A stretch of 64,000 nt of DNA, from contig NZ_LS422986.1 in assembly GCF_900411375.1 (NCBI RefSeq), positions 186,001 through 250,000 of the forward strand. Direction: 5' to 3'. The position numbers were made by a program, and so were the translations under genes. Positions 1 to 64,000 of this stretch are shown in pieces (position 1 is the first letter of the stretch; every line of letters begins with the position of its first letter). This DNA comes from Lentilactobacillus raoultii. GTDB taxonomy: Bacteria > Bacillota > Bacilli > Lactobacillales > Lactobacillaceae. The notes below the pieces were generated by a model. That model searched no databases and was not told the DNA's origin. It saw only the letters and a list, made by a program, of their open reading frames with translations.

Positions 1-1
1 T

Positions 2-61
2 ATTATTTTTCTGATAATTGCGTCGGTTTATCTTAATAAGCAGATTGGAAAAATGGATTAG
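2..61 (+). CDS. C-terminal end of a membrane protein (partial)
   Basis: The first 60 bases hold an open frame that enters from the left edge and stops at TAG 59-61. It reads as a hydrophobic stretch (IIFLIIASVYL) followed by a short charged tail (NKQIGKMD). This is the look of a last transmembrane helix with a cytoplasmic end. The family cannot be named from 19 residues. A bidirectional terminator follows about 70 bases later, which agrees with this being the end of a transcription unit. Confidence 0.5.
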   Translation: MIFLIIASVYLNKQIGKMD

Positions 62-132
62 AAAATTTATCTCAAGTTACCTAAGGGGGAAGAGTGCCCC
101 TGCTCTTAATTAAGAGCAATGTAGAAATATAT

Positions 133-187
133 AAAAGCCAACGGGTTCAAACCAGTCTTTTAAACTGATTTGAGTCCGTTGGCTTTT
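133..187. terminator. Bidirectional rho-independent terminator
   Basis: AAAAGCCAACGG pairs with CCGTTGGCTTTT. A second, imperfect inner stem (GTTCAAA with TTTGAGT) extends the hairpin. An A run on the left and a T run on the right suit both strands. It separates the plus-strand gene at the left edge from gapN on the minus strand. Confidence 0.75.
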
Positions 188-226
188 AGAAGTACGTTTT
201 GTTTTGCGTGTTTTTGTTCATTAGGA

Positions 227-1678
227 TCATTTAAGATTCATCACGGTTAATTTCTCACGAGACATTGACAACAGACTGTTGTGAACACCCTGAGTGCCCA
301 TTCCAGAAGACTTCACGCCTAGGAATGGGAAGTTATCAGGTCCCCGTTCCGGTCGGCCGTTGACCTGGACGGTGCCAACTTCAATAGCCCCCGCAATTTC
401 CAGTGCTTTATCGATATCTTGAGTAAAGACACTGGCCTGCAGTCCAAAATTAGACTTATTGGCAAGTTGAATCGCCTGGTTGACTGAATGGACTCGAATA
501 ATTGGTAGAACCGGACCAAATGGTTCTACCCAAGCAATATCCATGTCTTCGGTGACGTGATCCAACAGCGTTGGTGCCAATAGGTTTTCCTTACGCTGAT
601 TACCAGTTACTAGGGTGGCACCCTTATCCATTGCATCATCAATCAATCCTTGGACGAAATCGGCTGATTTGTTATCGATCAATGGAACAATCATGCGATT
701 ATTTTTTGGTGATCCAACGGAGAGGGCATCAACTGCTTTTTGTAATTTAGCAACCAATTGATCGGCAACCTGATCATCAACTAAAACCCGTTTAACGGCT
801 GTGCATCGTTGACCAGAATAAGAAAAGGCCCCACTGATGATGTTTTTAACCGTTAAATCAAGATCGGCATCTTGGCAAACAATTGCTGGATCCTTACCGC
901 CTAATTCCAAGACCAGTGGAATCATAATCGATTTTTGAGAAAGGTGTTTACCGGTTCGGGTACTGCCCGTAAAACTAATCATGTTAATGCCGGGATGTTC
1001 AGTTAAGTAGTCACCAATTTCTGAACCTCGACCGGTGATCAGACTTAAAATGCCGGATGGAATGCCGGTGCGATCCAAGGCTTGAATCATTTTAATCCCA
1101 CTAATCGATCCTTGAGTTGCTGGTTTGAAGATCACACCATTTCCAGCCATGAGTGCCGGTGCGATTTTTGAAGCGGCTAAATTAACTGGATAGTTGAATG
1201 GTGAAATGGCAAGCACGACACCGAGCGGGACTCGTTCAATAATGCCGAGTTTTTCTTTTGAGCCGCCGGGAAAACCATCCCCACGGACGCTTTCACCATG
1301 CATGTGCAAAGCTTCTTGAACGGTGTATCGAATTAAATCGATTGTCCGGACGACCTCTTTTTCAGCATCGGCGTAATTTTTGCCAACCTCGGTCATAATC
1401 GAAGTTGCGAGACTTTCCTTATCTTTTGCCAGCTCCTGTGCCCATTGATTTAGGTATTGACCACGTTCGCCTAAAGATAGTGTTGCCCATTCATGCTGGG
1501 CATTTTTGGCGGCTTGGATACTTTGATCAACCTCTGATTGAGTAACAGCTTGAACATGGCCGATAACGTCACGTTGCCAAGGCGAGTGAATCGCAATAGT
1601 TTCATGCGATTCACTTGGCTGCCATTGACCGGCCAGATAGGCTGGATAAGTGGTAACATCATTTTCTACATGATCCAT
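227..1678 (-). CDS. gapN: NADP-dependent non-phosphorylating glyceraldehyde-3-phosphate dehydrogenase
   Basis: This 483-residue protein belongs to the aldehyde dehydrogenase superfamily and matches GapN. GapN oxidises glyceraldehyde-3-phosphate directly to 3-phosphoglycerate and makes NADPH in the cytosol. Visible marks are the cofactor-loop region SPFNYPVN near residue 160, FTGSTRTGK near 235, the general-base motif ELGGKD near 260, and the catalytic-cysteine motif SGQRCTAVKR near 290. The last motif is typical of GapN. The C-terminal part has the family pattern EPFGPVLP. Length fits the family (about 475). The ATG follows GAAGGGAG at good spacing. It stands alone, with a terminator downstream. 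A succinate-semialdehyde dehydrogenase is the main alternative, but the SGQRCTAVKR context favours GapN. Confidence 0.85.
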   Translation of the reverse strand: MDHVENDVTTYPAYLAGQWQPSESHETIAIHSPWQRDVIGHVQAVTQSEVDQSIQAAKNAQHEWATLSLGERGQYLNQWAQELAKDKESLATSIMTEVGKNYADAEKEVVRTIDLIRYTVQEALHMHGESVRGDGFPGGSKEKLGIIERVPLGVVLAISPFNYPVNLAASKIAPALMAGNGVIFKPATQGSISGIKMIQALDRTGIPSGILSLITGRGSEIGDYLTEHPGINMISFTGSTRTGKHLSQKSIMIPLVLELGGKDPAIVCQDADLDLTVKNIISGAFSYSGQRCTAVKRVLVDDQVADQLVAKLQKAVDALSVGSPKNNRMIVPLIDNKSADFVQGLIDDAMDKGATLVTGNQRKENLLAPTLLDHVTEDMDIAWVEPFGPVLPIIRVHSVNQAIQLANKSNFGLQASVFTQDIDKALEIAGAIEVGTVQVNGRPERGPDNFPFLGVKSSGMGTQGVHNSLLSMSREKLTVMNLK

Positions 1679-2179
1679 GTACCAAACTCCCTTCTAAAAA
1701 ATCATTTTCTTAAGCAGAATGAAAATAATATGAATTTATTATTGAACATTTTACAACTTATTTTCGATAAAAGCTACTTTATTTTCAGAAAGATTTAAAA
1801 AATAATTAGTTGAATTTACAGAGAAACGCATCTAACTAACTATTGTAATTTTGAAATTTCCTTATAGATGAAGGGTAGACACGATTACTATCATTATGAA
1901 ATCGGAAAAAGGCCTTCCATAATTTTAAGATAGTAAAAGTTTATTTTATGTAATCAGATATCTATTTTTTGAGATTAGTTTTCATACTAAATAAATAACT
2001 GAAAATGTTGAAAAAGCTGTTAATTAAAATATTGTTTTTTGTAAAAAGTGTTTAAGGTGGCTAATATACTGGTGTTTATACTCTTTTAGATATTGTAAAC
2101 GGGGTTGAAATCAATTATTTTCTAACTTATAATAAGCGTATTTTCACAAACTGATTATTTTATATTGGAGGTTTGTTTA
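1679..2179. other. AT-rich intergenic region between divergent gapN and the symporter
   Basis: About 500 bases without a convincing gene. The right end holds the symporter promoter (2105-2133) and its ribosome binding site. The left end carries the gapN ribosome binding site. I see no tRNA, T-box or riboswitch core in the AT-rich middle. Short open frames here have no ribosome binding sites. Confidence 0.6.
2105..2133 (+). promoter_or_regulatory. Sigma-A promoter of the GPH symporter, with a cre-like half site
   Basis: TTGAAA (2105-2110), a 17-base spacer and TATAAT (2128-2133) make a near-consensus promoter. Just upstream, TTGTAAACGGGG overlaps the -35 box. It matches the left half of a CcpA cre site well (TGTAANCG) but the right half poorly. 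Catabolite control is therefore plausible, not shown. Confidence 0.65.
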
Positions 2180-3559
2180 TTGGAATTAAATGAAGAGGAA
2201 AACGAGGCGGTTGCTAAGCTACCGGTTTTTGAAAAGATAAGTTATGCGTTTACTGATATGGCAGGAAATTTACTATACGTCAGTATGTCCAGTTACATTC
2301 TTTATTTCTATACAGACGTTTTTAATATTCCGGTTTCAGGGGCTGGTGTGATTATTCTGCTGGCCAGTATTGTTGATGCAGTTAGTGCCATTTTATGGGG
2401 GTCTATCGTAGATCATACGCACACGAGGTGGGGACAAAGTCGACCCTACTTTTTATGGTTAGCAATTCCCTTCGCTGTTTGTACGTTACTGGCATTTTCA
2501 GCGCCCAATCTGCAAGGGACTGCTAAGTTAATATATGCCGGTTTGACATATATTTTGGCGGCTGGCGTGGTTTATACCGGGATTCAAACAACGATTACTG
2601 CCATTTTGCCAAATTTGACATTGGATGCCAAGGAACGAATTGGTGCCAATTCCTATCGAATGGTGGGCAGCTTGGTCGGATCATTTTTAACCAGTACTTT
2701 TACGCTACCGCTAGTTGCATTCTTTGGGAATGGCAATAACAAGCTTGGTTTTACAATTACCATTTCGATTTTTGGGGTCATCACGGTTCTGTTACTGTTA
2801 ACGGCCTTTAAGAACCTGCGGGAACGGGTACCGGTTAGTAAGAAATCGGTTTCCTTCAAACACAGTTTAAAGGCGACCGTTGGCAATGTGCCATGGTATT
2901 TGTTAGTTAGTGCCTTTGCGATTTTTTGGATTGCTCAGGCTGATCGAAATAGTTTTTCAACTTATTATGCGAAATATAATCTGGGAAATGCCCAACTAGC
3001 TTCGGTTTTTAATGGCTTACAGGTGCTGGGAGTTATTTCAAGTATCTCAATTCCGTTTGTTGTTAAGATCACCAACAAGACCGCAACCATGTTGATCGGT
3101 TTAGCAATTGGTGCTGCTGGTCAAGCCCTGATGGCAGTTGTTAGCAGTAACTTTGTGATGGTTATTATTGCCTGGTCCATTGGTGTCATTGGTTCTTCGT
3201 TTGCCATGTCAATGCCGTTCGCAATGCTTGCGGATACAGTTGATTTTGGCGAATGGAAGAGTGGTTATCGAGCCCCAGGCTTTCTAACGGCAGTCGGTAG
3301 TGCGTTCTGTATTCAGTTAGGATCAGGTTTTGGCAGTTTTATTCCATCTAAAATCTTGTCAGCTTCAGGATTTGTTGCTCATCATACTCAGACGGCGCAA
3401 GCTTCTGCAGCCATTAGTTTCTCGTTTATTTGGCTGCCGGTTATTATCTATGCCATCGTGGCCGCGATTATGATTTTCTATTTTAAATACGAACGAATGG
3501 AATCTCAAATCAAGTCGGATTTATTAGCTCGTGCGGAAAAACGGGAAGTTGACAACTAA
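2180..3559 (+). CDS. GPH-family sugar:cation symporter
   Basis: A 459-residue membrane protein with about twelve hydrophobic segments. It resembles the glycoside-pentoside-hexuronide:cation symporters (MelB, XylP, GutA type). Family marks include the N-terminal region YAFTDMAGNLLY, the loop DHTHTRWGQSRPY after the second helix, and FAMLADTVDFGEWKSG in the second half. There is no C-terminal IIA-like domain such as LacS carries, so transport is probably not controlled by HPr phosphorylation. I chose TTG 2180 because GGAGG at 2167-2171 sits 8 bases before it; a frame start at 2165 would lie inside that site. It stands alone, so the substrate cannot be inferred from neighbours. Confidence 0.8.
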   Translation: MELNEEENEAVAKLPVFEKISYAFTDMAGNLLYVSMSSYILYFYTDVFNIPVSGAGVIILLASIVDAVSAILWGSIVDHTHTRWGQSRPYFLWLAIPFAVCTLLAFSAPNLQGTAKLIYAGLTYILAAGVVYTGIQTTITAILPNLTLDAKERIGANSYRMVGSLVGSFLTSTFTLPLVAFFGNGNNKLGFTITISIFGVITVLLLLTAFKNLRERVPVSKKSVSFKHSLKATVGNVPWYLLVSAFAIFWIAQADRNSFSTYYAKYNLGNAQLASVFNGLQVLGVISSISIPFVVKITNKTATMLIGLAIGAAGQALMAVVSSNFVMVIIAWSIGVIGSSFAMSMPFAMLADTVDFGEWKSGYRAPGFLTAVGSAFCIQLGSGFGSFIPSKILSASGFVAHHTQTAQASAAISFSFIWLPVIIYAIVAAIMIFYFKYERMESQIKSDLLARAEKREVDN

Positions 3560-3599
3560 AAATTTAAGGTGACATTCAAAGTCACTTAAGGATCACTAA

Positions 3600-3657
3600 A
3601 ATAAGCTGAGTCGAGTTCGAGACCTGATGTTGGTCTTGAACCTGACTCAGCTTATTT
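3600..3657. terminator. Bidirectional terminator between the symporter and the phoP-like gene
   Basis: AATAAGCTGAGTC pairs with GACTCAGCTTATT around a 30-base region that also pairs (TTCGAGACC with GGTCTTGAA). The long hairpin lies between convergent genes, and its right edge touches the stop codon of the minus-strand regulator. Confidence 0.8.
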
Positions 3658-4390
3658 ATGATTTAGCCTGGCTTGTATTGGTAGCTCTGTTTTCAACTTT
3701 AAAAAGATAGCCAAAGCCGCGAATGGTTTTAAGCATTTGGGGGTTTTTAGGCTGTTTTTCAATTTTTTTTCGCAGATTACTGATATGGGTATCGATAATT
3801 CTTAAAGTCGCGCCACTGGTATTTCCCCAAACGGCTGAGGCAATTTGGGTTCGGCTTAAAACCGTGTTGGCATGACTGATAAAGAATAATAGTAATTTAT
3901 ATTCAATTGGGCTTAAACTCAGGCGATCATGACCGTTCTTGACTTGAAATTTATCCAAATCAATTTTTAAATGACCAGCGGTAAGATTGCTGTTGGCTTG
4001 CCCCTGCTTAGTAATTTGCAGACGGTCTTTATTTTGATAGACCCATACTTTTTGAACAATTCTGGCAGCAATTTCTTCGATTGGTGATTTTTGAATATAG
4101 TCGTCTAAATGATAGTTCAAAAAGTAGCGACAAATTGTTTCAACGGGCTCGGCGGTTTGATCCAGTAATAGAATCGGTCCGGCAACCTGGCTTCTCATGA
4201 TTTGAATTTCCGAAGGGTTTTTAGGCAGTGCAATGCTGTTTAAATCCCAGACGACACCGGAAATTTGCTGTAGGAGATGTTCGAGTGGTTCAAAAGAGAC
4301 GCGCATTTTAATGCTAAAGGAATTTAACATTTTTTTGAGCTGATTGGCTAGTTGTAAATCTTGACTGATGAGTAGAATTTCCAATGGCAT
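3656..4390 (-). CDS. OmpR/PhoB-family response regulator, orphan PhoP-like
   Basis: 244 residues: an N-terminal receiver-like domain (1-115) and a C-terminal winged helix (about 140-235) with LSPIEYKLL, RTQIASAVWG and DTHISNLRKKIE, then the wing TIRGFGYLF. The phospho-acceptor Asp is probably D49 (VVWDLNS) and the conserved Lys is K101. The usual N-terminal acidic pair is reduced to one Asp (SQD). No histidine kinase is adjacent. The gene diverges from pstS, with a four-unit PHO-box array between them. This makes it the likely PhoP-type activator of the phosphate genes, but that role is inferred from position. It could also bind its own regulatory region. Confidence 0.8.
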   Translation of the reverse strand: MPLEILLISQDLQLANQLKKMLNSFSIKMRVSFEPLEHLLQQISGVVWDLNSIALPKNPSEIQIMRSQVAGPILLLDQTAEPVETICRYFLNYHLDDYIQKSPIEEIAARIVQKVWVYQNKDRLQITKQGQANSNLTAGHLKIDLDKFQVKNGHDRLSLSPIEYKLLLFFISHANTVLSRTQIASAVWGNTSGATLRIIDTHISNLRKKIEKQPKNPQMLKTIRGFGYLFKVENRATNTSQAKS

Positions 4391-4463
4391 CTATTCTTCC
4401 TCCATTTTAGATAAATTGATTACATCTTAAGTTATGCCATACTTTTAACTAAAATCGGTGATA

Positions 4464-4517
4464 TTTACGATACTTTTACATAATCGAAACTCGATATTTA
4501 CATGACGTTGATATATT
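4464..4517 (+). promoter_or_regulatory. PHO-box array and promoter of the pst operon
   Basis: TTTACG (4464), TTTACA (4475), a degenerate GAAACT (4486) and TTTACA (4497) are spaced exactly 11 bases apart. TATATT at 4512-4517 serves as the -10 box. The fourth unit overlaps the position expected for a -35 box, and no good -35 is present. This is the layout of a PhoP-activated promoter as known from Bacillus (TT(A/C/T)A(C/T)A repeats with 5-base gaps). It lies between the phoP-like gene and pstS. Confidence 0.8.
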
Positions 4518-4575
4518 AAGGCTGTACTTAAATGAGTACCAAAAAATGGGTTTCAATTTAGGAGGAAATCATATC

Positions 4576-5469
4576 ATGAAAAAAAGATCCTTTTTTTCAG
4601 CAATCGTTGCGTTATCTGCTATGGGGGTTCTACTTGCCGGATGTGGTTCAAATAGCGCCGACTCATCAAAGAAGTCATCTTCTAGTTCCAATGTTAAAAT
4701 TACGGCCGTTGGCTCAACCGCACTTCAGCCATTGGTTGAGCAGGCTGCCAGCGACTACCAAAAAGATAACAGTAAAGTAAACATTTCTGTTCAAGGTGGT
4801 GGTTCCGGTACCGGACTGAGTCAAGTCCAAGAAGGCGCGGTCACAATTGGAAATTCTGATATTTTTGCAGAACAACAATCAGGAATTAAAGCTAACAAAT
4901 TAGTTGACCATAAGGTGGCAGTCGTTGGAATGACACCAGTCGTTAACAAGAACGTTGGCGTTAAGAATCTTACGATGGCTCAGTTAAAAGGGATTTTCAC
5001 TGGGAAATATAAGAACTGGAAACAAGTTGGCGGTAAAAATGAAAAGATCAATGTCGTGAACCGGGTTGCCGGAAGTGGTACTCGAGCAACATTTGAAGGG
5101 GCAGTCTTGGAAGGTGCTAAAGCCATCAAGACTCAGGAGCAGGATTCAAACGGAACGGTTCAAAAGATTGTTTCAAGTACACCTGGGACCATCAGTTACC
5201 TAGCCTTCTCCTATGTTAATAACAAAATTGAAGCGCCATCCGTTAACAACGTTAAACCAACGGATCAAAACGTTGAAACTAATAAATGGAAGATTTGGTC
5301 ATATGAGCACATGTACACTAAGGGCCAACCTAACGCTGCAACAAAGAAATTCTTAAACTATATGAATTCCAGCAAGGTTCAGGATGGCTTAGTTCAAAAA
5401 CTTGGTTACATCAGTATTCATGACATGAAAGTTCAAAAGAATGCCAGCGGTGCAGTGACAAACAAATAA
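4576..5469 (+). CDS. pstS: Phosphate ABC transporter substrate-binding lipoprotein
   Basis: 297 residues. A signal peptide (KKRSFFSAIVAL) ends in the lipobox LLAGC, so the mature protein is lipid-anchored on the outer face of the membrane. After a serine-rich linker comes the PstS fold: TAVGSTALQPL near residue 50, QGGGSGTGLSQV near 80, and RVAGSGTRATFEG near 175. The last two are the phosphate-binding loops of the family. It captures inorganic phosphate and hands it to PstC/PstA. ATG 4576 follows TTAGGAGG; an upstream in-frame ATG at 4546 lacks a site. It is the first gene of pstS-C-A-B-B-phoU behind a PHO-box promoter. Confidence 0.93.
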   Translation: MKKRSFFSAIVALSAMGVLLAGCGSNSADSSKKSSSSSNVKITAVGSTALQPLVEQAASDYQKDNSKVNISVQGGGSGTGLSQVQEGAVTIGNSDIFAEQQSGIKANKLVDHKVAVVGMTPVVNKNVGVKNLTMAQLKGIFTGKYKNWKQVGGKNEKINVVNRVAGSGTRATFEGAVLEGAKAIKTQEQDSNGTVQKIVSSTPGTISYLAFSYVNNKIEAPSVNNVKPTDQNVETNKWKIWSYEHMYTKGQPNAATKKFLNYMNSSKVQDGLVQKLGYISIHDMKVQKNASGAVTNK

Positions 5470-5506
5470 CAGTGTTTAAAATCACCTAAGTAGCGTGGCT
5501 ATGGTG

Positions 5507-5541
5507 GAGGCTGGAGGCAAGTTTGTGTTGTCTCCAGCCTC
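5507..5541 (+). terminator. Intercistronic hairpin between pstS and pstC
   Basis: GAGGCTGGAG pairs with CTCCAGCCTC around a 15-base loop. No T run follows, so it is more likely an mRNA-stabilising or partial-attenuation hairpin than a full terminator. Such hairpins let a binding-protein message accumulate above the permease message. Confidence 0.55.
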
Positions 5542-5596
5542 TCGCCGCTTTAAAGAGGTTATGACTGAACAGCTTTAAATTAGGAGGTATCAATGT

Positions 5597-6559
5597 ATGG
5601 AAGGGATTAAATCAGAAACTGACGATAAACTGAAATTGGATGGGATCAAAAAAGAACTGCAGCATCCTTCCAAGGCGACCCATCAAGATTATTTTGGTAA
5701 AACGATCAGCTACGTTTGTATCACATTTGTTGGGTTGCTGGTCTTGTCAATTTTGTATTTTATTACAACACGCGGCCTGGCAACTTTTACTGAGAATCAC
5801 GTGAGTCTATGGGCATTCTTGTCTGGTAAAAATTGGAATCCAGGGATGCTTGATTCTCATGGGCAGCCTGAAGTCGGGGCACTGCCGATGATTGTAACGT
5901 CCTTTTGTGTAACGGTATTGGCAGCACTGGTTGCCACACCATTTGCCCTTGGGGTTGCCTTATTCATGACAGAAATTTCGCCAAGACGCGGGACTAAATT
6001 TTTGCAGCCGGTGATTGAATTATTGGTCGGCATTCCATCAGTTGTTTATGGATTTATCGGCTTATCAGTTATTGTGCCATTAATTCGTCACACATTTGGT
6101 GGAACCGGATTTGGGATTCTTGCCGGAACAACGGTCCTGTTCGTCATGGTATTGCCAACGATCACGTCACTGTCGATTGATAGTATTCGGTCAGTACCAA
6201 TGTACTATCGTTCCGCCTCATTGGCGCTGGGAGCTACCAGATGGCAAACCATTTATAAAGTGGTGTTACGAGCAGCAACTCCCGGGATCTTAACGGCGAT
6301 TATTTTTGGGATGGCCCGGGCATTTGGTGAAGCACTGGCTGTTCAAATGGTGATTGGTAATGCCACTTTGATGCCGCACGGTCTTTTAACCCCATCATCG
6401 ACTTTGACCAGTCAATTGACAACCGGCATTGGGAATACCACTATGGGGACACTTCCCAACAATGCGTTGTGGTCATTAGCACTGATTTTACTATTAATGT
6501 CGTTAGTCTTTAATGTTCTGGTTCGATTTATTGGAAAGCGAGGTAGCTTAAAGAAATGA
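5597..6559 (+). CDS. pstC: Phosphate ABC transporter permease PstC
   Basis: 320 residues with a cytoplasmic N-terminus, a first helix near residues 50-70, a larger outer loop and further helices. It contains the ABC permease EAA-type loop (SASLALGATRWQTIYKVVL, about residues 205-225) that contacts PstB. PstC and PstA form the membrane channel for phosphate. The ATG at 5597 lies 10 bases after GGAGG; an overlapping ATG at 5593 leads to an early stop. The 3' end overlaps pstA by 4 bases (ATGA), which suggests translational coupling. Confidence 0.92.
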   Translation: MEGIKSETDDKLKLDGIKKELQHPSKATHQDYFGKTISYVCITFVGLLVLSILYFITTRGLATFTENHVSLWAFLSGKNWNPGMLDSHGQPEVGALPMIVTSFCVTVLAALVATPFALGVALFMTEISPRRGTKFLQPVIELLVGIPSVVYGFIGLSVIVPLIRHTFGGTGFGILAGTTVLFVMVLPTITSLSIDSIRSVPMYYRSASLALGATRWQTIYKVVLRAATPGILTAIIFGMARAFGEALAVQMVIGNATLMPHGLLTPSSTLTSQLTTGIGNTTMGTLPNNALWSLALILLLMSLVFNVLVRFIGKRGSLKK

Positions 6560-7442
6560 ACTCAAAAACTGTAAACAACGTTGCCACCAGCGTTATCTAT
6601 CTGCTTGTGGCGGCGGTTGTCGGGATTCTGGTTTTCTTACTCGGGTACATTTTGATAACTGGGGTGCCACACGTTTCAATACACTTCTTGACATCCGCTG
6701 CCCAATCCTTTAGGGCCGGGGGCGGTATTCGCGATCAACTATTTAATTCACTCTATTTACTGGTACTGACACTGATTATTTCGTTTCCAATTGCATTGGG
6801 ATCAGGAATTTATTTATCTGAGTACGCACCAAACAACTGGTTTACCAGTCTGATCAGGACAGCCATCGAAGTACTGAGCTCACTGCCATCGGTTGTCGTT
6901 GGTTTGTTTGGTTACCTATTATTTGTTATCCGTTTCAATTTAGGATTTTCAATTTTAGCAGGTGCGATTGCGTTAACATTCTTTAATTTACCGTTACTCA
7001 CAAGAAGTATCGAAGAGTCTTTGGAAGACGTGCCAGATTTGCAGCGGGAAGCCGGTCTCTCACTTGGCCTCTCCCGCTGGAAAACGATTACCGGAATTGT
7101 CTTTCCGGCGGCACTACCGGGAATTTTAACCGGTATTATCCTAAGTGCCGGTCGAGTTTTTGGTGAAGCCGCTGCCTTAATTTACACGGCTGGTCAAAGT
7201 GCGCCAACTGTGAGTTACTCAAACTGGAATCCTTTCAGTGCCGCCAGCTTTTTGAATCCAATGCGACCAGCTGAAACGTTGGCTGTTCACATTTGGAAAG
7301 TCAATACAGAAGGTGTAACACAGATGCATTGCAAATTTCCAGTGGTGCTTCAGCCGTTTTAATTGTCGTGATTTTACTATTTAATTTGTTGGCACGGTAT
7401 TTGGGGAACTGGGTCTTTAAGAAAATGACGGCTGCTAAGTAG
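6556..7442 (+). pseudogene. pstA: Phosphate ABC transporter permease PstA, frameshifted near the 3' end
   Basis: The reading frame from ATG 6556 codes for a normal PstA up to LAVHIWKVNTEGVT, including the EAA loop EAGLSLGLSRWKTITGIV. It then runs out of frame after about 7320 and stops at 7362. The +1-related frame continues as a sensible PstA end (PDALQISSGASAVLIVV, then LLFNLLARYLGNW) to TAG 7440-7442. One missing C in GTAACA(C)CAGATG explains the break. The conceptual protein would be about 295 residues. As sequenced, the last transmembrane helix is lost and replaced by a short unrelated tail. The rest of the operon is intact, so a sequencing error is a real possibility. If real, phosphate import by this system should be impaired. 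Confidence 0.85.
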
Positions 7443-7451
7443 GAGGAAATT

Positions 7452-8246
7452 ATGCAAACTTATTCTTTTGATAAAACTCATATTGTTAATATTCCAACCG
7501 AAAAGGCGCTGACAACCGAGAACTTGCAGGTGTTTTATGGGGATAATCACGCCATGCATGATGCCAGCCTTCAATTTCCAAGGTATCGGATTACGGCACT
7601 GATTGGTGCTTCAGGATCCGGAAAATCAACTTACCTGCGATGTTTAAACAGAATGAACGATACGATCGCGACCGTTAAAGGTAAAATCATGTACCGAGGA
7701 ACGGATATTAACAGTAAAAAAATTAACGTTTATGAAGTTCGGAAACACATTAGTATGGTTTTTCAACGCCCAAATCCGTTTGCCAAATCAATTCGTGAAA
7801 ATATCACCTTTGCGTTAAGACGAAACGGTATCAAAGATAAACGAGAATTGGCTTACCGAGTTGAAAACAGTTTGAAGTCGGCAGCACTTTGGGATGAAGT
7901 CAAAGACGACCTTGATAAAAGCGCACTGGCTTTATCCGGTGGGCAGCAACAGCGGCTTTGTATCGCTCGCTGTGTGGCAATGAAACCGGACATTTTACTC
8001 TTAGATGAACCCGCCAGTGCACTTGACCCGATTTCAACTGCTAAAATTGAAGAAACTCTAAAAGAATTGCGAAAAAGTTACACCATCATCATCGTGACAC
8101 ACAACATGCAACAAGCATCACGGATTGCTGACTACACGGCTTTCTTTCATATGGGTCATGTTTTGGAATATGATAAAACAGAAAAAATTTTTACTAATCC
8201 ACAGATAAAAGCAACCGAAGATTATATTTCTGGAAACTTTGGCTAA
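7452..8246 (+). CDS. pstB: Phosphate ABC transporter ATP-binding protein, first copy
   Basis: 264 residues with Walker [10 protein letters not shown], the Q-loop context MVFQRPNPF, the ABC signature LSGGQQQR, Walker B ILLLDEP and the switch His in [18 protein letters not shown] after Walker A is a hallmark of PstB. It powers phosphate uptake at the inner face of PstC/PstA. The N-terminus has an extra 25 residues before the ABC core. GGAGG lies 5 bases before the ATG and directly after the restored pstA stop. Two pstB genes in a row are common in lactobacilli; the specific role of each copy is unknown. Confidence 0.92.
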
Positions 8247-8259
8247 AGGGGGCCGACCA

Positions 8260-9042
8260 ATGGAAAAATCAGTAACGAAGCCAGTAACTAAACAAATTAT
8301 TACTTCAGAAGATGTGCATTTGTATTATGGGTCGTATGAGGCCCTCCATGGGATCAATCTTGATTTTGCGGAGCATGAAATTACAGCGTTAATCGGGCCA
8401 TCCGGATGTGGGAAGTCGACTTACCTACGATGCTTAAACCGGATGAATGATTTAATTCCGGACGTGACAATCACCGGCTCTATCCAATTGGAAGGAAAAG
8501 ACATTTATGCACCCAAGGTTGACGTGGTTGAGTTGAGAAAACGCGTTGGCATGGTATTTCAACAACCTAATCCCTTTCCATTTAGTGTTTATGAAAATGT
8601 GGCTTACGGCTTAAGGCTGGCCGGTGTGCGGGATAAAAGCCTTCTGGATGAACGGGTTGAAACCAGTCTAAAACAGGCCGCCATTTGGGATGAGGTTAAA
8701 GATCATTTATACGATAATGCCTTGTCGTTTTCTGGTGGTCAACAACAGCGAATTTGCGTTGCCCGGGTATTGGCAGTTCAACCAGAAGTGATTTTGCTAG
8801 ATGAACCCACTAGCGCGTTAGATCCGATTTCCAGTGCCAAAATTGAAGATACGTTACTAAACATTCACGATAAATATACCGTCATTATTGTGACTCATAA
8901 TATGCAGCAGGCATCTCGGATTTCCGATCGCACCGCCTTCTTATTGAACGGTGATTTAGTTGAGTATAATCAAACAGAAAAATTATTTATGAATCCAGAT
9001 AAAGAAGAGACGAGTGATTACCTGAATGGTAAATTTGGATAG
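8260..9042 (+). CDS. pstB: Phosphate ABC transporter ATP-binding protein, second copy
   Basis: 260 residues, the more conventional of the two PstB copies: Walker [28 protein letters not shown], signature FSGGQQQR, Walker [13 protein letters not shown], and [16 protein letters not shown] chose ATG 8260, preceded by AAAGGGGG. An in-frame TTG at 8239 overlaps the end of the first copy but has no proper site. The copies differ clearly in sequence, so this is an old duplication rather than a recent one. Confidence 0.92.
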
Positions 9043-9056
9043 GGGAGTGATCGAGA

Positions 9057-9785
9057 ATGAGAGCATTATTTGGTGATGAATTAAAAAAACTACATGGTCG
9101 ATTTGTTGAAATGGGGCTGAATATTAGTGAACAAATTTATAATTCAACCCAGGCCTTTATTGAACATGATAAAAAGTTGGCTCAAGAAGTGATCGATGCG
9201 GATACCAATACCAATGGCGAAGAAATGGATCTCGAAAAGCAGGCGTTAAAATTAATTGCACTACAACAACCGGTGGCAACTGATTTTCGAGTGATCATCA
9301 GCATTTTAAAAGCCAGTTCTGATTTGGAAAGAATCGGGGACCATGCTGTCAGCATTGCCCGAGAAACGATTCGAATGAAGGGGCAGGCCCGGATCCCGGG
9401 AGTTGAAAAAGAAATCGCCAAAATGACGGAACAGGTTCGCGATATGTTGGAAAAAGCCCTTGACGCTTATTCGAAAAATGATGAGTTGGCGGCTCGAAAT
9501 TTATCCAAAGAGGATGTTGACGTCGACAAGCAGTATTTGTTGATTCGAGATGAGATTACCAAGTCGGTTCATAACGACACTGAGACAGTTCAGTCAAGTT
9601 CCAGTTACTTTTTGGTGATTCGATTACTGGAAAGAATTGGGGATCACATTGTTAATCTGGCTGAATGGATTGTTTATAATACCAGTGGGAAGATCGTTGA
9701 ATTAAATCCAGGCAAAGCTAATCCAGAATTAGTCAGGCGACTTTATTCAGGGATTATCGACCCACAGAGAACCACTAATAAGTGA
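9057..9785 (+). CDS. phoU: Phosphate signalling and transport regulator PhoU
   Basis: 242 residues, nearly all helical, with two PhoU repeats. Each holds the family motif DLERIGDHAV (about residue 80) or LLERIGDHIVNLAEW (about 195), which bind a metal cluster. PhoU links the Pst transporter to the PhoR/PhoP sensing system and prevents excess uptake. It is the last gene of the operon, 14 bases after pstB, with site GGGAG before the ATG, and is followed by a strong terminator. Confidence 0.9.
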   Translation: MRALFGDELKKLHGRFVEMGLNISEQIYNSTQAFIEHDKKLAQEVIDADTNTNGEEMDLEKQALKLIALQQPVATDFRVIISILKASSDLERIGDHAVSIARETIRMKGQARIPGVEKEIAKMTEQVRDMLEKALDAYSKNDELAARNLSKEDVDVDKQYLLIRDEITKSVHNDTETVQSSSSYFLVIRLLERIGDHIVNLAEWIVYNTSGKIVELNPGKANPELVRRLYSGIIDPQRTTNK

Positions 9786-9793
9786 GCTGATCA

Positions 9794-9865
9794 ATCGCAA
9801 ACCAAACTGCAAACTAGTTTCCGAAATCAAGAACTTGTTCGCAGTTTGGTTTGCGATTATTTTTT
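9794..9865 (+). terminator. Terminator of the pst operon
   Basis: AATCGCAAACCAAACTGC pairs perfectly with GCAGTTTGGTTTGCGATT (18 bp), followed by a run of T. The T run is the start of the next PHO-box array, so the two elements are packed together. Confidence 0.88.
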
Positions 9866-9916
9866 ACATACTTTTTACAGATAATTAGCTGATGATTTAC
9901 ACGATGTGGTTATCCT
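9863..9916 (+). promoter_or_regulatory. Second PHO-box array and promoter (small peptide and acid phosphatase)
   Basis: TTTACA (9863), TTTACA (9874), a degenerate TTAGCT (9885) and TTTACA (9896) are spaced 11 bases apart. TATCCT at 9911-9916 lies exactly 15 bases after the fourth unit starts, the same geometry as before pstS. The third unit is the weak one in both arrays. This places the downstream genes in the phosphate-starvation regulon. Confidence 0.78.
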
Positions 9917-9971
9917 AATAGTTGAAAGGTGAATGATTATCAGGACGTTTTATTGAGGGACGGTGAAAATC

Positions 9972-10073
9972 ATGTCAACGGTGCTGAACGAAATGAGACA
10001 GACGCCCAAAATTGGGTGGATCATCTCACTTGCTGTGTTGACCATTATTGTGATTCTGATAAGCATTTCATAA
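9972..10073 (+). CDS. 33-residue single-pass membrane peptide
   Basis: ATG 9972 opens a 33-codon frame: a charged N-terminus (MSTVLNEMRQTPK), then one hydrophobic helix (IISLAVLTIIVILISIS) ending at the stop. GAGGGA lies about 12 bases upstream. It is the first open frame after the second PHO-box promoter and 30 bases before the phosphatase. I do not recognise it. Possible roles are an accessory of the secreted phosphatase or of PstSCAB, or a leader peptide. Its coding status rests on start, site, clean helix and position only. Confidence 0.5.
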   Translation: MSTVLNEMRQTPKIGWIISLAVLTIIVILISIS

Positions 10074-10103
10074 TAATCAAATGATTACTTGGAGGGTAAG
10101 TTA

Positions 10104-11873
10104 ATGGGAAATCGAACAAAGTCAAAATCATTAATTAAGGGTGCATTGAAGTGTGCCTTTTTCCTGTCGATCGTTGGGGTTGCATTTTCAGGTCAGAGTG
10201 TCGTTACTCACGCAGCTAAGAGTTCGGCAAGCCAGGCTTTAGATAAAGCTTTGACGCCGGCGAAGGGACCGTATGGCTATTTTGTAGATCACTACAAAGA
10301 AAATGTTAAAGCTAATACGACACCAGAAAATAATCCGGCAATTTCGATTTTTAATAATACGTTTTTAACTTATTGGTCACCAGATGGCACCAAGAAAAAT
10401 GCCCCTTTGCTTCAAGAAAACCTGGATAAATCAATCCAAATCACTAATCATGAAACGCAGGCTGAAATTGATCGTTCCTATCTGACGGATCGGCGGGATC
10501 TTCGATACAACTTAATCAGTGGGTTGGGACCCTACGCCAATGCATTCATCAATGATGCGAATGCCCAAACGGACTTCAATAGTATCCCTAGTTCACCGCT
10601 TCCCGCAAATTCACCATACAGTTCCATGAAGTGGGCGGATGAAAATTCAAAATTAGGGTCAGTGGTTAAATTAGTGAACCTTGATGAAGATTCCGACTGG
10701 TCAAGTACTGGGACACCAAAAGCCTATATTAAATACGTGCGCCCTTACCGGTTAAGTAACCAGGTGAAGGTCAATCCGTATTTAGCAAATGTCATGGCAG
10801 CGGCTAAACAAAATGATTATGATTTTCCAAGTGGCCATACGACAGCCGCCTTTGAAACTGGTGAGAGTCTTGCTTATGTTTTCCCACAACGTTTCCAACA
10901 ATTAATTACCCGTTCCTCTGAAGTAGGGTATGATCGAGTCTTAGCTGGCCGACATTCGCCATTTGCGGTGATTGGTGGCCGAGTACTTGGAACTGCTATG
11001 ACAGCTGCCACATTAAATGATCCTGCTAATAAGCAGTTAGCCGATCAGGCTTATCAAGATGCCCAAAAGCAGCTAAGCAAAGCCAGTGATCCGAGTGAAA
11101 AAGATTCCTTTGCCAACTATGAACAAAACCTGAAAGATTATACCTATCGGCTGACTTACGGCTTCAAACCAATCAGCAGTACTACTAAACCAATGGTTGT
11201 CCCGAAAGGTGCTGAGGTCCTCTTAAAGACCCGATTCCCTTACTTGTCAGATACGCAACGCCGAGAAGTTCTTTACACAACTGGTTTGCCGTCCGGGTAC
11301 CCAATGCTCGATGATCCTGAAGGGTGGGGTCGACTGAACTTATTTAAGGCAGCTAATGGTTTTGGCGAATTACTTACCAATACGACAGTTAAAATGGACG
11401 CCTCAAAAGGTGGCTTTGAAGCCAATGATACTTGGAGGAATGCTATTTCAGGTAAAGGCGGCTTGACAAAAGACGGTTCAGGAAAGCTAACGCTGCTTGG
11501 AGATAACACCTATAGTGGCGGCACAACGGTGGCCGATGGATCACTGATTGCCGCTAATGACCACGCACTTGGTAAAGGCAGTGTTAAACTTAACGGCGGA
11601 TCTGTTAAACTAAGCGCCAAACATGTGACAATTAATGGTGATTATACGCAAGGAAATAAAGGCACACTAACAACAACTGACGGTAGTCATCTAACAGTTT
11701 CAAAAACGGCTCATCTAAACGGGAACCTGGTTCTCGATGGAAAATCCGGTTCAAATGGAACAGTTCTAACGTTCAATAAACGGGTTGGTAAATTTGATCA
11801 CGTCACCCTGCATGGATTTGGCAAAGGTGCCCACCTGGTTTATTCTGATAAAGCTGTTAAAGTTGTTCGTTAA
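10104..11873 (+). CDS. Secreted PAP2-type acid phosphatase with autotransporter-like beta repeat
   Basis: 589 residues. A signal peptide (KGALKCAFFLSIVGVAFSG, cleavage after about THA) exports it. The catalytic part resembles bacterial non-specific acid phosphatases. It has the three PAP2 motifs: KYVRPYR near 215, PSGHTT near 240, and SSEVGYDRVLAGRHSPF near 270, with the nucleophile His in AGRH. A linker follows, then GWGRLNLFKAANGFG and a region with the pattern GSGKLTLLGDNTYSGGTTV (about 455-475). The latter looks like the autotransporter-associated beta-strand repeat. No LPXTG or membrane anchor is seen at the C-terminus, so it may be released or bound non-covalently. It probably frees phosphate from organic esters for PstSCAB. 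ATG 10104 follows GGAGGG. Confidence 0.82.
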   Translation: MGNRTKSKSLIKGALKCAFFLSIVGVAFSGQSVVTHAAKSSASQALDKALTPAKGPYGYFVDHYKENVKANTTPENNPAISIFNNTFLTYWSPDGTKKNAPLLQENLDKSIQITNHETQAEIDRSYLTDRRDLRYNLISGLGPYANAFINDANAQTDFNSIPSSPLPANSPYSSMKWADENSKLGSVVKLVNLDEDSDWSSTGTPKAYIKYVRPYRLSNQVKVNPYLANVMAAAKQNDYDFPSGHTTAAFETGESLAYVFPQRFQQLITRSSEVGYDRVLAGRHSPFAVIGGRVLGTAMTAATLNDPANKQLADQAYQDAQKQLSKASDPSEKDSFANYEQNLKDYTYRLTYGFKPISSTTKPMVVPKGAEVLLKTRFPYLSDTQRREVLYTTGLPSGYPMLDDPEGWGRLNLFKAANGFGELLTNTTVKMDASKGGFEANDTWRNAISGKGGLTKDGSGKLTLLGDNTYSGGTTVADGSLIAANDHALGKGSVKLNGGSVKLSAKHVTINGDYTQGNKGTLTTTDGSHLTVSKTAHLNGNLVLDGKSGSNGTVLTFNKRVGKFDHVTLHGFGKGAHLVYSDKAVKVVR

Positions 11874-12048
11874 GCTGATTGTTAGCTCGAGTTCGCGGTT
11901 TTTGGTTGGTTTGTGATTTTGAGATTGGTTGACTTTGAAAACAAACCAGCTTATATTGAATTTAACTAACGTTCACGATTGTTTAATTCAATTTATCGTT
12001 AGTTCTCGAGGAATGTCAGCGATAAATCAAATCAATTTTTCTAAATTT

Positions 12049-12084
12049 AATCCCTTGAGACCAGTTTGGTTTTGAGGGATTTTT
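12049..12084 (+). terminator. Terminator downstream of the acid phosphatase
   Basis: AATCCCT pairs with AGGGATT around a 19-base loop, with TTTT after it. Between the phosphatase stop and this site, GGTTGGTTTGT and ACAAACCAGC form another weak hairpin. Confidence 0.6.
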
Positions 12085-12153
12085 GTACATAATCATGATA
12101 AAAGCTGATCGTCAAGACTTCCTTGGGAATCTATGTTGAAGGGAGCATCAGGA

Positions 12154-13341
12154 ATGACTTTTATCGGGACCTTGTGTCTATTATTGATTTTAACGACTCT
12201 GGCAGGCCATCTTTCGAATCGGCTTAAAATGCCCTCAGTGATTGGTCAAATATTAGTCGGAATCTTAGTTGGCCCTGCGATGTTGAACATGGTCCATCTC
12301 AATGCATTACTGAATACTTTTTCACAAATCGGTGTGATCATTTTAATGTTTATTGGCGGGTTGGAGAGTAATTTATCGTTGTTAAAAAAATATCTGCGGC
12401 CTGCCGTGATTGTTGCCATAATTGGTGTTATTTTTCCAGTTATCCTCATTGGCGCCGCGAGCCTGGCGTTTTCTTTTGAACCGATGGTGGCCGTGTTTAT
12501 TGGGGTGGTTTTTAGTGCAACCTCCGTTTCGATTTCTGTTGAGGTACTTAGAGATTATCAATCTTTGGATACTAAGGAAGGGGCAACTATTTTAGGTGCT
12601 GCCGTAGCTGATGATATTATTGGCGTTATCCTGTTATCAATCATGATCAGCATCATGGGTACTCAGGGTGCTGCTGCAGGGTCATCTTTGATTGGGTTAC
12701 TCTGGATTGTGATTGAACAACTGGCTTTCTTTGGTCTGACTTACTTAATGGTTAAGTGGATTGTTCCGTACTTGATGCGGGTTGGTGAAAAATTATTAAT
12801 GGCGTCAAGTGTCACCATTACCTCAATGGTGATTTGTTTGGGGATGGCCTGGCTGGCAGATTTGGCAGGACTCAGTGGGGCAGTCGGAGCTTTCTTTGCG
12901 GGAATTGCGGTGGCTCATACACCTTATCGCAACATTATTGAAAACCATATGGAACCGATTGGCTATGCCTTATTTGTCCCGATGTTTTTTGCCTGTATCG
13001 GTTTAAATATGTCCCTCACTCATTTAGGACACTCCTTGGGATTCGTTGGGGTTTTAACTATTTTGGCGTGTCTTAGTAAGTTATTTGGCTGTGGTCTGGG
13101 TGCTTTAATAAACGGATTTGATATTCACAGTAGTTACATGATCGGCAGTGGCATGATTAGTCGTGGTGAGATGGGACTGATTACATCCCAAATTGGGTTT
13201 TCATCCCACTTGGTTTCCGAAACTAATTATTCAGTTTTAATTTTAGTGATTATTTTGTCGACAATGATCGCACCGTTTTTGCTGAAGCATGCCATTCATC
13301 ATTTGCCACAGTCCGGAAAAGTTGATTTACCAATGGTTTAA
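12154..13341 (+). CDS. CPA2-family cation:proton antiporter (NapA/KefB type)
   Basis: 395 residues with about 12 hydrophobic segments. It has the CPA2 pattern LKMPSVIGQILVGILVGP near the N-terminus and GAAVADDIIGVILL near residue 150, where the paired Asp residues carry the ions. SRGEMGLI near residue 330 fits the second half of the fold. There is no C-terminal RCK/TrkA domain, so it resembles the Na+/H+ antiporter NapA more than ligand-gated KefB. ATG 12154 follows AAGGGAG by 8 bases. Single-gene unit; substrate (Na+ or K+) undetermined. Confidence 0.82.
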   Translation: MTFIGTLCLLLILTTLAGHLSNRLKMPSVIGQILVGILVGPAMLNMVHLNALLNTFSQIGVIILMFIGGLESNLSLLKKYLRPAVIVAIIGVIFPVILIGAASLAFSFEPMVAVFIGVVFSATSVSISVEVLRDYQSLDTKEGATILGAAVADDIIGVILLSIMISIMGTQGAAAGSSLIGLLWIVIEQLAFFGLTYLMVKWIVPYLMRVGEKLLMASSVTITSMVICLGMAWLADLAGLSGAVGAFFAGIAVAHTPYRNIIENHMEPIGYALFVPMFFACIGLNMSLTHLGHSLGFVGVLTILACLSKLFGCGLGALINGFDIHSSYMIGSGMISRGEMGLITSQIGFSSHLVSETNYSVLILVIILSTMIAPFLLKHAIHHLPQSGKVDLPMV

Positions 13342-13396
13342 GTCGAATACCAGCCACAGCGTAATAAGTTATTTTCACATTTTTTAAGAAAAACCC

Positions 13397-13425
13397 TTGA
13401 CATTCTCATGTTAAGTCAATAGAAT
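13397..13425 (+). promoter_or_regulatory. Promoter of the brnQ T-box leader
   Basis: TTGACA (13397-13402), a 17-base spacer, and TAGAAT (13420-13425). Transcription would start near 13432 and give a leader of about 360 bases before brnQ. Confidence 0.75.
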
Positions 13426-13431
13426 CTTAGA

Positions 13432-13736
13432 CAATGACAACAAGATATTCGAAAAAAACGATGCGTAGAAGAGTAGTTTTTATGACGATTTGAAGAGAAT
13501 CCCAATTTGGTGCGATGGGGTAATCGAATTAAAAATGAAAGTAGTCTACAAGTTGTAACTATGATTTCAATGGTAGTAGTTACTGGGAATGCGCCCATTA
13601 CCGCAATGGAGTATCGCTTAAGTTTATGAGCCTAAGCCGTACTTTTTGAGCTAATTATTGTGAGATAATTAGGAACAAAGGTGGTAACACGTTGAAAACG
13701 TCCTTGACTGTTAAAAAACAGTCAAGGGCGTTTTTT
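13432..13736 (+). promoter_or_regulatory. T-box leader (probably tRNA-Val) before brnQ
   Basis: The leader has the Stem I apical features AAGAGAAT and GGTGCGATGG, and the T-box core AACAAAGGTGGTAACACG (13673-13690). It ends in a terminator (CGTCCTTGACTG with CAGTCAAGGGCG, then T6, 13699-13736). The Stem I basal strands GTAGA and TCTAC enclose the loop sequence GAAA-GTA-G, with GTA at 13541-13543. By alignment with the methionine T-box in this same window (GAAA-ATG-G), GTA would be the specifier, meaning valine. Uncharged tRNA would stabilise the antiterminator and raise expression of the transporter. The T-box class is clear; the valine call is inference. Confidence 0.85.
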
Positions 13737-13789
13737 GTTGTCAGGTTAAAATTCGGTTAATTAATGATCTTTTAGGAGGGAATTGTAAT

Positions 13790-15178
13790 ATGGATAAGAG
13801 AATTCGTTTAACGCGTAAGCAATATATTATTACCGCCTCGCTACTATTCGGGATGTTCTTTGGTGCCGGAAACTTGATTTTCCCAATTCATTTGGGGCAA
13901 ATGGCAGGTGCCAACTGGTTACCGGCCGCAATTGGGTTTTTAGTTTCCGCAATTTGTCTGCCATTACTTTCAATTTTGTCGATTAGTATGACTGAAAGTA
14001 ACAGTATGTATGATCTGGCATTGCCTGCCGGAAGAATTTTTGCACTGGCGTTTTTAATTTTAACGCATTCTTCACTGGGGTTGTTAATTGCCTCGCCACG
14101 GACAGCGACTGTTACATTTTCAATGGGAATTCAACCGTTTATTCCAAAAGCTTGGACCCAAATGAGTTTATTGATCTTCTCAATCTTGTTTTTCGGGGCA
14201 ACTTTATTACTTGCCTATAATCAAAATAAGATTACTAGAAACGTTGGTAAAATTTTGAATCCAATTTTAGTGTTGCTATTGGCATTCCTATTCTTCGTTG
14301 CCTTTTTCATCAAGGGCAACGAAATGCACAGTATGCCACTTTTACCAACATCTGGTAAGGGGACTGGCTCTTTAATTAATGGGTTTCTTCAAGGTTACAA
14401 TACCATGGATGCTCTGGCAGGCCTTGGATTTGGGGTTACAATTGTGACAGCCTTAAAATTGTTTGGCCAAAATAATAATGATGATCGCTCAAAATCGGTT
14501 GCTAAAATTGGCGCGCTAACAATGGGCTTTGAAGCATTAATCTATGTCTTTTTAATCGCGCTTGGTGCTTCCAGTTTGTCCTATACTAAGCTAAGTGCCG
14601 ACGGTGGAACCGCCTTTACCACGATTATGCAGCACTATACCGGCATGGCTGGTGCTTCAATTTTGGCAGCTTTGACGCTGATTGCCTGCCTAACGACCTC
14701 CATTGGTTTGATCACATCGTTGTCCCAGGATTGGGGGCGGCGGTTCCCACGAATCGGTTACCATAAGTTTCTGATTTTTGCGACAATTGTTTCTTTCTCG
14801 ATCGCTAACTTTGGTTTGGACCAGATTATTCTTTATTCATCACCGATTTTGAGTTTCCTTTATCCGTTAGCCATTGCTTTGATTATCTTGGGCATTATGA
14901 ATCCGTTGATTGGCCGACGGAAGTTGATTTATCGAAGTACCATTTCATTAACTATGATCCCGGCGATTCTTGATCTGATTCATAATCTGCCACCGGTATT
15001 TGCTAAAATGCCACTCTTCTCAGCAATTAATTCATGGGCGGGGGCAACTATCCCACTTTATAGTGTTGGACTAGACTTTCTGCCATTTATGTTGATTGGC
15101 CTCTTGGGAAGTTGGGCAATTTCTAAGTTCGCTAAAGAACCGATTCCAAGTTCCGAAGATACGATTCACAATGATTAA
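13790..15178 (+). CDS. brnQ: Branched-chain amino acid:cation symporter BrnQ
   Basis: 462 residues with 12 predicted membrane segments. The N-terminus carries the LivCS/BrnQ signature LLFGMFFGAGNLIFPIHLG. It imports leucine, isoleucine and valine with Na+ or H+. ATG 13790 follows TAGGAGGG. A T-box leader directly upstream ties expression to the charging of an amino-acid tRNA, in agreement with the function. A strong bidirectional terminator follows. Confidence 0.92.
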   Translation: MDKRIRLTRKQYIITASLLFGMFFGAGNLIFPIHLGQMAGANWLPAAIGFLVSAICLPLLSILSISMTESNSMYDLALPAGRIFALAFLILTHSSLGLLIASPRTATVTFSMGIQPFIPKAWTQMSLLIFSILFFGATLLLAYNQNKITRNVGKILNPILVLLLAFLFFVAFFIKGNEMHSMPLLPTSGKGTGSLINGFLQGYNTMDALAGLGFGVTIVTALKLFGQNNNDDRSKSVAKIGALTMGFEALIYVFLIALGASSLSYTKLSADGGTAFTTIMQHYTGMAGASILAALTLIACLTTSIGLITSLSQDWGRRFPRIGYHKFLIFATIVSFSIANFGLDQIILYSSPILSFLYPLAIALIILGIMNPLIGRRKLIYRSTISLTMIPAILDLIHNLPPVFAKMPLFSAINSWAGATIPLYSVGLDFLPFMLIGLLGSWAISKFAKEPIPSSEDTIHND

Positions 15179-15256
15179 TTCATTTGAACTCATTGATAAC
15201 ATAGAACATTTGTCAGTGCTAATTGGGGCACAACACATATAACCATAACCATAGAC

Positions 15257-15306
15257 AAAATTCGACCGACTTGACGATGCTATTTAATAAGTCGGTCGAA
15301 TTTTTT
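15257..15306. terminator. Bidirectional terminator between brnQ and ndt
   Basis: AAAATTCGACCGACTT pairs with AAGTCGGTCGAATTTT, with A and T runs on both sides. It lies between convergent genes. Confidence 0.88.
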
Positions 15307-15342
15307 AGTTGGTAAGCTAAAGGTGGAAATGGTTCACTGACT

Positions 15343-15825
15343 TTAAAGCACTTTTTTATCAGTATACCGGGTTTCCAAATTATTAAAATCGTATTCTTTA
15401 ATGTGTGAGACATCATTTTGACCATTAAAAAAGGCGGTGTAACTTCTGGCCAGCATGAGGTTGAGCTGACTGTTGGTGCCAAATTGAACCATAATCACCG
15501 GTACATTCGCTTGGTAGGCGGCGCCAATTTCAAAGATTGTCCCAGAATCCGGTTCTGTCAAGCCCTCTTCAAGTTGGTAATCAAGAATTGCCACTACCAC
15601 GTCGGCTTTACGAACTTGACGCATGTCAGAAGCAAAGACAGCGTCTTGCCACTTGAAACTGCCAAACGGCTCCTGTTCAAATTGATGATCCTGAGGGATG
15701 AAGATTCGATCTGAATCGATAGTTGGATTTTGTTTAAGCAGTGCGACCACTGTTTCAATTCGCTTTTTTTGACCGTCGCTGAAAAACGGCGAAGCTAAAT
15801 AGACTGAGTTTTGATGGGTTGCCAT
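15343..15825 (-). CDS. ndt: Nucleoside 2-deoxyribosyltransferase
   Basis: 160 residues, the usual length of the lactobacillus enzyme. It swaps bases between 2'-deoxynucleosides through a deoxyribosyl-enzyme intermediate, part of nucleoside salvage. The N-terminus VYLASPFFSDGQ matches the family. DVVVAILD near residue 75 is followed by the substrate loop LTEPDSGTIFEIGAAY, which holds the catalytic Glu. NLMLARSYTAFFN near the C-terminus matches the residues that complete the neighbouring active site in the hexamer. Single gene on the minus strand. Confidence 0.88.
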   Translation of the reverse strand: MATHQNSVYLASPFFSDGQKKRIETVVALLKQNPTIDSDRIFIPQDHQFEQEPFGSFKWQDAVFASDMRQVRKADVVVAILDYQLEEGLTEPDSGTIFEIGAAYQANVPVIMVQFGTNSQLNLMLARSYTAFFNGQNDVSHIKEYDFNNLETRYTDKKVL

Positions 15826-15980
15826 AAATGAGTCATCCTTTCCTTGAAAAACAGTTAGTTAACCATATTGTACACGAAATCTCAATCGAAAAGGAACCAA
15901 GTCACTAATGAACCCTCAGGATCACATTCCGTTGTACAATGAGTAATAACTATCAAGCAATTATGATGGGAGGGGATCAA

Positions 15981-17183
15981 ATGGCCACCAACCGGGTTCA
16001 ACCACGAATGGGAAACGTTGGTTTCATCATATTTTTGGCGTTATTAAGTGCTTTTGTACCGTTATCAACCGATTTATATTTACCAGCACTGCCGACAATG
16101 ACAACATTTTTCAACGTTTCTGAGATTATCATGAATTTAACTTTGATATTATTCTTTATTTTTTATAGCATTGCCACGTTAGTTTGGGGACCTTTAAGTG
16201 ATCGGTATGGTCGACGGCCGATTTTACTGATTGGACTGGCGATTTACGCGCTGGCTGGTGTTTTGTGTGGGATTTCAACCTCTGCCGTAGAAATCATCCT
16301 GTTTCGGGTATTGCAGGCAATTGGCGGTGGGGTGGCGACAACCATTGCCACGGCCATTATCAAGGATGTTTATACGGGGCGCAAACAGGAAACCACTTTG
16401 GCTATCGTTCAGTCCATGGTGGTTATCTCACCAGCCTTAGCACCGGTGATTGGCTCACTTTTGCTGACATTTATTTCTTGGCGGGGCATCTTCTTTACTC
16501 AAGCACTTTTGGGATTGGTAGTTGTTTTCGGGGCCTTTATCTTTCAGGAAACTCATGATACGTCCAAGGAACAGGTTAGCGTGTTGCATTCACTGAGTCG
16601 ATTGGGTGTTTTGATGAAGAATCCAGCTTTTTCCGCGATGCTGGTTAATTTTTCGGCCGTTTCGATTATTTCATTAAGTTTTATTTCCTCATCCTCCTAC
16701 ATCTTTCAGGTCCGCTTTGGGTTAAGTAGTCAGGCGTTTAGTTACTTTTTTGCTTTTAATGCGATTGGGATGCTGGTTGGTCCGTTGCTATACATTCGAT
16801 TATCGAAATACATTGATCGAATGGTCATTCTCTATGCCTGCTTTTTCCTCGGGATTATTGGTGGGGTATTAATTTTGGGATTTGGATTAAACAACCCCTA
16901 TTTATTTGCTATAACCGAATTGCCAGCAACCTTAGCTAGTTCAGCAAGTCGGCCGCCGGCAACTTATTTGATTTTAAAACAGCAGGAAAATGACAATGGG
17001 TCGGCTTCGTCATTATATAGTGCTGGCGGAACAATTATGGGCAGCATTGGCATGGTGGTTGTCTCGTTAGCCAATCACTGGCCGGTGTTGATCATCGCAT
17101 TGATTGACGTCGTTATTAACGTCTTGTGTGTCGTCGGCTTATACGCAACGCTGAGAGGTCTTAGAGATCGAATTAGACTTTAA
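15981..17183 (+). CDS. MFS drug exporter, Bcr/CflA family
   Basis: 400 residues and 12 helices. The Bcr/CflA mark is PLSTDLYLPALPTM in helix 1. The MFS loop GPLSDRYGRRPILL follows helix 2, and helix 5 has the antiporter pattern SPALAPVIGSLLL. Homologues export bicyclomycin, sulfonamides or other small molecules by proton exchange; the substrate here is unknown. I chose ATG 15981 because GGGAGGGG precedes it by a short gap; an upstream ATG at 15939 lacks a site. Single gene, convergent with the epimerase gene. Confidence 0.82.
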   Translation: MATNRVQPRMGNVGFIIFLALLSAFVPLSTDLYLPALPTMTTFFNVSEIIMNLTLILFFIFYSIATLVWGPLSDRYGRRPILLIGLAIYALAGVLCGISTSAVEIILFRVLQAIGGGVATTIATAIIKDVYTGRKQETTLAIVQSMVVISPALAPVIGSLLLTFISWRGIFFTQALLGLVVVFGAFIFQETHDTSKEQVSVLHSLSRLGVLMKNPAFSAMLVNFSAVSIISLSFISSSSYIFQVRFGLSSQAFSYFFAFNAIGMLVGPLLYIRLSKYIDRMVILYACFFLGIIGGVLILGFGLNNPYLFAITELPATLASSASRPPATYLILKQQENDNGSASSLYSAGGTIMGSIGMVVVSLANHWPVLIIALIDVVINVLCVVGLYATLRGLRDRIRL

Positions 17184-17206
17184 ATTAGCACAGGGATTTT
17201 AAATTT

Positions 17207-17258
17207 AAAAAGCCGGTTCCAACCTGCCACGTAAATGGTAAGTCAGGAACCGACTTTT
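17207..17258. terminator. Bidirectional terminator
   Basis: AAAAGCCGGTTCC pairs with GGAACCGACTTTT with one mismatch. It lies between the Bcr/CflA gene and the epimerase gene, which converge. Confidence 0.82.
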
Positions 17259-17284
17259 GATTTTATCCAATTGCTGCTATAAAA

Positions 17285-18637
17285 TTACCAACCGATTTTA
17301 CCGGTATCTTTTGGCAATGAAACACTGCCATTTTCAACTGCCGTAAAGGCGTCATCCAATACTTGAAGGGCCTGGTCAAGTTGCTTTCGGGGAATTACCA
17401 ACGGCGGCTGGAACCTTAAGATATTACCGGCGAGAGTAATAATCACAACGCCGTGATCAAACGCATAGTAAATCACTTTAGTGGCAGCGTCGTTAGCCGG
17501 TTCTTTGGTGTCCCGGTCCTTAACGAGTTCGATACCACCATTTAGGCCCCACATCCGAACATCACCAATTAAGGGATGTTTCTTTTGCATGTCAAGAAAA
17601 CGCTGTTTGGCATAGGCGCCATCCTTTGCAGACTTTTCAGCCAAGTGATCATCCCTGATGACATCTAACGTGGCTAACGAAGCGGCAGAACATACCGGAT
17701 TCCCTGAGGTGGTAAAAAGGTGGGCTGGGGCATCCAAGCTCTGCATAACCTCTTTCTTGCCGATGACCGCACTTAACGGCATGCCGGAAGCCAAAGATTT
17801 GCCAACGGACATTAAATCCGGTTCAATATTTTGATACTGTTGAATCCCCCACATTTTACCGGTCCGACCTAATCCCTGATTAACTTCATCAACGGCAAAT
17901 AGGATGCCATTATCATGACAAAATTTATAAACCAGCTGCATGTATTCTTCGGGTGCCTTCACAATGCCGCCGTCACCCTGAATTGGTTCGATCAAAACAC
18001 AAGCCGTTTCGTCAGCGGGGAGAAACGATTCAAATGGGGCTTTAAATGCGTCGAAATACCGCATGGCAACATCGTGTTCACTTTCGCCCGAATAGCGACG
18101 GTAAAGATCCGGATAGGGCACATGGACCACGCTTGGAAGCATTGGCCCGATTTTGCGGGTCATATTTAAGCTGGTACCGGAAAGCGTTTGTGAGCCGTAA
18201 GTGGAGCCATGATAAGAACCCATGTAAGAAACAATGTATTGTCGCCCTGTATAGGCCCGTGAGAATTTAATAATTGCATCGTTGGCATCAGAACCTGAGT
18301 TACCAAAACTAACCATCTTGGGTGAATTTCCCGGTGCGATTTCAGCTAGTCTTTTTGCCAGTTCAATTCCCGGCACGTGATGAAAGTACGCTGGCGTGTA
18401 ATGAATCAGCTTTTGGGCTTGGTCACTAATCGCCTTGACCACTCGGGCGTTGGTATGGCCGACGTTAATGGCCGAAGCACTGGCCAATAAGTCAATATAG
18501 TGGTTACCGTCAACATCGACCAAGGTTGCGTCGTGCGCATGGTCAATTACCAGATCATAATAATTAATTCTTGAGGAACGCGCGTAATAATTATTTTCTT
18601 CATTAACCAATCGTGACGCTTTTTCCAGATTACTCAT
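17285..18637 (-). CDS. Isoleucine 2-epimerase (class III aminotransferase fold)
   Basis: 450 residues. The sequence follows the class III PLP aminotransferase fold: SFGNSGSDANDAIIK near 115, GSYHGSTYGSQTLSG near 145, DEVNQGLGRTGKMW near 245, and the PLP lysine in MSVGKSLASGMPLS near 280. From memory, motif order, length and the C-terminal end (PKDTGKIGW) agree closely with the isoleucine 2-epimerase of Lactobacillus buchneri. That enzyme interconverts L-isoleucine with D-allo-isoleucine and also acts on leucine and valine. A plain 4-aminobutyrate or acetylornithine aminotransferase is the alternative. An APC permease lies just upstream on the same strand, with a hairpin between them. Confidence 0.82.
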   Translation of the reverse strand: MSNLEKASRLVNEENNYYARSSRINYYDLVIDHAHDATLVDVDGNHYIDLLASASAINVGHTNARVVKAISDQAQKLIHYTPAYFHHVPGIELAKRLAEIAPGNSPKMVSFGNSGSDANDAIIKFSRAYTGRQYIVSYMGSYHGSTYGSQTLSGTSLNMTRKIGPMLPSVVHVPYPDLYRRYSGESEHDVAMRYFDAFKAPFESFLPADETACVLIEPIQGDGGIVKAPEEYMQLVYKFCHDNGILFAVDEVNQGLGRTGKMWGIQQYQNIEPDLMSVGKSLASGMPLSAVIGKKEVMQSLDAPAHLFTTSGNPVCSAASLATLDVIRDDHLAEKSAKDGAYAKQRFLDMQKKHPLIGDVRMWGLNGGIELVKDRDTKEPANDAATKVIYYAFDHGVVIITLAGNILRFQPPLVIPRKQLDQALQVLDDAFTAVENGSVSLPKDTGKIGW

Positions 18638-18665
18638 GAGAATTATCCCCCTTGTTTATGTACAA

Positions 18666-18727
18666 AAACATTGGCATCCTGAGCCATTCAAACACAATGT
18701 GTCAGAAACGCGAGATAACCAATGTTT
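18666..18727 (-). terminator. Hairpin with U tract between the APC permease and the epimerase gene
   Basis: Read on the minus strand, AAACATTGG pairs with CCAATGTTT, and the hairpin ends in TTTTTG. The loop holds an inner near-palindrome (ACACATTGTGT). Only about 28 bases separate it from the epimerase ATG, too little for a separate promoter. It may therefore act as a partial terminator or attenuator that sets epimerase level relative to the permease. Confidence 0.6.
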
Positions 18728-18781
18728 TAATGACTATTTAATCCAACGATTTAAAATGAATCGTCAGTCATCTATTAATTT

Positions 18782-20245
18782 TTAGTCGGCCTGTTTCTTA
18801 GCAGCTTCTTTTTCTTTATCAACGGTGGCAGTTGAGTGTCTCATCCCGTAACCAAAGTAAATCAGCATTCCAAAAATAAACCAACCCAGTGCATAAGTTT
18901 TGGCTTGAATATCCAAGCCCCAGAAGATTGCCAAGGCACCTAAAAAGCCGAGTGCCGGCAATACTGGGTAAAGTGGCATTTTGAAACTTGGTTCAGGGAT
19001 GTCCTTGCCCTCACGTGGACGAAGAGCATAGATGCCAATTGAAACGAACATAAAGGCAATCAATGTTCCGGCAGAAATAAGTTGTGCTAAAAATGTAAAT
19101 GGGAAGAACGCACCCAGCGCAATTCCAATAATGGTCAACACAAGCAATGCCCGATTTGGCAAATTATTGCTCAATTTACCAAGCGCTTTTGGCAGCAAGC
19201 CATCACGACCAAATGAATAGAGAAGACGCGAACCAGCAAGCATCATCCCAATCAGGGCAGTAAACATACCGACAACCGCAACGGCTTGGACAACGGTTGC
19301 GATGATTTCGTGGCCGCTTTGGCGAAGTGCCCAGCCAACCGGTTCCGCGTTGTTTGCGTAATCAGCGTAACTAAACATCCCAACCAACACCAACGCAACG
19401 GCAACGAATAGCAAAACGGCAATTAATAAGGAACCCAGAATCCCGCGGGGCATCGTTTTTTGTGGATTTTTAGCTTCAGCCGAGTTTGCGGCAATTGAAT
19501 CAAACCCGATGTAAGCCAGAAAGATTTCGGAAACCCCAGCGTAAATTCCCTGCCAGCCACCAAAGGCTGAACCGTCAGCATTTACGTGATACTTTGGAAT
19601 AAAAGGGGTGTAGTTGTGGGCTTTGATTGCCGTGGCACCAACAAAAATAAATACTAAAATGGCAATGACTTTTAAAATAACCAATGTGTTTTCAACTCGC
19701 GCAGTTTGCGATGCGCCTCGTGATAGCAAAGTGGTAACCAATAAAATAACGATAATTGCGAACAAATCCATCAAGCCGCCATTTGAACCGGTTGAAGCGG
19801 TTGACAGAACTGCTGGTAGTTTGAAGCCAAGCGGTGAAATCAATCCTTGAAAGTTCGCAGATAGCCCAGATGCAACAAACGCAACGGCAATAAAGTATTC
19901 TGCCAGTAGTGCCCAGCCGGCAATCCAGCCCCAGAATTCACCGAAAACCACGTTAATCCAAGAATAGGCTGAACCGGCAAAGGGCATTGCAGCCGCCATT
20001 TCAGCGTAAGCAAAAGCCACCATACCGGCAACAATTGCAGCACACAGAAACGATAAGGCAACTGCCGGACCGGCATGCTGGGCGGCAACTACGCCGGGAA
20101 GCGTGAAAATTGAGGTGGAAACAATCGTCCCAACACCAAGCGCTAAAAAGTCTTTGGTTGTCAGGCTTCGAATAAGATGGGAATCTTTATCCTGATAAAC
20201 CAGGGGATCCTCTTTACGGAACATTTTTGCAAAAACACTGCTCAT
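18782..20245 (-). CDS. APC-family amino acid permease
   Basis: 487 residues with 12 to 14 hydrophobic segments. The N-terminal pattern LGVGTIVSTSIFTLPG (cytoplasmic end of helix 1) and FAYAEMAAAMPFAGSAYSWI are typical of APC permeases of the YfnA / cationic amino acid transporter branch. The second in-frame ATG (20245) is preferred because AGGAG sits 9 bases before it; the first ATG is only 3 bases away. It precedes the isoleucine 2-epimerase gene, so a branched-chain or D-amino-acid substrate is possible but not shown. Confidence 0.8.
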   Translation of the reverse strand: MSSVFAKMFRKEDPLVYQDKDSHLIRSLTTKDFLALGVGTIVSTSIFTLPGVVAAQHAGPAVALSFLCAAIVAGMVAFAYAEMAAAMPFAGSAYSWINVVFGEFWGWIAGWALLAEYFIAVAFVASGLSANFQGLISPLGFKLPAVLSTASTGSNGGLMDLFAIIVILLVTTLLSRGASQTARVENTLVILKVIAILVFIFVGATAIKAHNYTPFIPKYHVNADGSAFGGWQGIYAGVSEIFLAYIGFDSIAANSAEAKNPQKTMPRGILGSLLIAVLLFVAVALVLVGMFSYADYANNAEPVGWALRQSGHEIIATVVQAVAVVGMFTALIGMMLAGSRLLYSFGRDGLLPKALGKLSNNLPNRALLVLTIIGIALGAFFPFTFLAQLISAGTLIAFMFVSIGIYALRPREGKDIPEPSFKMPLYPVLPALGFLGALAIFWGLDIQAKTYALGWFIFGMLIYFGYGMRHSTATVDKEKEAAKKQAD

Positions 20246-20708
20246 TGACATTCACTCCTAATATTTTCTAAGCATGTTCATTCTAACGATTAACACTGAT
20301 TTCGATTTTCTAAGAATAACAAATTCTGTTTGCGAATTAAAGAATCATTTGAAATAAATTTAAAGAATCTTTATGTAGAATTATATCAATTTCACAGAAA
20401 ATAGTGTTAATTAACGTCAGACGTTGCGAGTAGTTTACCGCAAAATCAATGAGATTGTCAATTATTACTCTAATCTTAATTTAATTTTGCAATAAAATTT
20501 GGTATAATCTCACCAAGTACGTTTGCGGTTCTGGTTCAATATTTTTAATGAATTAGTGAGCCGGATCAGAAGTTACGGCGTCGAAAAGTGATTGTCGAAT
20601 TCTGTTTGCGATTTTTATTTGCTCAATGCTGACGAAATCACTATAATGATAGGTGTGTCATTTTGAAAGACCATTGATTTAAAAATTAGGGAATCGGGGG
20701 GCGATGTT
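20246..20708. other. Divergent intergenic region with a 14-bp direct repeat
   Basis: AT-rich region between the APC permease (minus) and the DUF536-like gene (plus). On the minus strand I see TTGACA with a later TAAACT and an extended -10 (TGATATAAT near 20380-20390). On the plus strand TTGCTC (20619-20624), a 17-base gap and TATAAT (20642-20647) form a promoter. A second TATAAT lies at 20503-20508. The 14-mer AATTCTGTTTGCGA occurs at 20322-20335 and at 20598-20611. No T-box or riboswitch core is evident. Confidence 0.5.
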
Positions 20709-21296
20709 ATGTCGTTGACTATCAAAGAACTCGCAGATGAGTTAGCAGTTTCCAAAACTGCAATTCGGAAACATATGGATGACGAGTTTCGAAGTACATA
20801 TACGATTAAACAGGGAAATAAAATCCTGATTAAAGATAAGGGTGTCGATGTCTTGAAAGAACAATTCAAGAATTCGGAATCCAGTACTGAGAACTCGACT
20901 GAAAATAAAGCAACTGCTTCGGCAGATTCTAGTAACGGTAAGGACACGACGGCGTTATTAGCTGAAACGCTCGAAGATCAGCGTAAACAGATTGAAGAAA
21001 AGGATAAACAAATTCGCGAGTTACATCAACTTTTAGATCAATCGCAGCGTTTACAGCTGGATGTTCAAAATAAGTTAAAACAGCTCCAAAATAAGATGGG
21101 TAATTCATCGGAAACTAAAGCAATCGAAGAAAACGTAACGGATCAATCAAGTGATAACCAAACTCAATCCGAAGGTTCCACTCAAGGGACCAAAGTTTCT
21201 GATAATTATCGGCCAGACCAGATTCTTTCAAGCGATGGTAGTGGCTATCAAGCTGCACCTAAAAAGAAAAAGCACTGGTGGCAATTTGGCCGTTAA
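20709..21296 (+). CDS. DUF536-like helix-turn-helix / coiled-coil protein
   Basis: 195 residues. Residues 1-55 form a small helix-turn-helix (TIKELADELAVSKTAIRKHM). A low-complexity Ser/Thr/Asn linker follows, then a coiled coil (about 85-135) rich in Gln, Glu and Lys with the DUF536 pattern EKDKQIRELHQLLDQSQRL. The C-terminus ends in basic and aromatic residues (KKKKHWWQFGR), a feature that often binds membrane lipid or nucleic acid. Similar proteins are common on lactobacillus plasmids next to replication genes; here it is a single chromosomal gene. Function unknown. Confidence 0.7.
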   Translation: MSLTIKELADELAVSKTAIRKHMDDEFRSTYTIKQGNKILIKDKGVDVLKEQFKNSESSTENSTENKATASADSSNGKDTTALLAETLEDQRKQIEEKDKQIRELHQLLDQSQRLQLDVQNKLKQLQNKMGNSSETKAIEENVTDQSSDNQTQSEGSTQGTKVSDNYRPDQILSSDGSGYQAAPKKKKHWWQFGR

Positions 21297-21332
21297 AGGC
21301 TTTCCAAGACTTCGTTAGCAATTATTTTAACT

Positions 21333-21373
21333 AAAAACCGCAACCGAGCTTTAATTCCCGGTTGCGGTTTTTA
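21333..21373. terminator. Bidirectional terminator
   Basis: AAAAACCGCAACCG pairs with CGGTTGCGGTTTTT. It serves the DUF536-like gene and, on the other strand, the end of metQ. Confidence 0.88.
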
Positions 21374-21376
21374 AGA

Positions 21377-22237
21377 CTATTTAAGATAGGAAAGCGGTTT
21401 GTTGACTTCCACCTTGGTACCATCGTATTGATCCTTAATATATTTTTGAATAGCTGGTTCATGATAAAGTTTAACCAATTTCTGGTAAGTTTTATGATGC
21501 CGGTTCTTTTTAGCTGTTGCGAGAACGTTAATGTTGCTTCTAGTACTGAGATCGATTTTTTCGTGGAAGATCGAATCTTTTAGCACATTTAAGTGGCCCT
21601 CTAAAGCCACCGTGTTTGAAATTAAAACAACGTCTACCGTATGAAGGACTCTTGGGCCAGTGGTATCATCAATTTCCTTAAATTTAAGGTGTTTGGGGTT
21701 TGAAGCGATATCGGTTGTATTACCCAATGTCCCAAAATGTTTTTTAAGCTTGATTAAGCCGGCACTCTGGAGTAACAACAGTCCCCGAGCAGTGTTGGCC
21801 GGGTTATTAGCGATTGCGACCGTTGCGCCATTTGGAATTTGATTGATGTGTTTGTACTTATCTGAATAGATCCCAAGTGGTTCCAGATAAGTGGTGCCCA
21901 AAGCGGCTAATTGATTCTTTTTGTGTTCCTGGTTGTAGGCCTTCAAGTAGGCGTAAGACTGAAAAGCATTTACATCAACGCTTCCCTGAGCTGTCGCATT
22001 ATTCAATTGAACGCCATCCGTAATTTGTTTGGTTTTGATTTTAAGCCCCAATTTTTTGGCCTGTGGGCTTTTGGCAATGTGATTCCAAATATCATAATCA
22101 GACCCTTGAGAGCCGACCGTAATGGTTGAATTGGCGGATTTTGCGGAATGATTAGTCAATGTATGAATTCCAAAAATCAGGCCAATAATTATGAGAAGGC
22201 TAACAATGGTAATGAGAATGCCTTTTCCTTTTTTCAT
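21377..22237 (-). CDS. metQ: Methionine ABC transporter substrate-binding protein (NlpA/MetQ family)
   Basis: 286 residues. The N-terminus is a membrane helix (ILITIVSLLIIIGLIFGIH) with no lipobox cysteine, so it is probably anchored by an uncleaved helix, unlike usual lipoprotein MetQ. The MetQ fold is visible in GVQLNNATAQGSVDVNAFQ near 80, YSDKYKHINQIPNGATVAI near 130 and NNPANTARGLLLLQ near 145. It binds methionine outside the cell for MetNI. It is the last gene of the operon, 37 bases after metI, with AGGAG before the ATG. Confidence 0.85.
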   Translation of the reverse strand: MKKGKGILITIVSLLIIIGLIFGIHTLTNHSAKSANSTITVGSQGSDYDIWNHIAKSPQAKKLGLKIKTKQITDGVQLNNATAQGSVDVNAFQSYAYLKAYNQEHKKNQLAALGTTYLEPLGIYSDKYKHINQIPNGATVAIANNPANTARGLLLLQSAGLIKLKKHFGTLGNTTDIASNPKHLKFKEIDDTTGPRVLHTVDVVLISNTVALEGHLNVLKDSIFHEKIDLSTRSNINVLATAKKNRHHKTYQKLVKLYHEPAIQKYIKDQYDGTKVEVNKPLSYLK

Positions 22238-22274
22238 ACGTATTTCTCCTAAATATCAATATTTTTTGAAGAGG

Positions 22275-22949
22275 CTACATATGCACGGTTTTTTTAGCTA
22301 GCCAATCACCGATGATTTGAACTAGAAAAACCAAGATTAAAATGACCAGCATTGCAGCAATGGTCACGTCGTTTTCAAACCGCGCATAACCGATACTGAT
22401 TGCGATATCACCCAAACCACCTGAACCAATTGCTCCTGCCATAGTGGTTAAGCCAATCAGACTAATAATTGTTACAACTGACGCTCGAATCAGATCTGGT
22501 AGTCCTTCGCGCAAATAGATTCTAAAAATAATTTCAAAAGTGCTGGATCCCATTGATCGAGCGGCTTCGATTACTTGAGGATCGATCTCCAAAAGCGCAT
22601 TTTGAACCTGTCTTGCATAAAATGGGAAAATGCCAACAACCAGTGGGACCAGTGAAGCAGTAGTCCCAACGGTGGTGCCAACAATAAACTCGGTGATTGG
22701 AAACATGACTGCTAATAAGATAATAAAGGGAATCGATCTTAAGAAGTTGACGACTTTATCGGTCAGACTGTAAACGTATGGATCCTCGGCGATACCACCG
22801 CTTTGAGTGATAACCAGGATCACCCCCACAGCCAAGCCTAAAATGCCGGCAATAATCGATGACCAGATTGTCATGTAGAGAGTTTCGCCAATTGATTGCA
22901 AAAATTGCGGCCAAATATGAACCAGATTAGGAAACAGTTGCTTGATCAT
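22275..22949 (-). CDS. metI: Methionine ABC transporter permease
   Basis: 224 residues and five membrane segments, of the MetI/D-methionine permease type. The EAA loop that contacts MetN reads EAARSMGSSTFEIIFRIYL near residue 135. Its start ATG 22949 overlaps the end of metN by 23 bases, preceded by GGGGAGG within metN, so translation is coupled. An earlier in-frame ATG lies inside the binding site. Confidence 0.87.
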   Translation of the reverse strand: MIKQLFPNLVHIWPQFLQSIGETLYMTIWSSIIAGILGLAVGVILVITQSGGIAEDPYVYSLTDKVVNFLRSIPFIILLAVMFPITEFIVGTTVGTTASLVPLVVGIFPFYARQVQNALLEIDPQVIEAARSMGSSTFEIIFRIYLREGLPDLIRASVVTIISLIGLTTMAGAIGSGGLGDIAISIGYARFENDVTIAAMLVILILVFLVQIIGDWLAKKTVHM

Positions 22950-24021
22950 GATCAATCGCCTCCCCATTTCCAGTTGCTACCAAGTGAACCTGAACGCCGT
23001 TTCTATTGAGAAAGTTAATCCCATCGGCTAATTGCTTGGTTTCACCGGATAGGATAATAATCAGATACCCGATTGACGTTGTGCCGATTCGTTCAATGTT
23101 ACCGAACAGAATATTAGCCTTTAGATGATAAAGCTCGGTTAAATCAGAAATTAACGACTGCTTGGTTGCCTGGCCACGAAATTTCAAAAAGAGTAACCGT
23201 TCATTTTGGGAAAGATGCTGCAGACTTTGATCAGCTTTAATCTGGTCCAAGGCTTCCATGACATTGGCGGCTGAATCAACGAAGTCTTGTGTGAGTGCCT
23301 GTTGCGGATTTGAGAAGACTTCGGCAACGTCACCACGTTCGATAATTTTGCCTTGATCCATGACGGCAACGTGACGACAAATTGCCTTGATAACTTGCAT
23401 TTCGTGAGTGATGAGGACAATTGTCAGACCAAGGGTAGCGTTTAGATGTTTTAATAACTTTAAAATATCAGTCGTTGTTTTAGGATCTAACGCACTGGTA
23501 GCTTCATCACTGATTAAAACGTCAGGGTCGTTAGCCAGAGCTCGGGCAATCGCGACCCGTTGCTTTTGACCGCCGGACAATTGATCGGGGTAGGATTTTT
23601 CAAATTCCCGAAGACCGACCAACTCGAGCAGCTTTTTAGCCTTGGCATGTCGTTGAGGTTTACTAATTGGTTGGCTGAGTAAGGGATATTCCACGTTATT
23701 CAACACGGTTCTGGAATTCAACAGGTTAAAGTGTTGGAAAATCATGCCGATTTTCTTTCGGGCCTTTCGTAACAACGGGGCGGATAATTTTTGAAGTTCT
23801 TGGCCGCTTACCGTTACAGCACCACTAGTGGGTAGTTGTAACAAGTTAATTGTCCGAACCAGGGTGCTTTTGCCCGCCCCGGAATAGCCGATAATGCCAT
23901 AAATGTCACCTTGATTAATGGTCAGATTAACGTGGTCGACAGCTCGCAACGGGTGATCAGTTGATTGAAAGGTGACGCTAACATCTTGAAGCTTAATAAT
24001 TGGCCGTGCGGTTTCTGCCAT
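22927..24021 (-). CDS. metN: Methionine ABC transporter ATP-binding protein
   Basis: 364 residues. The ABC domain has Walker A GYSGAGKST, Q-loop FQHFNLL, signature LSGGQKQR, Walker B DVLISDEAT and the switch His in LITHEM. After residue about 270 comes a NIL (ACT-like) domain that binds methionine and inhibits transport when the cell is full. ATG 24021 follows AAGGGAAG. It is co-directional with the upstream reductase gene, with no terminator in the 112-base gap, so both are probably read from the methionine T-box leader. Confidence 0.9.
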   Translation of the reverse strand: MAETARPIIKLQDVSVTFQSTDHPLRAVDHVNLTINQGDIYGIIGYSGAGKSTLVRTINLLQLPTSGAVTVSGQELQKLSAPLLRKARKKIGMIFQHFNLLNSRTVLNNVEYPLLSQPISKPQRHAKAKKLLELVGLREFEKSYPDQLSGGQKQRVAIARALANDPDVLISDEATSALDPKTTTDILKLLKHLNATLGLTIVLITHEMQVIKAICRHVAVMDQGKIIERGDVAEVFSNPQQALTQDFVDSAANVMEALDQIKADQSLQHLSQNERLLFLKFRGQATKQSLISDLTELYHLKANILFGNIERIGTTSIGYLIIILSGETKQLADGINFLNRNGVQVHLVATGNGEAIDHDQATVS

Positions 24022-24133
24022 GACACTCACTTCCCTTGTTAGAATCGTTTTACATACATGATTGATTGAAAAAGTACATGATCAAGCTTCCCAAGCCAAG
24101 TTGACGTCTTATCCATCTGGGAGGGGGATGCTG

Positions 24134-24904
24134 TTATTGATAACGCATGCCGCCATCGACTTGGACGGATTGACCAGTAATGTACTTTGCATCTGGTGAC
24201 ACAAACCAAGCCACAGCGTCCGCAACATCTTCAGGGGTGGCTTCTCTTCCCAAAGAAATTTCGGTTAGGCAGTTTGCCTGCTGTTCCTTAACAGAAATAT
24301 TTTTAATTTCGGCAGTTCGTTTATCAATACCATCGCGCAATGGTGTTCGGACGATGCCTGGATTATAGGCATTTACGGTAATTTGATATTTGGCCAGTTC
24401 TTTTGAAGCTGCCTGAGTTAACCCACGAATGCCAAATTTTGAAGCAGAATAGGCACTTTGAAGTGCTGACGCTTCAACGCCGGCAAGCGAAGCAGCGTTC
24501 ACAATTCGGCCACCTTTGCCCTGTTTGATAAATTGTTTGGCAGCTGCCTGAATGCCCCAATAAGTTCCCTTCAAATTAACATCGAAAAGTCGCTCCACAT
24601 CGGCAGGCTTTGAATCGACAAAGGAATCAATAAAGGCCACACCCGCATTGTTCACAAAGACGGCTAGCTCACCCAAATCATTAACCGCTGTCTTAACCAG
24701 ATCAAAAACCTCTTCGCGATGGGCAACGTCGACGTAGTAGGCCTTAGCTTTGTATCCCGAATCTTTAAGTTGTTTAGCGACTTTTTTAGCAGTTCGTTGA
24801 TTGATATCAGCGACCGCAATGGCGTAACCTTCTTTGGCTAAACGCTTGGCAATCCCTTCACCGATTCCCTGACCTGCACCTGTTACAATTGCTAACTTTG
24901 ACAA
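24134..24904 (-). CDS. Diacetyl reductase / acetoin (butanediol) dehydrogenase, SDR family
   Basis: 256 residues of a classical short-chain dehydrogenase. NAD-binding TGAGQGIGEGIAKRL at residue 8, NNAG near 88, catalytic Ser in NAASLAGVEA near 140, and YSASK near 155 are all present. The sequence resembles (S)-acetoin-forming diacetyl reductases (BudC type). These reduce diacetyl to acetoin and acetoin to butanediol, reoxidising NADH. TTG 24904 is chosen because GGAG lies 8 bases before it. It sits directly behind a methionine T-box leader and before metN, an unusual place for a fermentation enzyme. Confidence 0.8.
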   Translation of the reverse strand: MSKLAIVTGAGQGIGEGIAKRLAKEGYAIAVADINQRTAKKVAKQLKDSGYKAKAYYVDVAHREEVFDLVKTAVNDLGELAVFVNNAGVAFIDSFVDSKPADVERLFDVNLKGTYWGIQAAAKQFIKQGKGGRIVNAASLAGVEASALQSAYSASKFGIRGLTQAASKELAKYQITVNAYNPGIVRTPLRDGIDKRTAEIKNISVKEQQANCLTEISLGREATPEDVADAVAWFVSPDAKYITGQSVQVDGGMRYQ

Positions 24905-24932
24905 TTTAATCACTCCTTTAAATTTTGGTACT

Positions 24933-25200
24933 AAAAAACGCTCCTGTAATTAACTTACAGAAGCGTTCATTCGCTGTACCATTCTGAGTTCACTTAATCA
25001 GTTACCTAAAAAAGTCTCGCCAACCATCGTAAGAAATGGTGTGTCTAGTAACGAAGACCAGCCCGTTTAGTGCTTTTGCCTAAGCGATCACACTAACCAA
25101 TCATCGGCCATTTTCATTTCCGCACAAGGATCGGCTCTCATCAACCGCCGACTCTCTGAACAATGTTTGAAAACTACTTTCCGAATCAACTTGTTTAGAT
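24933..25200 (-). promoter_or_regulatory. T-box leader (tRNA-Met) of the reductase-metNIQ operon
   Basis: Read on the minus strand. Stem I apical elements are CAGAGAGTCGGCGGTTGATG. The specifier loop is GAAA-ATG-G with ATG at 25109-25111. The T-box core is CAGAATGGTACAGCG (24972-24986). The terminator is AACGCTTCTGTAA with TTACAGGAGCGTT and T6 (24933-24968). An ATG specifier means methionine, which fits metNIQ downstream. Met T-boxes are known in Lactobacillales in place of SAM riboswitches. Confidence 0.88.
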
Positions 25201-25266
25201 AACAATATTAAAATCAAATGAAATTAACACCATTAAAAATAGCAGGCAATGAAGAATTTGTCAAAT

Positions 25267-25523
25267 AAAGTGAGCGAAAGCCAGCGATTAAACTCCGGAG
25301 TGTAAGGCGTCGATTGGAGGAATCCTGTTTTTGGATTTATCCAATCGATCCCTTACATGCAGGAGTTTGCTGGGTGTAACTGTCCTAAAAAGTGAGCGGA
25401 TTCAAGCGGTTAATTCACGGAGACTAAGGCGTCACTTGGAGAAATCCTGCCTTTGGATTTTTTCAAGTGATCCCTTAGACGCAGTGAATTGCTTGAAGCA
25501 GCTGTCCTAAGAAAGTGAGCGGA
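25267..25523. repeat. Tandem structured element: two 122-nt copies and a third header
   Basis: Copy 1 is 25267-25388, copy 2 is 25389-25511, and the header AAAGTGAGCG recurs at 25512. Each copy starts AAAGTGAGCG and ends CTGTCCTAA. Each folds into a long hairpin with the same nested stems, but the stem sequences differ between copies while staying paired. For example AAACTCC/GGAGTTT in copy 1 is AATTCAC/GTGAATT in copy 2, and CGATTGGA/TCCAATCG is TCACTTGGA/TTCAAGTGA. An inner AATCC/GGATT and the outer TAAGG/CCTTA are constant. It lies between the pheB stop and the methionine T-box, on the strand of both operons. No open frame of note is inside. Confidence 0.75.
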
Positions 25524-25540
25524 ACCAGTAACTTACGTCA

Positions 25541-25975
25541 TCACTCAATCGAAACCAGCTGGACGTTACTTGCACCACTGATTTGTTTGAGATTATTTAA
25601 GAGGTCATCAACTGTCCCGGTTAGGTGACTTAAGTCTAGGGAAATGACAATACTGGCGATATTGTGAATGGGAATGTTTTGGTTGATCGTCAAAACGCTG
25701 GCACTTGATTCAGAAACGGTTTGCAGAATTTTTGAAAGCATGCCACGGCGATTTTCCAACATCAGTGAGATGACGGCCTTTCGATCAATCATATTTTCTT
25801 CCGGCAAAAAAACTAAATCTTTATATTTATAATACGTTCCACGACTAATCCCGACAATCTTCACGGCTTCGCTGACTTGCCTGACTTTGCCACTTTCTAA
25901 CAATTGTCTCGCCTGAATGACCTTATCAAATGATTCAGGGAGAATCGAGCTATCAACGATGTAGTACTTTTCCAC
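25541..25975 (-). CDS. pheB: ACT domain-containing protein, PheB family
   Basis: 144 residues. The N-terminal half has a helix-turn-helix-like stretch (SEAVKIVGISRGTYYKYKD). The C-terminal half is an ACT domain (RKAVISLMLENRRGMLSKIL onward) that usually binds an amino acid. It matches the UPF0735/PheB family. GTG 25975 is preferred: GAGG lies 9 bases before it and the product then starts MEKYYIVDSS like homologues. It overlaps thrB, so it is the third gene of thrC-thrB-pheB and may sense an amino acid of that pathway; this is inference. Confidence 0.78.
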   Translation of the reverse strand: MEKYYIVDSSILPESFDKVIQARQLLESGKVRQVSEAVKIVGISRGTYYKYKDLVFLPEENMIDRKAVISLMLENRRGMLSKILQTVSESSASVLTINQNIPIHNIASIVISLDLSHLTGTVDDLLNNLKQISGASNVQLVSIE

Positions 25976-26858
25976 GTTCAATTACCTCACTCTGAACACC
26001 AGTCAGATCGACAGCCAATTTTCTGATTTTCCAATCCGGAAAGGCGGTTTTGGCATTTTGCAAAATGGCATCTGCTGATTTTTCATTGGGCGTGATTGCC
26101 ATCATTGTCGAACCACTGCCACTAATATACATAGTACCATTTGATTGCTCGGAAATGGCTTTTGCCTGAGCATAATCCGGAATTAATTTTGCTCGATAGG
26201 GTTCATGCATTCGATCATCGCATGCTTTATGAATTAAGTGCATGTCACCCAACTCTAAAGCTTTTGTCATCACCGCGCATCGGCTGACCTGATGAATGGT
26301 ATCCGCGTAACTCATTGATTTTGGCAGTACTTTTCGGGCAGCTCGCGTGCTAACTTCGTAATTCGGGATTAGTGCGACAAGGTTCAGTTGGTCATTGACA
26401 TCATACTTAACGACGGTCGGGCGATTTTGCTCGTCCAAGAAAGAGACACAGAGACCGCCAAGAATGGCTGGCGTTACATTATCCGGATGGCCTTCCATTT
26501 CAGTAGCAAGCACCAGCAACTGGTCGGAAGAGATAGCATTGTCAAACCAGGTGCTGGCAGCTTTTAAACCGGCAACGATGCAGACGGATGAACTACCAAG
26601 CCCGCGAGCCACTGGAACGTCGGTATCGATTGAAATTTTAATGTTTGGTACCGGCTTATCCAGGTAATCACACCCTTTCACAAAGGCTTGGTAGACTAAA
26701 TTGTCTTCGGTTTGAAATTCAATTGGACACCCAGTGATCTCAAGCTTTTCGGCACTCTCTTCAAAACTGATTGTTGAGTAAAATGAAACCGCCAGACCCA
26801 TACAGTCAAATCCGACGCCGACATTGGCACTAGTTGCTGGAACTTTGATCTTTATCAT
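25953..26858 (-). CDS. thrB: Homoserine kinase
   Basis: 301 residues of the GHMP kinase family. The N-terminus KVPATSANVGVGFDCMGLA binds substrate, and PVARGLGSSSVCIVAGL (about residue 85) is the ATP-binding GHMP loop. ISGSGSTMMAI near 250 is the third motif. It phosphorylates homoserine before threonine synthase. Its ATG overlaps the end of thrC by 29 bases with GGAGG inside thrC. Confidence 0.92.
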   Translation of the reverse strand: MIKIKVPATSANVGVGFDCMGLAVSFYSTISFEESAEKLEITGCPIEFQTEDNLVYQAFVKGCDYLDKPVPNIKISIDTDVPVARGLGSSSVCIVAGLKAASTWFDNAISSDQLLVLATEMEGHPDNVTPAILGGLCVSFLDEQNRPTVVKYDVNDQLNLVALIPNYEVSTRAARKVLPKSMSYADTIHQVSRCAVMTKALELGDMHLIHKACDDRMHEPYRAKLIPDYAQAKAISEQSNGTMYISGSGSTMMAITPNEKSADAILQNAKTAFPDWKIRKLAVDLTGVQSEVIERGKVLHR

Positions 26859-28338
26859 AGAAAACGGCCTCCGTTTGTTCTTTAACGTATTTTTTCATAT
26901 CTGACTTTTGAATAACACTTTCATGTCGGACCGGTAATTGCCAAACCTTTTGTAGATTCTCGGGAATTGGTGCGTGGGTTTTAGCGGCCAGATCTTTCAT
27001 GGTTTGGAGCACATCTTGTGAATCAGCCTCTTCTGGTAAAACGGCTTTGGCGACAGCATTGACAAATTTATAAGGACTGGCAGTACTGAGCAGGACCATG
27101 GGTGTCTGATCTGATTTTTGATAGTCCCGCATGACTTTGTAGCCCGCTGCGGTGTGAGGATCCATCAGGTAACCGTTTGAGTCATAAACTTGGTTGATTG
27201 ACGCTTCAATCTCGGCGTCAGTACTATAGCCGCAGTAAAAGTCGGCTTGAATGGCTTTTAAAACTGCCGGTGAAACCTGATATTTCCCGGTTTGTTCCAA
27301 GTCGTCCATCAATTGTTTGACGTAAGTACTGTCTTGGCCACTTTTGTAGTAGAGTAGGCGCTCAAAATTACTGGAAATTTGAATATCCATGCTGGGTGCT
27401 ACGGTTTGGAAGAACGGTCGATTTCGATCGTAGACACCGTGTTCAAAAAAGTTTGCCAAGACATTATTTTCGTTGCAGGCAATCACAAACTTTTTAACCG
27501 GTAAACCAAGTAGTTTTGCGTAATAACCGGCCAAAACATCACCAAAGTTACCGGTTGGAACAGTGAAATTGACTTGATCACCGACCTTGATGTCGCCGTT
27601 ATTGACGAGCTGTTTATAAGCATCGAAATAATAAACCACTTGGGGAATTAATCGGCCAATATTAATCGAATTGGCACTTGAGAGACTGACAGCACTTCCT
27701 AATTGTGCTCTTAATGTGTTATCATTAAAAATTAATTTAACATTTGTTTGCGCGTCATCAAAATTACCCTTAATCGCTGCAACCCGGGTGTTATGGCCAC
27801 CAGTTGTCACCATTTGCAGCTTTTGAATTTTGCTGACGCCGCCATCGGGATAAAAGACGATGATGCCCATGTTATCGAGATCTTTAAATCCTTCCAGAGC
27901 CGCTTTCCCAGTGTCACCACTGGTAGCAGTTAAGATCATGACCTTCTGATCGTTAACCAGAACGTGCTTCATCAATTGTGGGAGAAGCTGAAGGCCAACG
28001 TCTTTAAAGGCACTGGTTGGACCATGAAACAATTCCAAGACGTGAAAGTCGTCAACGTTGACGACTGGCGTAATTTTATCTGAGTCAAAGCTTGACTGAT
28101 AAGCCTGATCAACACTTTCAGCGATTTCACCCGTTGAGAAGTCCGGCAACAATTTTGCCAGGACGGTTTTGGCAATCTCTGAGTAGTCCAGAGTCAGGAT
28201 TTTTTGCAAATCCAACTGGTCCTCTCCCAGATTTGGGTAAACGAATAAGCCCTTGTCATCGGCAAACCCTTTTTTAATTGCTTCTTTAGCTGATATAGAG
28301 ACTGAATTGTTTCTGGTGCTCGTATAATTTTTATTCAT
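26830..28338 (-). CDS. thrC: Threonine synthase
   Basis: 502 residues, the long form of threonine synthase. The N-terminal segment STRNNSVSISAKEAIKKG is typical, the PLP lysine lies in HGPTSAFKDVG near residue 110, and LTATSGDTGKAAL follows. FTVPTGNFGDVLAGYYAK near 260 binds the phosphate of PLP. It converts O-phosphohomoserine to threonine. ATG 28338 follows AGGAG. First gene of thrC-thrB-pheB, diverging from hom-lysC with overlapping promoters. Confidence 0.93.
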   Translation of the reverse strand: MNKNYTSTRNNSVSISAKEAIKKGFADDKGLFVYPNLGEDQLDLQKILTLDYSEIAKTVLAKLLPDFSTGEIAESVDQAYQSSFDSDKITPVVNVDDFHVLELFHGPTSAFKDVGLQLLPQLMKHVLVNDQKVMILTATSGDTGKAALEGFKDLDNMGIIVFYPDGGVSKIQKLQMVTTGGHNTRVAAIKGNFDDAQTNVKLIFNDNTLRAQLGSAVSLSSANSINIGRLIPQVVYYFDAYKQLVNNGDIKVGDQVNFTVPTGNFGDVLAGYYAKLLGLPVKKFVIACNENNVLANFFEHGVYDRNRPFFQTVAPSMDIQISSNFERLLYYKSGQDSTYVKQLMDDLEQTGKYQVSPAVLKAIQADFYCGYSTDAEIEASINQVYDSNGYLMDPHTAAGYKVMRDYQKSDQTPMVLLSTASPYKFVNAVAKAVLPEEADSQDVLQTMKDLAAKTHAPIPENLQKVWQLPVRHESVIQKSDMKKYVKEQTEAVFYDKDQSSSN

Positions 28339-28351
28339 CGACTTTTACTCC

Positions 28352-28399
28352 TTGCATTTCTGTGACTATTATGATAATCTGTTTTCAGTTAAAAAACAA
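28352..28399. promoter_or_regulatory. Overlapping divergent promoters of thrC and hom
   Basis: Minus strand: TTGTTT (28394-28399), 17-base spacer, TATCAT (28371-28376 complement). Plus strand: TTGCAT (28352-28357), 17-base spacer, TAATCT (28375-28380). The two -10 boxes overlap, so the operons should compete for polymerase or share one regulator. Confidence 0.5.
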
Positions 28400-28445
28400 G
28401 TGTTTATTATTAATGAACAAAAGAGAGAAACGGGAGGTTGAAGCT

Positions 28446-29624
28446 GTGAATATTGCAATACTGGGGTTTGGAACGGTCGGAACAGGTGTCTATAAAATTA
28501 TTAAGAAGGCAAATCGTTTAACCCAAAACCTCCATGTCAAACATGTGTTGATTCGAAAAAATAAAAAACCGGAATTACCGGAAATGACTGACAGTTATGA
28601 AGAAATTTTAAATGATCAGGATCTTGATGTCGTGGTTGAAGTCATTGGCGGGATTGAACCGGCACATCAGTACATACTTGAAGCGCTCAAACATAAGAAA
28701 CACGTGATCACCGCTAATAAGGCGGTGATTGCCCGTTACATGGATGAGTTTACGAAAGTGGCCGATGAAAATGGCGTCAAGTTCTACTTCGAATCCAGTG
28801 TTGGTGGGGGCATTCCTTGGATTCAAGGATTGGAACGTGCTTTACGGGTTGATGACGTTAACAAGATTCAAGGGATCTTCAATGGCACCAGCAATTTTAT
28901 TCTTGATCAGATGAAACGAAGTGGCGAAACCTTCAACGAAGTCTTATTAAAAGCTCAGGCGCTGGGATATGCTGAAGCCGATCCAAGTGCTGATATTGAC
29001 GGACTGGATGTTGCCAATAAATTATGTATCAGCTGTGATATTGCTTACGATTACTTTGTGAAGCCGACGGAAGGACTGCCGATCTTTGGGATTCGGAATA
29101 TTACCGAAGACGATATTGCCCATTTCTCCAGTAAAGGCTATACGGTCAAATTAATGGGCAAGAGCCACCAACGCGGTGACGAATTTGACTATGTTGTTGA
29201 ACCGACGCTTTATCATGGTGATACCCTTGAGGCGAATACTTGCGACAATTACAATCTGATTTCATTACATGGTCAAACGATTGGTAACTTGAAGTTTATG
29301 GGTCAGGGAGCTGGGCAACTCCCAACGGCCAATGCGGTGATTCAAGATATTTTGGATATTTTCCAGAAAAAAGAGCATTTAAAACGCGGCTTTAAGAGCC
29401 GGTTGAAGTACCGGTCGGATATGACCAGAAGCAATTACATTGTGCGTTCGGAAATCGATTGTGCGCATTTGTTTGCGAAATTCAATCCATGCACGCGGGG
29501 CGACTATCTTCTGGTTCAGCAAATTCCGATTGGCGAAATGCACCGCTTGATGAAACGGGTTTTGGAAAAAGATGAAACGGCCTTTATGGCCAGTCTACCA
29601 AGCAAAGAGGGTGAATCAGCATGA
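28446..29624 (+). CDS. hom: Homoserine dehydrogenase
   Basis: 392 residues. The N-terminal Rossmann fold starts NIAILGFGTVGTGVYKI. VITANKAVIARYMDE near 90, SSVGGGIPWI near 115, and GIFNGTSNFILDQM near 140 are family motifs, with YAEADPSADIDGLD near 180. The usual C-terminal ACT domain is absent or very short, so feedback by threonine at this site is doubtful. GTG 28446 follows GGGAGG; upstream in-frame ATGs lack sites. Overlaps lysC by 4 bases. Confidence 0.92.
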   Translation: MNIAILGFGTVGTGVYKIIKKANRLTQNLHVKHVLIRKNKKPELPEMTDSYEEILNDQDLDVVVEVIGGIEPAHQYILEALKHKKHVITANKAVIARYMDEFTKVADENGVKFYFESSVGGGIPWIQGLERALRVDDVNKIQGIFNGTSNFILDQMKRSGETFNEVLLKAQALGYAEADPSADIDGLDVANKLCISCDIAYDYFVKPTEGLPIFGIRNITEDDIAHFSSKGYTVKLMGKSHQRGDEFDYVVEPTLYHGDTLEANTCDNYNLISLHGQTIGNLKFMGQGAGQLPTANAVIQDILDIFQKKEHLKRGFKSRLKYRSDMTRSNYIVRSEIDCAHLFAKFNPCTRGDYLLVQQIPIGEMHRLMKRVLEKDETAFMASLPSKEGESA

Positions 29625-30949
29625 AAGTAGCGAAATTTGGCGGGAGTTCGGTAGCTGATGCTGAACAGTTTAAAAAGGTTAAAGCAATTGTCATGGGAAA
29701 TGACGATCGGCGGGCTATTGTGGTGAGTGCGGCTGGTAAAAGTGTCAGTGAGCCTGTCAAGGTTACCGATTTGTTAATCAAAATTGAACAATTGCGCGAT
29801 GCAGGACGAGATTATCTGCCGGTTTTCAATCATATTGCCAAACGATTTGTGGCGATTCGGGATGAACTGGGATTAAACGTGGCTATTGAAGATGATTTAC
29901 GAACCATTAAGCAGCAAATTCCCCAAGCCAGCCATGATTACCTGGTTTCTCGGGGAGAATTTCTGACGGCTAAGTTGATGGCAGACTTCTTGGGGTTTCG
30001 GTTTATTGATGCCAGTCGATTTATGTTCTTCAGCTGTGATCACTTCGATTATAAAGCCGCTGGGAACCGGCTGAAAGCAATTATTTCACAAAGTTCGCGA
30101 ATTGTGGTTCCCGGTTTCTATGGTGTCGATGAAGCGGGAATGACCCATTTGATGCCTCGTGGCGGATCTGACATTTCGGGCGCAATTTTGGCAAATTTGT
30201 TAAATGCCGATCTTTATGAGAATTGGACGGATGTTTCGGGAATTAAAATGGCCGATCCAAGAATTATTGATCAGTCACGAAAGATTAATGAGCTGACATA
30301 TGAAGAGTTGCAGGAATTATCTTACATGGGCATCAGTGTCTTTCAAGAGGAAGCTGTTCAGCCGGTTAGAAAAAAGCAAATTCCAATTGCCATTTTGAAT
30401 ACCAATCACCCCGAAGAGGATGGCACATTGGTTGTTGATCATGTCAGAGAGAATGCGGCTGGGTTGATAACCGGAATTGCCGGCAAAAGAGACTATGTCA
30501 TTATCTCGATCAACAAGTATCAGTTGAGTAAACGACTTGATATTTTATCACAGGTTTTTGCCATTATTCAGCGCTTCAACGTTTCCTTTGAGTACTTACC
30601 TTCTGGAACAGATTCGTTTAGTTTTCTTGCTAAACGCTCAGCCGTTGCTAATCAAGTCGAAGCAATTATCAATGCGCTTGAGGACGAGGTTGATTTAGAT
30701 AGCGTTAAGTTGGAGACCGGGATTTCTTTGGTGGCAGTAGTATCTGATCAACTAAGTAAGCGTCCGGCAATTGCTGGTAAAATCTTAGATATTTTGGACA
30801 GCAGTCAAATTAAGATTCATTTGGTTATCCAAGAGAGCAGTGATATTAAGCTGGTCTTTGGGGTTGCTAATCAGGATTATGAAAAAACGATTGAAAAGAT
30901 CTATCGTAATGTTAACGCAAACGAAAAAAAGTTGAGAATGGCCATTTAG
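29621..30949 (+). CDS. lysC: Aspartate kinase
   Basis: 442 residues. KVAKFGGSSVADAEQFKKV at the N-terminus binds ATP and aspartate. SRGEFLTAKLMADFLG near 110 and PRGGSDISGAILANLL near 175 complete the kinase domain. Two ACT domains follow residue 300 (YVIISINKYQLSKRL; VAVVSDQLSKRPAIAGKI) and probably give allosteric control. It makes aspartyl phosphate, the entry to threonine, methionine and lysine synthesis. Coupled to hom by ATGA overlap. Confidence 0.9.
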   Translation: MKVAKFGGSSVADAEQFKKVKAIVMGNDDRRAIVVSAAGKSVSEPVKVTDLLIKIEQLRDAGRDYLPVFNHIAKRFVAIRDELGLNVAIEDDLRTIKQQIPQASHDYLVSRGEFLTAKLMADFLGFRFIDASRFMFFSCDHFDYKAAGNRLKAIISQSSRIVVPGFYGVDEAGMTHLMPRGGSDISGAILANLLNADLYENWTDVSGIKMADPRIIDQSRKINELTYEELQELSYMGISVFQEEAVQPVRKKQIPIAILNTNHPEEDGTLVVDHVRENAAGLITGIAGKRDYVIISINKYQLSKRLDILSQVFAIIQRFNVSFEYLPSGTDSFSFLAKRSAVANQVEAIINALEDEVDLDSVKLETGISLVAVVSDQLSKRPAIAGKILDILDSSQIKIHLVIQESSDIKLVFGVANQDYEKTIEKIYRNVNANEKKLRMAI

Positions 30950-30968
30950 ATTAATGGTCAATCTAACA

Positions 30969-31001
30969 AAAAAGTCGCCCGATGAAGAAGGACGGCTTTA
31001 T
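30969..31001. terminator. Terminator between lysC and mmuP
   Basis: AAAGTCGCCC pairs with GGACGGCTTT with one mismatch and one wobble; A and T runs lie on each side. It separates convergent genes. Confidence 0.55.
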
Positions 31002-31033
31002 TTATCGATAATCTTTTGAGAAACAGACTTGAC

Positions 31034-32416
31034 TTAATGCTTGAATTTTTTAAGACTGGTTTTTACGTAATAAACCAAGTAACATCCGATTAGAAACGGA
31101 ATCATATAAAACAGTGCAGGCCGTTGAGTTGGATCAAAGACAATTAAGAGACAGGACAGAAGACTAAGAACGAAAGCGGCCCACGGTACCAGTGGATACC
31201 AGGGTGTTTTAAATTTCAAATCGGCTTTGCGATGACCAGCCTTTAGCCACCTCTTTCTGAATTTGATTTCAGAGTAAGCAATCGCCATCCAGACCAGCAC
31301 CACTGCTAATCCAGAAATTGAAACCAAAACTAAATAGACAGTCGAGGCGGCGATCACACTTGAGATGAGCGCTAAGATTCCGCCTAACATGCTGAGAACT
31401 AACGCAATCATCGGCACACCATGGGAATTGGTTTTGGCGTACTTTAATGGGATCATGCCCTCATGAGCTAAAGACCACAGCATTCTGGTTGCTGCATAGA
31501 GCCCAGAATTAGCTGCAGATAAAATGGCCGTTAAAACAACAAAGTTCATCAGATCACCGGCAAACGGTAACCCGATTCGATTAAAAACCAGAACGAACGG
31601 GCTTTGGTTAACACCGGCTTTTTGCCAAGGGATCAAGGCTGCCATGACCGTGATACTGCCGACAAAAAAGATCACTAACCGAAGCAAAGTTGTGTGAATA
31701 GCTTTTGGAATATTTTTTTCCGGATCTTTAGTTTCGCCGGCAGTTACCCCGATTAATTCAGTCCCGGAAAAAGCAAAATTAACTGTGAGCATAGTGGTAA
31801 ACACACCCCTAAAACCATTTGGAAAAAGGCCATCTTTTACTAAGTTATGAAAAAGTGGTGCGTGTGAATACCCTTTGATTGGGATGATTCCGAAAATGGC
31901 CAAACCGCCTAAAACGATAAATAGAATAATGGCAATCACTTTAATGCTTGAGAACCAAAATTCAGTTTCGGCAAAAAAGCGCACTGACAGGGCATTTGAA
32001 GTGAAGATAAGTACCATGAATAACAAGCTCCAAATCCAGGTTGGCGAATTGGGAAACCAAGTGCGCATAATTAAACCAGCTGCTGTGAATTCGGATCCGA
32101 GCGCCACCGTCCATGTCAGCCAGTAGAGAATTGCAACAGTGAACCCGGTAGCCGGGCCAATGAATTTGTCAGCGTAAACGTGGAAGGATCCGGTTTGAGG
32201 CATTGCAACTGACAATTCTCCCAAACACAGCATCACCAGGTACACGATAATGGCGCCAACTCCATAAGCTAAAATAGTTCCAATTGGGCCGGCTTGATGA
32301 ATTGTGTAGCCGGAACTTAAAAACAGCCCAGTGCCAATGACGCCGCCTAGTGAAATCATTAGAAGATGTCGAGATTCCATTTTACGTTCAAGGGCAATAT
32401 GTGGTTTTGTTTTCAA
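31034..32416 (-). CDS. mmuP: APC amino acid permease, probably S-methylmethionine permease
   Basis: 460 residues and 12 helices of the amino acid transporter (AAT) branch: [19 protein letters not shown] at helix 1, then [22 protein letters not shown] written over helices 2-3, and [18 protein letters not shown] in the middle. It diverges from a homocysteine S-methyltransferase gene, the standard mmuP-mmuM pairing. That makes S-methylmethionine the likely substrate. Without that context it would only be called a general AAT permease. TTG 32416 follows GGAGG by 9 bases. Confidence 0.75.
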
Positions 32417-32536
32417 ATAAAGCACCTCCAGGCAATTGATTTTTTCTCATTTTGCGCTAAAATGATTAGAATCTAATACATAACAGAATGCACTAAATTA
32501 AGCGAAGTTACAAGCTAAAATTATTGGAGGACAATG

Positions 32537-33484
32537 ATGACAGATTTAATCAGGGAAGATTTAAAAAGCAATCGGGCACTGGTTTTGGACGGCGCCATGG
32601 CGACCGAATTAGAGAAACATGGCGTTGATACGGCAAATGAGTTGTGGTCGGCAACGGCATTGATCGATCACCCAGAAGCAGTTAAAGCAGTTCATACCAG
32701 TTACTTTGAAGCTGGTGCGGATATTGCCATCACCGATACCTACCAGGCTAATGTTGAAGGCTTTAAAAAAGCTGGGTTTAGTGAGGCTCAAAGTGAGCAC
32801 CTGATTACCGAAGCTGTTCGGTTGGCGTCAGAAGCCCGTGATGAATTTTACGCCACATTACCAACTTCTCGTCGGGCAGCGCGAGCATTGTACCCGCTGG
32901 TAGCTGGCAGTGTTGGACCATACGGTGCCTATCTGGCGGATGGCAGTGAATACACCGGCAATTATCGATTATCGACTGAAGCTTATCGCGATTTTCATCA
33001 ACGTCGGATGCGCTTAATGGCAGAAGCCGGCGTTGACGTTTTTGCGTTTGAGACGCAACCCAACTTTGAAGAAACTAAGGCATTGGCGGGCCTTCTGCGA
33101 GACAAGTTTCCGCATCACTTTGCCTGGTTGTCATTTAGTATTAAGGATCCAAGTCATTTATGTGATGGGACACCCTTGGCAGAAGCCGTTGCTTATTTCG
33201 AGAACAATCCTCAGATTAGTGCAATTGGAGTAAATTGCACGTCGATGAACTTAATTGAAGCCAGTATTAAAACGATTGCGGAAAATACCCAAAAACCAAT
33301 TATTGTTTATCCAAACAATGGCGATCTTTATGATCCGAAAACGAAAACCTGGACACCTAACCCCAATGCGACGAACTTTGCTGAACTAACGCCTAAGTGG
33401 CTGGCTGCTGGTGCTAAAATTATTGGCGGTTGCTGTCGAACAACGCCGGCTGATATCAAGCAGGTTGCTGAAAGTGTGCAATAG
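32537..33484 (+). CDS. mmuM: Homocysteine S-methyltransferase
   Basis: 315 residues. LVLDGAMATELEKHG at the N-terminus and the zinc-binding cysteines in GVNCTSM (about residue 233) and GGCCRTTPADI (about 300) are diagnostic. The enzyme moves a methyl group from S-methylmethionine to homocysteine and yields two methionines. The second of two adjacent ATGs is chosen because GGAGG lies 6 bases before it. Divergent from mmuP. Confidence 0.9.
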   Translation: MTDLIREDLKSNRALVLDGAMATELEKHGVDTANELWSATALIDHPEAVKAVHTSYFEAGADIAITDTYQANVEGFKKAGFSEAQSEHLITEAVRLASEARDEFYATLPTSRRAARALYPLVAGSVGPYGAYLADGSEYTGNYRLSTEAYRDFHQRRMRLMAEAGVDVFAFETQPNFEETKALAGLLRDKFPHHFAWLSFSIKDPSHLCDGTPLAEAVAYFENNPQISAIGVNCTSMNLIEASIKTIAENTQKPIIVYPNNGDLYDPKTKTWTPNPNATNFAELTPKWLAAGAKIIGGCCRTTPADIKQVAESVQ

Positions 33485-33503
33485 AAATTATCTTTGTGAA
33501 GTC

Positions 33504-33540
33504 AAATCGGAAACCTAAATTAAGAGGTTTCCGATTTTTT
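33504..33540 (+). terminator. Terminator of mmuM
   Basis: AAATCGGAAACCT pairs with AGGTTTCCGATTT, followed by a T run. Confidence 0.88.
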
Positions 33541-33680
33541 GGCGAAGGCAGTGTTTGCTTTCGATGTAAATGACGTGTAAAGAAAGCCACACTTATTTTA
33601 AACTCGAAGTTTTGTTACGATGCTATTATCTTAATGTTGCCGGTTAATCGACAATCCAATTTAGAGGGTGGCACACTATT

Positions 33681-35612
33681 TTGAAGAATTCACTGAGAAA
33701 AACGATCTTGATGACATTAGTAGTGAGCAGCTGGCTGATCATGGATTTACAGATTCATACAGCTGCTAAAACAGTTTTATCAGTCCCAAAGATGTACCAA
33801 TTATTGACGACAACTAAAAATGAGCCGCCAACACGGGTTAAGAACGACCAAAAAGTCAGTTTTGATATTATTTTAAAGCCAAAACCTGGATGCAATCTTG
33901 AAAAAGAGGCGCTTTCGATCAATACACCCGGTAGTTCTGATTTCAAACACTTTTTAACGCCAACAGAAATTGGCATGAAGTTTGGGGCTCCAAAGGCAAC
34001 CATTGATCAGTGGCAACGATTATTACGACGCTATTCATTGAAAGCGATTCCCTTAAAAAACCGCTTGATGATCCGTGTCTTTGGAAGGGTGAACAAAATT
34101 GACCACCTGTTTCGAACAAATTTGAATACCGCGTGTTATCACCAAAATGTTGTTCAATTCGGTGATCAATTACCTCACATTCCACGCAAATTAAGCGAAA
34201 CAGTTTGGACAATTGTGGGTCTGACGGATCATAATCGACATTACATTAACGCCGATTCAGATATCGACTTACCCTTTTTAAGGAAACCAGTTCAAAAGAT
34301 GCCACTTAAATTGGGGTTCACGGATAGATTCACTAAGCACTATCACGTGACACCACTTTACAAAAAAGGATTGACTGGCAAAGGTCAAACCGTTGGCATC
34401 ATTGCACTTGAAGGTGCCCGGGAAAGTAACATCTATCACTTTTGGCATCATGAAAAAGTTTCCACTCGTCGAAAAAGGTTGACGGTCCAGCCGATCCTGT
34501 CACCGTTATATAATACTCGAGATAGTGAGTCGGACTCTGATGAAACGACAATGGATGCTGAATATGCCGGTTCAGTCGCCCCTGATGCTAATGTGAAAAT
34601 CTATCTGGTTAAAAATGGGGCACCAACATTGACCAATCTTATTGACGCTTATGAAAAAGCTTTTAATGACAATATTGTTAGCAGCACGACCAACAGTTGG
34701 GGGTTAATGGATAGTGGGACTGTTTCAATCTTACGACATCGCCGTTTATTGACGCCGGTTTATCGACAATTATTAACGTTCGTGTTAGCTCAGGGCGCGA
34801 TTCAAGGAATTTCCAATTTTATTGCTTCCGGTGATGCTGGTGCTTACAAATATATGGTTAAATCGGTCAAACGAAATCAGTTATTGCTTGATCGGACACT
34901 CGATGCTTCAGATTTTTCGGATACTAATCAGCTGATCACCTCTGTTGGAGGTACCACATTACCATTGCACTTAAAAGGCAGCCCCAAAGAATCAATTATT
35001 AATAAACGTGAGCGTGCCTGGGGAACCGACTACCTCTGGCCATTTTTGAAAAAACACCCGATTGTTTTTCAGGCCAACCCAGGCTTACTGAATGGGTTTG
35101 TGGCTGGAAGTGCAGGCGGTTTTGATCATTGTTATTCAACGCCGGCATACCAGCTTAATGTACCGGGAATTAATACTTTTAAGGCTCAAAACTTCCTATC
35201 AGCACTTGGCCAACCGGCTTTTAGCCACCAAGTTATTTCAGGAGTCGATTACGGCCGGAATTATCCGGATGTTTCAGCGAATGCAGATGAGATGACTGGT
35301 TATTGGATGTATCAAAGGATTAAGGATCACCCTAGACATGCATGGTCTGATGGCGGTGGGACTAGCGTTGTTTCACCACAATATGCTGCCGTCACTGCCT
35401 TGATTAACAGTCAACCCGGTCGAAAGCGGATGGGATTTTGGAATCCCCAGATTTATCAATTGGCCCAGCAAGCCGATTCACCATTCACGCCGCTTAATCG
35501 TACTCAAAACAACTCCAATTTATATTATGTTGGCCAACCGGGGACAATTTATAATCAGGCAACCGGTCTGGGGATTCCCAATTTCGAACAATTAGCAAAA
35601 GTTTACCAATAG
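33681..35612 (+). CDS. Secreted sedolisin-type serine peptidase (S53)
   Basis: 643 residues. A signal peptide (TILMTLVVSSWLIMDLQI) leads into a pro-kumamolisin activation domain (about 50-190). The peptidase domain begins near 225 with HYHVTPLYKKGLTGKGQTVGI-like sequence. Catalytic Glu and Asp lie in ETTMDAEYAG near 295. The oxyanion Asp lies in FIASGDAGAYKY near 390. The nucleophile Ser is in DGGGTSVVSPQYAA near 560. Sedolisins act at acidic pH, which suits an acid-producing bacterium and may feed peptides to the cell. TTG 33681 is used with GAGGGTGG upstream. No wall anchor is seen. Single gene. Confidence 0.85.
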   Translation: MKNSLRKTILMTLVVSSWLIMDLQIHTAAKTVLSVPKMYQLLTTTKNEPPTRVKNDQKVSFDIILKPKPGCNLEKEALSINTPGSSDFKHFLTPTEIGMKFGAPKATIDQWQRLLRRYSLKAIPLKNRLMIRVFGRVNKIDHLFRTNLNTACYHQNVVQFGDQLPHIPRKLSETVWTIVGLTDHNRHYINADSDIDLPFLRKPVQKMPLKLGFTDRFTKHYHVTPLYKKGLTGKGQTVGIIALEGARESNIYHFWHHEKVSTRRKRLTVQPILSPLYNTRDSESDSDETTMDAEYAGSVAPDANVKIYLVKNGAPTLTNLIDAYEKAFNDNIVSSTTNSWGLMDSGTVSILRHRRLLTPVYRQLLTFVLAQGAIQGISNFIASGDAGAYKYMVKSVKRNQLLLDRTLDASDFSDTNQLITSVGGTTLPLHLKGSPKESIINKRERAWGTDYLWPFLKKHPIVFQANPGLLNGFVAGSAGGFDHCYSTPAYQLNVPGINTFKAQNFLSALGQPAFSHQVISGVDYGRNYPDVSANADEMTGYWMYQRIKDHPRHAWSDGGGTSVVSPQYAAVTALINSQPGRKRMGFWNPQIYQLAQQADSPFTPLNRTQNNSNLYYVGQPGTIYNQATGLGIPNFEQLAKVYQ

Positions 35613-35644
35613 GGAGGTATTTCAAGAAAAAATTGAGCAAGTCT

Positions 35645-36169
35645 TTAAATTCCAAAAGCCGGTAAATACTGCACCGTTCCGTTGACGCCCTTGAGGCCAT
35701 TTGGCGTGAGTGCCTTGATCATGAACGTATCATCTGGAGCTGGGAATGGTGGTTTGATTTTAAATAAACTGGCTCTTTGATAGCCGAACTTGGAATAATA
35801 ATCCGGCCAACCCAGGACACTGATAAATGGGTAACCAGCTTTTTTAGCTCGTTGCTCCAATTCGGCCAGGATTTGTTGCCCAATCCCCTGTTTTTGCTTG
35901 GCTGGTGCAACTGACAACGGGGCCAAACACAAGCCGGTTGTTGATTGGGATGCGTTTTTTACCTTCACTTCATTAAGCAGCCCATGGCCGACAATTTGGC
36001 CCATTTGATCGGCCACAACTTCAAATGACTTTCGGTAAGTTGGTGCCAGTCGAAGCTTTTCTACCAGCTCAGCTTCGTTACTATAGCCACTTGGTGATTT
36101 TGAAAAAGCCGTCATGATTAAATTTGAAATGGCGGCGTAGTCTTCTTTGCGGACGGTCCTAATTTGCAC
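35645..36169 (-). CDS. GNAT-family N-acetyltransferase
   Basis: 174 residues. The acetyl-CoA loop is visible as LSVAPAKQKQGIGQQILAEL (about residues 90-110), then a beta strand SVLGWPDYYSKFGYQRAS. This resembles YhbS-like acetyltransferases. The acceptor substrate is unknown. GTG 36169 follows GGAG. The next minus-strand gene upstream is a small membrane protein 17 bases away, so they probably share a transcript. Confidence 0.8.
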   Translation of the reverse strand: MQIRTVRKEDYAAISNLIMTAFSKSPSGYSNEAELVEKLRLAPTYRKSFEVVADQMGQIVGHGLLNEVKVKNASQSTTGLCLAPLSVAPAKQKQGIGQQILAELEQRAKKAGYPFISVLGWPDYYSKFGYQRASLFKIKPPFPAPDDTFMIKALTPNGLKGVNGTVQYLPAFGI

Positions 36170-36186
36170 TTGAACATCTCCATTAA

Positions 36187-36366
36187 TTATTTTCGATTCG
36201 ATTTACGGGTAAGTTTTGCCGTGACTAGCCAGCTGAGAAGCATGATCACAGTCCCGATAATTACTAGCGGAAGCGCTAACTGTTCGTTTCCGAGAAAAAG
36301 TGAGATCACTGCACCGATACACAATAACATTGAAATGAGTCCAGTAATGCCAATTAATAATCTCAC
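36187..36366 (-). CDS. Small two-helix membrane protein
   Basis: 59 residues: helix 1 (LLIGITGLISMLLCIGAVISL), a short acidic loop, helix 2 (ALPLVIIGTVIMLLSWLV), and a basic tail (KLTRKSNRK). GTG 36366 follows AAGGGG. Not recognised; such proteins often have an N-in, C-in hairpin. First gene before the acetyltransferase. Confidence 0.6.
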   Translation of the reverse strand: MRLLIGITGLISMLLCIGAVISLFLGNEQLALPLVIIGTVIMLLSWLVTAKLTRKSNRK

Positions 36367-36608
36367 GTGAACCCCTTCTTCCACTACGTATTCTTGTATT
36401 CACTATACCTTATTTAAGGATTGGGAATCAACTTAATCAAATTAAATTGATGAATCACAACGATCCGGCGAAAGCTTTTCATGGCTTTAATCTAGGCATT
36501 ATTTGATGTATTTCACTAAAATAAAGCCTTTTTTCTTCCCCTCAAACGGGTTTATGATGATTAAATGCGCACTTAACGTTTAATAAATCATATTGGGGGA
36601 CTTGAATC

Positions 36609-38018
36609 GTGACCGAAACGCAAACTTCAAACGAAAACCAAAAACAGACCCACCCATTCTTCGTTATTTCAATCATTTCATTAATGACGTTCATGGGTGT
36701 TTTGACTGAAACATCCATGAATGTTACCTTTCCGACACTTATGAAACAGTTTCATGTGTCGTTAACCACGGTTCAATGGGTGACAACGGGGTATTTATTA
36801 ACAGTGGCGCTTTTGATGTTGACATCCGCCTTTTTAAAACGCCGCTTTACCAATAAGCAGTTGTTTGTTTGCGCCGCGCTGTTATTTATGACTGGTGATT
36901 TTCTAGGTGGCATTGCTGGCAGCTACTGGGTCTTATTACTGGGACGGCTGATTCAGGCTGGTTGTGTTGGCTTAACCGGTCCACTAATGGTGAATATCAT
37001 TATGGATACGGTACCGGCGACAAAGTTTGGAACTTATATGGGAATGGCGAACTTGATTATTTTGATTGCACCGGCTTTAGGTCCGACTTTCGGCGGGACA
37101 GTTGCCTATTTTGCGAGTTGGAGAATGATTTTTTGGATAACGTTGCCAATTACGGCGTTGCTACTGGTTCTCGGCGTTTTTAAAATCAAACAGTACGTGC
37201 CGACACGAAAGTATGAATTCGACTGGTTGCGGTTTGCGTTGTTGGCAATTGGTTTGACCAGCTTAATCATGGGACTGAACATTATGGGTGAACCAAATGG
37301 GTTGCTTGATTGCCTGGGATACTTTGTAGTTACGGTCATCACTTTCAGCTTGTTTGGCTGGCGTTCTAAGTATAGTCATAAGGCCTTATTTAAGTTGTCA
37401 GTGTTTAAACATCCCTCGTTCATCTATAGTTTTCTTCCTTATATTCTGCTTCAGGCTTCAAATATCGGGATCAACTTTTTGTTGCCAAACTACGTTCAGG
37501 TGGTTGATGGCGCCAGCGCCTTTGTTGGTGGGCTGGTACTGCTTCCCGGTAGTGTATTGAATGGCTTGGGACAGCCGATTTACGGGTGGATGTTGGATCG
37601 ATACGGTGGCAAACTACCACTATACCTGGGAAATGCTTTATTTTTCGTAACCGCACTTGGGTTTACCGCGTTTGGCCGACACTTAACCATTTGGGCAATT
37701 ATTTTATTGTACTTGTTTTTTGCGATGGGCCGATCGATGGCCTTTGGAAATAGTATGACTTATGGCCTCAAAATTTTGAGTACAGACGTTCGAAACGATG
37801 CCAATGCCGTTTATAGTACAGGACAGCAAGTTGCCGGATCAATCGGAACAACGGTGATGGCCGTTTTAATGAGTTCAATAACGGTACCTCACTTGACGAA
37901 TGCGCAAAATGTTGCCCTGGGTAGTCAAATTGCCTTTGGATTAATTCTATTAATTGGGACAGTTAATTTTTGGTTCTTCACAAAATTATTTAAAATTAAA
38001 GTTTCAAAAAATGAGTAA
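36609..38018 (+). CDS. MFS multidrug exporter, DHA2 (EmrB/QacA) family
   Basis: 469 residues with about 14 hydrophobic segments, the DHA2 layout. LTETSMNVTFPTLMKQF in helix 1 and QWVTTGYLLTVALLM in helix 2 are typical of EmrB/QacA proteins. GTYMGMANLIILIAPALGPTFGG in helices 4-5 is the antiporter motif C region. Exports small toxic compounds by proton exchange; substrate unknown. GTG 36609 follows TTGGGGGA. Single gene with a strong terminator. Confidence 0.83.
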   Translation: MTETQTSNENQKQTHPFFVISIISLMTFMGVLTETSMNVTFPTLMKQFHVSLTTVQWVTTGYLLTVALLMLTSAFLKRRFTNKQLFVCAALLFMTGDFLGGIAGSYWVLLLGRLIQAGCVGLTGPLMVNIIMDTVPATKFGTYMGMANLIILIAPALGPTFGGTVAYFASWRMIFWITLPITALLLVLGVFKIKQYVPTRKYEFDWLRFALLAIGLTSLIMGLNIMGEPNGLLDCLGYFVVTVITFSLFGWRSKYSHKALFKLSVFKHPSFIYSFLPYILLQASNIGINFLLPNYVQVVDGASAFVGGLVLLPGSVLNGLGQPIYGWMLDRYGGKLPLYLGNALFFVTALGFTAFGRHLTIWAIILLYLFFAMGRSMAFGNSMTYGLKILSTDVRNDANAVYSTGQQVAGSIGTTVMAVLMSSITVPHLTNAQNVALGSQIAFGLILLIGTVNFWFFTKLFKIKVSKNE

Positions 38019-38053
38019 CTTGTCCAGTGGATTAAAGAGCTGGCTAGTTAACT

Positions 38054-38101
38054 AAAACCCCGTAGAAGTAACGCTTTCGCACATTGCTTCTACGGGGTTT
38101 A
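38054..38101. terminator. Bidirectional terminator
   Basis: AAAACCCCGTAGAAG pairs with CTTCTACGGGGTTTA around an 18-base loop. It separates the DHA2 exporter from the convergent dehydrogenase gene. Confidence 0.9.
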
Positions 38102-38120
38102 ATTGATGGATTCGGGGGGA

Positions 38121-39011
38121 TTAGCCCTTTAAAAAGTCAGGCTGTTTAAATTCTGGGTTGGGATACTGATAGAAGCCCTCGCCAGATTCTTGGCCGAGTT
38201 TTCCTTGATCCAATAATTCCTTTAATTTATCGAGAATTGGCTGCAATTCCGGTTTGTTCGGTAATTCAGCAGCTGTGATATTATAGGCAGTTCGAATTCC
38301 GACAGCGTCCAAAATCCCAAATGGACCAAAGGGAGCACCGGTCGCAATGATCCAGGTTCGATCAATGGTGTGCGGATCGGCAACTCCGTTAATCCAAAGC
38401 TTTTCAGCAGCGTCCAAGAAGGGAACCAGTAGGGAATTAAGAATATAGCCCGGTTGTTCCTTCTTTAGTTGAATTGGTACCATCCCGATATCTCGAGCAT
38501 ATTGAACAATCTCGTTATAAACTGCCGGGTCGGTTTCAGGTGACCCCATAATTTCGGCGGTGTTGTTTAGCCAAACTTGGTTTGAAAAGTGCATATTCAA
38601 AAACTGCTTTGGTCGACCGGTGTCAGCCGCAAACATACTTGGCACCAAAGTTGATGAATTACTTGCAAAAATGGTTTTACTTGGCGCCAAGGTGCTGATT
38701 TTTTGGTAGAAATCGTGTTTAATATCTGGTCGTTCAGGAACGGCTTCGATAATCAGATCAGCGTCTTTTGTCGCCTGAGCAAGGTCATCCGTGTATGTCA
38801 GATGATTAAGGCCGGCATCGAATGCCTCATCACTAGCCGCAATATCCCGATGATAAGCAGGGCGCAAGTTTTTGATCCGTGCTTTGGCTTTGTCGATCGC
38901 TTCTTGATTGATATCATAAACGGTGACGTCGAAACCCTTAAACGCACTTTGAAAAGCAATCTGGCTCCCTAAAACGCCACTACCGGCAACGGTTACCTTT
39001 TTGATTACCAT
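38121..39011 (-). CDS. 3-hydroxyacyl-CoA dehydrogenase-family protein
   Basis: 296 residues. The N-terminal NAD-binding fold starts KVTVAGSGVLGSQIAFQ and has EAVPERPDIKHDFY near 95. FASNSSTLVPS near 120 and NMHFSNQVWL near 140 include the catalytic His of the family. The C-terminal helical domain includes GYILNSLLVPFLDAAEKL. It looks like 3-hydroxybutyryl-CoA dehydrogenase, but no other fatty-acid oxidation gene is near. It may act on another 3-hydroxy acid, for example as a 3-hydroxy acid or L-gulonate dehydrogenase-like enzyme. Confidence 0.75.
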   Translation of the reverse strand: MVIKKVTVAGSGVLGSQIAFQSAFKGFDVTVYDINQEAIDKAKARIKNLRPAYHRDIAASDEAFDAGLNHLTYTDDLAQATKDADLIIEAVPERPDIKHDFYQKISTLAPSKTIFASNSSTLVPSMFAADTGRPKQFLNMHFSNQVWLNNTAEIMGSPETDPAVYNEIVQYARDIGMVPIQLKKEQPGYILNSLLVPFLDAAEKLWINGVADPHTIDRTWIIATGAPFGPFGILDAVGIRTAYNITAAELPNKPELQPILDKLKELLDQGKLGQESGEGFYQYPNPEFKQPDFLKG

Positions 39012-39229
39012 GAAAAATTCCTCCTTGCAATAATGTAAACGTTTTCTTTTCCTAACAACTTAAATATAATCAGAAGACTTGTGAAAAGCAATTAGAACGC
39101 CTGTGATTTTATAAAGTGGCTACTTCACGAATACTTAAAAGGGAAATCGGGAAATGGAGAAATAGGGAAATTAGGAAAATATAAAAACTGTTTGAGACAG
39201 TTACTAGACTTTTAGTGAAGATATGTTAT

Positions 39230-39253
39230 AGTGTAATAGTAAGATATGACACT
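39230..39253. promoter_or_regulatory. Putative YtrA-type operator before the GntR-ABC operon
   Basis: AGTGT (39230-39234) and ACACT (39249-39253) form an inverted repeat 24 bases long overall, 16 bases before the regulator ATG. YtrA-type GntR repressors are known to bind AGTGTA/TACACT half sites. This suggests autoregulation. A related 24-bp palindrome lies at 54107-54130. Confidence 0.6.
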
Positions 39254-39269
39254 GAGGAGGGGAGCCGCA

Positions 39270-39656
39270 ATGGAATTTGATGACAAGATTCCGATTTATT
39301 ATCAAATCAAGGAATACATTTATCGACAAATGGTTACCGGCAAACTGGAACCCGGCGAGAAGATGCCGGCAGTTAGAAAGCTGGCCGTTGATTTAACAGT
39401 CAATGTGAATACAATTCAACGAGCGCTAAGTGAATTGGTTTCTGAGAAAATGGTTGAATCAAAACGGGGAAAAGGAAATTTTGTCACTGAAGATGAAAGT
39501 AAAATTCAAGCTTTAAAGGATCAGTTAATAATGGAACAGTTAAAGCAAATGTATGAGAGTCTGCAAAAATTAGGCGTCAGTGATCAGGAAATTTTGGAAT
39601 ACGTTAATCGATACGTCAAAGAACAGGAGGACGATCAAAATGACAGCCGCAATTGA
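39270..39656 (+). CDS. GntR-family regulator, YtrA subfamily
   Basis: 128 residues. The N-terminal winged helix is typical: PIYYQIKEYIYRQMVTGKL, then GEKMPAVRKLAVDLTVNVNT and the wing SKRGKGNFV. The short C-terminal part (about 50 helical residues) is the YtrA type, which has no large effector domain. ATG 39270 follows GAGGAGGGGAG. It overlaps the ATPase gene and is the first gene of a three-gene regulator/ATPase/permease operon, where the usual inducer is an envelope-active drug. Confidence 0.85.
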   Translation: MEFDDKIPIYYQIKEYIYRQMVTGKLEPGEKMPAVRKLAVDLTVNVNTIQRALSELVSEKMVESKRGKGNFVTEDESKIQALKDQLIMEQLKQMYESLQKLGVSDQEILEYVNRYVKEQEDDQNDSRN

Positions 39657-40353
39657 AATCACAAATCTTAATTATCGGAAAAATATGAAGCCGATTTTAT
39701 CCAATGTTAATTTAACGATTGATACTGGTAAGATCGTCGGCTTACTGGGTGAAAATGGTGCTGGTAAAACGACTTTAATGCGCTTGATTGCCGGAGTTGC
39801 TAAAGGTTATCAAGGCCAAATTAATGTTGCAAACGAAACTCATATTGCGTCAAAAAAGGCCATTGTCAGCTTTAGCGAGCAACTGGGTGGCTTTAATCAA
39901 AATATGAAAATTGAACGGATCGTTCGCTTTTACGAAGACGTTTACCCGGATTTTTCAGATGAAAAGTATAACGAGATGGCAGGCTTTCTTCAAATTAACG
40001 AAGACCAAAAGCTATCTGAATTATCTCGCGGGATGCGGGAAAAGTTAGTGATCGGGTTGGCACTTTCCCGACGTGCTAAAGTTTATTTGTTGGATGAACC
40101 CTTTGGTGGGATTGATAGCATGTCCCGTAAAAAAATTATCAACAGTATTATTCGTTGGAAACCGGATGACGCGACGATTTTAGTTAGTGACCATTACGTT
40201 TCCGAAATTGCCAGTGTCTTAGATGAGATCGTCATTATTAAAGATAAAACGATTTTTACACAGCGTAGTACCGAAGAAATTCGGGAAAAGTTCGGTGAAG
40301 GAATTGAAGAGTACTACGAGAAAGTATATGAAGGGACTGAGTTACATGACTAG
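39640..40353 (+). CDS. ABC transporter ATP-binding protein (YtrB-like)
   Basis: 237 residues. Walker A GENGAGKTT near residue 40, signature LSRGMREK near 128, Walker B VYLLDEPFGGID near 150, and switch His in LVSDHYVSE. The signature LSRGM is a variant of LSGGQ seen in this exporter branch. ATG 39640 follows AGGAGGA. Overlaps the regulator by 17 bases and the permease by 8. Confidence 0.87.
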   Translation: MTAAIEITNLNYRKNMKPILSNVNLTIDTGKIVGLLGENGAGKTTLMRLIAGVAKGYQGQINVANETHIASKKAIVSFSEQLGGFNQNMKIERIVRFYEDVYPDFSDEKYNEMAGFLQINEDQKLSELSRGMREKLVIGLALSRRAKVYLLDEPFGGIDSMSRKKIINSIIRWKPDDATILVSDHYVSEIASVLDEIVIIKDKTIFTQRSTEEIREKFGEGIEEYYEKVYEGTELHD

Positions 40354-41122
40354 CTTTGGCACACTAACAAATACGATGACACGTCAAAAGGTTCAAATAA
40401 TTAATCGGTTGTTGGTATTGGATATTATTGCCATTTTGCTGACAATCTTATACGCGGTTTATCGAGGACAGTTAAGTGAAAATGGCCCGCTGATTGTTAC
40501 ATCGTCTTATTCGATGATTGTTTACATGGTTGCTTTCATTCTGATTGCCCGAAGCAACGAGCATATCTTTGTCAGCGACGCTTATCGGCTGGTTCCAATT
40601 AGCGACACGGGTCTTTACTCGGCTAACCTCTTGTCGGCGTTTATTAGTTTTATCTATTTGATGGTGACGCAGTTCATTTTCAGCACAGTTGCAGCTGCAA
40701 TGAACTTTAATCAATTACTGGATGCATTTAAAAAAGGGTTAAGAGATTCGGCGCCCAGTTCAGCTAACACGAGTGAGGTGTTGGGTGGCCTGATTGGGCT
40801 GATTTTCTTAATGTTGGCTGCAGCAATTCTGATGTGGGCTTCGGTCAGCATGGTTCATTTGATTACGAGCGCCTTGATGGCCTTCCTGCCAGACAGTCGA
40901 TCGCGATTATACCGGTTTATTTTGTACGTGGTGGTGATCGCTGCCTCCGTCTACATTTTGTCGAAGATTATTAATCCGATTGGCGATCTATTCACTGGTA
41001 TGGGAAATGGGGATTCCTTCTATCAAATCTATCTGGCTGGTTTTTCACTGTTGATTGTTGCCGCGCTGGAATCAGTTGTTAATGTTTACCTGTTAAGAAA
41101 CTGGGTTGAGACGATCAACTAG
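40346..41122 (+). CDS. ABC transporter permease of the GntR operon
   Basis: 258 residues with about six hydrophobic segments and no soluble domain, as for YtrC/D-like ABC-2 permeases. The ATG overlaps the ATPase stop (ATGACTAG), so it is translationally coupled. Function with the ATPase is probably export or sensing of an envelope stress agent; not further resolved. Confidence 0.78.
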   Translation: MTSFGTLTNTMTRQKVQIINRLLVLDIIAILLTILYAVYRGQLSENGPLIVTSSYSMIVYMVAFILIARSNEHIFVSDAYRLVPISDTGLYSANLLSAFISFIYLMVTQFIFSTVAAAMNFNQLLDAFKKGLRDSAPSSANTSEVLGGLIGLIFLMLAAAILMWASVSMVHLITSALMAFLPDSRSRLYRFILYVVVIAASVYILSKIINPIGDLFTGMGNGDSFYQIYLAGFSLLIVAALESVVNVYLLRNWVETIN

Positions 41123-41149
41123 ACATTTAATTAACGAAACGTGATCAAG

Positions 41150-41179
41150 AAAAGTCGGAGCAATTGCTTCGGCTTTTTT
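41150..41179 (+). terminator. Terminator of the GntR-ABC operon
   Basis: AAAAGTCGGAGCAATTGCTTCGGCTTTTTT is a compact hairpin (AAAG-CGGAGC arms with wobble pairs) with a T run. It ends the three-gene operon. Confidence 0.75.
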
Positions 41180-41235
41180 AATACGTCAGTGATCATTATC
41201 AACTCAGGCATTGAACTTATTTTTGTTTTGTGGGC

Positions 41236-41283
41236 TTGACAAATTACCGGTTAATTGTCATAATACTAAAACGTAACGGTTAC
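41236..41283 (+). promoter_or_regulatory. Promoter with two palindromic operators (zinc-type repressor sites)
   Basis: TTGACA (41236-41241), 17-base spacer, CATAAT (41259-41264). The spacer holds the palindrome AATTACCGGTTAATT (41242-41256; arms AATTA/TAATT). A second palindrome GTAACGGTTAC (41273-41283) covers the start region. Both resemble the AdcR box TTAACYRGTTAA. The downstream genes encode zinc-free ribosomal protein paralogs, which are typical Zur/AdcR targets. Confidence 0.65.
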
Positions 41284-41338
41284 TATTTACCTTTACATGC
41301 TAACTGTTAACGGGCATTTGGAAGGGATCGATTTCTTT

Positions 41339-42466
41339 ATGACACAGCATGTTGCAATTGCCATCATCGGCGCCGGTCCTGCTGGCATTGGGTTTGGCGC
41401 GGCCCTTAAATCATATGGTTTCCGCGACTTTGTCATTTTGGAAAAGGGACAGGTGGCGGATAGTTTTCGACACTGGAATCCGGCAACCCGGTTTATTTCG
41501 CCTTCATTTACAACAAACGGCTTTGGGTTTCCCGATTTGAATGCCGTGACACCGGAAACGTCTCCCGCTTATACACTGGGCGCTGAACATCTTTCCGGGT
41601 ATGATTACGCGTATTATTTGCAAAAGGTTGCTCGGCTAAAAGCGTTGCCGGTTCTCTCCAAAACTGCCGTTAAGTCGATTCGGGTGCTGGCGGATCAGCA
41701 CTATGAATTACAATTCGCTAATCATGCGGCATTAATTGCCGATTTTGTGTTAATCGCAATTGGTGATTACGCTTATCCCTTTATTCCCGACGTTCCGGGT
41801 GCGGCTTATGGCGTTCACTATGCCGCAATTAAAAATTATCAACGATTTAAAGCTGGTCAGGAACAAGTGATTATCGGGGGTAACGAATCGGCGTTTGATC
41901 TGGCAGTGAACTTGGCTAAGAAAAATATCGTTAGTGATTTATTTGCGACAAACAGTGCCTTTAGGTCTAATGATCCGGATCCGAGTCGGCGGTTGTCCAC
42001 CTATACTTATGAACGATACATGGCCCACGCAGATTTAATTAATTTGGCTGTTGGGAAGACAGTTTTGGCGATTAAGCATGATCGGGATGGTGACGATTAC
42101 GTTATTTTGTTTCGGGACGGCACGATTACTAAGACACATAACCAGCCGATTTTTGCGACTGGGTTTGCCAGTGCCCAAAGTCCGTTAGTCAAGAAACTGT
42201 TTGTGATTCAAGGCAATCGGCCGGTATTAGACCTCCATGATGAATCAACGGTTGCCGCCAATGTTTTCATGTTGGGGCCGCAAGTGCAGCACGGATCGGT
42301 GAATCTATGTTACATTTACAAATATCGACAGCGATTTGCCCCGTTGGCTGAAACGATCCTGCACCGCATCGGCATTGAAATTAACCCTCAGGTAACGGCA
42401 ATGTATCGACGAGCGGGGATGTATCTTCAAGATTTTGGTCAGTGTCACATCAATTGCGACGGTTAA
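41339..42466 (+). CDS. FAD-dependent oxidoreductase (monooxygenase-like) in the zinc-type operon
   Basis: 375 residues. The FAD site is IAIIGAGPAGIGFGAAL at the N-terminus. FVILEKGQVADSFRHWNP follows, as in flavin monooxygenases and lysine hydroxylase-like proteins. The NAD(P) site is VIIGGNESAFDLAVNLAKK near 180, and a late motif PIFATGFASAQSPL near 280 closes the FAD site. The substrate is unknown. ATG 41339 is chosen although its site (AAGGG) is 12 bases away, because the product then starts at the FAD fold. It lies behind the putative zinc-regulated promoter and before L33 and S14, so a role in zinc limitation is suggested. Confidence 0.75.
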   Translation: MTQHVAIAIIGAGPAGIGFGAALKSYGFRDFVILEKGQVADSFRHWNPATRFISPSFTTNGFGFPDLNAVTPETSPAYTLGAEHLSGYDYAYYLQKVARLKALPVLSKTAVKSIRVLADQHYELQFANHAALIADFVLIAIGDYAYPFIPDVPGAAYGVHYAAIKNYQRFKAGQEQVIIGGNESAFDLAVNLAKKNIVSDLFATNSAFRSNDPDPSRRLSTYTYERYMAHADLINLAVGKTVLAIKHDRDGDDYVILFRDGTITKTHNQPIFATGFASAQSPLVKKLFVIQGNRPVLDLHDESTVAANVFMLGPQVQHGSVNLCYIYKYRQRFAPLAETILHRIGIEINPQVTAMYRRAGMYLQDFGQCHINCDG

Positions 42467-42508
42467 TCGTTGGCGAAGCTTTTGGGATTGAGCATAGGAG
42501 TTGAAATT

Positions 42509-42658
42509 TTGAGGAAAACCATTATTCTGGAATGTGTCGAAACTGGTGAGCGCTTATACTTAACCAGTAAGAATGTTCGAAACCATCCTGACAGGCTCGA
42601 GTTAAAAAAATATTCACCAAAATTAAAAAGACGGGCAGTCTTTAAAGAAACTAAATAA
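42509..42658 (+). CDS. rpmG: Ribosomal protein bL33, zinc-free (C-minus) form
   Basis: 49 residues. The fold is bL33 ([20 protein letters not shown], then [17 protein letters not shown]), but only one cysteine is left of the four in zinc-binding L33. TTG 42509 follows AGGAG by 8 bases, giving the normal length; a start at 42470 would add a tail unlike L33. Such paralogs replace the zinc-binding copy under zinc starvation and free zinc. Confidence 0.88.
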
Positions 42659-42671
42659 AGGAGATTTTTTC

Positions 42672-42941
42672 ATGGCAAAGAAGTCAAAAATTGCAAAGTA
42701 CGAAAAACAACAAAAATTGGTAGCCAAGTATGCAGACTTGAGGCGCGAATTGAAGGCAAAAGGTGATTATGAAGCTTTAGCTAAGTTACCAAAGGATTCC
42801 AATCCAATTCGGATGCGCCGTCGTGATCATATTGATGGGCGTCCTCGTGGCTACATGCGAAAATTCGACATGTCACGTTTGAACTTCAGAAAATATGCTC
42901 ACCTTGGTCAAATTCCGGGTGTGCATAAGGCCAGTTGGTAA
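42672..42941 (+). CDS. rpsN: Ribosomal protein uS14, zinc-free (C-minus) form
   Basis: 89 residues with no cysteine. The long form is recognised by [16 protein letters not shown] at the start, [19 protein letters not shown] in the middle, and [11 protein letters not shown] at the end. The zinc-binding S14 of Firmicutes is about 61 residues with CXXC pairs. This is therefore the alternative copy made when zinc is low. Site AAAGGAG before the ATG; 13 bases after rpmG. Confidence 0.93.
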
Positions 42942-42969
42942 TTTCAATTATTAAAAGAAGTGGATTACT

Positions 42970-43083
42970 TTGGAAAAGCAAGATTTAGCCAGCGCTTACC
43001 GTCGGCTAAAAAGCCCCAGCATTAAGACACGTAAACGGGCATTAAAAATTATTAAAGATGCCAAGCGTCAGGGGTTGAAATAG
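42970..43083 (+). CDS. 37-residue basic protein, possible metal-homeostasis protein
   Basis: TTG 42970 opens 37 codons: EKQDLASAYRRLKSPSIKT then RKRALKIIKDAKRQGLK. It is strongly basic and probably helical. It lies 28 bases after rpsN and before the operon terminator. Small proteins of this type are, as I recall, sometimes labelled putative metal homeostasis protein in lactic bacteria. The site (AGAAGTGGA) is weak. Presence in this operon is the main support. Confidence 0.6.
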   Translation: MEKQDLASAYRRLKSPSIKTRKRALKIIKDAKRQGLK

Positions 43084-43128
43084 CCGCTGATTGATCAGTG
43101 GTTGATAATTTAACAAGCGCTATAAACG

Positions 43129-43163
43129 GGTTGAAGACAACATATTACGTCTTCAGCCTTTTT
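43129..43163 (+). terminator. Terminator of the zinc-type operon
   Basis: GGTTGAAGAC pairs with GTCTTCAGCC (one G-T pair) around a 10-base loop and is followed by T5. Confidence 0.82.
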
Positions 43164-43167
43164 AGTA

Positions 43168-43220
43168 TTTACAAAACTGCAAAAAACCGTTATGATTAGA
43201 GAAAATACCCCCACGGGTAT
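43168..43220 (+). promoter_or_regulatory. Promoter and CstR operator of the persulfide operon
   Basis: TTTACA (43168-43173), 17-base spacer, TATGAT (43191-43196). The palindrome ATACCCCCACGGGTAT (43205-43220) covers the transcription start. ATACC-N-GGTAT with a GC-rich middle is the operator of CsoR/CstR repressors, and the cstR gene ends this operon. Confidence 0.82.
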
Positions 43221-43238
43221 ATAAAAGGAGATCATAAA

Positions 43239-43544
43239 TTGTTATTTGCTAAATTCAAGTCAATCACTACCGATCAATTAAAAGAAGAACTTGATCATCA
43301 TCCAACGATTGTCGATGTTCGAGAAAAATTTGAGTATCAGGCAGGCCATATCCCAGCTGCAATTAATTTGCCACTATCGGGATTAGCAGATGAAGTGCAG
43401 CACTTTTCCAAGGATCAGCCATGGTATTTAATTTGCCGTTCCGGCGCTCGAAGTAAACGGGCAGCCATGTTTCTCAGTAAAGCCGGCTACAAGGTGATTA
43501 ATGTCAGGGGTGGCATGAATGCATGGGACGGACCGGTTAAATGA
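43239..43544 (+). CDS. Single-domain rhodanese (sulfurtransferase)
   Basis: 101 residues. A rhodanese fold with TIVDVREKFEYQAGHIPAAI and the active-site loop LICRSGARSKRAA; the Cys carries persulfide sulfur. TTG 43239 follows AAAGGAG. First gene of the cst-type operon, it probably passes sulfane sulfur to acceptors during sulfide or persulfide stress. Confidence 0.85.
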   Translation: MLFAKFKSITTDQLKEELDHHPTIVDVREKFEYQAGHIPAAINLPLSGLADEVQHFSKDQPWYLICRSGARSKRAAMFLSKAGYKVINVRGGMNAWDGPVK

Positions 43545-43608
43545 TTCAGGTGCGACTGGTCAATAAAGAATAGCAATGAGTAGATTTGAAACTGTCAGGA
43601 GGAAGCAC

Positions 43609-45264
43609 ATGCGCGTTGTGATTGTGGGTGGCGTTGCCGGTGGTATGTCCGCGGCGACCCGACTTAGAAGACTGTCGGAAGAAACTGAAATTATCGTGCT
43701 TGATAAGGGGCCATATGTGTCATTTGCCAACTGTGGCTTGCCTTATTATCTATCGGGAGAGATCAGTCAGCGAGATGCGTTGGTGGTGGCTTCACCCGAA
43801 CATTTGAGAAAGCGATTTAATTTGGATGTTCGACCAAATACCGAGGTCGTTAAAATTGAGCCGGAAAAGCATCAGGTTATCATTAACCACGATGGTCAAT
43901 CCGCTCCACTTCACTATGATCGGTTGATTTTATCTCCAGGGGCCAAAGCAGTGATGCCAACAATTGATAAAACGGCTGATGCAAGTGAAATTTTTACACT
44001 CCGGAGCATTCCAGATGTTGATCGCATTATGGCGGCTTTAAAACAGGATGCCAAAACGGCGGCAGTTATCGGGGCCGGTTCAGTTGGCGTTGAGGCGGCA
44101 GAAAATTTAACCAAGCGGGGACTTAAAACAACACTGATTGAGGCGGGAGATCACATTCTACCGTTTATGGATTACGAGATGGCCGCAATCGTTTCACGTG
44201 AAACAACAAAGCACGGCGTGAAGTTGAAACTCAATCACCGGGTGACACAACTAGCCGATCATCAGCTTAAATTAAGCGATGGATCGACGGTTCAAGCAGA
44301 CGTGATCATTGCGGCCGCTGGTGTTACACCCGATACTGAATTGGCACAAGCGGCCGGTATTAAAACCGGCGATCGCGGTGGCATTATCGTGGATGATCAT
44401 TATCAAACTTCGGTTGATGATATTTACGCGGTTGGCGATGCGATTCTTGTTAAACAGTTATTAACTCGGAAATTAGCGTCGATTCCGTTGGCGTCACCGG
44501 CCAATCGTCAGGGACGTGAAGTGGCCGATGTGATAATGGGCCGGCATCGGCGTAACCTTGGCGGCATTGGAACGGCCATTGTTCGATCGTTTGAGATGGC
44601 AGCTGCCGCAACTGGTTTAAATACGGCTCAGTTAAAACAGTCAGGGATGCCTTATCAGGCAGTTCATATTACTGGTCAGAGTCATGCCGCCTATTATCCA
44701 GGTGGCACGCCGCTGTCACTCAAATTGATGTTTAATCCCAAAAACGGTGTGTTATATGGCGCACAAGCGGTTGGTAAAGCTGGGGTTGATAAACGAATTG
44801 ATGTTTTGTCAGTGGTAATTAAGCATCATATGACCGTTTTTGACTTGCCGGAATTTGAGCTGAGTTATGCGCCACCATTTGGTTCGGCCAAGGACCCGGT
44901 TAATATGATCGGCTACGCAGCTGAAAATTTGGTGGAGGGCCTTTCTGATAATCTCCAATTTGATGAAGTCGACGCTGCTGTTAAAGCGGGTGCCTACTTA
45001 ATTGATGTTCGAAATCCAAAGGAACTCGAACGGGATGGTCGATTGCCCAATGCCGTTAATTTCCCGTTGGATGACTTAAGGTCACGATTGAGTGAGTTGC
45101 CAAAGGATCGATTACTGATTGTCAGTTGTCGGAGTGGTCAAAGAAGTTATATTGCCGAACGAATTTTGAAGAATCACGGGTTTAAAGTTAAAAATCTGGA
45201 TGGGGCCTTTTTAACGTACAGTGCCGCCTATCCAGAACGAATTCAACATTCAGGGGGAAATTAA
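43609..45264 (+). CDS. CoA-disulfide/persulfide reductase with C-terminal rhodanese domain
   Basis: 551 residues. FAD domain VVIVGGVAGGMSAATRLRRL; redox Cys in YVSFANCGLPYYLSG (about residue 43), the single active Cys of CoA-disulfide reductases; NAD(P) site AAVIGAGSVGVEAAENL near 155; YAVGDAILVK near 280. After about residue 455 comes a rhodanese domain with active loop LIVSCRSGQRSYIAE. Fusions of this kind reduce CoA persulfide or polysulfide and release sulfide. ATG 43609 follows AGGAGGA. Confidence 0.88.
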   Translation: MRVVIVGGVAGGMSAATRLRRLSEETEIIVLDKGPYVSFANCGLPYYLSGEISQRDALVVASPEHLRKRFNLDVRPNTEVVKIEPEKHQVIINHDGQSAPLHYDRLILSPGAKAVMPTIDKTADASEIFTLRSIPDVDRIMAALKQDAKTAAVIGAGSVGVEAAENLTKRGLKTTLIEAGDHILPFMDYEMAAIVSRETTKHGVKLKLNHRVTQLADHQLKLSDGSTVQADVIIAAAGVTPDTELAQAAGIKTGDRGGIIVDDHYQTSVDDIYAVGDAILVKQLLTRKLASIPLASPANRQGREVADVIMGRHRRNLGGIGTAIVRSFEMAAAATGLNTAQLKQSGMPYQAVHITGQSHAAYYPGGTPLSLKLMFNPKNGVLYGAQAVGKAGVDKRIDVLSVVIKHHMTVFDLPEFELSYAPPFGSAKDPVNMIGYAAENLVEGLSDNLQFDEVDAAVKAGAYLIDVRNPKELERDGRLPNAVNFPLDDLRSRLSELPKDRLLIVSCRSGQRSYIAERILKNHGFKVKNLDGAFLTYSAAYPERIQHSGGN

Positions 45265-45266
45265 GT

Positions 45267-45515
45267 ATGACGTGTGATCCGAAAATTGCGAACCGTTTGA
45301 AACGAACCGAAGGCCAAATCAGGGGCATTTTAAAAATGATGGATGAAGACAAATCCTGTCAGGAAATTATGCCCCAACTAATGGCAGTTCGATCCAGCGT
45401 TGATAAAGTGATGGGATTGGTAGTTGCTGAGAATTTACGTCGTTGTTTAGATGAAACTGGTAAGCAGACCGATGAAAATGTTGAAGCAGCTTTGAAAATG
45501 ATTACGAAGTTATAA
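45267..45515 (+). CDS. cstR: CsoR-family persulfide-sensing repressor CstR
   Basis: 82 residues of the CsoR/FrmR helical fold (RLKRTEGQIRGILKMMDE). Two cysteines are present, in DKSCQEI (about 31) and ENLRRCL (about 60). The copper-binding His four residues before the second Cys in CsoR is Asn here, as in CstR (ENLIEC in Staphylococcus aureus, from memory). It should form a Cys-Cys link with sulfane sulfur and then leave the ATACC...GGTAT operator. It is the third gene of the operon. Confidence 0.86.
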   Translation: MTCDPKIANRLKRTEGQIRGILKMMDEDKSCQEIMPQLMAVRSSVDKVMGLVVAENLRRCLDETGKQTDENVEAALKMITKL

Positions 45516-45525
45516 CTAAATAAAG

Positions 45526-45594
45526 AAAAATCAGTGACTTGGTAATGTCGCGGTAAAATGACCGTTTCAAAATTGCCAAGCCACTGATTTTTTG
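45526..45594. terminator. Bidirectional terminator
   Basis: AAAAATCAGTGACTTGG pairs with CCAAGCCACTGATTTTT with one mismatch; an inner CGGT/ACCG hairpin sits in the loop. It lies between cstR and the convergent S66 peptidase gene. Confidence 0.85.
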
Positions 45595-45599
45595 TAAAT

Positions 45600-46676
45600 T
45601 TAATCTTTAAACCAAGGGTCAACAGTTTTAACTATCTTTTGGTCAAAATTAATCTGGCAATTGATGCCATAGGGCAAGACAGTTCTTGGATAGCCATGGC
45701 CAAAATTAACATTGAACAGAATTGGTGTATGGAGGTCTTTGGTGACATCGATCAGTGCTTGCTTGTACTCATCATAGTAGCGTTCATTTTGGGGCTTTCC
45801 TACAATGATAGCAGCAACGGCTGAGAGTGTGCCGACGTCTTTTAATTTTAGTAACATTTGACGATAGAGAACCGGATTAGGCTGTTCTTCACTCGTTTCA
45901 ATAAATAAGATTTTTCCATGCCAATCAGCCTTATCTGGAAAAAGATGGTATTTTTCGGCCGTTGGCTTTTCGTCCGCCTGACGATCACCGGCTAAAATGC
46001 TGTAAAGACTGTCAATACAGCCACCAAGCAGTGGACCGGTGACAGTTCCCGAGCCGCGCAAAACTTCATAACCGTGTTTTTCCGGATGAGTGACGCGGGA
46101 TGTTCCCAGAGCAGCTGGCGAAAAATCGGTTCGTTCTTCGTACCAGATCGGGCTGGACTTAATTTCAACGGTCGGCTCGTTTTGAAAATACTGCTGAAAG
46201 TAATGTTTGGTGTATGGCAGCATCTCATGATCTAATTCAGCCAGATCATTGAGGAAATTCGGACCGTAGAAACTGGTCATTCCTAACTGGTAGAACATCA
46301 AATGATTGATGGTCGTATCCGAAAAACCAGTAAATAATTTAGGCGATTGTTTCACGTTTTTGATGAAGGTTGGGTTATCCAACAGATAGGGCAATAGTCG
46401 ATAAGTATCATTGCCACCAATTGCGCAAATGATGCCCTTAATCGACTCGTCAGCGAAAGCTTGTTTAAGATCATCGGCTCGGGCTTCCGGGTGATTCTTC
46501 AAAAAAGCCAATCCCTTTAAAGCGTTTGGCATGATTACTGGATCCAGCCCGAATTCTTTGAGTCGGTTTATTCCCAGCGTCAGTTGATGGTGGGCGACGG
46601 GTTCGCCTAAAATGCCACCGGAAAGGCTCACAACAGCTACTTTATCACCGACATGGAGCATGTGTGGTTTAATCAA
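45600..46676 (-). CDS. S66-family LD-carboxypeptidase / MccF-like protein
   Basis: 358 residues. HVGDKVAVVSLSGGILGEP at the start, ICAIGGNDTYRLLPYLL near 100, FTGFSDTTINHLMFY near 130, FIETSEEQPNP near 260 (Glu of the charge relay) and FGHGYPRTVLPYG near 325 (His). The nucleophile position, Ser in LdcA and MccF (GGxxS), is Thr in GGNDT. TTG 46676 follows AAGGGGG; the open frame extends 68 codons upstream without a site. Role is probably trimming of peptidoglycan tetrapeptides or of peptide antibiotics. Confidence 0.78.
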   Translation of the reverse strand: MIKPHMLHVGDKVAVVSLSGGILGEPVAHHQLTLGINRLKEFGLDPVIMPNALKGLAFLKNHPEARADDLKQAFADESIKGIICAIGGNDTYRLLPYLLDNPTFIKNVKQSPKLFTGFSDTTINHLMFYQLGMTSFYGPNFLNDLAELDHEMLPYTKHYFQQYFQNEPTVEIKSSPIWYEERTDFSPAALGTSRVTHPEKHGYEVLRGSGTVTGPLLGGCIDSLYSILAGDRQADEKPTAEKYHLFPDKADWHGKILFIETSEEQPNPVLYRQMLLKLKDVGTLSAVAAIIVGKPQNERYYDEYKQALIDVTKDLHTPILFNVNFGHGYPRTVLPYGINCQINFDQKIVKTVDPWFKD

Positions 46677-46841
46677 TCTAAAGACCCCCTTAACGAAAAA
46701 GTTACTTTTGATTATAGGCTGACTGAAGGATTTCAACAAGCGATATTGGATAATGAAATGGTCTTTAAAGACGTTCTGAAGTTGAGCATACTTGTTCGTG
46801 TGATAATCTTTAGTTAACAATTGAGTAAGGAGGGGGAGGTA

Positions 46842-47033
46842 TTGAAGTCGAATCAGCAGCGGCCCCATTTTTACCAACAAGGCAACTTTTGGGTTGGAGT
46901 AACCCTTGTCTTATTGAATGGGTTCTTTATTTTTGATAATCATTTTCGGATTGATCTATACTTTTGGGCATATTTGCTTGTGGCAATAGCTGGGGTAGCG
47001 TATATTATCAGTGCGTTTATCGGCCGTCGTTAA
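46842..47033 (+). CDS. Small two-helix membrane protein
   Basis: 63 residues: a polar start (KSNQQRPHFYQQG), helix 1 (FWVGVTLVLLNGFFIF), a short loop, helix 2 (FWAYLLVAIAGVAYIISAFI) and a basic end. TTG 46842 follows a very strong GGAGGGGGAGG. Not recognised. Divergent from the S66 peptidase gene, single unit with a terminator. Confidence 0.65.
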   Translation: MKSNQQRPHFYQQGNFWVGVTLVLLNGFFIFDNHFRIDLYFWAYLLVAIAGVAYIISAFIGRR

Positions 47034-47069
47034 TGACAGATTCTAAGTGAAACATTTGAAAAAACATCC

Positions 47070-47119
47070 AAAATAGGCCTTCGTACAGCTGATGATAACG
47101 GTTTACGAAAGCCTATTTC
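47070..47119. terminator. Bidirectional terminator
   Basis: AAATAGGCCTTCGTA pairs with TACGAAAGCCTATTT with one mismatch. It serves the small membrane protein (plus) and the MFS pseudogene (minus). Confidence 0.83.
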
Positions 47120-47166
47120 TTACTGAATGGGTTGAATTTTATCTAAATTTAATTGGTAATCGAGTT

Positions 47167-48484
47167 TTAATGATTAGGCCCCGGTTCTTGGCTCTCTGCC
47201 CTGTTAATATGGGCTGTCTCAAATTTCGGCTTGGGGTTAACTTTAATGAGAAGGTATCCCAAATAGAAACTAAATCCAGTCAATGCAATCCCCGTAAAAA
47301 TAAAGTTAAGGCTGGTTGGAAATACCTGGAAGAGAACGGAAAAGATGATGGTGCCAACCGGGGTGGATGTCATGACGCCCGCCATAAGGGTTGCTGAAAC
47401 CCGACCAATCAGTGCTGGCGGAACCGTTTCCTGAAGGTAGATACTAATCGGGGTATTTAAGAAGGCTAAAGAAAAACCAATGATAAAGGTCATTAGGCCG
47501 CCAATCAGTCGTAAGGCTAATAGGTTAATGATCATCCCCAAAACAAAGCCGACAGCGATAATCGCACCTGTTAATGTAAAGAAAAAAGTGACTAGAACTC
47601 TGGTTAGTCGCTTGATTTCCGGCATGCCTGTGATGACTAAATTGCCGATTAACATGCCCAAGGCCACCATCGCATTTAAAATCCCCAAAGTTTGATTGCC
47701 CGCGTGTATTTGGTGAATGATCATGAATGGCAAACCAACTTCAATTACAGGAAATAGCAGGTTAATGATGACTGCACCGGTAATCGCATATTTCAAAAAG
47801 GGCTCATTGGCGATATAGTGAAGCCCGGCTTTGAAGACGGTCCATTGTGAGGCCGACTGCTCGGTGGTGGCACGTGTCGATCCATTCTGATAGTGAAAAT
47901 GCATGGTGGCTAAAATAAGTAAAGCACAGCCATTAGCGATCAATTCAAATTGAATAAAGGCATCAAAGCCAATGATTGTATAAAGTGAAGCTGCGACCAC
48001 CGGCGAAAAGATAGTCGCAAATGAGGTGGCTGATTGGGACAGTGAGTTAATTTTTTGGATATGGCTAGTGTTAACCAATTCGTGCACGGAAGCATTATAA
48101 CCACTATTGCTAACGCTGACCGTGGCTGACCGTGGCATAATTAATCAGTAGAAAAATGATCGTTGGGATAATTTTGCCCACTCCGTGAAATAGGTTGATG
48201 GTAAGGGCATAAATCACTAAAGCAGTCAGTCGAATTCCGAGATTGACCAGTAGCAAGGGTTTATGTCGGTGTGAGTCAATCAAATTACCAATTGGGATCA
48301 AGCCGGCCAAGTTAACAACTGGCATAATAATCATCGAGAGCCCAAAACTAAGCGACAGGCCGGTTGCATTCAGTAACATTAATCCTAAAGCGAACGAAAA
48401 CATGTCGCCAGAAAACGAACTAATTAAGCTACTGCTAAAATCTTTGACAATTTGAACGTTTGAGTCATGACCTGTAATTTCCAC
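47167..48484 (-). pseudogene. MFS exporter disrupted by a 10-bp tandem duplication
   Basis: Two overlapping minus-strand frames (48484 to 48110, and 48138 to 47167) together code one MFS protein of about 435 residues. The break lies where GCTGACCGTG occurs twice in tandem (48115-48124 and 48125-48134). Removing one copy restores the frame as INYATVSVSNSGYNASVHELVN-type sequence, matching the intact relative at 59896-61218 (TAYTAAVHELVN). The first part holds helices 1-4, the rest helices 5-12. The relation to macrolide-type MFS exporters is by general likeness. GTG 48484 follows AAGGTGG. The gene is probably non-functional unless the duplication is lost. Confidence 0.85.
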
Positions 48485-48719
48485 GAATTCCGCCACCTTA
48501 AAATGAACTTTTTTCTAATAAAGTATTAATGTGAATAATCTTATAATAGTGCATCATTGTTAAGAAAAACAAGTCGATTCAAAAATTTTTTAAATGATTT
48601 GGTGAACTGAATAAGGGTCCTGATCAACTGGCTTATTTGATTCATAGCGGTATAATGAGTTGAAAATGATAAATTTTATCATAAGTTAAAAACTCAAAAT
48701 GAAAGAGATGGCAGTTGGG

Positions 48720-49412
48720 ATGGAAAAGCTAGGCATTTTAGGTGGCATGGGACCGGAATCAACCCTTGAATATTACAAAAAGATTGTGTACCAATACGAA
48801 AAGCGAATGGGAAGACAGGTTTTCCCAAATCTCAATATCGAAAGCATTGATATTTTTGCCATGTTGGCGCTTTGCCAGCAAAAACGGTATGAAGAATTGA
48901 CAAAAATGTTAGTTGGCGGGATCGATAAGCTGGCTCAGGCTGGTGCAACGGTGGGATTAATGGCTGCTAATACACCCCACATCGTTTTTGATCAGGTCCA
49001 GAAACAAAGTCCGATTCCGTTAATCAGTATTTTGACCGCCACATTATCCCAGATTAAGCAGCATCACCAGACAACCGTCGGCTTGTTGGGAACGGATTTT
49101 ACGATGAAACAGGGATTCTTTGAAAAGCCATTTTTGGAAAATCAGATCAAAGTTGTTTTGCCAACGGACCAGGACATTCCTAAGGTTAACCACTTTATTG
49201 TTAATGAATTGGAACAGGGAATTATTAAAGAATCCACGAAGCAATACCTAAAAAAGGTGGTCGGAAATATGATTGCGACCAGCCGGATTGAAGGACTTAT
49301 TTTGGGATGCACTGAAATTCCATTGATTTTGTCCCAAGCAGATTTTAAAATTACCGTTTATGACACAACTCAAATTCACGTGAATCGAGCGGTAGATTAT
49401 TTGATGAAGTAA
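48720..49412 (+). CDS. Aspartate/glutamate racemase-family protein lacking the first catalytic cysteine
   Basis: 230 residues. KLGILGGMGPESTLEYYKK is typical of the family. The N-terminal catalytic Cys (usually in CNTAH) is Ala here: LMAANTPHIVF near residue 80. The second Cys is present in LILGCTEIPLI near 190. With one of two acid-base residues missing, true racemase activity is doubtful; it may act as a one-direction enzyme or on another substrate. ATG 48720 is chosen over 48699 because only the former has any site (AAAGAGATGG, weak). Single gene. Confidence 0.75.
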   Translation: MEKLGILGGMGPESTLEYYKKIVYQYEKRMGRQVFPNLNIESIDIFAMLALCQQKRYEELTKMLVGGIDKLAQAGATVGLMAANTPHIVFDQVQKQSPIPLISILTATLSQIKQHHQTTVGLLGTDFTMKQGFFEKPFLENQIKVVLPTDQDIPKVNHFIVNELEQGIIKESTKQYLKKVVGNMIATSRIEGLILGCTEIPLILSQADFKITVYDTTQIHVNRAVDYLMK

Positions 49413-49451
49413 TTGGTTGAGTAGTTTTTCAATTTGAGTTCATTTATAACA

Positions 49452-49488
49452 AAAAGATTCGTGGGAGTTTTCTCCGCGCGAATCTTTT
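49452..49488. terminator. Bidirectional terminator
   Basis: AAAAGATTCGTGGGAG pairs with CTCCGCGCGAATCTTTT around TTTT, with two mismatches near the middle. It lies between the racemase-like gene and the convergent permease gene. Confidence 0.82.
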
Positions 49489-49493
49489 AAAAA

Positions 49494-50836
49494 CTATTCT
49501 GCAGGGCTAAATTCACGATTAACCAGCACGACGTTTAACGAACCAACAGCCGCGATGAAAATGAGCATCAGGCCAAATAGCCATGTTGGCCAAGCAATTA
49601 CTGAATTCCACGAAATTTCCATTGGGTCATGTGTGTTAATACCGATCTGATTAATGGTTAAATAAAGTGGTAAGTTGCCGATTACCGCACAGATAAGAAA
49701 GGTGATGGCGTAAATAAACGCCTCAGTGATGCGTTCGGCGATTGCATTTGCAGATGTGAATCCCAAAATGAGTAGTTGTTTTAGACTGATTTTTTGTTGC
49801 CTGCTAAGGTGACTAAGCTGACCAGTGAGTTGGCTGCAGCAGCTTGGTTACCACCGCCGTTAGTAATATTTGAAGTCACGCCATTAACACCAGTTAGTAA
49901 GAATGATCCACCAAACAGTGGCACGATCAAGGACGATAAATAGTTTTTGTCGAAAAGTGTATGCCAGAAAGCGGTATTTGTGGTGGCTGATTTCTTTCTT
50001 GGTAGGAGGTGTGTCCATAATTTAATTAACCACGATAACAGAATTGGCGACAGCAGTGAAAATAGCATAATTGAGAAGAGCATGATCAACATTAAATTTG
50101 GAATATAGGTTTTGGCTGCTTCATGAGGACTGCCATTAATCAGATAATGACGTGCCTGAGGAGTTAAAATGATTGAATCACCGTAACAAAATAGCAAGCC
50201 CATCGCACTAATAACCGTCAACGAGATCCGGCCTATTTTTTGGAATTTAGAATGGTGTTTTTTGAAATTTAAATCGTTGCTTTGTGAGTTGATAAATAGT
50301 TTATGCGAGTGAAAATAACCAGCTAATCCAGAAGTAAGGCTAATAAAGGAAATCGTCCAGAAGCAAGCTGGAATTGAAAAGTCAAAAGGAAGTTTCGGCA
50401 TGTTAGCAGTTTGGCTTGCTCCTAATAGGGAAGATAGCCAGCCACTCAATGCAACTGTGAACGGGACAGCAATTACAAAACCAATAAAAGCTGCTATCGC
50501 GCCAATAATCAATAGTTGACCGCCAATTAACAAGGATAGTTGATTCGGATTAGCTCCTAAGATTGTCCAAAGTGTATAGTCTTTGCGCATACTGTTGATC
50601 ACTAACTTAATGACACCACTGGAAACTATAAATAAAGTAATAATGCCAAAGATCATGGGATAATAGAATAGCGCACTAAGATTGGCAGCTGATTGTAAAT
50701 GTGCATAATGATCGTCAATTGTAAAGATACCGTTTAAACAAACACCCGTTAGAAACCCCGTTACGATAAATAAAAGCAAGGATGCAGCCCAAACTTTTTG
50801 AGAGTATTTGAATTGTAGCCAAATCATTCGTAACAT
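49494..50836 (-). pseudogene. FtsX-type ABC permease, frameshifted at an A homopolymer
   Basis: The frame from ATG 50836 runs 351 residues and stops at 49781, after LVTLAGNKKSV. The frame from there to 49494 reads on as ISLKQLLILGFTSANAIAERI and two more helices, a good permease end. One extra A in the A6 run (T run 49790-49795 on the plus strand) would join them into about 445 residues. The protein has an N-terminal helix, a FtsX-like block of three helices (residues 60-135), more helices after 190 and the final pair in the shifted part. It pairs with the ATPase gene 6 bases upstream. Homopolymer indels are common sequencing errors but also occur as slippage in vivo. Confidence 0.82.
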
Positions 50837-50842
50837 AATTAC

Positions 50843-51574
50843 TCAGCTCCCTTCCTCGTTGAGCGCTTGGAAAAGAGCGTCTGCGGTTGGTTTCTCAATA
50901 ACTTTTTCCAAACGACCATCACGCAAAGTAATAGCTTTATCAGTCGCTGACGCCATTTCGATATCGTGAGTTACCATTACGACACACACGCCTTGATCCG
51001 TTAGCTTACGGAGTAGGTTAAAAATAATTTTTCGAGAGACAGTATCTAAAGCACCGGTTGGCTCATCAGCGAAAATGACCTTACTATTAGCCACCAGCAC
51101 TCGGGCAATCGCAATTTTTTGTTGCTCGCCACCGGATAGGTCCGATACAAAATTATTCGGATTGGCTTCAAAGTTAAGTTCTTTGAGTAACTTGTAAATT
51201 TTGGATTTGTTAACCTTCCGATGTGATAAACGCAGTGGCAATACAATATTATCAAAAGCGGGTAGTGCCGGTACCAAATTATAAGATTGAAAGATAAACC
51301 CAATTTGTGTTCGCCGAAAAATTGCAGCTTTAGCCGGTTTTAGTTGATAAGGATCGATATTCAAAATGTTTACCTGACCGCTTGTTGGTTTAGACAGCCC
51401 AGACATTGCATTGAGTAAGGTTGATTTTCCAGATCCTGATGGGCCAATGATACTAAGAAATTCACCGGCATTGGCGGTTAAGGAAATGCCATGAAGAATT
51501 TCCAAGGTTTGTTTATTGCCGTCAATTGAGACGCTCTTCGTGACGTTCTGGACGTTAATCACTTGTTTTGCCAT
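50843..51574 (-). CDS. ABC transporter ATP-binding protein (MacB/LolD type)
   Basis: 243 residues. Walker A GPSGSGKST, Q-loop FIFQSYNLVPAL, signature LSGGEQQKIA, Walker B VIFADEPTGALD, and switch His in MVTHDIEMA. The FQSYNL and DEPTGALD forms are typical of ATPases that pair with FtsX-type permeases in peptide-antibiotic resistance or lipoprotein release. ATG 51574 follows GAGGTGA. A possible promoter (TTGTAA, 16, TATGAT) lies in the 128-base gap upstream. It forms a pair with the frameshifted permease. Confidence 0.87.
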   Translation of the reverse strand: MAKQVINVQNVTKSVSIDGNKQTLEILHGISLTANAGEFLSIIGPSGSGKSTLLNAMSGLSKPTSGQVNILNIDPYQLKPAKAAIFRRTQIGFIFQSYNLVPALPAFDNIVLPLRLSHRKVNKSKIYKLLKELNFEANPNNFVSDLSGGEQQKIAIARVLVANSKVIFADEPTGALDTVSRKIIFNLLRKLTDQGVCVVMVTHDIEMASATDKAITLRDGRLEKVIEKPTADALFQALNEEGS

Positions 51575-51711
51575 GTTGATCACCTCGATAAAAGGAAAAG
51601 CAACAACTATTTTATGTCATCATACACCTTAAGATAACGATTACAATTATTTAGCCGTTTTTTGTCATTAATAATTCCTTAGCTTCATAATTCAATCAAT
51701 TAGTGAATAAT

Positions 51712-52491
51712 TTATACATTCCGTTTTCGGAAGAACAACAATCCAATACATAGAAATAGTGCCGTGTACATTAAGCTACCAATTAAAAGTTGGTTATCCG
51801 ACAATTGGGTTAAAGATTTGCGGGTAGGGTCTGTAACTTGGTTAGCATAGTTAAGAAAGTTAAAGGGATTCCACCTGAACCAGTGAAACTTAGCAATTAC
51901 TTTAAACATTAAAACGCCAATCGCATTCAGGGCAAAAAAGCCGACAATTCCTGACGTAACAGCTACAGTGGACGTTTTAAAGAGCGATGCACACAAGAAA
52001 ACGATACTCAATACTAACCATAAGGTAATGAAGCTGCTCTCCATTTGCGATAACCACTGTTGCAAAAATGTCATATGATTTGAGTAAATGTCTTTATCGT
52101 TTAGAGAGAATTTATTATTTAGGAAAATAACTTTTCCAATGAGAGCAACGGTGCCAGTCATAACATATAGGTACAACGAATAAATCAGCATGACTAGCCA
52201 TTTGCTAATCAGAATAGTGCTGCGTGAATATTGTTGGTAGACGAGTTCTTTAATGGTTCCGTATTGAAATTCCATAGAAATTGATGCTGCACAGGCCGCA
52301 ATCAAAACAAAAACGATCATTGTAGTAGCACCAAAGCTGGAGGTGAAAAACATTTTTGCAGGGATTACCTTTGGGTATACGCTACCAAGAAAGGCCTGAC
52401 CTAAAATTATTGCCATTATTACAATTGTGACCCAGTAGGTGCTCTTTTTCTTAAGCAATTTAAACGTTTCCTGCCATAATAGTGTTTTCAT
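51712..52491 (-). CDS. ABC-2 type permease
   Basis: 259 residues with six hydrophobic segments in the ABC-2 arrangement: helix 1 (YWVTIVIMAIILGQAFLG) after a basic start, ISMEFQYGTIKELVYQQYSR coupling segment near 75, and a C-terminal helix before FRKRNV. It resembles permeases of the BcrB / lantibiotic immunity type. It overlaps its ATPase gene by 4 bases. Confidence 0.8.
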   Translation of the reverse strand: MKTLLWQETFKLLKKKSTYWVTIVIMAIILGQAFLGSVYPKVIPAKMFFTSSFGATTMIVFVLIAACAASISMEFQYGTIKELVYQQYSRSTILISKWLVMLIYSLYLYVMTGTVALIGKVIFLNNKFSLNDKDIYSNHMTFLQQWLSQMESSFITLWLVLSIVFLCASLFKTSTVAVTSGIVGFFALNAIGVLMFKVIAKFHWFRWNPFNFLNYANQVTDPTRKSLTQLSDNQLLIGSLMYTALFLCIGLLFFRKRNV

Positions 52492-53405
52492 TTTGCAGCC
52501 TCCGTTAAAACCTGATCCTGATGTAACAACTTCAAAACTGAATCTTCCAATCCACCATCCTGATGTTGGATGTCCAAGACCGTGATGTGATGCTTAGTTA
52601 GTTCTTTGAGAATTGGTTCCAGATTAAACTTAGGTGGAATTTGCAACTTCAAGTGAGGATCGTTGAGGACCTGATAGCCGGCTGCCTTTAAAACTTGCCG
52701 GGCCAACTCATCCTGGTCAGTCGACAGTATTAAGTAATGCACGCTGGCCGCTAATAGATCCTTCATAGTCGTTTCCTGAATCAACTGACCATGGTCGAGA
52801 ATCAACAGCTCGTCGGCAATCTTTTGTAATTCACTTAAAATGTGGCTGGAGATGAGGAAAGTGGTCCCCGTTTGGCTCTTTGATTTAATTAATAATCGAA
52901 GTTCTTTATTAGCTTGAGGATCCAAGCCGTTCATCGGTTCATCGAGAATTACCAACTTCGGATTGTTCAGTATTGCCATGGCGATGCCCAATTTTTGTTT
53001 CATCCCCAACGAATATTTCTTAGCTGGTCGATCAATATAATGGGTTAAATGCAAGTCGTTAATCACAGATTGAATCCGCTGCGATTGATTAGGTCCTTTT
53101 GCGAACAATTTTAAATGGTCCCGACCACTCATAAAGGGATAAATGCTGGGGTATTCAATGAGTGCCCCAACTTCTTTTAAAATCTCGTGATGATCAAATG
53201 AACTGGGGTGACCGTCGATTGTGATTTTGCCCTGTGCGGAGATTAATCCCAAAATGGCCTTCATCAAGGTGGTCTTTCCGGCACCGTTAGCGCCTACTAG
53301 GCCAATTACGTGGCCGGTTTGACCAGTAAATGAAATGTCGTGCAGGACCTGTTTTGACTCAAAAGATTTATTCAAATGTTGAATTTGCATAATGGTATTA
53401 GTCAA
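52488..53405 (-). CDS. ABC transporter ATP-binding protein (BcrA type)
   Basis: 305 residues. Walker A GANGAGKTT, Q-loop segment ALIEYPSIYPFMSGRDHL (typical of bacitracin and lantibiotic-type ATPases), signature YSLGMKQKLGIA, Walker B LVILDEPMNGLDP and switch His in ISSHILSEL. The C-terminal 80 residues form an extra domain. TTG 53405 follows GGAGG by 9 bases. It lies just after the frameshifted lipoprotein gene, which is probably co-transcribed. Confidence 0.87.
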   Translation of the reverse strand: MTNTIMQIQHLNKSFESKQVLHDISFTGQTGHVIGLVGANGAGKTTLMKAILGLISAQGKITIDGHPSSFDHHEILKEVGALIEYPSIYPFMSGRDHLKLFAKGPNQSQRIQSVINDLHLTHYIDRPAKKYSLGMKQKLGIAMAILNNPKLVILDEPMNGLDPQANKELRLLIKSKSQTGTTFLISSHILSELQKIADELLILDHGQLIQETTMKDLLAASVHYLILSTDQDELARQVLKAAGYQVLNDPHLKLQIPPKFNLEPILKELTKHHITVLDIQHQDGGLEDSVLKLLHQDQVLTEAAK

Positions 53406-53424
53406 TGAAAAGACCTCCAAATTT

Positions 53425-54074
53425 TTAATTGCGCTTCTGGTTGCCTTCAAAATGATCGGGGTGATTGAAGTGGTTAAATTCCTGATTGGATAATTGCCAG
53501 ACAACTGCGCCAATGATTGTCCATTTGTATTTCAAACTATCATCCCGATTTGTTAATACGTTGACAGTTACTTCGGCATCGGTTGGGCTCCTAACGTTTT
53601 CACCGGATGTGTTAATTTATGATAACTGGTTGGTGACAGTTTATAATGCACAGCGTGAATGATAGGTAAGTGAGTGACCTGTGCCTGCTTGGCATCCGAG
53701 TACACGGTTAAGTGAATGGCAACTTTTGGCTTGGCTTGGTAAAAGGTGTAATAATAGCTGGGATGTTTGTCACTGAGGTAATGAGTGCCAAGGCCGACCT
53801 GATCATCTTCAGCAGCGTCGCCAACGATATCGGAAACGTAAATAACATCGCGTCGATTAGTGATTTGGTCAACTTGATGCCCATTGGCGGTGGTAACTTT
53901 TACCCAATCTGTTTTTCTAAAGGGCGATGGTTGCTGATGATCGGCTTTGGCTGACAAATTCTTTAAATCCTTGGCCTGACTGCCAGTACATCCTGATAAA
54001 AGTGGCATGACCATGACGACAGTTAATAAAATAGCCAAAACAAGTGATTGATTAAAATGGGTTGCTTTTTTCAT
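53425..54074 (-). pseudogene. Lipoprotein of unknown function, frameshifted
   Basis: From ATG 54074 (site AGGAGG) a signal peptide ends in the lipobox LLSGC. The first frame stops at 53568 after about 168 residues (TLGAQPMPK). Another frame continues from the same place with no stop for 50 codons (DAEVTVNVLTNRDD, then LKYKWTIIGAVVWQLSNQEF) and ends at 53425, just before the site of the ATPase gene. One missing base between about 53576 and 53586 explains this. The joined protein would be about 215 residues. The domain is not recognised. First gene of a lipoprotein-ATPase-permease operon with a 24-bp palindrome in the promoter region. Confidence 0.68.
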
Positions 54075-54106
54075 GTCCAAATAGCCTCCTTTCAGGTGTT
54101 TATACT

Positions 54107-54130
54107 ACTGTACTATTCAACTAATACAGT
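54107..54130. promoter_or_regulatory. 24-bp palindromic operator before the lipoprotein-ABC operon
   Basis: ACTGTA (54107-54112) and TACAGT (54125-54130) form an inverted repeat, 33 bases before the lipoprotein start. TATAAA next to it (minus strand) can act as a -10 box, so binding would block transcription. The total length equals that of the YtrA-type site at 39230-39253, and 16 of 24 positions agree in the best orientation. Confidence 0.6.
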
Positions 54131-54272
54131 ACGACAAAACGAATCGTAATGCAAGGATAACTATTTAATTTTTTCGTTTAGACCAAGTCAAAATGGAAAT
54201 TCCGATGAAGCTGGCTATGGACAAATTCAAATTGGACGACGATAATAGGAAGAAATGCTTTGAGGTGATCGA

Positions 54273-54728
54273 ATGCGTGATTGGCGACAGGATCGAATCC
54301 GTGCGGCAATTAACGGAACCAATCCCATGGTCATGGCGACATTGCCAGGTGGCTTTGCGGTGATGGGCGATACCCAGTTTTTACCTGGTTATTCAGTTTT
54401 ATTACCTAGACGAGTTGTTGGTTCTTTAAATGAGCTATCGCTATCAGAACGCACGCTATTTTTAACTGATATGAGTATTTTAGGAGATGCTGTATTGTAT
54501 GCTACTAAGGCCGTCAGGGTGAACTATGATATCCTGGGTAATTCGGATCAGTTTTTGCACGCGCACGTTTTTCCAAGATATCGGCATGAATCGGCTGACC
54601 GCCTGAAATTACCGGTGTGGCTTTATCCGAAAAGCTATTGGTCTGATCCATGTTATCAATACACCCGCCAAAAAGATAGGTCGTTAAGAGCGGCTATTAC
54701 TAACTACTTGAAAGATCATCAATCTTAA
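54273..54728 (+). CDS. HIT-family protein
   Basis: 151 residues. The histidine triad region reads FLHAHVFPRY near residue 108, a variant of HXHXHXX in which the third His is replaced (HAHVF). The core before it (TLPGGFAVMGDTQFLPGYSVLLPRR) resembles HIT nucleotide hydrolases. The family cleaves nucleotide phosphoramidates or dinucleoside polyphosphates. ATG 54273 follows GAGGTGA. Divergent from the lipoprotein operon. Confidence 0.75.
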   Translation: MRDWRQDRIRAAINGTNPMVMATLPGGFAVMGDTQFLPGYSVLLPRRVVGSLNELSLSERTLFLTDMSILGDAVLYATKAVRVNYDILGNSDQFLHAHVFPRYRHESADRLKLPVWLYPKSYWSDPCYQYTRQKDRSLRAAITNYLKDHQS

Positions 54729-54757
54729 ACTGAATTGATTGAAGAGGCGTAATTTTG

Positions 54758-55420
54758 ATGCAACGGCAATGGTCCGGCAAACAGCTTTATATAAATTACC
54801 TGATTTTTTGGGTGATTTGGTTAATCGCTCAAACCTACTTAACGACAATTCAAACGCGCTATACAACCGGAGTAGTCAATGATTTGATCGATATCAGTGT
54901 AAAAGCAGCCATTTGGCTTCCCTTGGGAATCTTTTGGCTCAATAGAACCCAGTCGCAGCTCTGGCTGTCCAAAAAACATCTTTATAATCGGCGCTTTCCA
55001 GCCGTTTTTTGGTGGCTGCTGGTAGGAATGACTGGTTACTTATTCATTTCAATGATCCTTAAGCACCATGGTTTGTACATGACGGCTCACCCATTCACTA
55101 AAGCCGGTGGGAACTTCTTATCCGTAGCGTTGGCTGCCGGATTAATTGAAGAATTTGTTTTCCGGGGGTTCTTTTGTAACTACCTGCTGGCTCACAGCGG
55201 GGTCGTTAAAGCCATCGTTATTCAGGCACTTTTATTTCAAGCGATTCATTTCCCGATCTATTGGGCACAGGAGTTGTCTTGGCGGGGATGGCTTTCAGGA
55301 ATTGCCAGTGTCTTACCCTTGGGATTGATTTTTGGTTGGCTCTTTTATCGATCAAAGAATCTATGGCCGGGAACGATTTTGCACTGTGTATGGGATTCAG
55401 CGATTTTTCTATTTGTTTGA
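54758..55420 (+). CDS. CPBP-family intramembrane metalloprotease
   Basis: 220 residues with about six helices. The CPBP motifs are EEFVFRGFF (EEXXXR, near 130), FQAIHFPIYW (FXXXH, near 163) and HCVWDSAIF (HXXXD, at the end). Homologues process prenylated or peptide substrates and include bacteriocin immunity proteins. ATG 54758 or the TTG just before it can serve as start after GAGG. It is followed by an XRE/TPR regulator 32 bases away. Confidence 0.8.
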   Translation: MQRQWSGKQLYINYLIFWVIWLIAQTYLTTIQTRYTTGVVNDLIDISVKAAIWLPLGIFWLNRTQSQLWLSKKHLYNRRFPAVFWWLLVGMTGYLFISMILKHHGLYMTAHPFTKAGGNFLSVALAAGLIEEFVFRGFFCNYLLAHSGVVKAIVIQALLFQAIHFPIYWAQELSWRGWLSGIASVLPLGLIFGWLFYRSKNLWPGTILHCVWDSAIFLFV

Positions 55421-55452
55421 ACACTTGGTAGATTGGTTGGAGATGACAATTA

Positions 55453-56280
55453 ATGACAGTAGTGACCCTTGGGGAAACTCTTAAACAAGCGCGTCGGGCT
55501 AAACAACTGACGCAAAAACAATTAGCGGCAGGGATTTGTTCGCAATCCATGCTTTCGGCAATTGAAAAGGGGCAGTATACTCCCAATGCTAAATTGTTGA
55601 TGGCGCTTTGCGAACGGTTGGCGATTAGTTTGGATGAAGTCAGTTTAACGACTAATTTTGCCATCAGTCGAGCCGCTAATCTCAATCAAAAATTGGCCGA
55701 TTTGTGCAATCGGCATCAGTATCAGGAACTGTTTGATTTTCTTCAAACCGATGCCGTTTTGGACAGTATTGAAAGTGACAGCCAAATGCAGGCCTATTAC
55801 TATTATCTGGGGATTTCAGAATGGCAGTTAGAGCATGACAGTCAGACGATTGAAACTGATTTCCAATTAGCTTTGGCCAATGCCCATCCCAACCGGTCGT
55901 CCACTTTAACCCGATTAGTGACGATTTCGATGGGAGTTATTAAGGCGCAATTGGGTCATCAGCGAGTCGCTGAAGAGTTAATCGATCAAGCTGTCGCTGG
56001 GATTGAAGCCGCTAAATATGAAGAAAATTTGATTATCATTTTTTATTTGGCGGGATTGATTAACTTTGAACTTAAACAATACCCGGCGACGGCTGGTTGG
56101 GTTACTAAAGGAATTGAGTTTGCGACTCACCATAATTCACACTACATGTTGGCTAACTTGTATTATTTGTTGGCTAGGGCGTCTGAAATGCAGGCCCGCA
56201 TAGATATGGCCGATGAGGCACACCGGCGAGCCGATATTTTTACGGAATTGTTTCACGAGAAACCCTACGAGAATTTTTAA
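55453..56280 (+). CDS. XRE-family regulator with TPR-like helical repeats (Rgg/RNPP-like)
   Basis: 275 residues. The helix-turn-helix (TLGETLKQARRAKQLTQKQL, AGICSQSMLSAIEKGQYTP) covers residues 5-65. From about 75 to 265 the chain is built of helical repeats similar to TPRs. This is the architecture of Rgg/PlcR-type regulators that bind short peptides. No pheromone-like small open frame with a good site is evident next to it. ATG 55453 follows TGGAGATG. Likely in one unit with the CPBP protease gene. Confidence 0.75.
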   Translation: MTVVTLGETLKQARRAKQLTQKQLAAGICSQSMLSAIEKGQYTPNAKLLMALCERLAISLDEVSLTTNFAISRAANLNQKLADLCNRHQYQELFDFLQTDAVLDSIESDSQMQAYYYYLGISEWQLEHDSQTIETDFQLALANAHPNRSSTLTRLVTISMGVIKAQLGHQRVAEELIDQAVAGIEAAKYEENLIIIFYLAGLINFELKQYPATAGWVTKGIEFATHHNSHYMLANLYYLLARASEMQARIDMADEAHRRADIFTELFHEKPYENF

Positions 56281-56355
56281 ATATCAGTATTCTGATTTTT
56301 AAATTAGGTTGTCGGTTGGTAAGCTAAAGCCATCAAATAAGAGGAGGACTTTAGC

Positions 56356-56778
56356 ATGAACAAACAACTATTCACTAATTCTATAACCATTAACGCATCC
56401 AAGGATTTGGCACGTCAAATCCTGGTAGACCCGCTTCAATTATTGAAATGGGTTCCAGAAATTACGGCGGTTGATCAAGGCCATCGAAGCTTTATCGTGA
56501 CTCGTGCTCAAGCGGCTTTGAATCAACGAGAAGTAATGACCGTCGAAGAGGTGAGCGACCGGATAATTTATCACAGTCGCCAAGGACGCTTTGAATATGA
56601 TTTAGTATTTACACTCCAGCAAGTTGCCAATAATCGGCTGCAACTTACGGAAGCCCTGATGACCGATGAGTCAAAGACCAAGTTACCACTTAAATTATTG
56701 GCGCCCATTGCCAAACACGCTTTGAAAATTAACTTGAAAAATTTAGGCTTGCTCATTGAAAGAGTAACTGTGGCTTAA
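56356..56778 (+). CDS. SRPBCC-family protein
   Basis: 140 residues. The pattern of a beta-grip lipid/hydrophobic ligand fold is seen: ITINASKDLARQILVDP at the start, then LKWVPEITAVDQ, alternating strands (DRIIYHSRQGRFEYDLVFTL), and a long C-terminal helix. Ligand unknown. Site GAGGAGG before the ATG. Followed by a terminator. Confidence 0.65.
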   Translation: MNKQLFTNSITINASKDLARQILVDPLQLLKWVPEITAVDQGHRSFIVTRAQAALNQREVMTVEEVSDRIIYHSRQGRFEYDLVFTLQQVANNRLQLTEALMTDESKTKLPLKLLAPIAKHALKINLKNLGLLIERVTVA

Positions 56779-56808
56779 GCAGTCAATTAAAAAAGTTAAT
56801 TTCAACGA

Positions 56809-56844
56809 AAAAACAACTCGACAATTAATGCCGGGTTGTTTTTG
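56809..56844 (+). terminator. Terminator after the SRPBCC gene
   Basis: AAAAACAACTCG pairs with CGGGTTGTTTTT with one mismatch, with more T after it. Confidence 0.75.
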
Positions 56845-56928
56845 TTTATTCCTAAATCTTCTATCTGTTATAATCTCACTGTAAGAAGTTAGAAGGTAAG
56901 AATTAAGTGTGTTTCAGGAGGCCTTAAT

Positions 56929-57201
56929 ATGACAAATAAAGCAATCACTAAAAAAGTTTCCGTTAAAGGTCAACTTGTTCTACCGTCAGAATTTCGCAAG
57001 CAACTCAATATTAATTCGGGCGATGAAGTCAGTGTTTCACTTAACGATAATGAAGAAATCGTTATTAAAAAGGTGCCAACTCAATTAGATTGGCATAACT
57101 TGATTAAAGATATACCAACTGAAACGGTCGATATTGATAAAGATGGTCATTACGACAAAACTAAAGCGCCTAATTTTGCTAAGTGGATGGAAGAAGGTTA
57201 A
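56929..57201 (+). CDS. AbrB/MazE-type antitoxin
   Basis: 90 residues. The N-terminal swapped-hairpin DNA-binding domain reads KKVSVKGQLVLPSEFRKQLN then GDEVSVSLND. The acidic C-terminal half (PTETVDIDKDGHYD, then FAKWMEEG) would wrap around the toxin. Site CAGGAGG before the ATG. The stop codon TAA (57199-57201) touches the TnpB element, beyond which lies the matching toxin gene. The antitoxin is intact and still has its own promoter region. Confidence 0.82.
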   Translation: MTNKAITKKVSVKGQLVLPSEFRKQLNINSGDEVSVSLNDNEEIVIKKVPTQLDWHNLIKDIPTETVDIDKDGHYDKTKAPNFAKWMEEG

Positions 57202-57330
57202 TGAACTACACACCGATTAAAATCGGTGGTTTCTGGGAACATCCGGTAGTATTTAGAACCAGGTCTAACTTACAGAACCGGACTTTGTGACCAAGGTTCG
57301 TCCCGAACCCGTAGCGTTGAGTTTTAAGCC
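57202..57330 (-). ncRNA. Candidate TnpB guide RNA (omega RNA) at the element right end
   Basis: In IS605-type elements the guide RNA overlaps the 3' end of tnpB and runs to the right end, with the guide taken from flanking DNA. Here that region is 57202 to about 57330 on the minus strand and includes the hairpin at 57211-57228. The guide would begin TTAACCTTCTTCC, complementary to the last codons of the antitoxin gene. The 5' limit is a guess. Confidence 0.4.
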
Positions 57331-58476
57331 CGCCTGCCGGATATTAACTGCCGCATTAATATCCCGATCGTGATGGGTCTGACACTGTGAACAGGTCCAT
57401 TCCCGGATGGCTAAAGGCTTTTGACCGCTTTGAAACCCACAGTTAGAACACTGTTGACTGGTATAGCGGGGGTTAACCACAATTAATTGTTTGCCATACC
57501 AGTCACATTTATAAGTTAACATTTGACGAAATTGATACCAGCCGGCATTGGCAATCGAACGGGCTAACCGGTGATTCTTTTGCAGATTCTTGACTTTTAA
57601 ATCTTCAATCACAATCACATCATACTTTTTAACCAGTTCGGTACTCAGCTGATGCAGGTAGTTTAAGCGTTGCTGGGCTACTCGGCCCTGATAGCGGGCT
57701 TTGATTTGCTGAGCGCGTTGCCAGTTTTGATAATCAAAGACATCGCGGTCCGTGAAATGCCGTTGGTCATGATTCCACTGACGGGCCCACTTGGTGGCTT
57801 GGTTTTTCCGGCGTTGATACTTCCGTTGCCAAAGGGTGGCTTGCCGAGTTAACCAATCAGCCTTTAAGGTGGGAAACTGTTGGCCATCTGAAGTAGTCAC
57901 TAAATGGGCTAATCCCAGATCCAAGCCAACCACGCGGTGCGTCTTGGGCAACGGTTGGGGTTCCGGGCACTCCAATTGAATGGCCAGATAATATCGTCCC
58001 GTGGCGTCATGGGATAAAGTATATTGTTTAATCTGGCCATCTTTTAAGCAACCCGTTTTACTGGTTTTAACGTAACCCAACTTGGGAATTTTTAAATAAC
58101 GTTTGGCAATGACCTGCACCGTGGATTTACCGGTATAGGATTGGCGGGGGTAATGCCGACTGTGAAACCGGGGCTTCCCCACTTGATGACTTTTATCCTG
58201 GAAAAAGTTGACCCAGGCTTGATTCAGATTGCGGGTGACCACTTGTAGACTGGAACTATCACTGAGCTTTAAAAAAGGATATTCAATTTTTAAAGCGGGC
58301 AGTAAATAATCTAATTGATAACGGTTGAGCCGTTTCAGCTCCGGATTATTTTCATACCGCTGGTTCATCATTGCTAACAGTTGATTCCAGACAAACCGGT
58401 CGTTACCAAAGAGCTGCCACAATTGAATCACTTGGTCGGGCTTGGGATAGAGCCGTAATTTAACCCCTTTAAGCAT
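57265..58476 (-). CDS. tnpB: RNA-guided nuclease TnpB of the IS605 type
   Basis: 403 residues. An N-terminal helix-turn-helix region (KGVKLRLYPKPDQVIQLWQLF), a RuvC fold with catalytic residues in VVGLDLGLAHLV (Asp, near 185), VIVIEDLKVKNL (Glu, near 292) and HHDRDINAAVNI (Asp, near 370), and a zinc finger CSNCG...CSQC between them. All three acids are present, so it should be active. ATG 58476 follows GGAGGG. TnpB proteins cut DNA next to a short motif under control of a guide RNA and help keep the element in place. Confidence 0.9.
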   Translation of the reverse strand: MLKGVKLRLYPKPDQVIQLWQLFGNDRFVWNQLLAMMNQRYENNPELKRLNRYQLDYLLPALKIEYPFLKLSDSSSLQVVTRNLNQAWVNFFQDKSHQVGKPRFHSRHYPRQSYTGKSTVQVIAKRYLKIPKLGYVKTSKTGCLKDGQIKQYTLSHDATGRYYLAIQLECPEPQPLPKTHRVVGLDLGLAHLVTTSDGQQFPTLKADWLTRQATLWQRKYQRRKNQATKWARQWNHDQRHFTDRDVFDYQNWQRAQQIKARYQGRVAQQRLNYLHQLSTELVKKYDVIVIEDLKVKNLQKNHRLARSIANAGWYQFRQMLTYKCDWYGKQLIVVNPRYTSQQCSNCGFQSGQKPLAIREWTCSQCQTHHDRDINAAVNIRQAGLKLNATGSGRTLVTKSGSVS

Positions 58477-58711
58477 CGCTAGGCCCTCCTTTCAAATTTA
58501 AATGACCGTTAATGAGGACCAAAAGGTAGTGATTTCTGACCGAACTAACGCCACCTGGTGTTCCTTTAAGGTCTCCCTAATCAACCTTAAACAAGATTGC
58601 TAAAATAGTATAGCATATCCCCAAACGAACATTCCCTTAAGATTTAATTAAAACTATCGGCATTCATCCCCCGACTAAAGTCAGGGGCTTTCTGCCTGGA
58701 ACTTTCAGTAA

Positions 58712-59056
58712 ATGTCACCGATGGATATCTATATTGCCGATGTCTTTTTCGATGACAATACTGGCAAAAGTAAGCACCGCCCAATCTTAGTGGTTGATTA
58801 CAATGACAAGTATTTAGTAACTTTCAAGATTACTACCAAGTTTGCTAACAAATCTAAGTCGATAAAACAATATTATTATCGTATTTTAGATCTTGGTGTT
58901 GCTGGTCTGCATAGACAATCTTATATAGACACGCTACAGCTTGTAAATATTACTCGAGATTATGTGTTAAGTAGACGGCCAATTGGTCAGTTAAGTAATC
59001 GCGATAAGGTCAATTTGTTCAAATTTATCAAAAATAACAAAGCAAAACAAAATTGA
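58712..59056 (+). CDS. PemK/MazF-type toxin, cut off from its antitoxin by the IS
   Basis: 114 residues. MDIYIADVFFDD then KSKHRPILVVDYND is the start of a PemK/MazF endoribonuclease fold, with the conserved Arg-Pro; later LRDYVLSRRPIGQLS-like sequence matches the end of the fold (sequence here: TRDYVLSRRPIGQLSNRD). MazF-type toxins cut mRNA. The gene itself looks complete from ATG 58712 (or ATG 58721). Upstream there is now only IS sequence with no ribosome binding site, so expression is probably low. Confidence 0.8.
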   Translation: MSPMDIYIADVFFDDNTGKSKHRPILVVDYNDKYLVTFKITTKFANKSKSIKQYYYRILDLGVAGLHRQSYIDTLQLVNITRDYVLSRRPIGQLSNRDKVNLFKFIKNNKAKQN

Positions 59057-59113
59057 GATGTGCGATAGTAGCCTCCAGGTTGGCGAGGATAACTGATACC
59101 TGCACTGATCCAA

Positions 59114-59172
59114 AAAAATAAGCAGTCGGCTGATCGATAAACTTCTCCCGATCAAGCCCACTGCTTATTTTT
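59114..59172. terminator. Bidirectional terminator
   Basis: AAATAAGCAGTCGGCTGATCG pairs with CGATCAAGCCCACTGCTTATTT with two mismatches. It lies between the toxin gene and the convergent regulator gene. Confidence 0.82.
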
Positions 59173-59773
59173 GATTATTTGAATCTTGAACCCACTTTTC
59201 AATTAAAAGATGGACATCATGCGTATCCTCTCCCTGACTTTCAACTTCGGTTTCATTAATTAACCTAATAATTTGTTGCCAAAGCCTTTTTTCATTATCC
59301 AGGGATAATTTCCATGTGCTGTGAACTGCTCCAGCGTGGATGCGATTGATATCCTGATGGGTAGCATAATCCGTCACATCAGATTGCATGGCACCAAGAA
59401 ATTGTTGGGTTTGGAATAGAATCATCTGTGCTACTGCCTGACTGTGTTTTTCAACCCACTCTGCTGAAATGTTGACGCCCTTCTTGGTGAGTTCAGGGTC
59501 CTCAGGGCCAAGTTGGGGGTCATGATGGGTCATTTGGTAGCTGGAATAATAGAATTCTTGAAAATTTTTAATGCTCTTCTTTTGCGTTACTTCTAATAGA
59601 CCTTCATCCGTCATTTTCTTAATGGTGTAATAGAGTTGATTAGTTGGAATATGAACCTTTTGAGAAATCTCTTTTGATGTTAGGCCTGCTTTATTTTTAG
59701 TTGCCTTTAAAATGGCGATGACTTTTTCATCGGCCATTAACTTTGCTAATTTGGAAACCGGATTTTGTGACAT
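59165..59773 (-). CDS. Winged-helix transcriptional regulator (ArsR-like)
   Basis: 202 residues. Residues 5-85 form a winged helix: KLMADEKVIAILKATKNKAG, then LTSKEISQKVHIPTNQLYYTIKKM and EGLLEVTQ. The C-terminal 110 residues are helical and unrecognised, probably for dimerisation or ligand binding. ATG 59773 follows GATGAGGTG; the frame is open further upstream without a site. It diverges from an MFS exporter with a 30-bp palindrome between, so it likely represses that exporter and itself. Confidence 0.75.
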   Translation of the reverse strand: MSQNPVSKLAKLMADEKVIAILKATKNKAGLTSKEISQKVHIPTNQLYYTIKKMTDEGLLEVTQKKSIKNFQEFYYSSYQMTHHDPQLGPEDPELTKKGVNISAEWVEKHSQAVAQMILFQTQQFLGAMQSDVTDYATHQDINRIHAGAVHSTWKLSLDNEKRLWQQIIRLINETEVESQGEDTHDVHLLIEKWVQDSNNQK

Positions 59774-59802
59774 TCTTTTCACCTCATCATTATCATAATG
59801 GC

Positions 59803-59864
59803 TTGACAAAAATTAATCAACCGACTATATTTTATTTACCTACTAAAAAAATTTAGTAGATAAA
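59803..59864 (+). promoter_or_regulatory. Promoter with a 30-bp palindromic operator before the MFS exporter
   Basis: TTGACA (59803-59808), 17-base spacer, TATATT (59826-59831). Downstream, TTTA-c-CTACTAAA-AAAA-TTTAGTAG-a-TAAA spans 59835-59864 with one unpaired position on each side. It covers the transcription start. A repressor bound here would block the exporter; the divergent winged-helix protein is the candidate. Confidence 0.75.
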
Positions 59865-59895
59865 CTTTTTTAAAATAGATTCGAGGCGGTTGATA

Positions 59896-61218
59896 TTGGA
59901 AACTAAATTAGTCGAAGCTTCAAAGAATAATCAACCAACCAGTATCATTACTGATCGGCAATCTGATTGTCAAATTTTGAAAGACGTTACCAGTAATTTC
60001 ATTAGTTCACTTAGTGGTGGGATGTTATCGCTTGCGATGGGATTGATGCTGTTGCATGATACGCATTCACCATTAAGTTTTGGTCTGGAAACCGCAATTG
60101 TTCCGATAGTTAGTTTACTTTTTTTAGTGCCAGTCGGTAACATTGTTGATCATTTTCGTCACAAAGTTATTTTAGTAACGAGTTTGTCGTTTAGATTAGG
60201 TGGCTTGCTGATGTTTGCACTAAGTTTGCCCCACTTCAACGGTGCTGATGAATTTGCTCCAGTTATCGGCTTTGTGATCGTGAATGCCATTTCAACCAAT
60301 TTTAGTACGACGGCCTACACAGCCGCAGTTCATGAATTAGTGAATGAGCAAAAAATTCAAATCTTAGGCGCACTCACTCAAGCTGCAAGTTCGCTTTCAT
60401 CTATTTTAGCGCCGGTTGTGGGCGTCATCTTATATACTATGATGGGTTTTGAATTACTGATTATGGTTGAGATTATTTCAACTATCATAGCGTTACTTAT
60501 TTTAATATCAATGCACTTTCATTATCAAAATTCAAAAAGCTGCATCGGTGATGATTTGAAGAAGCGGGTGTCCCAACTAACTCATTTCAAAGTGGGCTTA
60601 AACTATATTAAAAGTCGCCCATTGATTCGAGACCTGATTTTTATGGCGATCGTGGTGAATCTTCTGTTCACAGCGGTGACAATTGGCCTGCCCTTCGTCA
60701 TTACCAATCAATTGCATGCTGGAAATCAACCAGTGGGGGTCATTGAAACCGGCTTTTCTTTGGGATTGCTCGTCGGGAGTCTATTAATGTCCATGATTCC
60801 GAATAAGAAATATCTTTCCGTGAAAGTCCTATTACCCACTACAACAATGGGTCTTTGCATTATTCTGTTGGGGATGACGCTGACGGTTTTAAATCAGCCG
60901 AATCAACTTTCAATTGTCGGGGCCATGATGATGCTGGTAGCCGGATTAATGAGTGCCACCATGAATATCACAATTAATGTGCTCTTACAAACAACTGTTC
61001 CAGAACGGCTGCTGGGTAGAGTGAGTGCAATATTGACCACCTCGGTAACCGCCATTATGCCAATTGGCACGCTGATCTATACGGTCATCTTTCAGTTAAA
61101 TTTAAAGGGGGCCTTGGTGATTGTGATGAGTGGCTGTCTCATGTTTGCTTATGGTTTGGGATTTGTAAAACGCCTGTTTGAAGACATTCGCCGAGACTAT
61201 TTATTTAAAAAGGATTGA
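59896..61218 (+). CDS. MFS exporter (macrolide-efflux-like)
   Basis: 440 residues with about 12 helices. FISSLSGGMLSLAMGLML in helix 1, NIVDHFRHKVILV after helix 2, and TAYTAAVHELVN in helix 5. It resembles the broken gene at 47167-48484 along its whole length, and both are distant relatives of MefA-type macrolide exporters. TTG 59896 follows GAGGCGG. It is under the divergent regulator with the large palindrome. Substrate unknown. Confidence 0.8.
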   Translation: METKLVEASKNNQPTSIITDRQSDCQILKDVTSNFISSLSGGMLSLAMGLMLLHDTHSPLSFGLETAIVPIVSLLFLVPVGNIVDHFRHKVILVTSLSFRLGGLLMFALSLPHFNGADEFAPVIGFVIVNAISTNFSTTAYTAAVHELVNEQKIQILGALTQAASSLSSILAPVVGVILYTMMGFELLIMVEIISTIIALLILISMHFHYQNSKSCIGDDLKKRVSQLTHFKVGLNYIKSRPLIRDLIFMAIVVNLLFTAVTIGLPFVITNQLHAGNQPVGVIETGFSLGLLVGSLLMSMIPNKKYLSVKVLLPTTTMGLCIILLGMTLTVLNQPNQLSIVGAMMMLVAGLMSATMNITINVLLQTTVPERLLGRVSAILTTSVTAIMPIGTLIYTVIFQLNLKGALVIVMSGCLMFAYGLGFVKRLFEDIRRDYLFKKD

Positions 61219-61337
61219 CAAATCATCCCAGCTACTATAACCTACTAATTAATTCATTATTTATGGTAAATGATTTCACCCTAGAATAATGAGTAAATGC
61301 TGAATTAGAAAGTTAGACGGTTAATGAAAGAGAAGCG

Positions 61338-61658
61338 ATGACGGTGTTTGAAGAATTTAAAGAACTTCATAATTATGTTAAAAAGAACTACGAACGGGGT
61401 AAGTATCAAAATACTGCTAATCAATCTCAAGAACAGTGGTCCAATGATACTGATACTAAGCAGTCGAAAACTGATCAAAGCGATTATCAAATGGGCTATG
61501 ATCAAGCGGCCAAAGACTTTAAGGAGCATCAGGCCTTTCGACAATATCCACAAAAAACGGTCATGTTGGGAAACCAGCTGACTAACTATCAAATGACTGA
61601 AGTAGTTGATTTCATCAAAGGTTATCAAGCGGCTAAGTCGGAGCTGTTGGAAAAATAA
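61338..61658 (+). CDS. Hypothetical soluble protein
   Basis: 106 residues. Polar, rich in Gln, Lys, Asp and Tyr, with a long N-terminal helix (EEFKELHNYVKKNYERGKY), a low-complexity middle, and two similar motifs at DYQMGYDQAAKDF and FIKGYQAAKSEL. No membrane segment or known domain. Site AAAGAGAAG before the ATG, and a clear terminator after it. Function unknown. Confidence 0.7.
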   Translation: MTVFEEFKELHNYVKKNYERGKYQNTANQSQEQWSNDTDTKQSKTDQSDYQMGYDQAAKDFKEHQAFRQYPQKTVMLGNQLTNYQMTEVVDFIKGYQAAKSELLEK

Positions 61659-61672
61659 TTGAAATTAAACGA

Positions 61673-61704
61673 GCACCATTCTGGTAATTGGAATGGTGTT
61701 TTTT
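61673..61704 (+). terminator. Terminator of the hypothetical gene
   Basis: CACCATTC pairs with GAATGGTG around a 9-base loop and is followed by T6. Confidence 0.88.
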
Positions 61705-61741
61705 CGGAGGCGAATAAGGGAATATTAAGAAGCTATTGTGT

Positions 61742-62926
61742 TTAAAAGTTTAACTGATTTTGTCTCAGTCGATTTAGTGTTGTGCTAAACGCCTGCTGAT
61801 TCTTCTTGTTTCTTATCAACAAGAAAGCAACGATTAATTCAATAACCCGAGTAGCAATGATAAATTCAATGAGAAACAATGATGTTTTCCCGGTAAAAAC
61901 ACTGTTGGTCGCTGGAAAACCAATTAAATCAATCATACTGTGGATAATGATTGAAATCCAAATAGTCCCAGTGTATAACGTAATAACGCTGAACAGAAAA
62001 CCAATTCCAAAAGCTGCAAAGATTTGTAAGCAGGTTTGTAAAACGCCTTGGCTATTGATATTTTGTGCATGAAAGACACCAAAAACGAGGGAACTAATCA
62101 AGCTGGACCAAAATACTCTGGATTCAATAGGTCCTCTTGCCAAGGAAGCCAGTGGCCATAAAAATACATATCGAAACATAAATTCTTCCTTTATACCGGT
62201 CCAAATAATAGTGAATAAAATCAAATATAGAGGGCCTGGCGTTAAAGTTAAGTCAAAATGAAAGAATAATCGAGACCAGCTACCAGCTGACAATCCCAAG
62301 TTAAGAAGTAATGTTATCACTGCCAACAAAAGCCATCGATAATCAACATCTTTGTTAATTTTGAGCCTAGGCAGCTGATATCCCCAGTAAATCATTACGT
62401 AAGTGGTAATAGCCAAGCTTGTGAGAATAAAAATCCATATAATGGGGGACTGAATTGTAAAAGTGATGGTGGCGTTTAAATATCTTAACGACATAAATGA
62501 TGCCGGTAAAATGGTCATGAACAAGATACCGATAGCAATTTGCCAGCTCGGTTGAGATATCGGTAATAGGATTGCCTTAATAAACGGTAACAGTGCGCCA
62601 CCAAAAATGATTAGTGTAAGTGTTAATGTCAACCAAGCAAGATGCCGTGAGGTTGTGGGAAGGGATGATAACAAACTGATAGCGGTGAGCAAAGTAGTTG
62701 GAAATGAGAAGGTTAAGATTATTTTTACTAAGTGGTTGCCAACCTGTAAGAATTGGTGGTTGATATTTTTTCTATTAGAAATTAAAAATCCAAAGAAAGT
62801 TGTCAAGATACCCAAAATAACTGTAGTTAAAGTAAGCAAAGATGAAAGAGAATTGACAAAAAAGATAATTATAACGATACCAATTAATAAACACTCTATT
62901 TTAAAAGCTAGTAAGTATTTGTTCAT
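61742..62926 (-). CDS. CPBP-family intramembrane metalloprotease, long form
   Basis: 394 residues with about 10-11 helices, longer than usual CPBP proteins because of extra N-terminal helices. Motifs: EEFMFRYVF near 247, FGVFHAQNI near 286, and IIIHSMIDLIG near 335, which together carry the metal ligands. Role could be peptide processing or self-immunity. ATG follows AAAGGGATC. It lies 24 bases after the NlpC/P60 gene on the same strand, so they are probably co-transcribed. Confidence 0.8.
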   Translation of the reverse strand: MNKYLLAFKIECLLIGIVIIIFFVNSLSSLLTLTTVILGILTTFFGFLISNRKNINHQFLQVGNHLVKIILTFSFPTTLLTAISLLSSLPTTSRHLAWLTLTLTLIIFGGALLPFIKAILLPISQPSWQIAIGILFMTILPASFMSLRYLNATITFTIQSPIIWIFILTSLAITTYVMIYWGYQLPRLKINKDVDYRWLLLAVITLLLNLGLSAGSWSRLFFHFDLTLTPGPLYLILFTIIWTGIKEEFMFRYVFLWPLASLARGPIESRVFWSSLISSLVFGVFHAQNINSQGVLQTCLQIFAAFGIGFLFSVITLYTGTIWISIIIHSMIDLIGFPATNSVFTGKTSLFLIEFIIATRVIELIVAFLLIRNKKNQQAFSTTLNRLRQNQLNF

Positions 62927-62950
62927 ATTTATTAGATCCCTTTATAAAAT

Positions 62951-63787
62951 CTAGTTGATTACTCGTCTCATCGTTCCGTTAGTCTCATTATACCAACTGG
63001 GAGCGTTTAGTGATGTAATACCAACGCCACCGGTATCCGATTGGCCGTGGTCATGCAAGAATAGGTGATCACCCAGATAGATGGCAACGTGTGAATTGAC
63101 CTGTCCTCTAGCATTTGTGAAAAAGAAAAGATCACCGCGCTTCATGTGATGAAAACTAACCGGCTTACCCATTGTCACCAAGGTGAAAGTTGTGACACTA
63201 TCCAAGTTGCCAAGAGTGATACCGGCCTTGCTGTAGCAATACCTGACAAAAGAGGAACAGTCGAATCGGTGGTGATTGATATCGGTTAAGTTTCGACCGC
63301 CACCATAATCATATTTGGAATGCCCGACCAATTTTAGTCCCGCATTAATGGCCGCTTCAATTTGTGGTTGATGGCCTCTGAGTGCGCTTAGATCACGAAA
63401 ACGGATTTGCTGCGCACTGATCCAATAGGATTGGTGATTCTGTGTAAATTTGATATAGCCGGCTCGCTGATTATGATTTAAATCATCTCGAACCTGACCG
63501 ATAATGGCCGCCTTTAAATAATGGGCGGCCGCGGTTCCTAGATAATGTGACCCCTTAGTGCCGGCCGGGGCTGAATAAAGTTTGGCATTATCAGTTGTAA
63601 TAGTTAGTTTGTACGGGAAACGATAGGCCTGATAAACATGATTGGGAACAATTGCCTGTTTAACATCCATAATCGGGGCCGGTGTATCATTAGGATCCCA
63701 TGTCGCTTTAACAAAAATGGCACTTATACCAATCAGGACGATTAAGCTCAGTCCCCAAGTTATTAATTTTCGATGTTTTGTTATCAT
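62951..63787 (-). CDS. NlpC/P60-family cell wall hydrolase
   Basis: 278 residues. An N-terminal membrane anchor or signal (LITWGLSLIVLIGISAIFV), a middle region (about 50-150) similar in style to SH3-like wall-binding segments, and a C-terminal NlpC/P60 domain. The catalytic Cys lies in HRFDCSSFVRYCYSKAG near 180, the His in NSHVAIYLGDH near 240, and the third residue is a His in LHDHGQ. It probably cuts peptidoglycan peptides. ATG 63787 follows GAGGGTGG. Confidence 0.83.
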   Translation of the reverse strand: MITKHRKLITWGLSLIVLIGISAIFVKATWDPNDTPAPIMDVKQAIVPNHVYQAYRFPYKLTITTDNAKLYSAPAGTKGSHYLGTAAAHYLKAAIIGQVRDDLNHNQRAGYIKFTQNHQSYWISAQQIRFRDLSALRGHQPQIEAAINAGLKLVGHSKYDYGGGRNLTDINHHRFDCSSFVRYCYSKAGITLGNLDSVTTFTLVTMGKPVSFHHMKRGDLFFFTNARGQVNSHVAIYLGDHLFLHDHGQSDTGGVGITSLNAPSWYNETNGTMRRVIN

Positions 63788-63888
63788 TTTAGCCACCCTC
63801 ACCCAGATAAAGTTATTAGTTTATTTTTAGCATGATAAGCAGAGGCTGACGATAATTTTGATATAAACTTATTGCTTTCTTAGAAAAG

Positions 63889-64000
63889 GTGAGTGGCCGA
63901 AGATTTAAATCAACCCAAAAATTGTCATTGGACGGTTTGACCACCAGTGAGTATGATGATGACAAGTACCATCACTTAAAACCTGAGACAATGAAAGGAA
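63889..64000 (+). CDS. Possible N-terminal part of a gene running off the right edge
   Basis: From GTG 63889 a frame stays open for 37 codons to the window end (SGRRFKSTQKLSLDGLTTSE, then YDDDKYHHLKPETMKG). There is no clear ribosome binding site at good distance. The reading is polar and not recognised. It may start elsewhere or not be a gene. Confidence 0.3.
   Translation, partial: MSGRRFKSTQKLSLDGLTTSEYDDDKYHHLKPETMKG

What the first reader, a model, noticed from the sequence alone, without database searches (positions are those of the whole stretch)
25267..25523. Two tandem 122-nt hairpin elements with covarying stems, between the thr operon and the methionine T-box leader
Two copies share start (AAAGTGAGCG), end (CTGTCCTAA) and inner AATCC/GGATT, but several stem arms differ in both strands so pairing is kept (AAACTCC/GGAGTTT vs AATTCAC/GTGAATT; CGATTGGA vs CACTTGGA with matching partners). 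A third header follows. Paired changes point to selection on RNA or cruciform structure, not on sequence. It does not match a riboswitch or T-box that I know. It may be a small RNA pair, an mRNA 3'-end element of thrC-thrB-pheB, or a small non-autonomous repeat.
Basis: partly seen in the sequence, partly recalled or inferred. Interest (0 to 1): 0.72.

Follow-up and report, generated by a model that had tools for sequence, protein, structure and literature searches.

The report
Mobile hairpin cassettes abutting gene ends
The two hairpins are one array of an apparently undescribed family of small mobile DNA hairpins, present in about a hundred copies in this bacterium and in related lactobacilli, whose units are strung together in mixed combinations, often flush against the ends of genes, and whose two arms mutate in step so that one strand keeps its fold.

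Summary
In detail: two 120-nt hairpin units (25269-25388, 25391-25510) plus a third, truncated header (25514-25527). It is not local. The host genome holds about 111 units in 64 arrays; 19 of 24 genus genomes, own included, carry the family, and so does a second genus, with the same ends but different stems. No Rfam family, phage or plasmid record matches. Relatives lack arrays at orthologous sites. Covariation is strong: 32 of 40 pairs show changes on both sides. G-U far exceeds A-C on the + strand, so the selected fold belongs to that single strand, not to a cruciform. Array neighbours are no more alike than random units (72.5% vs 72.5%), so arrays are mostly assemblies of independent units. 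Of 29 arrays whose left neighbour gene reads towards them, 25 start at or within 7 nt of its stop codon, 1.8 expected. Pairing does not depend on transcription sense. Best reading: a non-autonomous mobile hairpin family moving as a folded single strand. The enzyme is unknown; RVT_1 and Y1 transposases do not track copy number. New variant of a known kind.

The parts
25269..25388 (+). unit 1 (120 nt hairpin, AGTGAGCG...CTGTCCTAA)
   Evidence: covariance model 122.9 bits; fold z -6.9
25389..25390 (+). joint 1 (AA)
   Evidence: sequence; joints compared
25391..25510 (+). unit 2 (120 nt hairpin)
   Evidence: covariance model 135.1 bits; fold z -6.8
25511..25513 (+). joint 2 (GAA)
   Evidence: sequence
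25514..25527 (+). terminal partial unit: 14 nt of a third header (AGTGAGCGGAACCA), then unrelated sequence
   Evidence: anchored alignment to 39 units ends at unit position 14
   Evidence: ORF list; Pfam ACT_4, 27.1 bits against a cut-off of 27
24956..25198 (-). neighbour: T-box leader on the other side of the array (not part of the element)
   Evidence: Rfam RF00230, 92.3 bits, E 4.4e-21, just under the gathering score of 93

Best explanation
It is one array of a family of non-autonomous mobile elements whose unit is a hairpin of about 111-124 nt with fixed ends (5' AGTG, 3' GTCCTAA) and a stem of nearly free sequence. Shown: high and variable copy number, presence/absence at orthologous sites, conservation of the fold of one strand only, head-to-tail arrays of units no more related than random ones, a sharp 5' edge, 3' ends that may be incomplete, and frequent placement flush with the 3' ends of genes. 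Inferred: each unit is a separately mobile cassette recognised as a folded single + strand (ssDNA, or less likely RNA). Its 5' end is joined precisely to the target, several different units can be joined head to tail, and the last may be incomplete. Pairing is kept because only foldable copies are propagated, not because the host uses the element. The enzyme is not identified.
For: Fold. One strand: in pair columns chosen on Watson-Crick variation alone, G-U 43 vs A-C 6 cells (39 units), 79 vs 14 (98 units), 29 vs 3 (second genus), where independent sides would give ratios of only 1.2-1.4. A C-C mismatch inside the covarying stem is nearly fixed (C in 96 and 97 of 98), so arms are not simply copied from one another. 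Independent units: adjacent 72.5% vs non-adjacent 72.5% identity, 38 adjacent pairs; only 7 of 38 adjacent pairs recur at 90% although 29 and 30 of the 38 first and second members have a relative; near-identical units stand in swapped order at one site in two related genomes. Sharp 5' edge: 82 of 84 tail matches end a model match, whereas of the 100 listed headers (of 142) 72 start one, 21 follow a last one and 7 are solitary. Gene ends: 25 of 29, 1.8 expected. Not tied to transcription. Slight excess of the + strand on the G-rich strand, 43 of 64 (p 0.008), as a lagging-strand-template preference would give.
Against: No enzyme was found. Terminal partial units are common here (45 of 64 arrays at alignment score 6 or more, no null run for that score) but by eye in only about 6 of 18 arrays of other genomes of the genus and 1 of 8 loci of the second genus, so they may be a lineage feature. 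Joints resemble the left flank (p 0.0002 to 0.002), which could mean a target duplication and repeated single insertions rather than joint assembly. Some arrays are block copies (C3:37504 and C3:42223 share units and joints), so joints are not fully independent. No pair of near-identical strains was available, so target duplications were not measured. G-U against A-C cannot tell ssDNA from RNA. Local GC skew is confounded by gene direction.
Confidence: 0.6

Rival explanations
1. SINE-like retroposition: an RNA is reverse transcribed at a nicked target and the polymerase jumps from one RNA to the next, giving mixed arrays with a truncated last copy.
For: Sharp edge on one side, truncation on the other, mostly within the first arm (44 of 45 partials at 49 nt or less; further, longer truncated last copies are printed); neighbours independent; no age gradient along arrays (last below first in 10 of 30 with degenerate units left out, 16 of 36 with all).
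Against: Truncation at the 3' side needs an antisense RNA template, but the selected fold is that of the + strand. Of three RTs read (G000, G003, G017), that of G003 carries a group II intron maturase domain and the other two only RVT_1; by recalled looks they are a defence-type and a diversity-generating RT.
Confidence: 0.13
2. Host-used RNA element: mRNA 3'-end stabiliser, attenuator or small RNA.
For: Strong RNA-like covariation with a conserved internal mismatch; frequent placement right after stop codons.
Against: No orientation preference: upstream gene sense in 29, antisense in 34 of 63 arrays. Pairing equal in sense and antisense settings (p 0.15; units with only antisense neighbours p 0.51; 97 of 98 units placed). 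Absent at orthologous sites; 5 of 24 genus genomes have none (two of these five are under 90% complete).
Confidence: 0.12
3. Site-specific cassette system (integron- or CRISPR-like): units are captured at a terminal half-unit by a recombinase that reads the hairpin.
For: Same-strand head-to-tail units in free combination, near-identical units in swapped order at one site, n+1 headers in many arrays, short similarity between joints and left flank.
Against: 28 of 64 arrays hold one unit, and no shared target letters are seen by eye at the left edges; terminal half-units are often absent in relatives; no recombinase was identified, and none was searched for.
Confidence: 0.12
4. Passive satellite: tandem duplication by slippage, with arm-to-arm correction making the arms match.
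For: One four-unit array (C9) is a duplicated dimer.
Against: Neighbours are not more alike than random; the C-C mismatch is nearly fixed; wobble is strand-specific; dispersal over 15 contigs.
Confidence: 0.03

Closest known systems
YPAL / RU-2 of Yersinia (as described in PMC2229807, passages read)
   Same: Dispersed non-coding palindromic element of 100-200 bp with inverted repeats inside rather than at the ends and no TA ends; empty and filled sites; proposed effect on upstream transcripts
   Different: Here units form mixed head-to-tail arrays, the stem sequence is nearly free, and ends are AGTG...GTCCTAA; target duplications of 3-26 bp (YPAL) were not measured here; no sequence comparison with YPAL was run
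REP / GTAG repeats and REPINs with RAYT transposases (PMC3733652, passages read; PMC3116915, listing and start of abstract only)
   Same: Hairpin repeats with a fixed short end; the end often supplies the stop codon TAG of the flanking ORF (PMC3733652)
   Different: Units are 111-124 nt, not 20-40; no Y1 transposase in this genome or in G006 and G009; GTAG and CGTC tags were not sought
ERIC, Correia/NEMIS, RUP and other bacterial MITEs (PMC2229807, passages read)
   Same: Small, dispersed, hairpin-forming, not coding for a transposase
   Different: Those have terminal inverted repeats and mostly TA ends with target duplications; here only 3 bp of end pairing and no TA rule seen
Integron attC sites (recalled)
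   Same: Hairpins of free sequence and kept shape read on one strand, in same-strand arrays
   Different: No cassettes with genes; integrases were not searched for; attC box motifs are recalled and were not tested

Membership tests
Bacterial MITE (ERIC/NEMIS/RUP type) | terminal inverted repeats | tested here: not met
   ends AGTG and GTCCTAA do not pair; only 3 bp just inside them do
Bacterial MITE (ERIC/NEMIS/RUP type) | TA target duplication | tested here: not met
   left flanks of 63 of 64 arrays end in varied letters without a TA rule, read by eye
YPAL/RU-2 type palindromic element | dispersed non-coding 100-200 bp hairpin with empty and filled sites | tested here: met
YPAL/RU-2 type palindromic element | target duplications of variable length | tested here: inconclusive
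   joints resemble left flanks more than chance but the right side is unclear and no near-identical empty site was available
REP/RAYT system | Y1 transposase in the genome | tested here: not met
   PF01797 absent at E 1e-5 in G000, G006 and G009, present in 7 of 24 genus genomes
SINE-like retroposon | reverse transcriptase available | tested here: inconclusive
   PF00078 in 8 of 24 genomes, G000 among them; none in G006 and G009, which reach the 150-copy cap; loss of an RT after spread not excluded
SINE-like retroposon | truncation at the 5' end of the templating RNA | tested here: not met
   copies are truncated at the 3' side of the strand whose fold is selected
Integron-like cassette | integrase gene associated | not tested
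   no integrase family was searched
Rfam RNA families | match to a described family | tested here: not met
   over the window one gathering match only, a T-box at 13452; permissive scan of 25200-25600: best E 0.034, a microRNA hairpin at 20.8 bits against a gathering score of 71

The most novel reading that the evidence does not exclude
A class of bacterial mobile element in which each coding-free hairpin is an independent cassette, recognised only by two short ends and a foldable top strand. Cassettes move as folded single strands and are strung together in free combination at insertion, aimed at the 3' ends of genes, by an enzyme not yet known.
Probability: 0.35. Interest if true: 0.8.

Novelty: new variant of a known kind. 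Interest (0 to 1): 0.6.

Why it matters
It gives an apparently undescribed, abundant repeat family in lactobacilli with an unusually clear record of how it spreads. Strand-specific wobble shows which strand is read as a hairpin, and mixed arrays show that neighbours are mostly joined rather than duplicated. Such data bear on how the small palindromic repeats of bacteria move, which the 2007 review read here in passages (PMC2229807) calls a question for future work. The family also supplies stop codons to some host genes, and its copy-number spread across the genus offers a natural comparison for finding the enzyme.

Tried and rejected
A local regulatory element of thrC-thrB-pheB or of the T-box: rejected because of dispersal, empty sites and lack of orientation bias. 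Riboswitch or known RNA: Rfam in both modes. Phage or plasmid origin: no match to the window array in 50,697 phage or 72,556 plasmid records; the one IMG/VR pattern hit has no model match in its locus and looks like chance. Intrinsic terminators as the insertion target: a simple scan of mine found 5 of 29 sense-left arrays (6 of 64 in all forward, 14 of 64 reverse) against 161 of 2000 random windows, and missed long stems visible by eye, so it is inconclusive. CRISPR-like growth with old units at one end: no score gradient (last below first in 10 of 30 arrays with degenerate units left out, 16 of 36 with all), although 9 of the 10 degenerate units are last in their array. Antisense-RNA retroposition was my favoured reading until the G-U test pointed to the + strand. 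Literature searches on lactobacillar or bacterial hairpin repeats showed no description of this family: 12 papers listed; 20 listed; 0; 1; 13; 15 listed of 111; 5; of these I read passages of PMC2267715, PMC2229807 and PMC3733652 and otherwise saw listings; most subscription papers are not in that library.

Full report
Observation. The window holds two 120-nt hairpin units at 25269-25388 and 25391-25510 and a third, 14-nt header at 25514-25527. Each folds far better than shuffles (z -6.9 and -6.8). They lie between the stop codon of an ACT-domain ORF (25541-25981, minus strand) and a T-box leader on the minus strand (24956-25198, 92.3 bits against a gathering score of 93).

It is a dispersed family. 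A blast of the array against its own genome gave 48 matches. A covariance model built from 39 units gave 118 matches at E <= 0.1, with 150 of 1,746 candidates scored; I dropped 7 reverse-strand echoes, leaving 111 (some degenerate) in 64 arrays: 28 single, 28 double, 5 triple, 3 quadruple. The joint pattern CTGTCCTAA-(2 to 5 nt)-AGTGAGCG occurs in 14 of 397 genomes of the family, 10 of the own genus and 4 of one other, with zero control hits. Named records with one version of the joint are Lentilactobacillus fungorum, L. rapi, L. kisonensis and Pediococcus ethanolidurans; genome G212 of the second genus has the same series of joints as the P. ethanolidurans record, so I call that genus Pediococcus by inference. 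That the window's genus is Lentilactobacillus is likewise inferred. The window array matched no phage or plasmid record.

It moves. At the window's site relative G005 has the two flanks joined with 12 nt between them and no array; G007 has an unrelated insert of about 830 nt there. Two arrays on contig C5 are absent in G007, G008 and G013; at one of them the host ORF ends 7 and 8 codons earlier than in G013 and G008 and takes its stop from the element, while at the other the array starts 2 nt after the shared TAA (codons counted by eye). In G017 and G003 (flanking alignments about 93-95% identical) a three-unit array of G017 is absent from G003; the few bases at the junction differ between the two, so no duplication can be read. 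At another site both have arrays with two near-identical units in opposite order.

What is conserved. In 98 units of this genome the 5' AGTG is invariant and GTCCT nearly so. The three bases inside the ends pair and covary (A-U 86, U-A 7, G-C 2; G-C 85, A-U 12; C-G 72, U-A 18). Of 40 pairs, 32 show changes on both sides and 96.7% of cells pair; on the MAFFT alignment of 39 units, not fitted to the structure, the numbers are 24 of 40 and 96.6%, with covariation 0.458 against 0.180 shuffled. In the second genus, 23 of the 26 units listed were aligned (three L278 units left out); 28 of 37 pairs have compensatory changes while the ends stay the same. A C-C mismatch within the stem is nearly fixed.

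Which strand folds. A G-U pair on one strand is an A-C mismatch on the other. In columns chosen only because they show at least two Watson-Crick types, G-U outnumbers A-C by 43 to 6 (39 units), 79 to 14 (98 units) and 29 to 3 (second genus); by pairs 11 to 1, 14 to 2 and 9 to 1; composition alone would give 1.2 to 1.4 to 1 (totals). The cells are not independent events, and the structures came from programs that count G-U as paired. So the + strand, 5'-AGTG...GTCCTAA-3', is most likely the folded one. A cruciform, in which both strands fold, would show no such asymmetry. RNA and ssDNA both fit.

How arrays are built. Adjacent units are 72.5% identical, non-adjacent units 72.5% (38 adjacent pairs among 98 units). 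At 90% identity 29 of 38 first and 30 of 38 second members have a relative elsewhere, yet only 7 of 38 adjacent pairs recur as a pair, two of them a duplicated dimer at one locus; at 85% it is 14 of 38. Tandem duplication is therefore not the rule, though block copies exist. Joints resemble each other within an array (p < 0.0002, 26 arrays) and resemble the left flank (p 0.0002 to 0.002; 84 joints in 53 arrays). There is no gradient of decay along arrays.

Edges. Of 84 tail matches 82 end a model match; of the other two, one looks like an internally deleted unit and one was not examined. Of the first 100 listed headers (142 in all, control 2) 72 start a match, 21 follow a last one and 7 are solitary. 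45 of 64 arrays end in a recognisable partial unit, 44 of these at 49 nt or less. Besides, nine arrays end in a degenerate copy counted as a unit by the model; two of the nine keep their tail and are internal deletions, the others are truncated, and only C23:19897 is also among the 45. In other genomes of the genus about 6 of 18 arrays, and in the second genus 1 of 8 loci, end in such a header by eye, so this mark is not universal.

Where it sits. Of 63 placed arrays the left neighbour gene reads towards the array in 29. In 25 of these 29 the array begins inside the stop codon region or within 7 nt after it: in 8 the stop is T^AG, in 6 it is the TGA of the header, in 2 it lies 14 nt in, in 1 the first A completes it, and in 8 it precedes the array. 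A uniform placement in the same gaps predicts 1.8 (P about 3e-29); gap lengths come from simple ORF calls. On the right, 13 of 30 converging genes end within 14 nt of the partial unit, two of them overlapping it. In the second genus a stop codon likewise stands at the left edge of several arrays by eye. Whether this is targeting or survival at tolerated places is not settled; survival alone does not explain why so few of the 29 lie 10-100 nt downstream.

Function. Orientation to neighbouring genes is balanced. Pairing is equal in units with a sense and an antisense upstream gene (97.3% and 96.3%, p 0.15) and in those with only antisense neighbours (p 0.51). This argues that the fold is kept by propagation, not by use in transcripts.

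Mechanism. I infer a single-strand intermediate: the folded + strand is recognised, its 5' end joined to the target, further units joined behind it, and the 3' end is sometimes incomplete. A slight excess of the + strand on the G-rich strand (43 of 64, p 0.008) fits a lagging-strand template but is confounded. RVT_1 occurs in 8 of 24 genomes (G000 among them) and Y1_Tnp in 7 of 24 (not G000); neither is found in G006 or G009, which reach the copy cap, while G003 and G017, which also reach it, have both. Of three reverse transcriptases read one is a group II intron protein; none is known to be linked to the element. The enzyme remains open.

Known relatives in kind. YPAL/RU-2 (PMC2229807, passages) is the nearest in build, and GTAG REPs (PMC3733652, passages) are the nearest in giving stop codons to ORFs. 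The present family meets the general features of YPAL-like elements but fails the terminal-repeat and TA tests of MITEs and, for this genome, the Y1 test of REP systems. I file it as a new variant of the known kind 'small mobile palindromic repeat'. I found no description of it.

Noticed in passing
window 24956-25198 (-): T-box leader scoring 92.3 bits, just under Rfam's gathering score of 93, so a default scan misses it; downstream of it lie a short-chain dehydrogenase ORF (24134-24913) and an ABC transporter with NIL domain and NlpA lipoprotein.
   Followed up: partly
window 13452-13708 (+): A second T-box leader above the gathering score.
   Followed up: no
L211:18880-19074 (G017 C22), further matches in G003: A second hairpin repeat family of about 195 nt with other ends; in G017 it sits where G003 has a terminator-like hairpin.
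   Followed up: partly
L206 near 2007 (G000 C9:93806, minus): A solitary header fragment followed within about 25 nt by its own reverse complement (AGTGAGCGAA / TTCGCTCACT), as a fold-back copy would leave.
   Followed up: no
L100 (G007 C113), site orthologous to window 25267-25540: About 830 nt of unrelated sequence at the place where the window has its array; it seems to hold a small ORF.
   Followed up: no
L285 (G017 C29): Reverse transcriptase (RVT_1) next to a protein that looks like a diversity-generating-retroelement target (label recalled).
   Followed up: no
L202:6117-6811 (Pediococcus ethanolidurans): Six-unit array of 112-113 nt units just after a stop codon, with two of its stems occurring twice.
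   Followed up: partly
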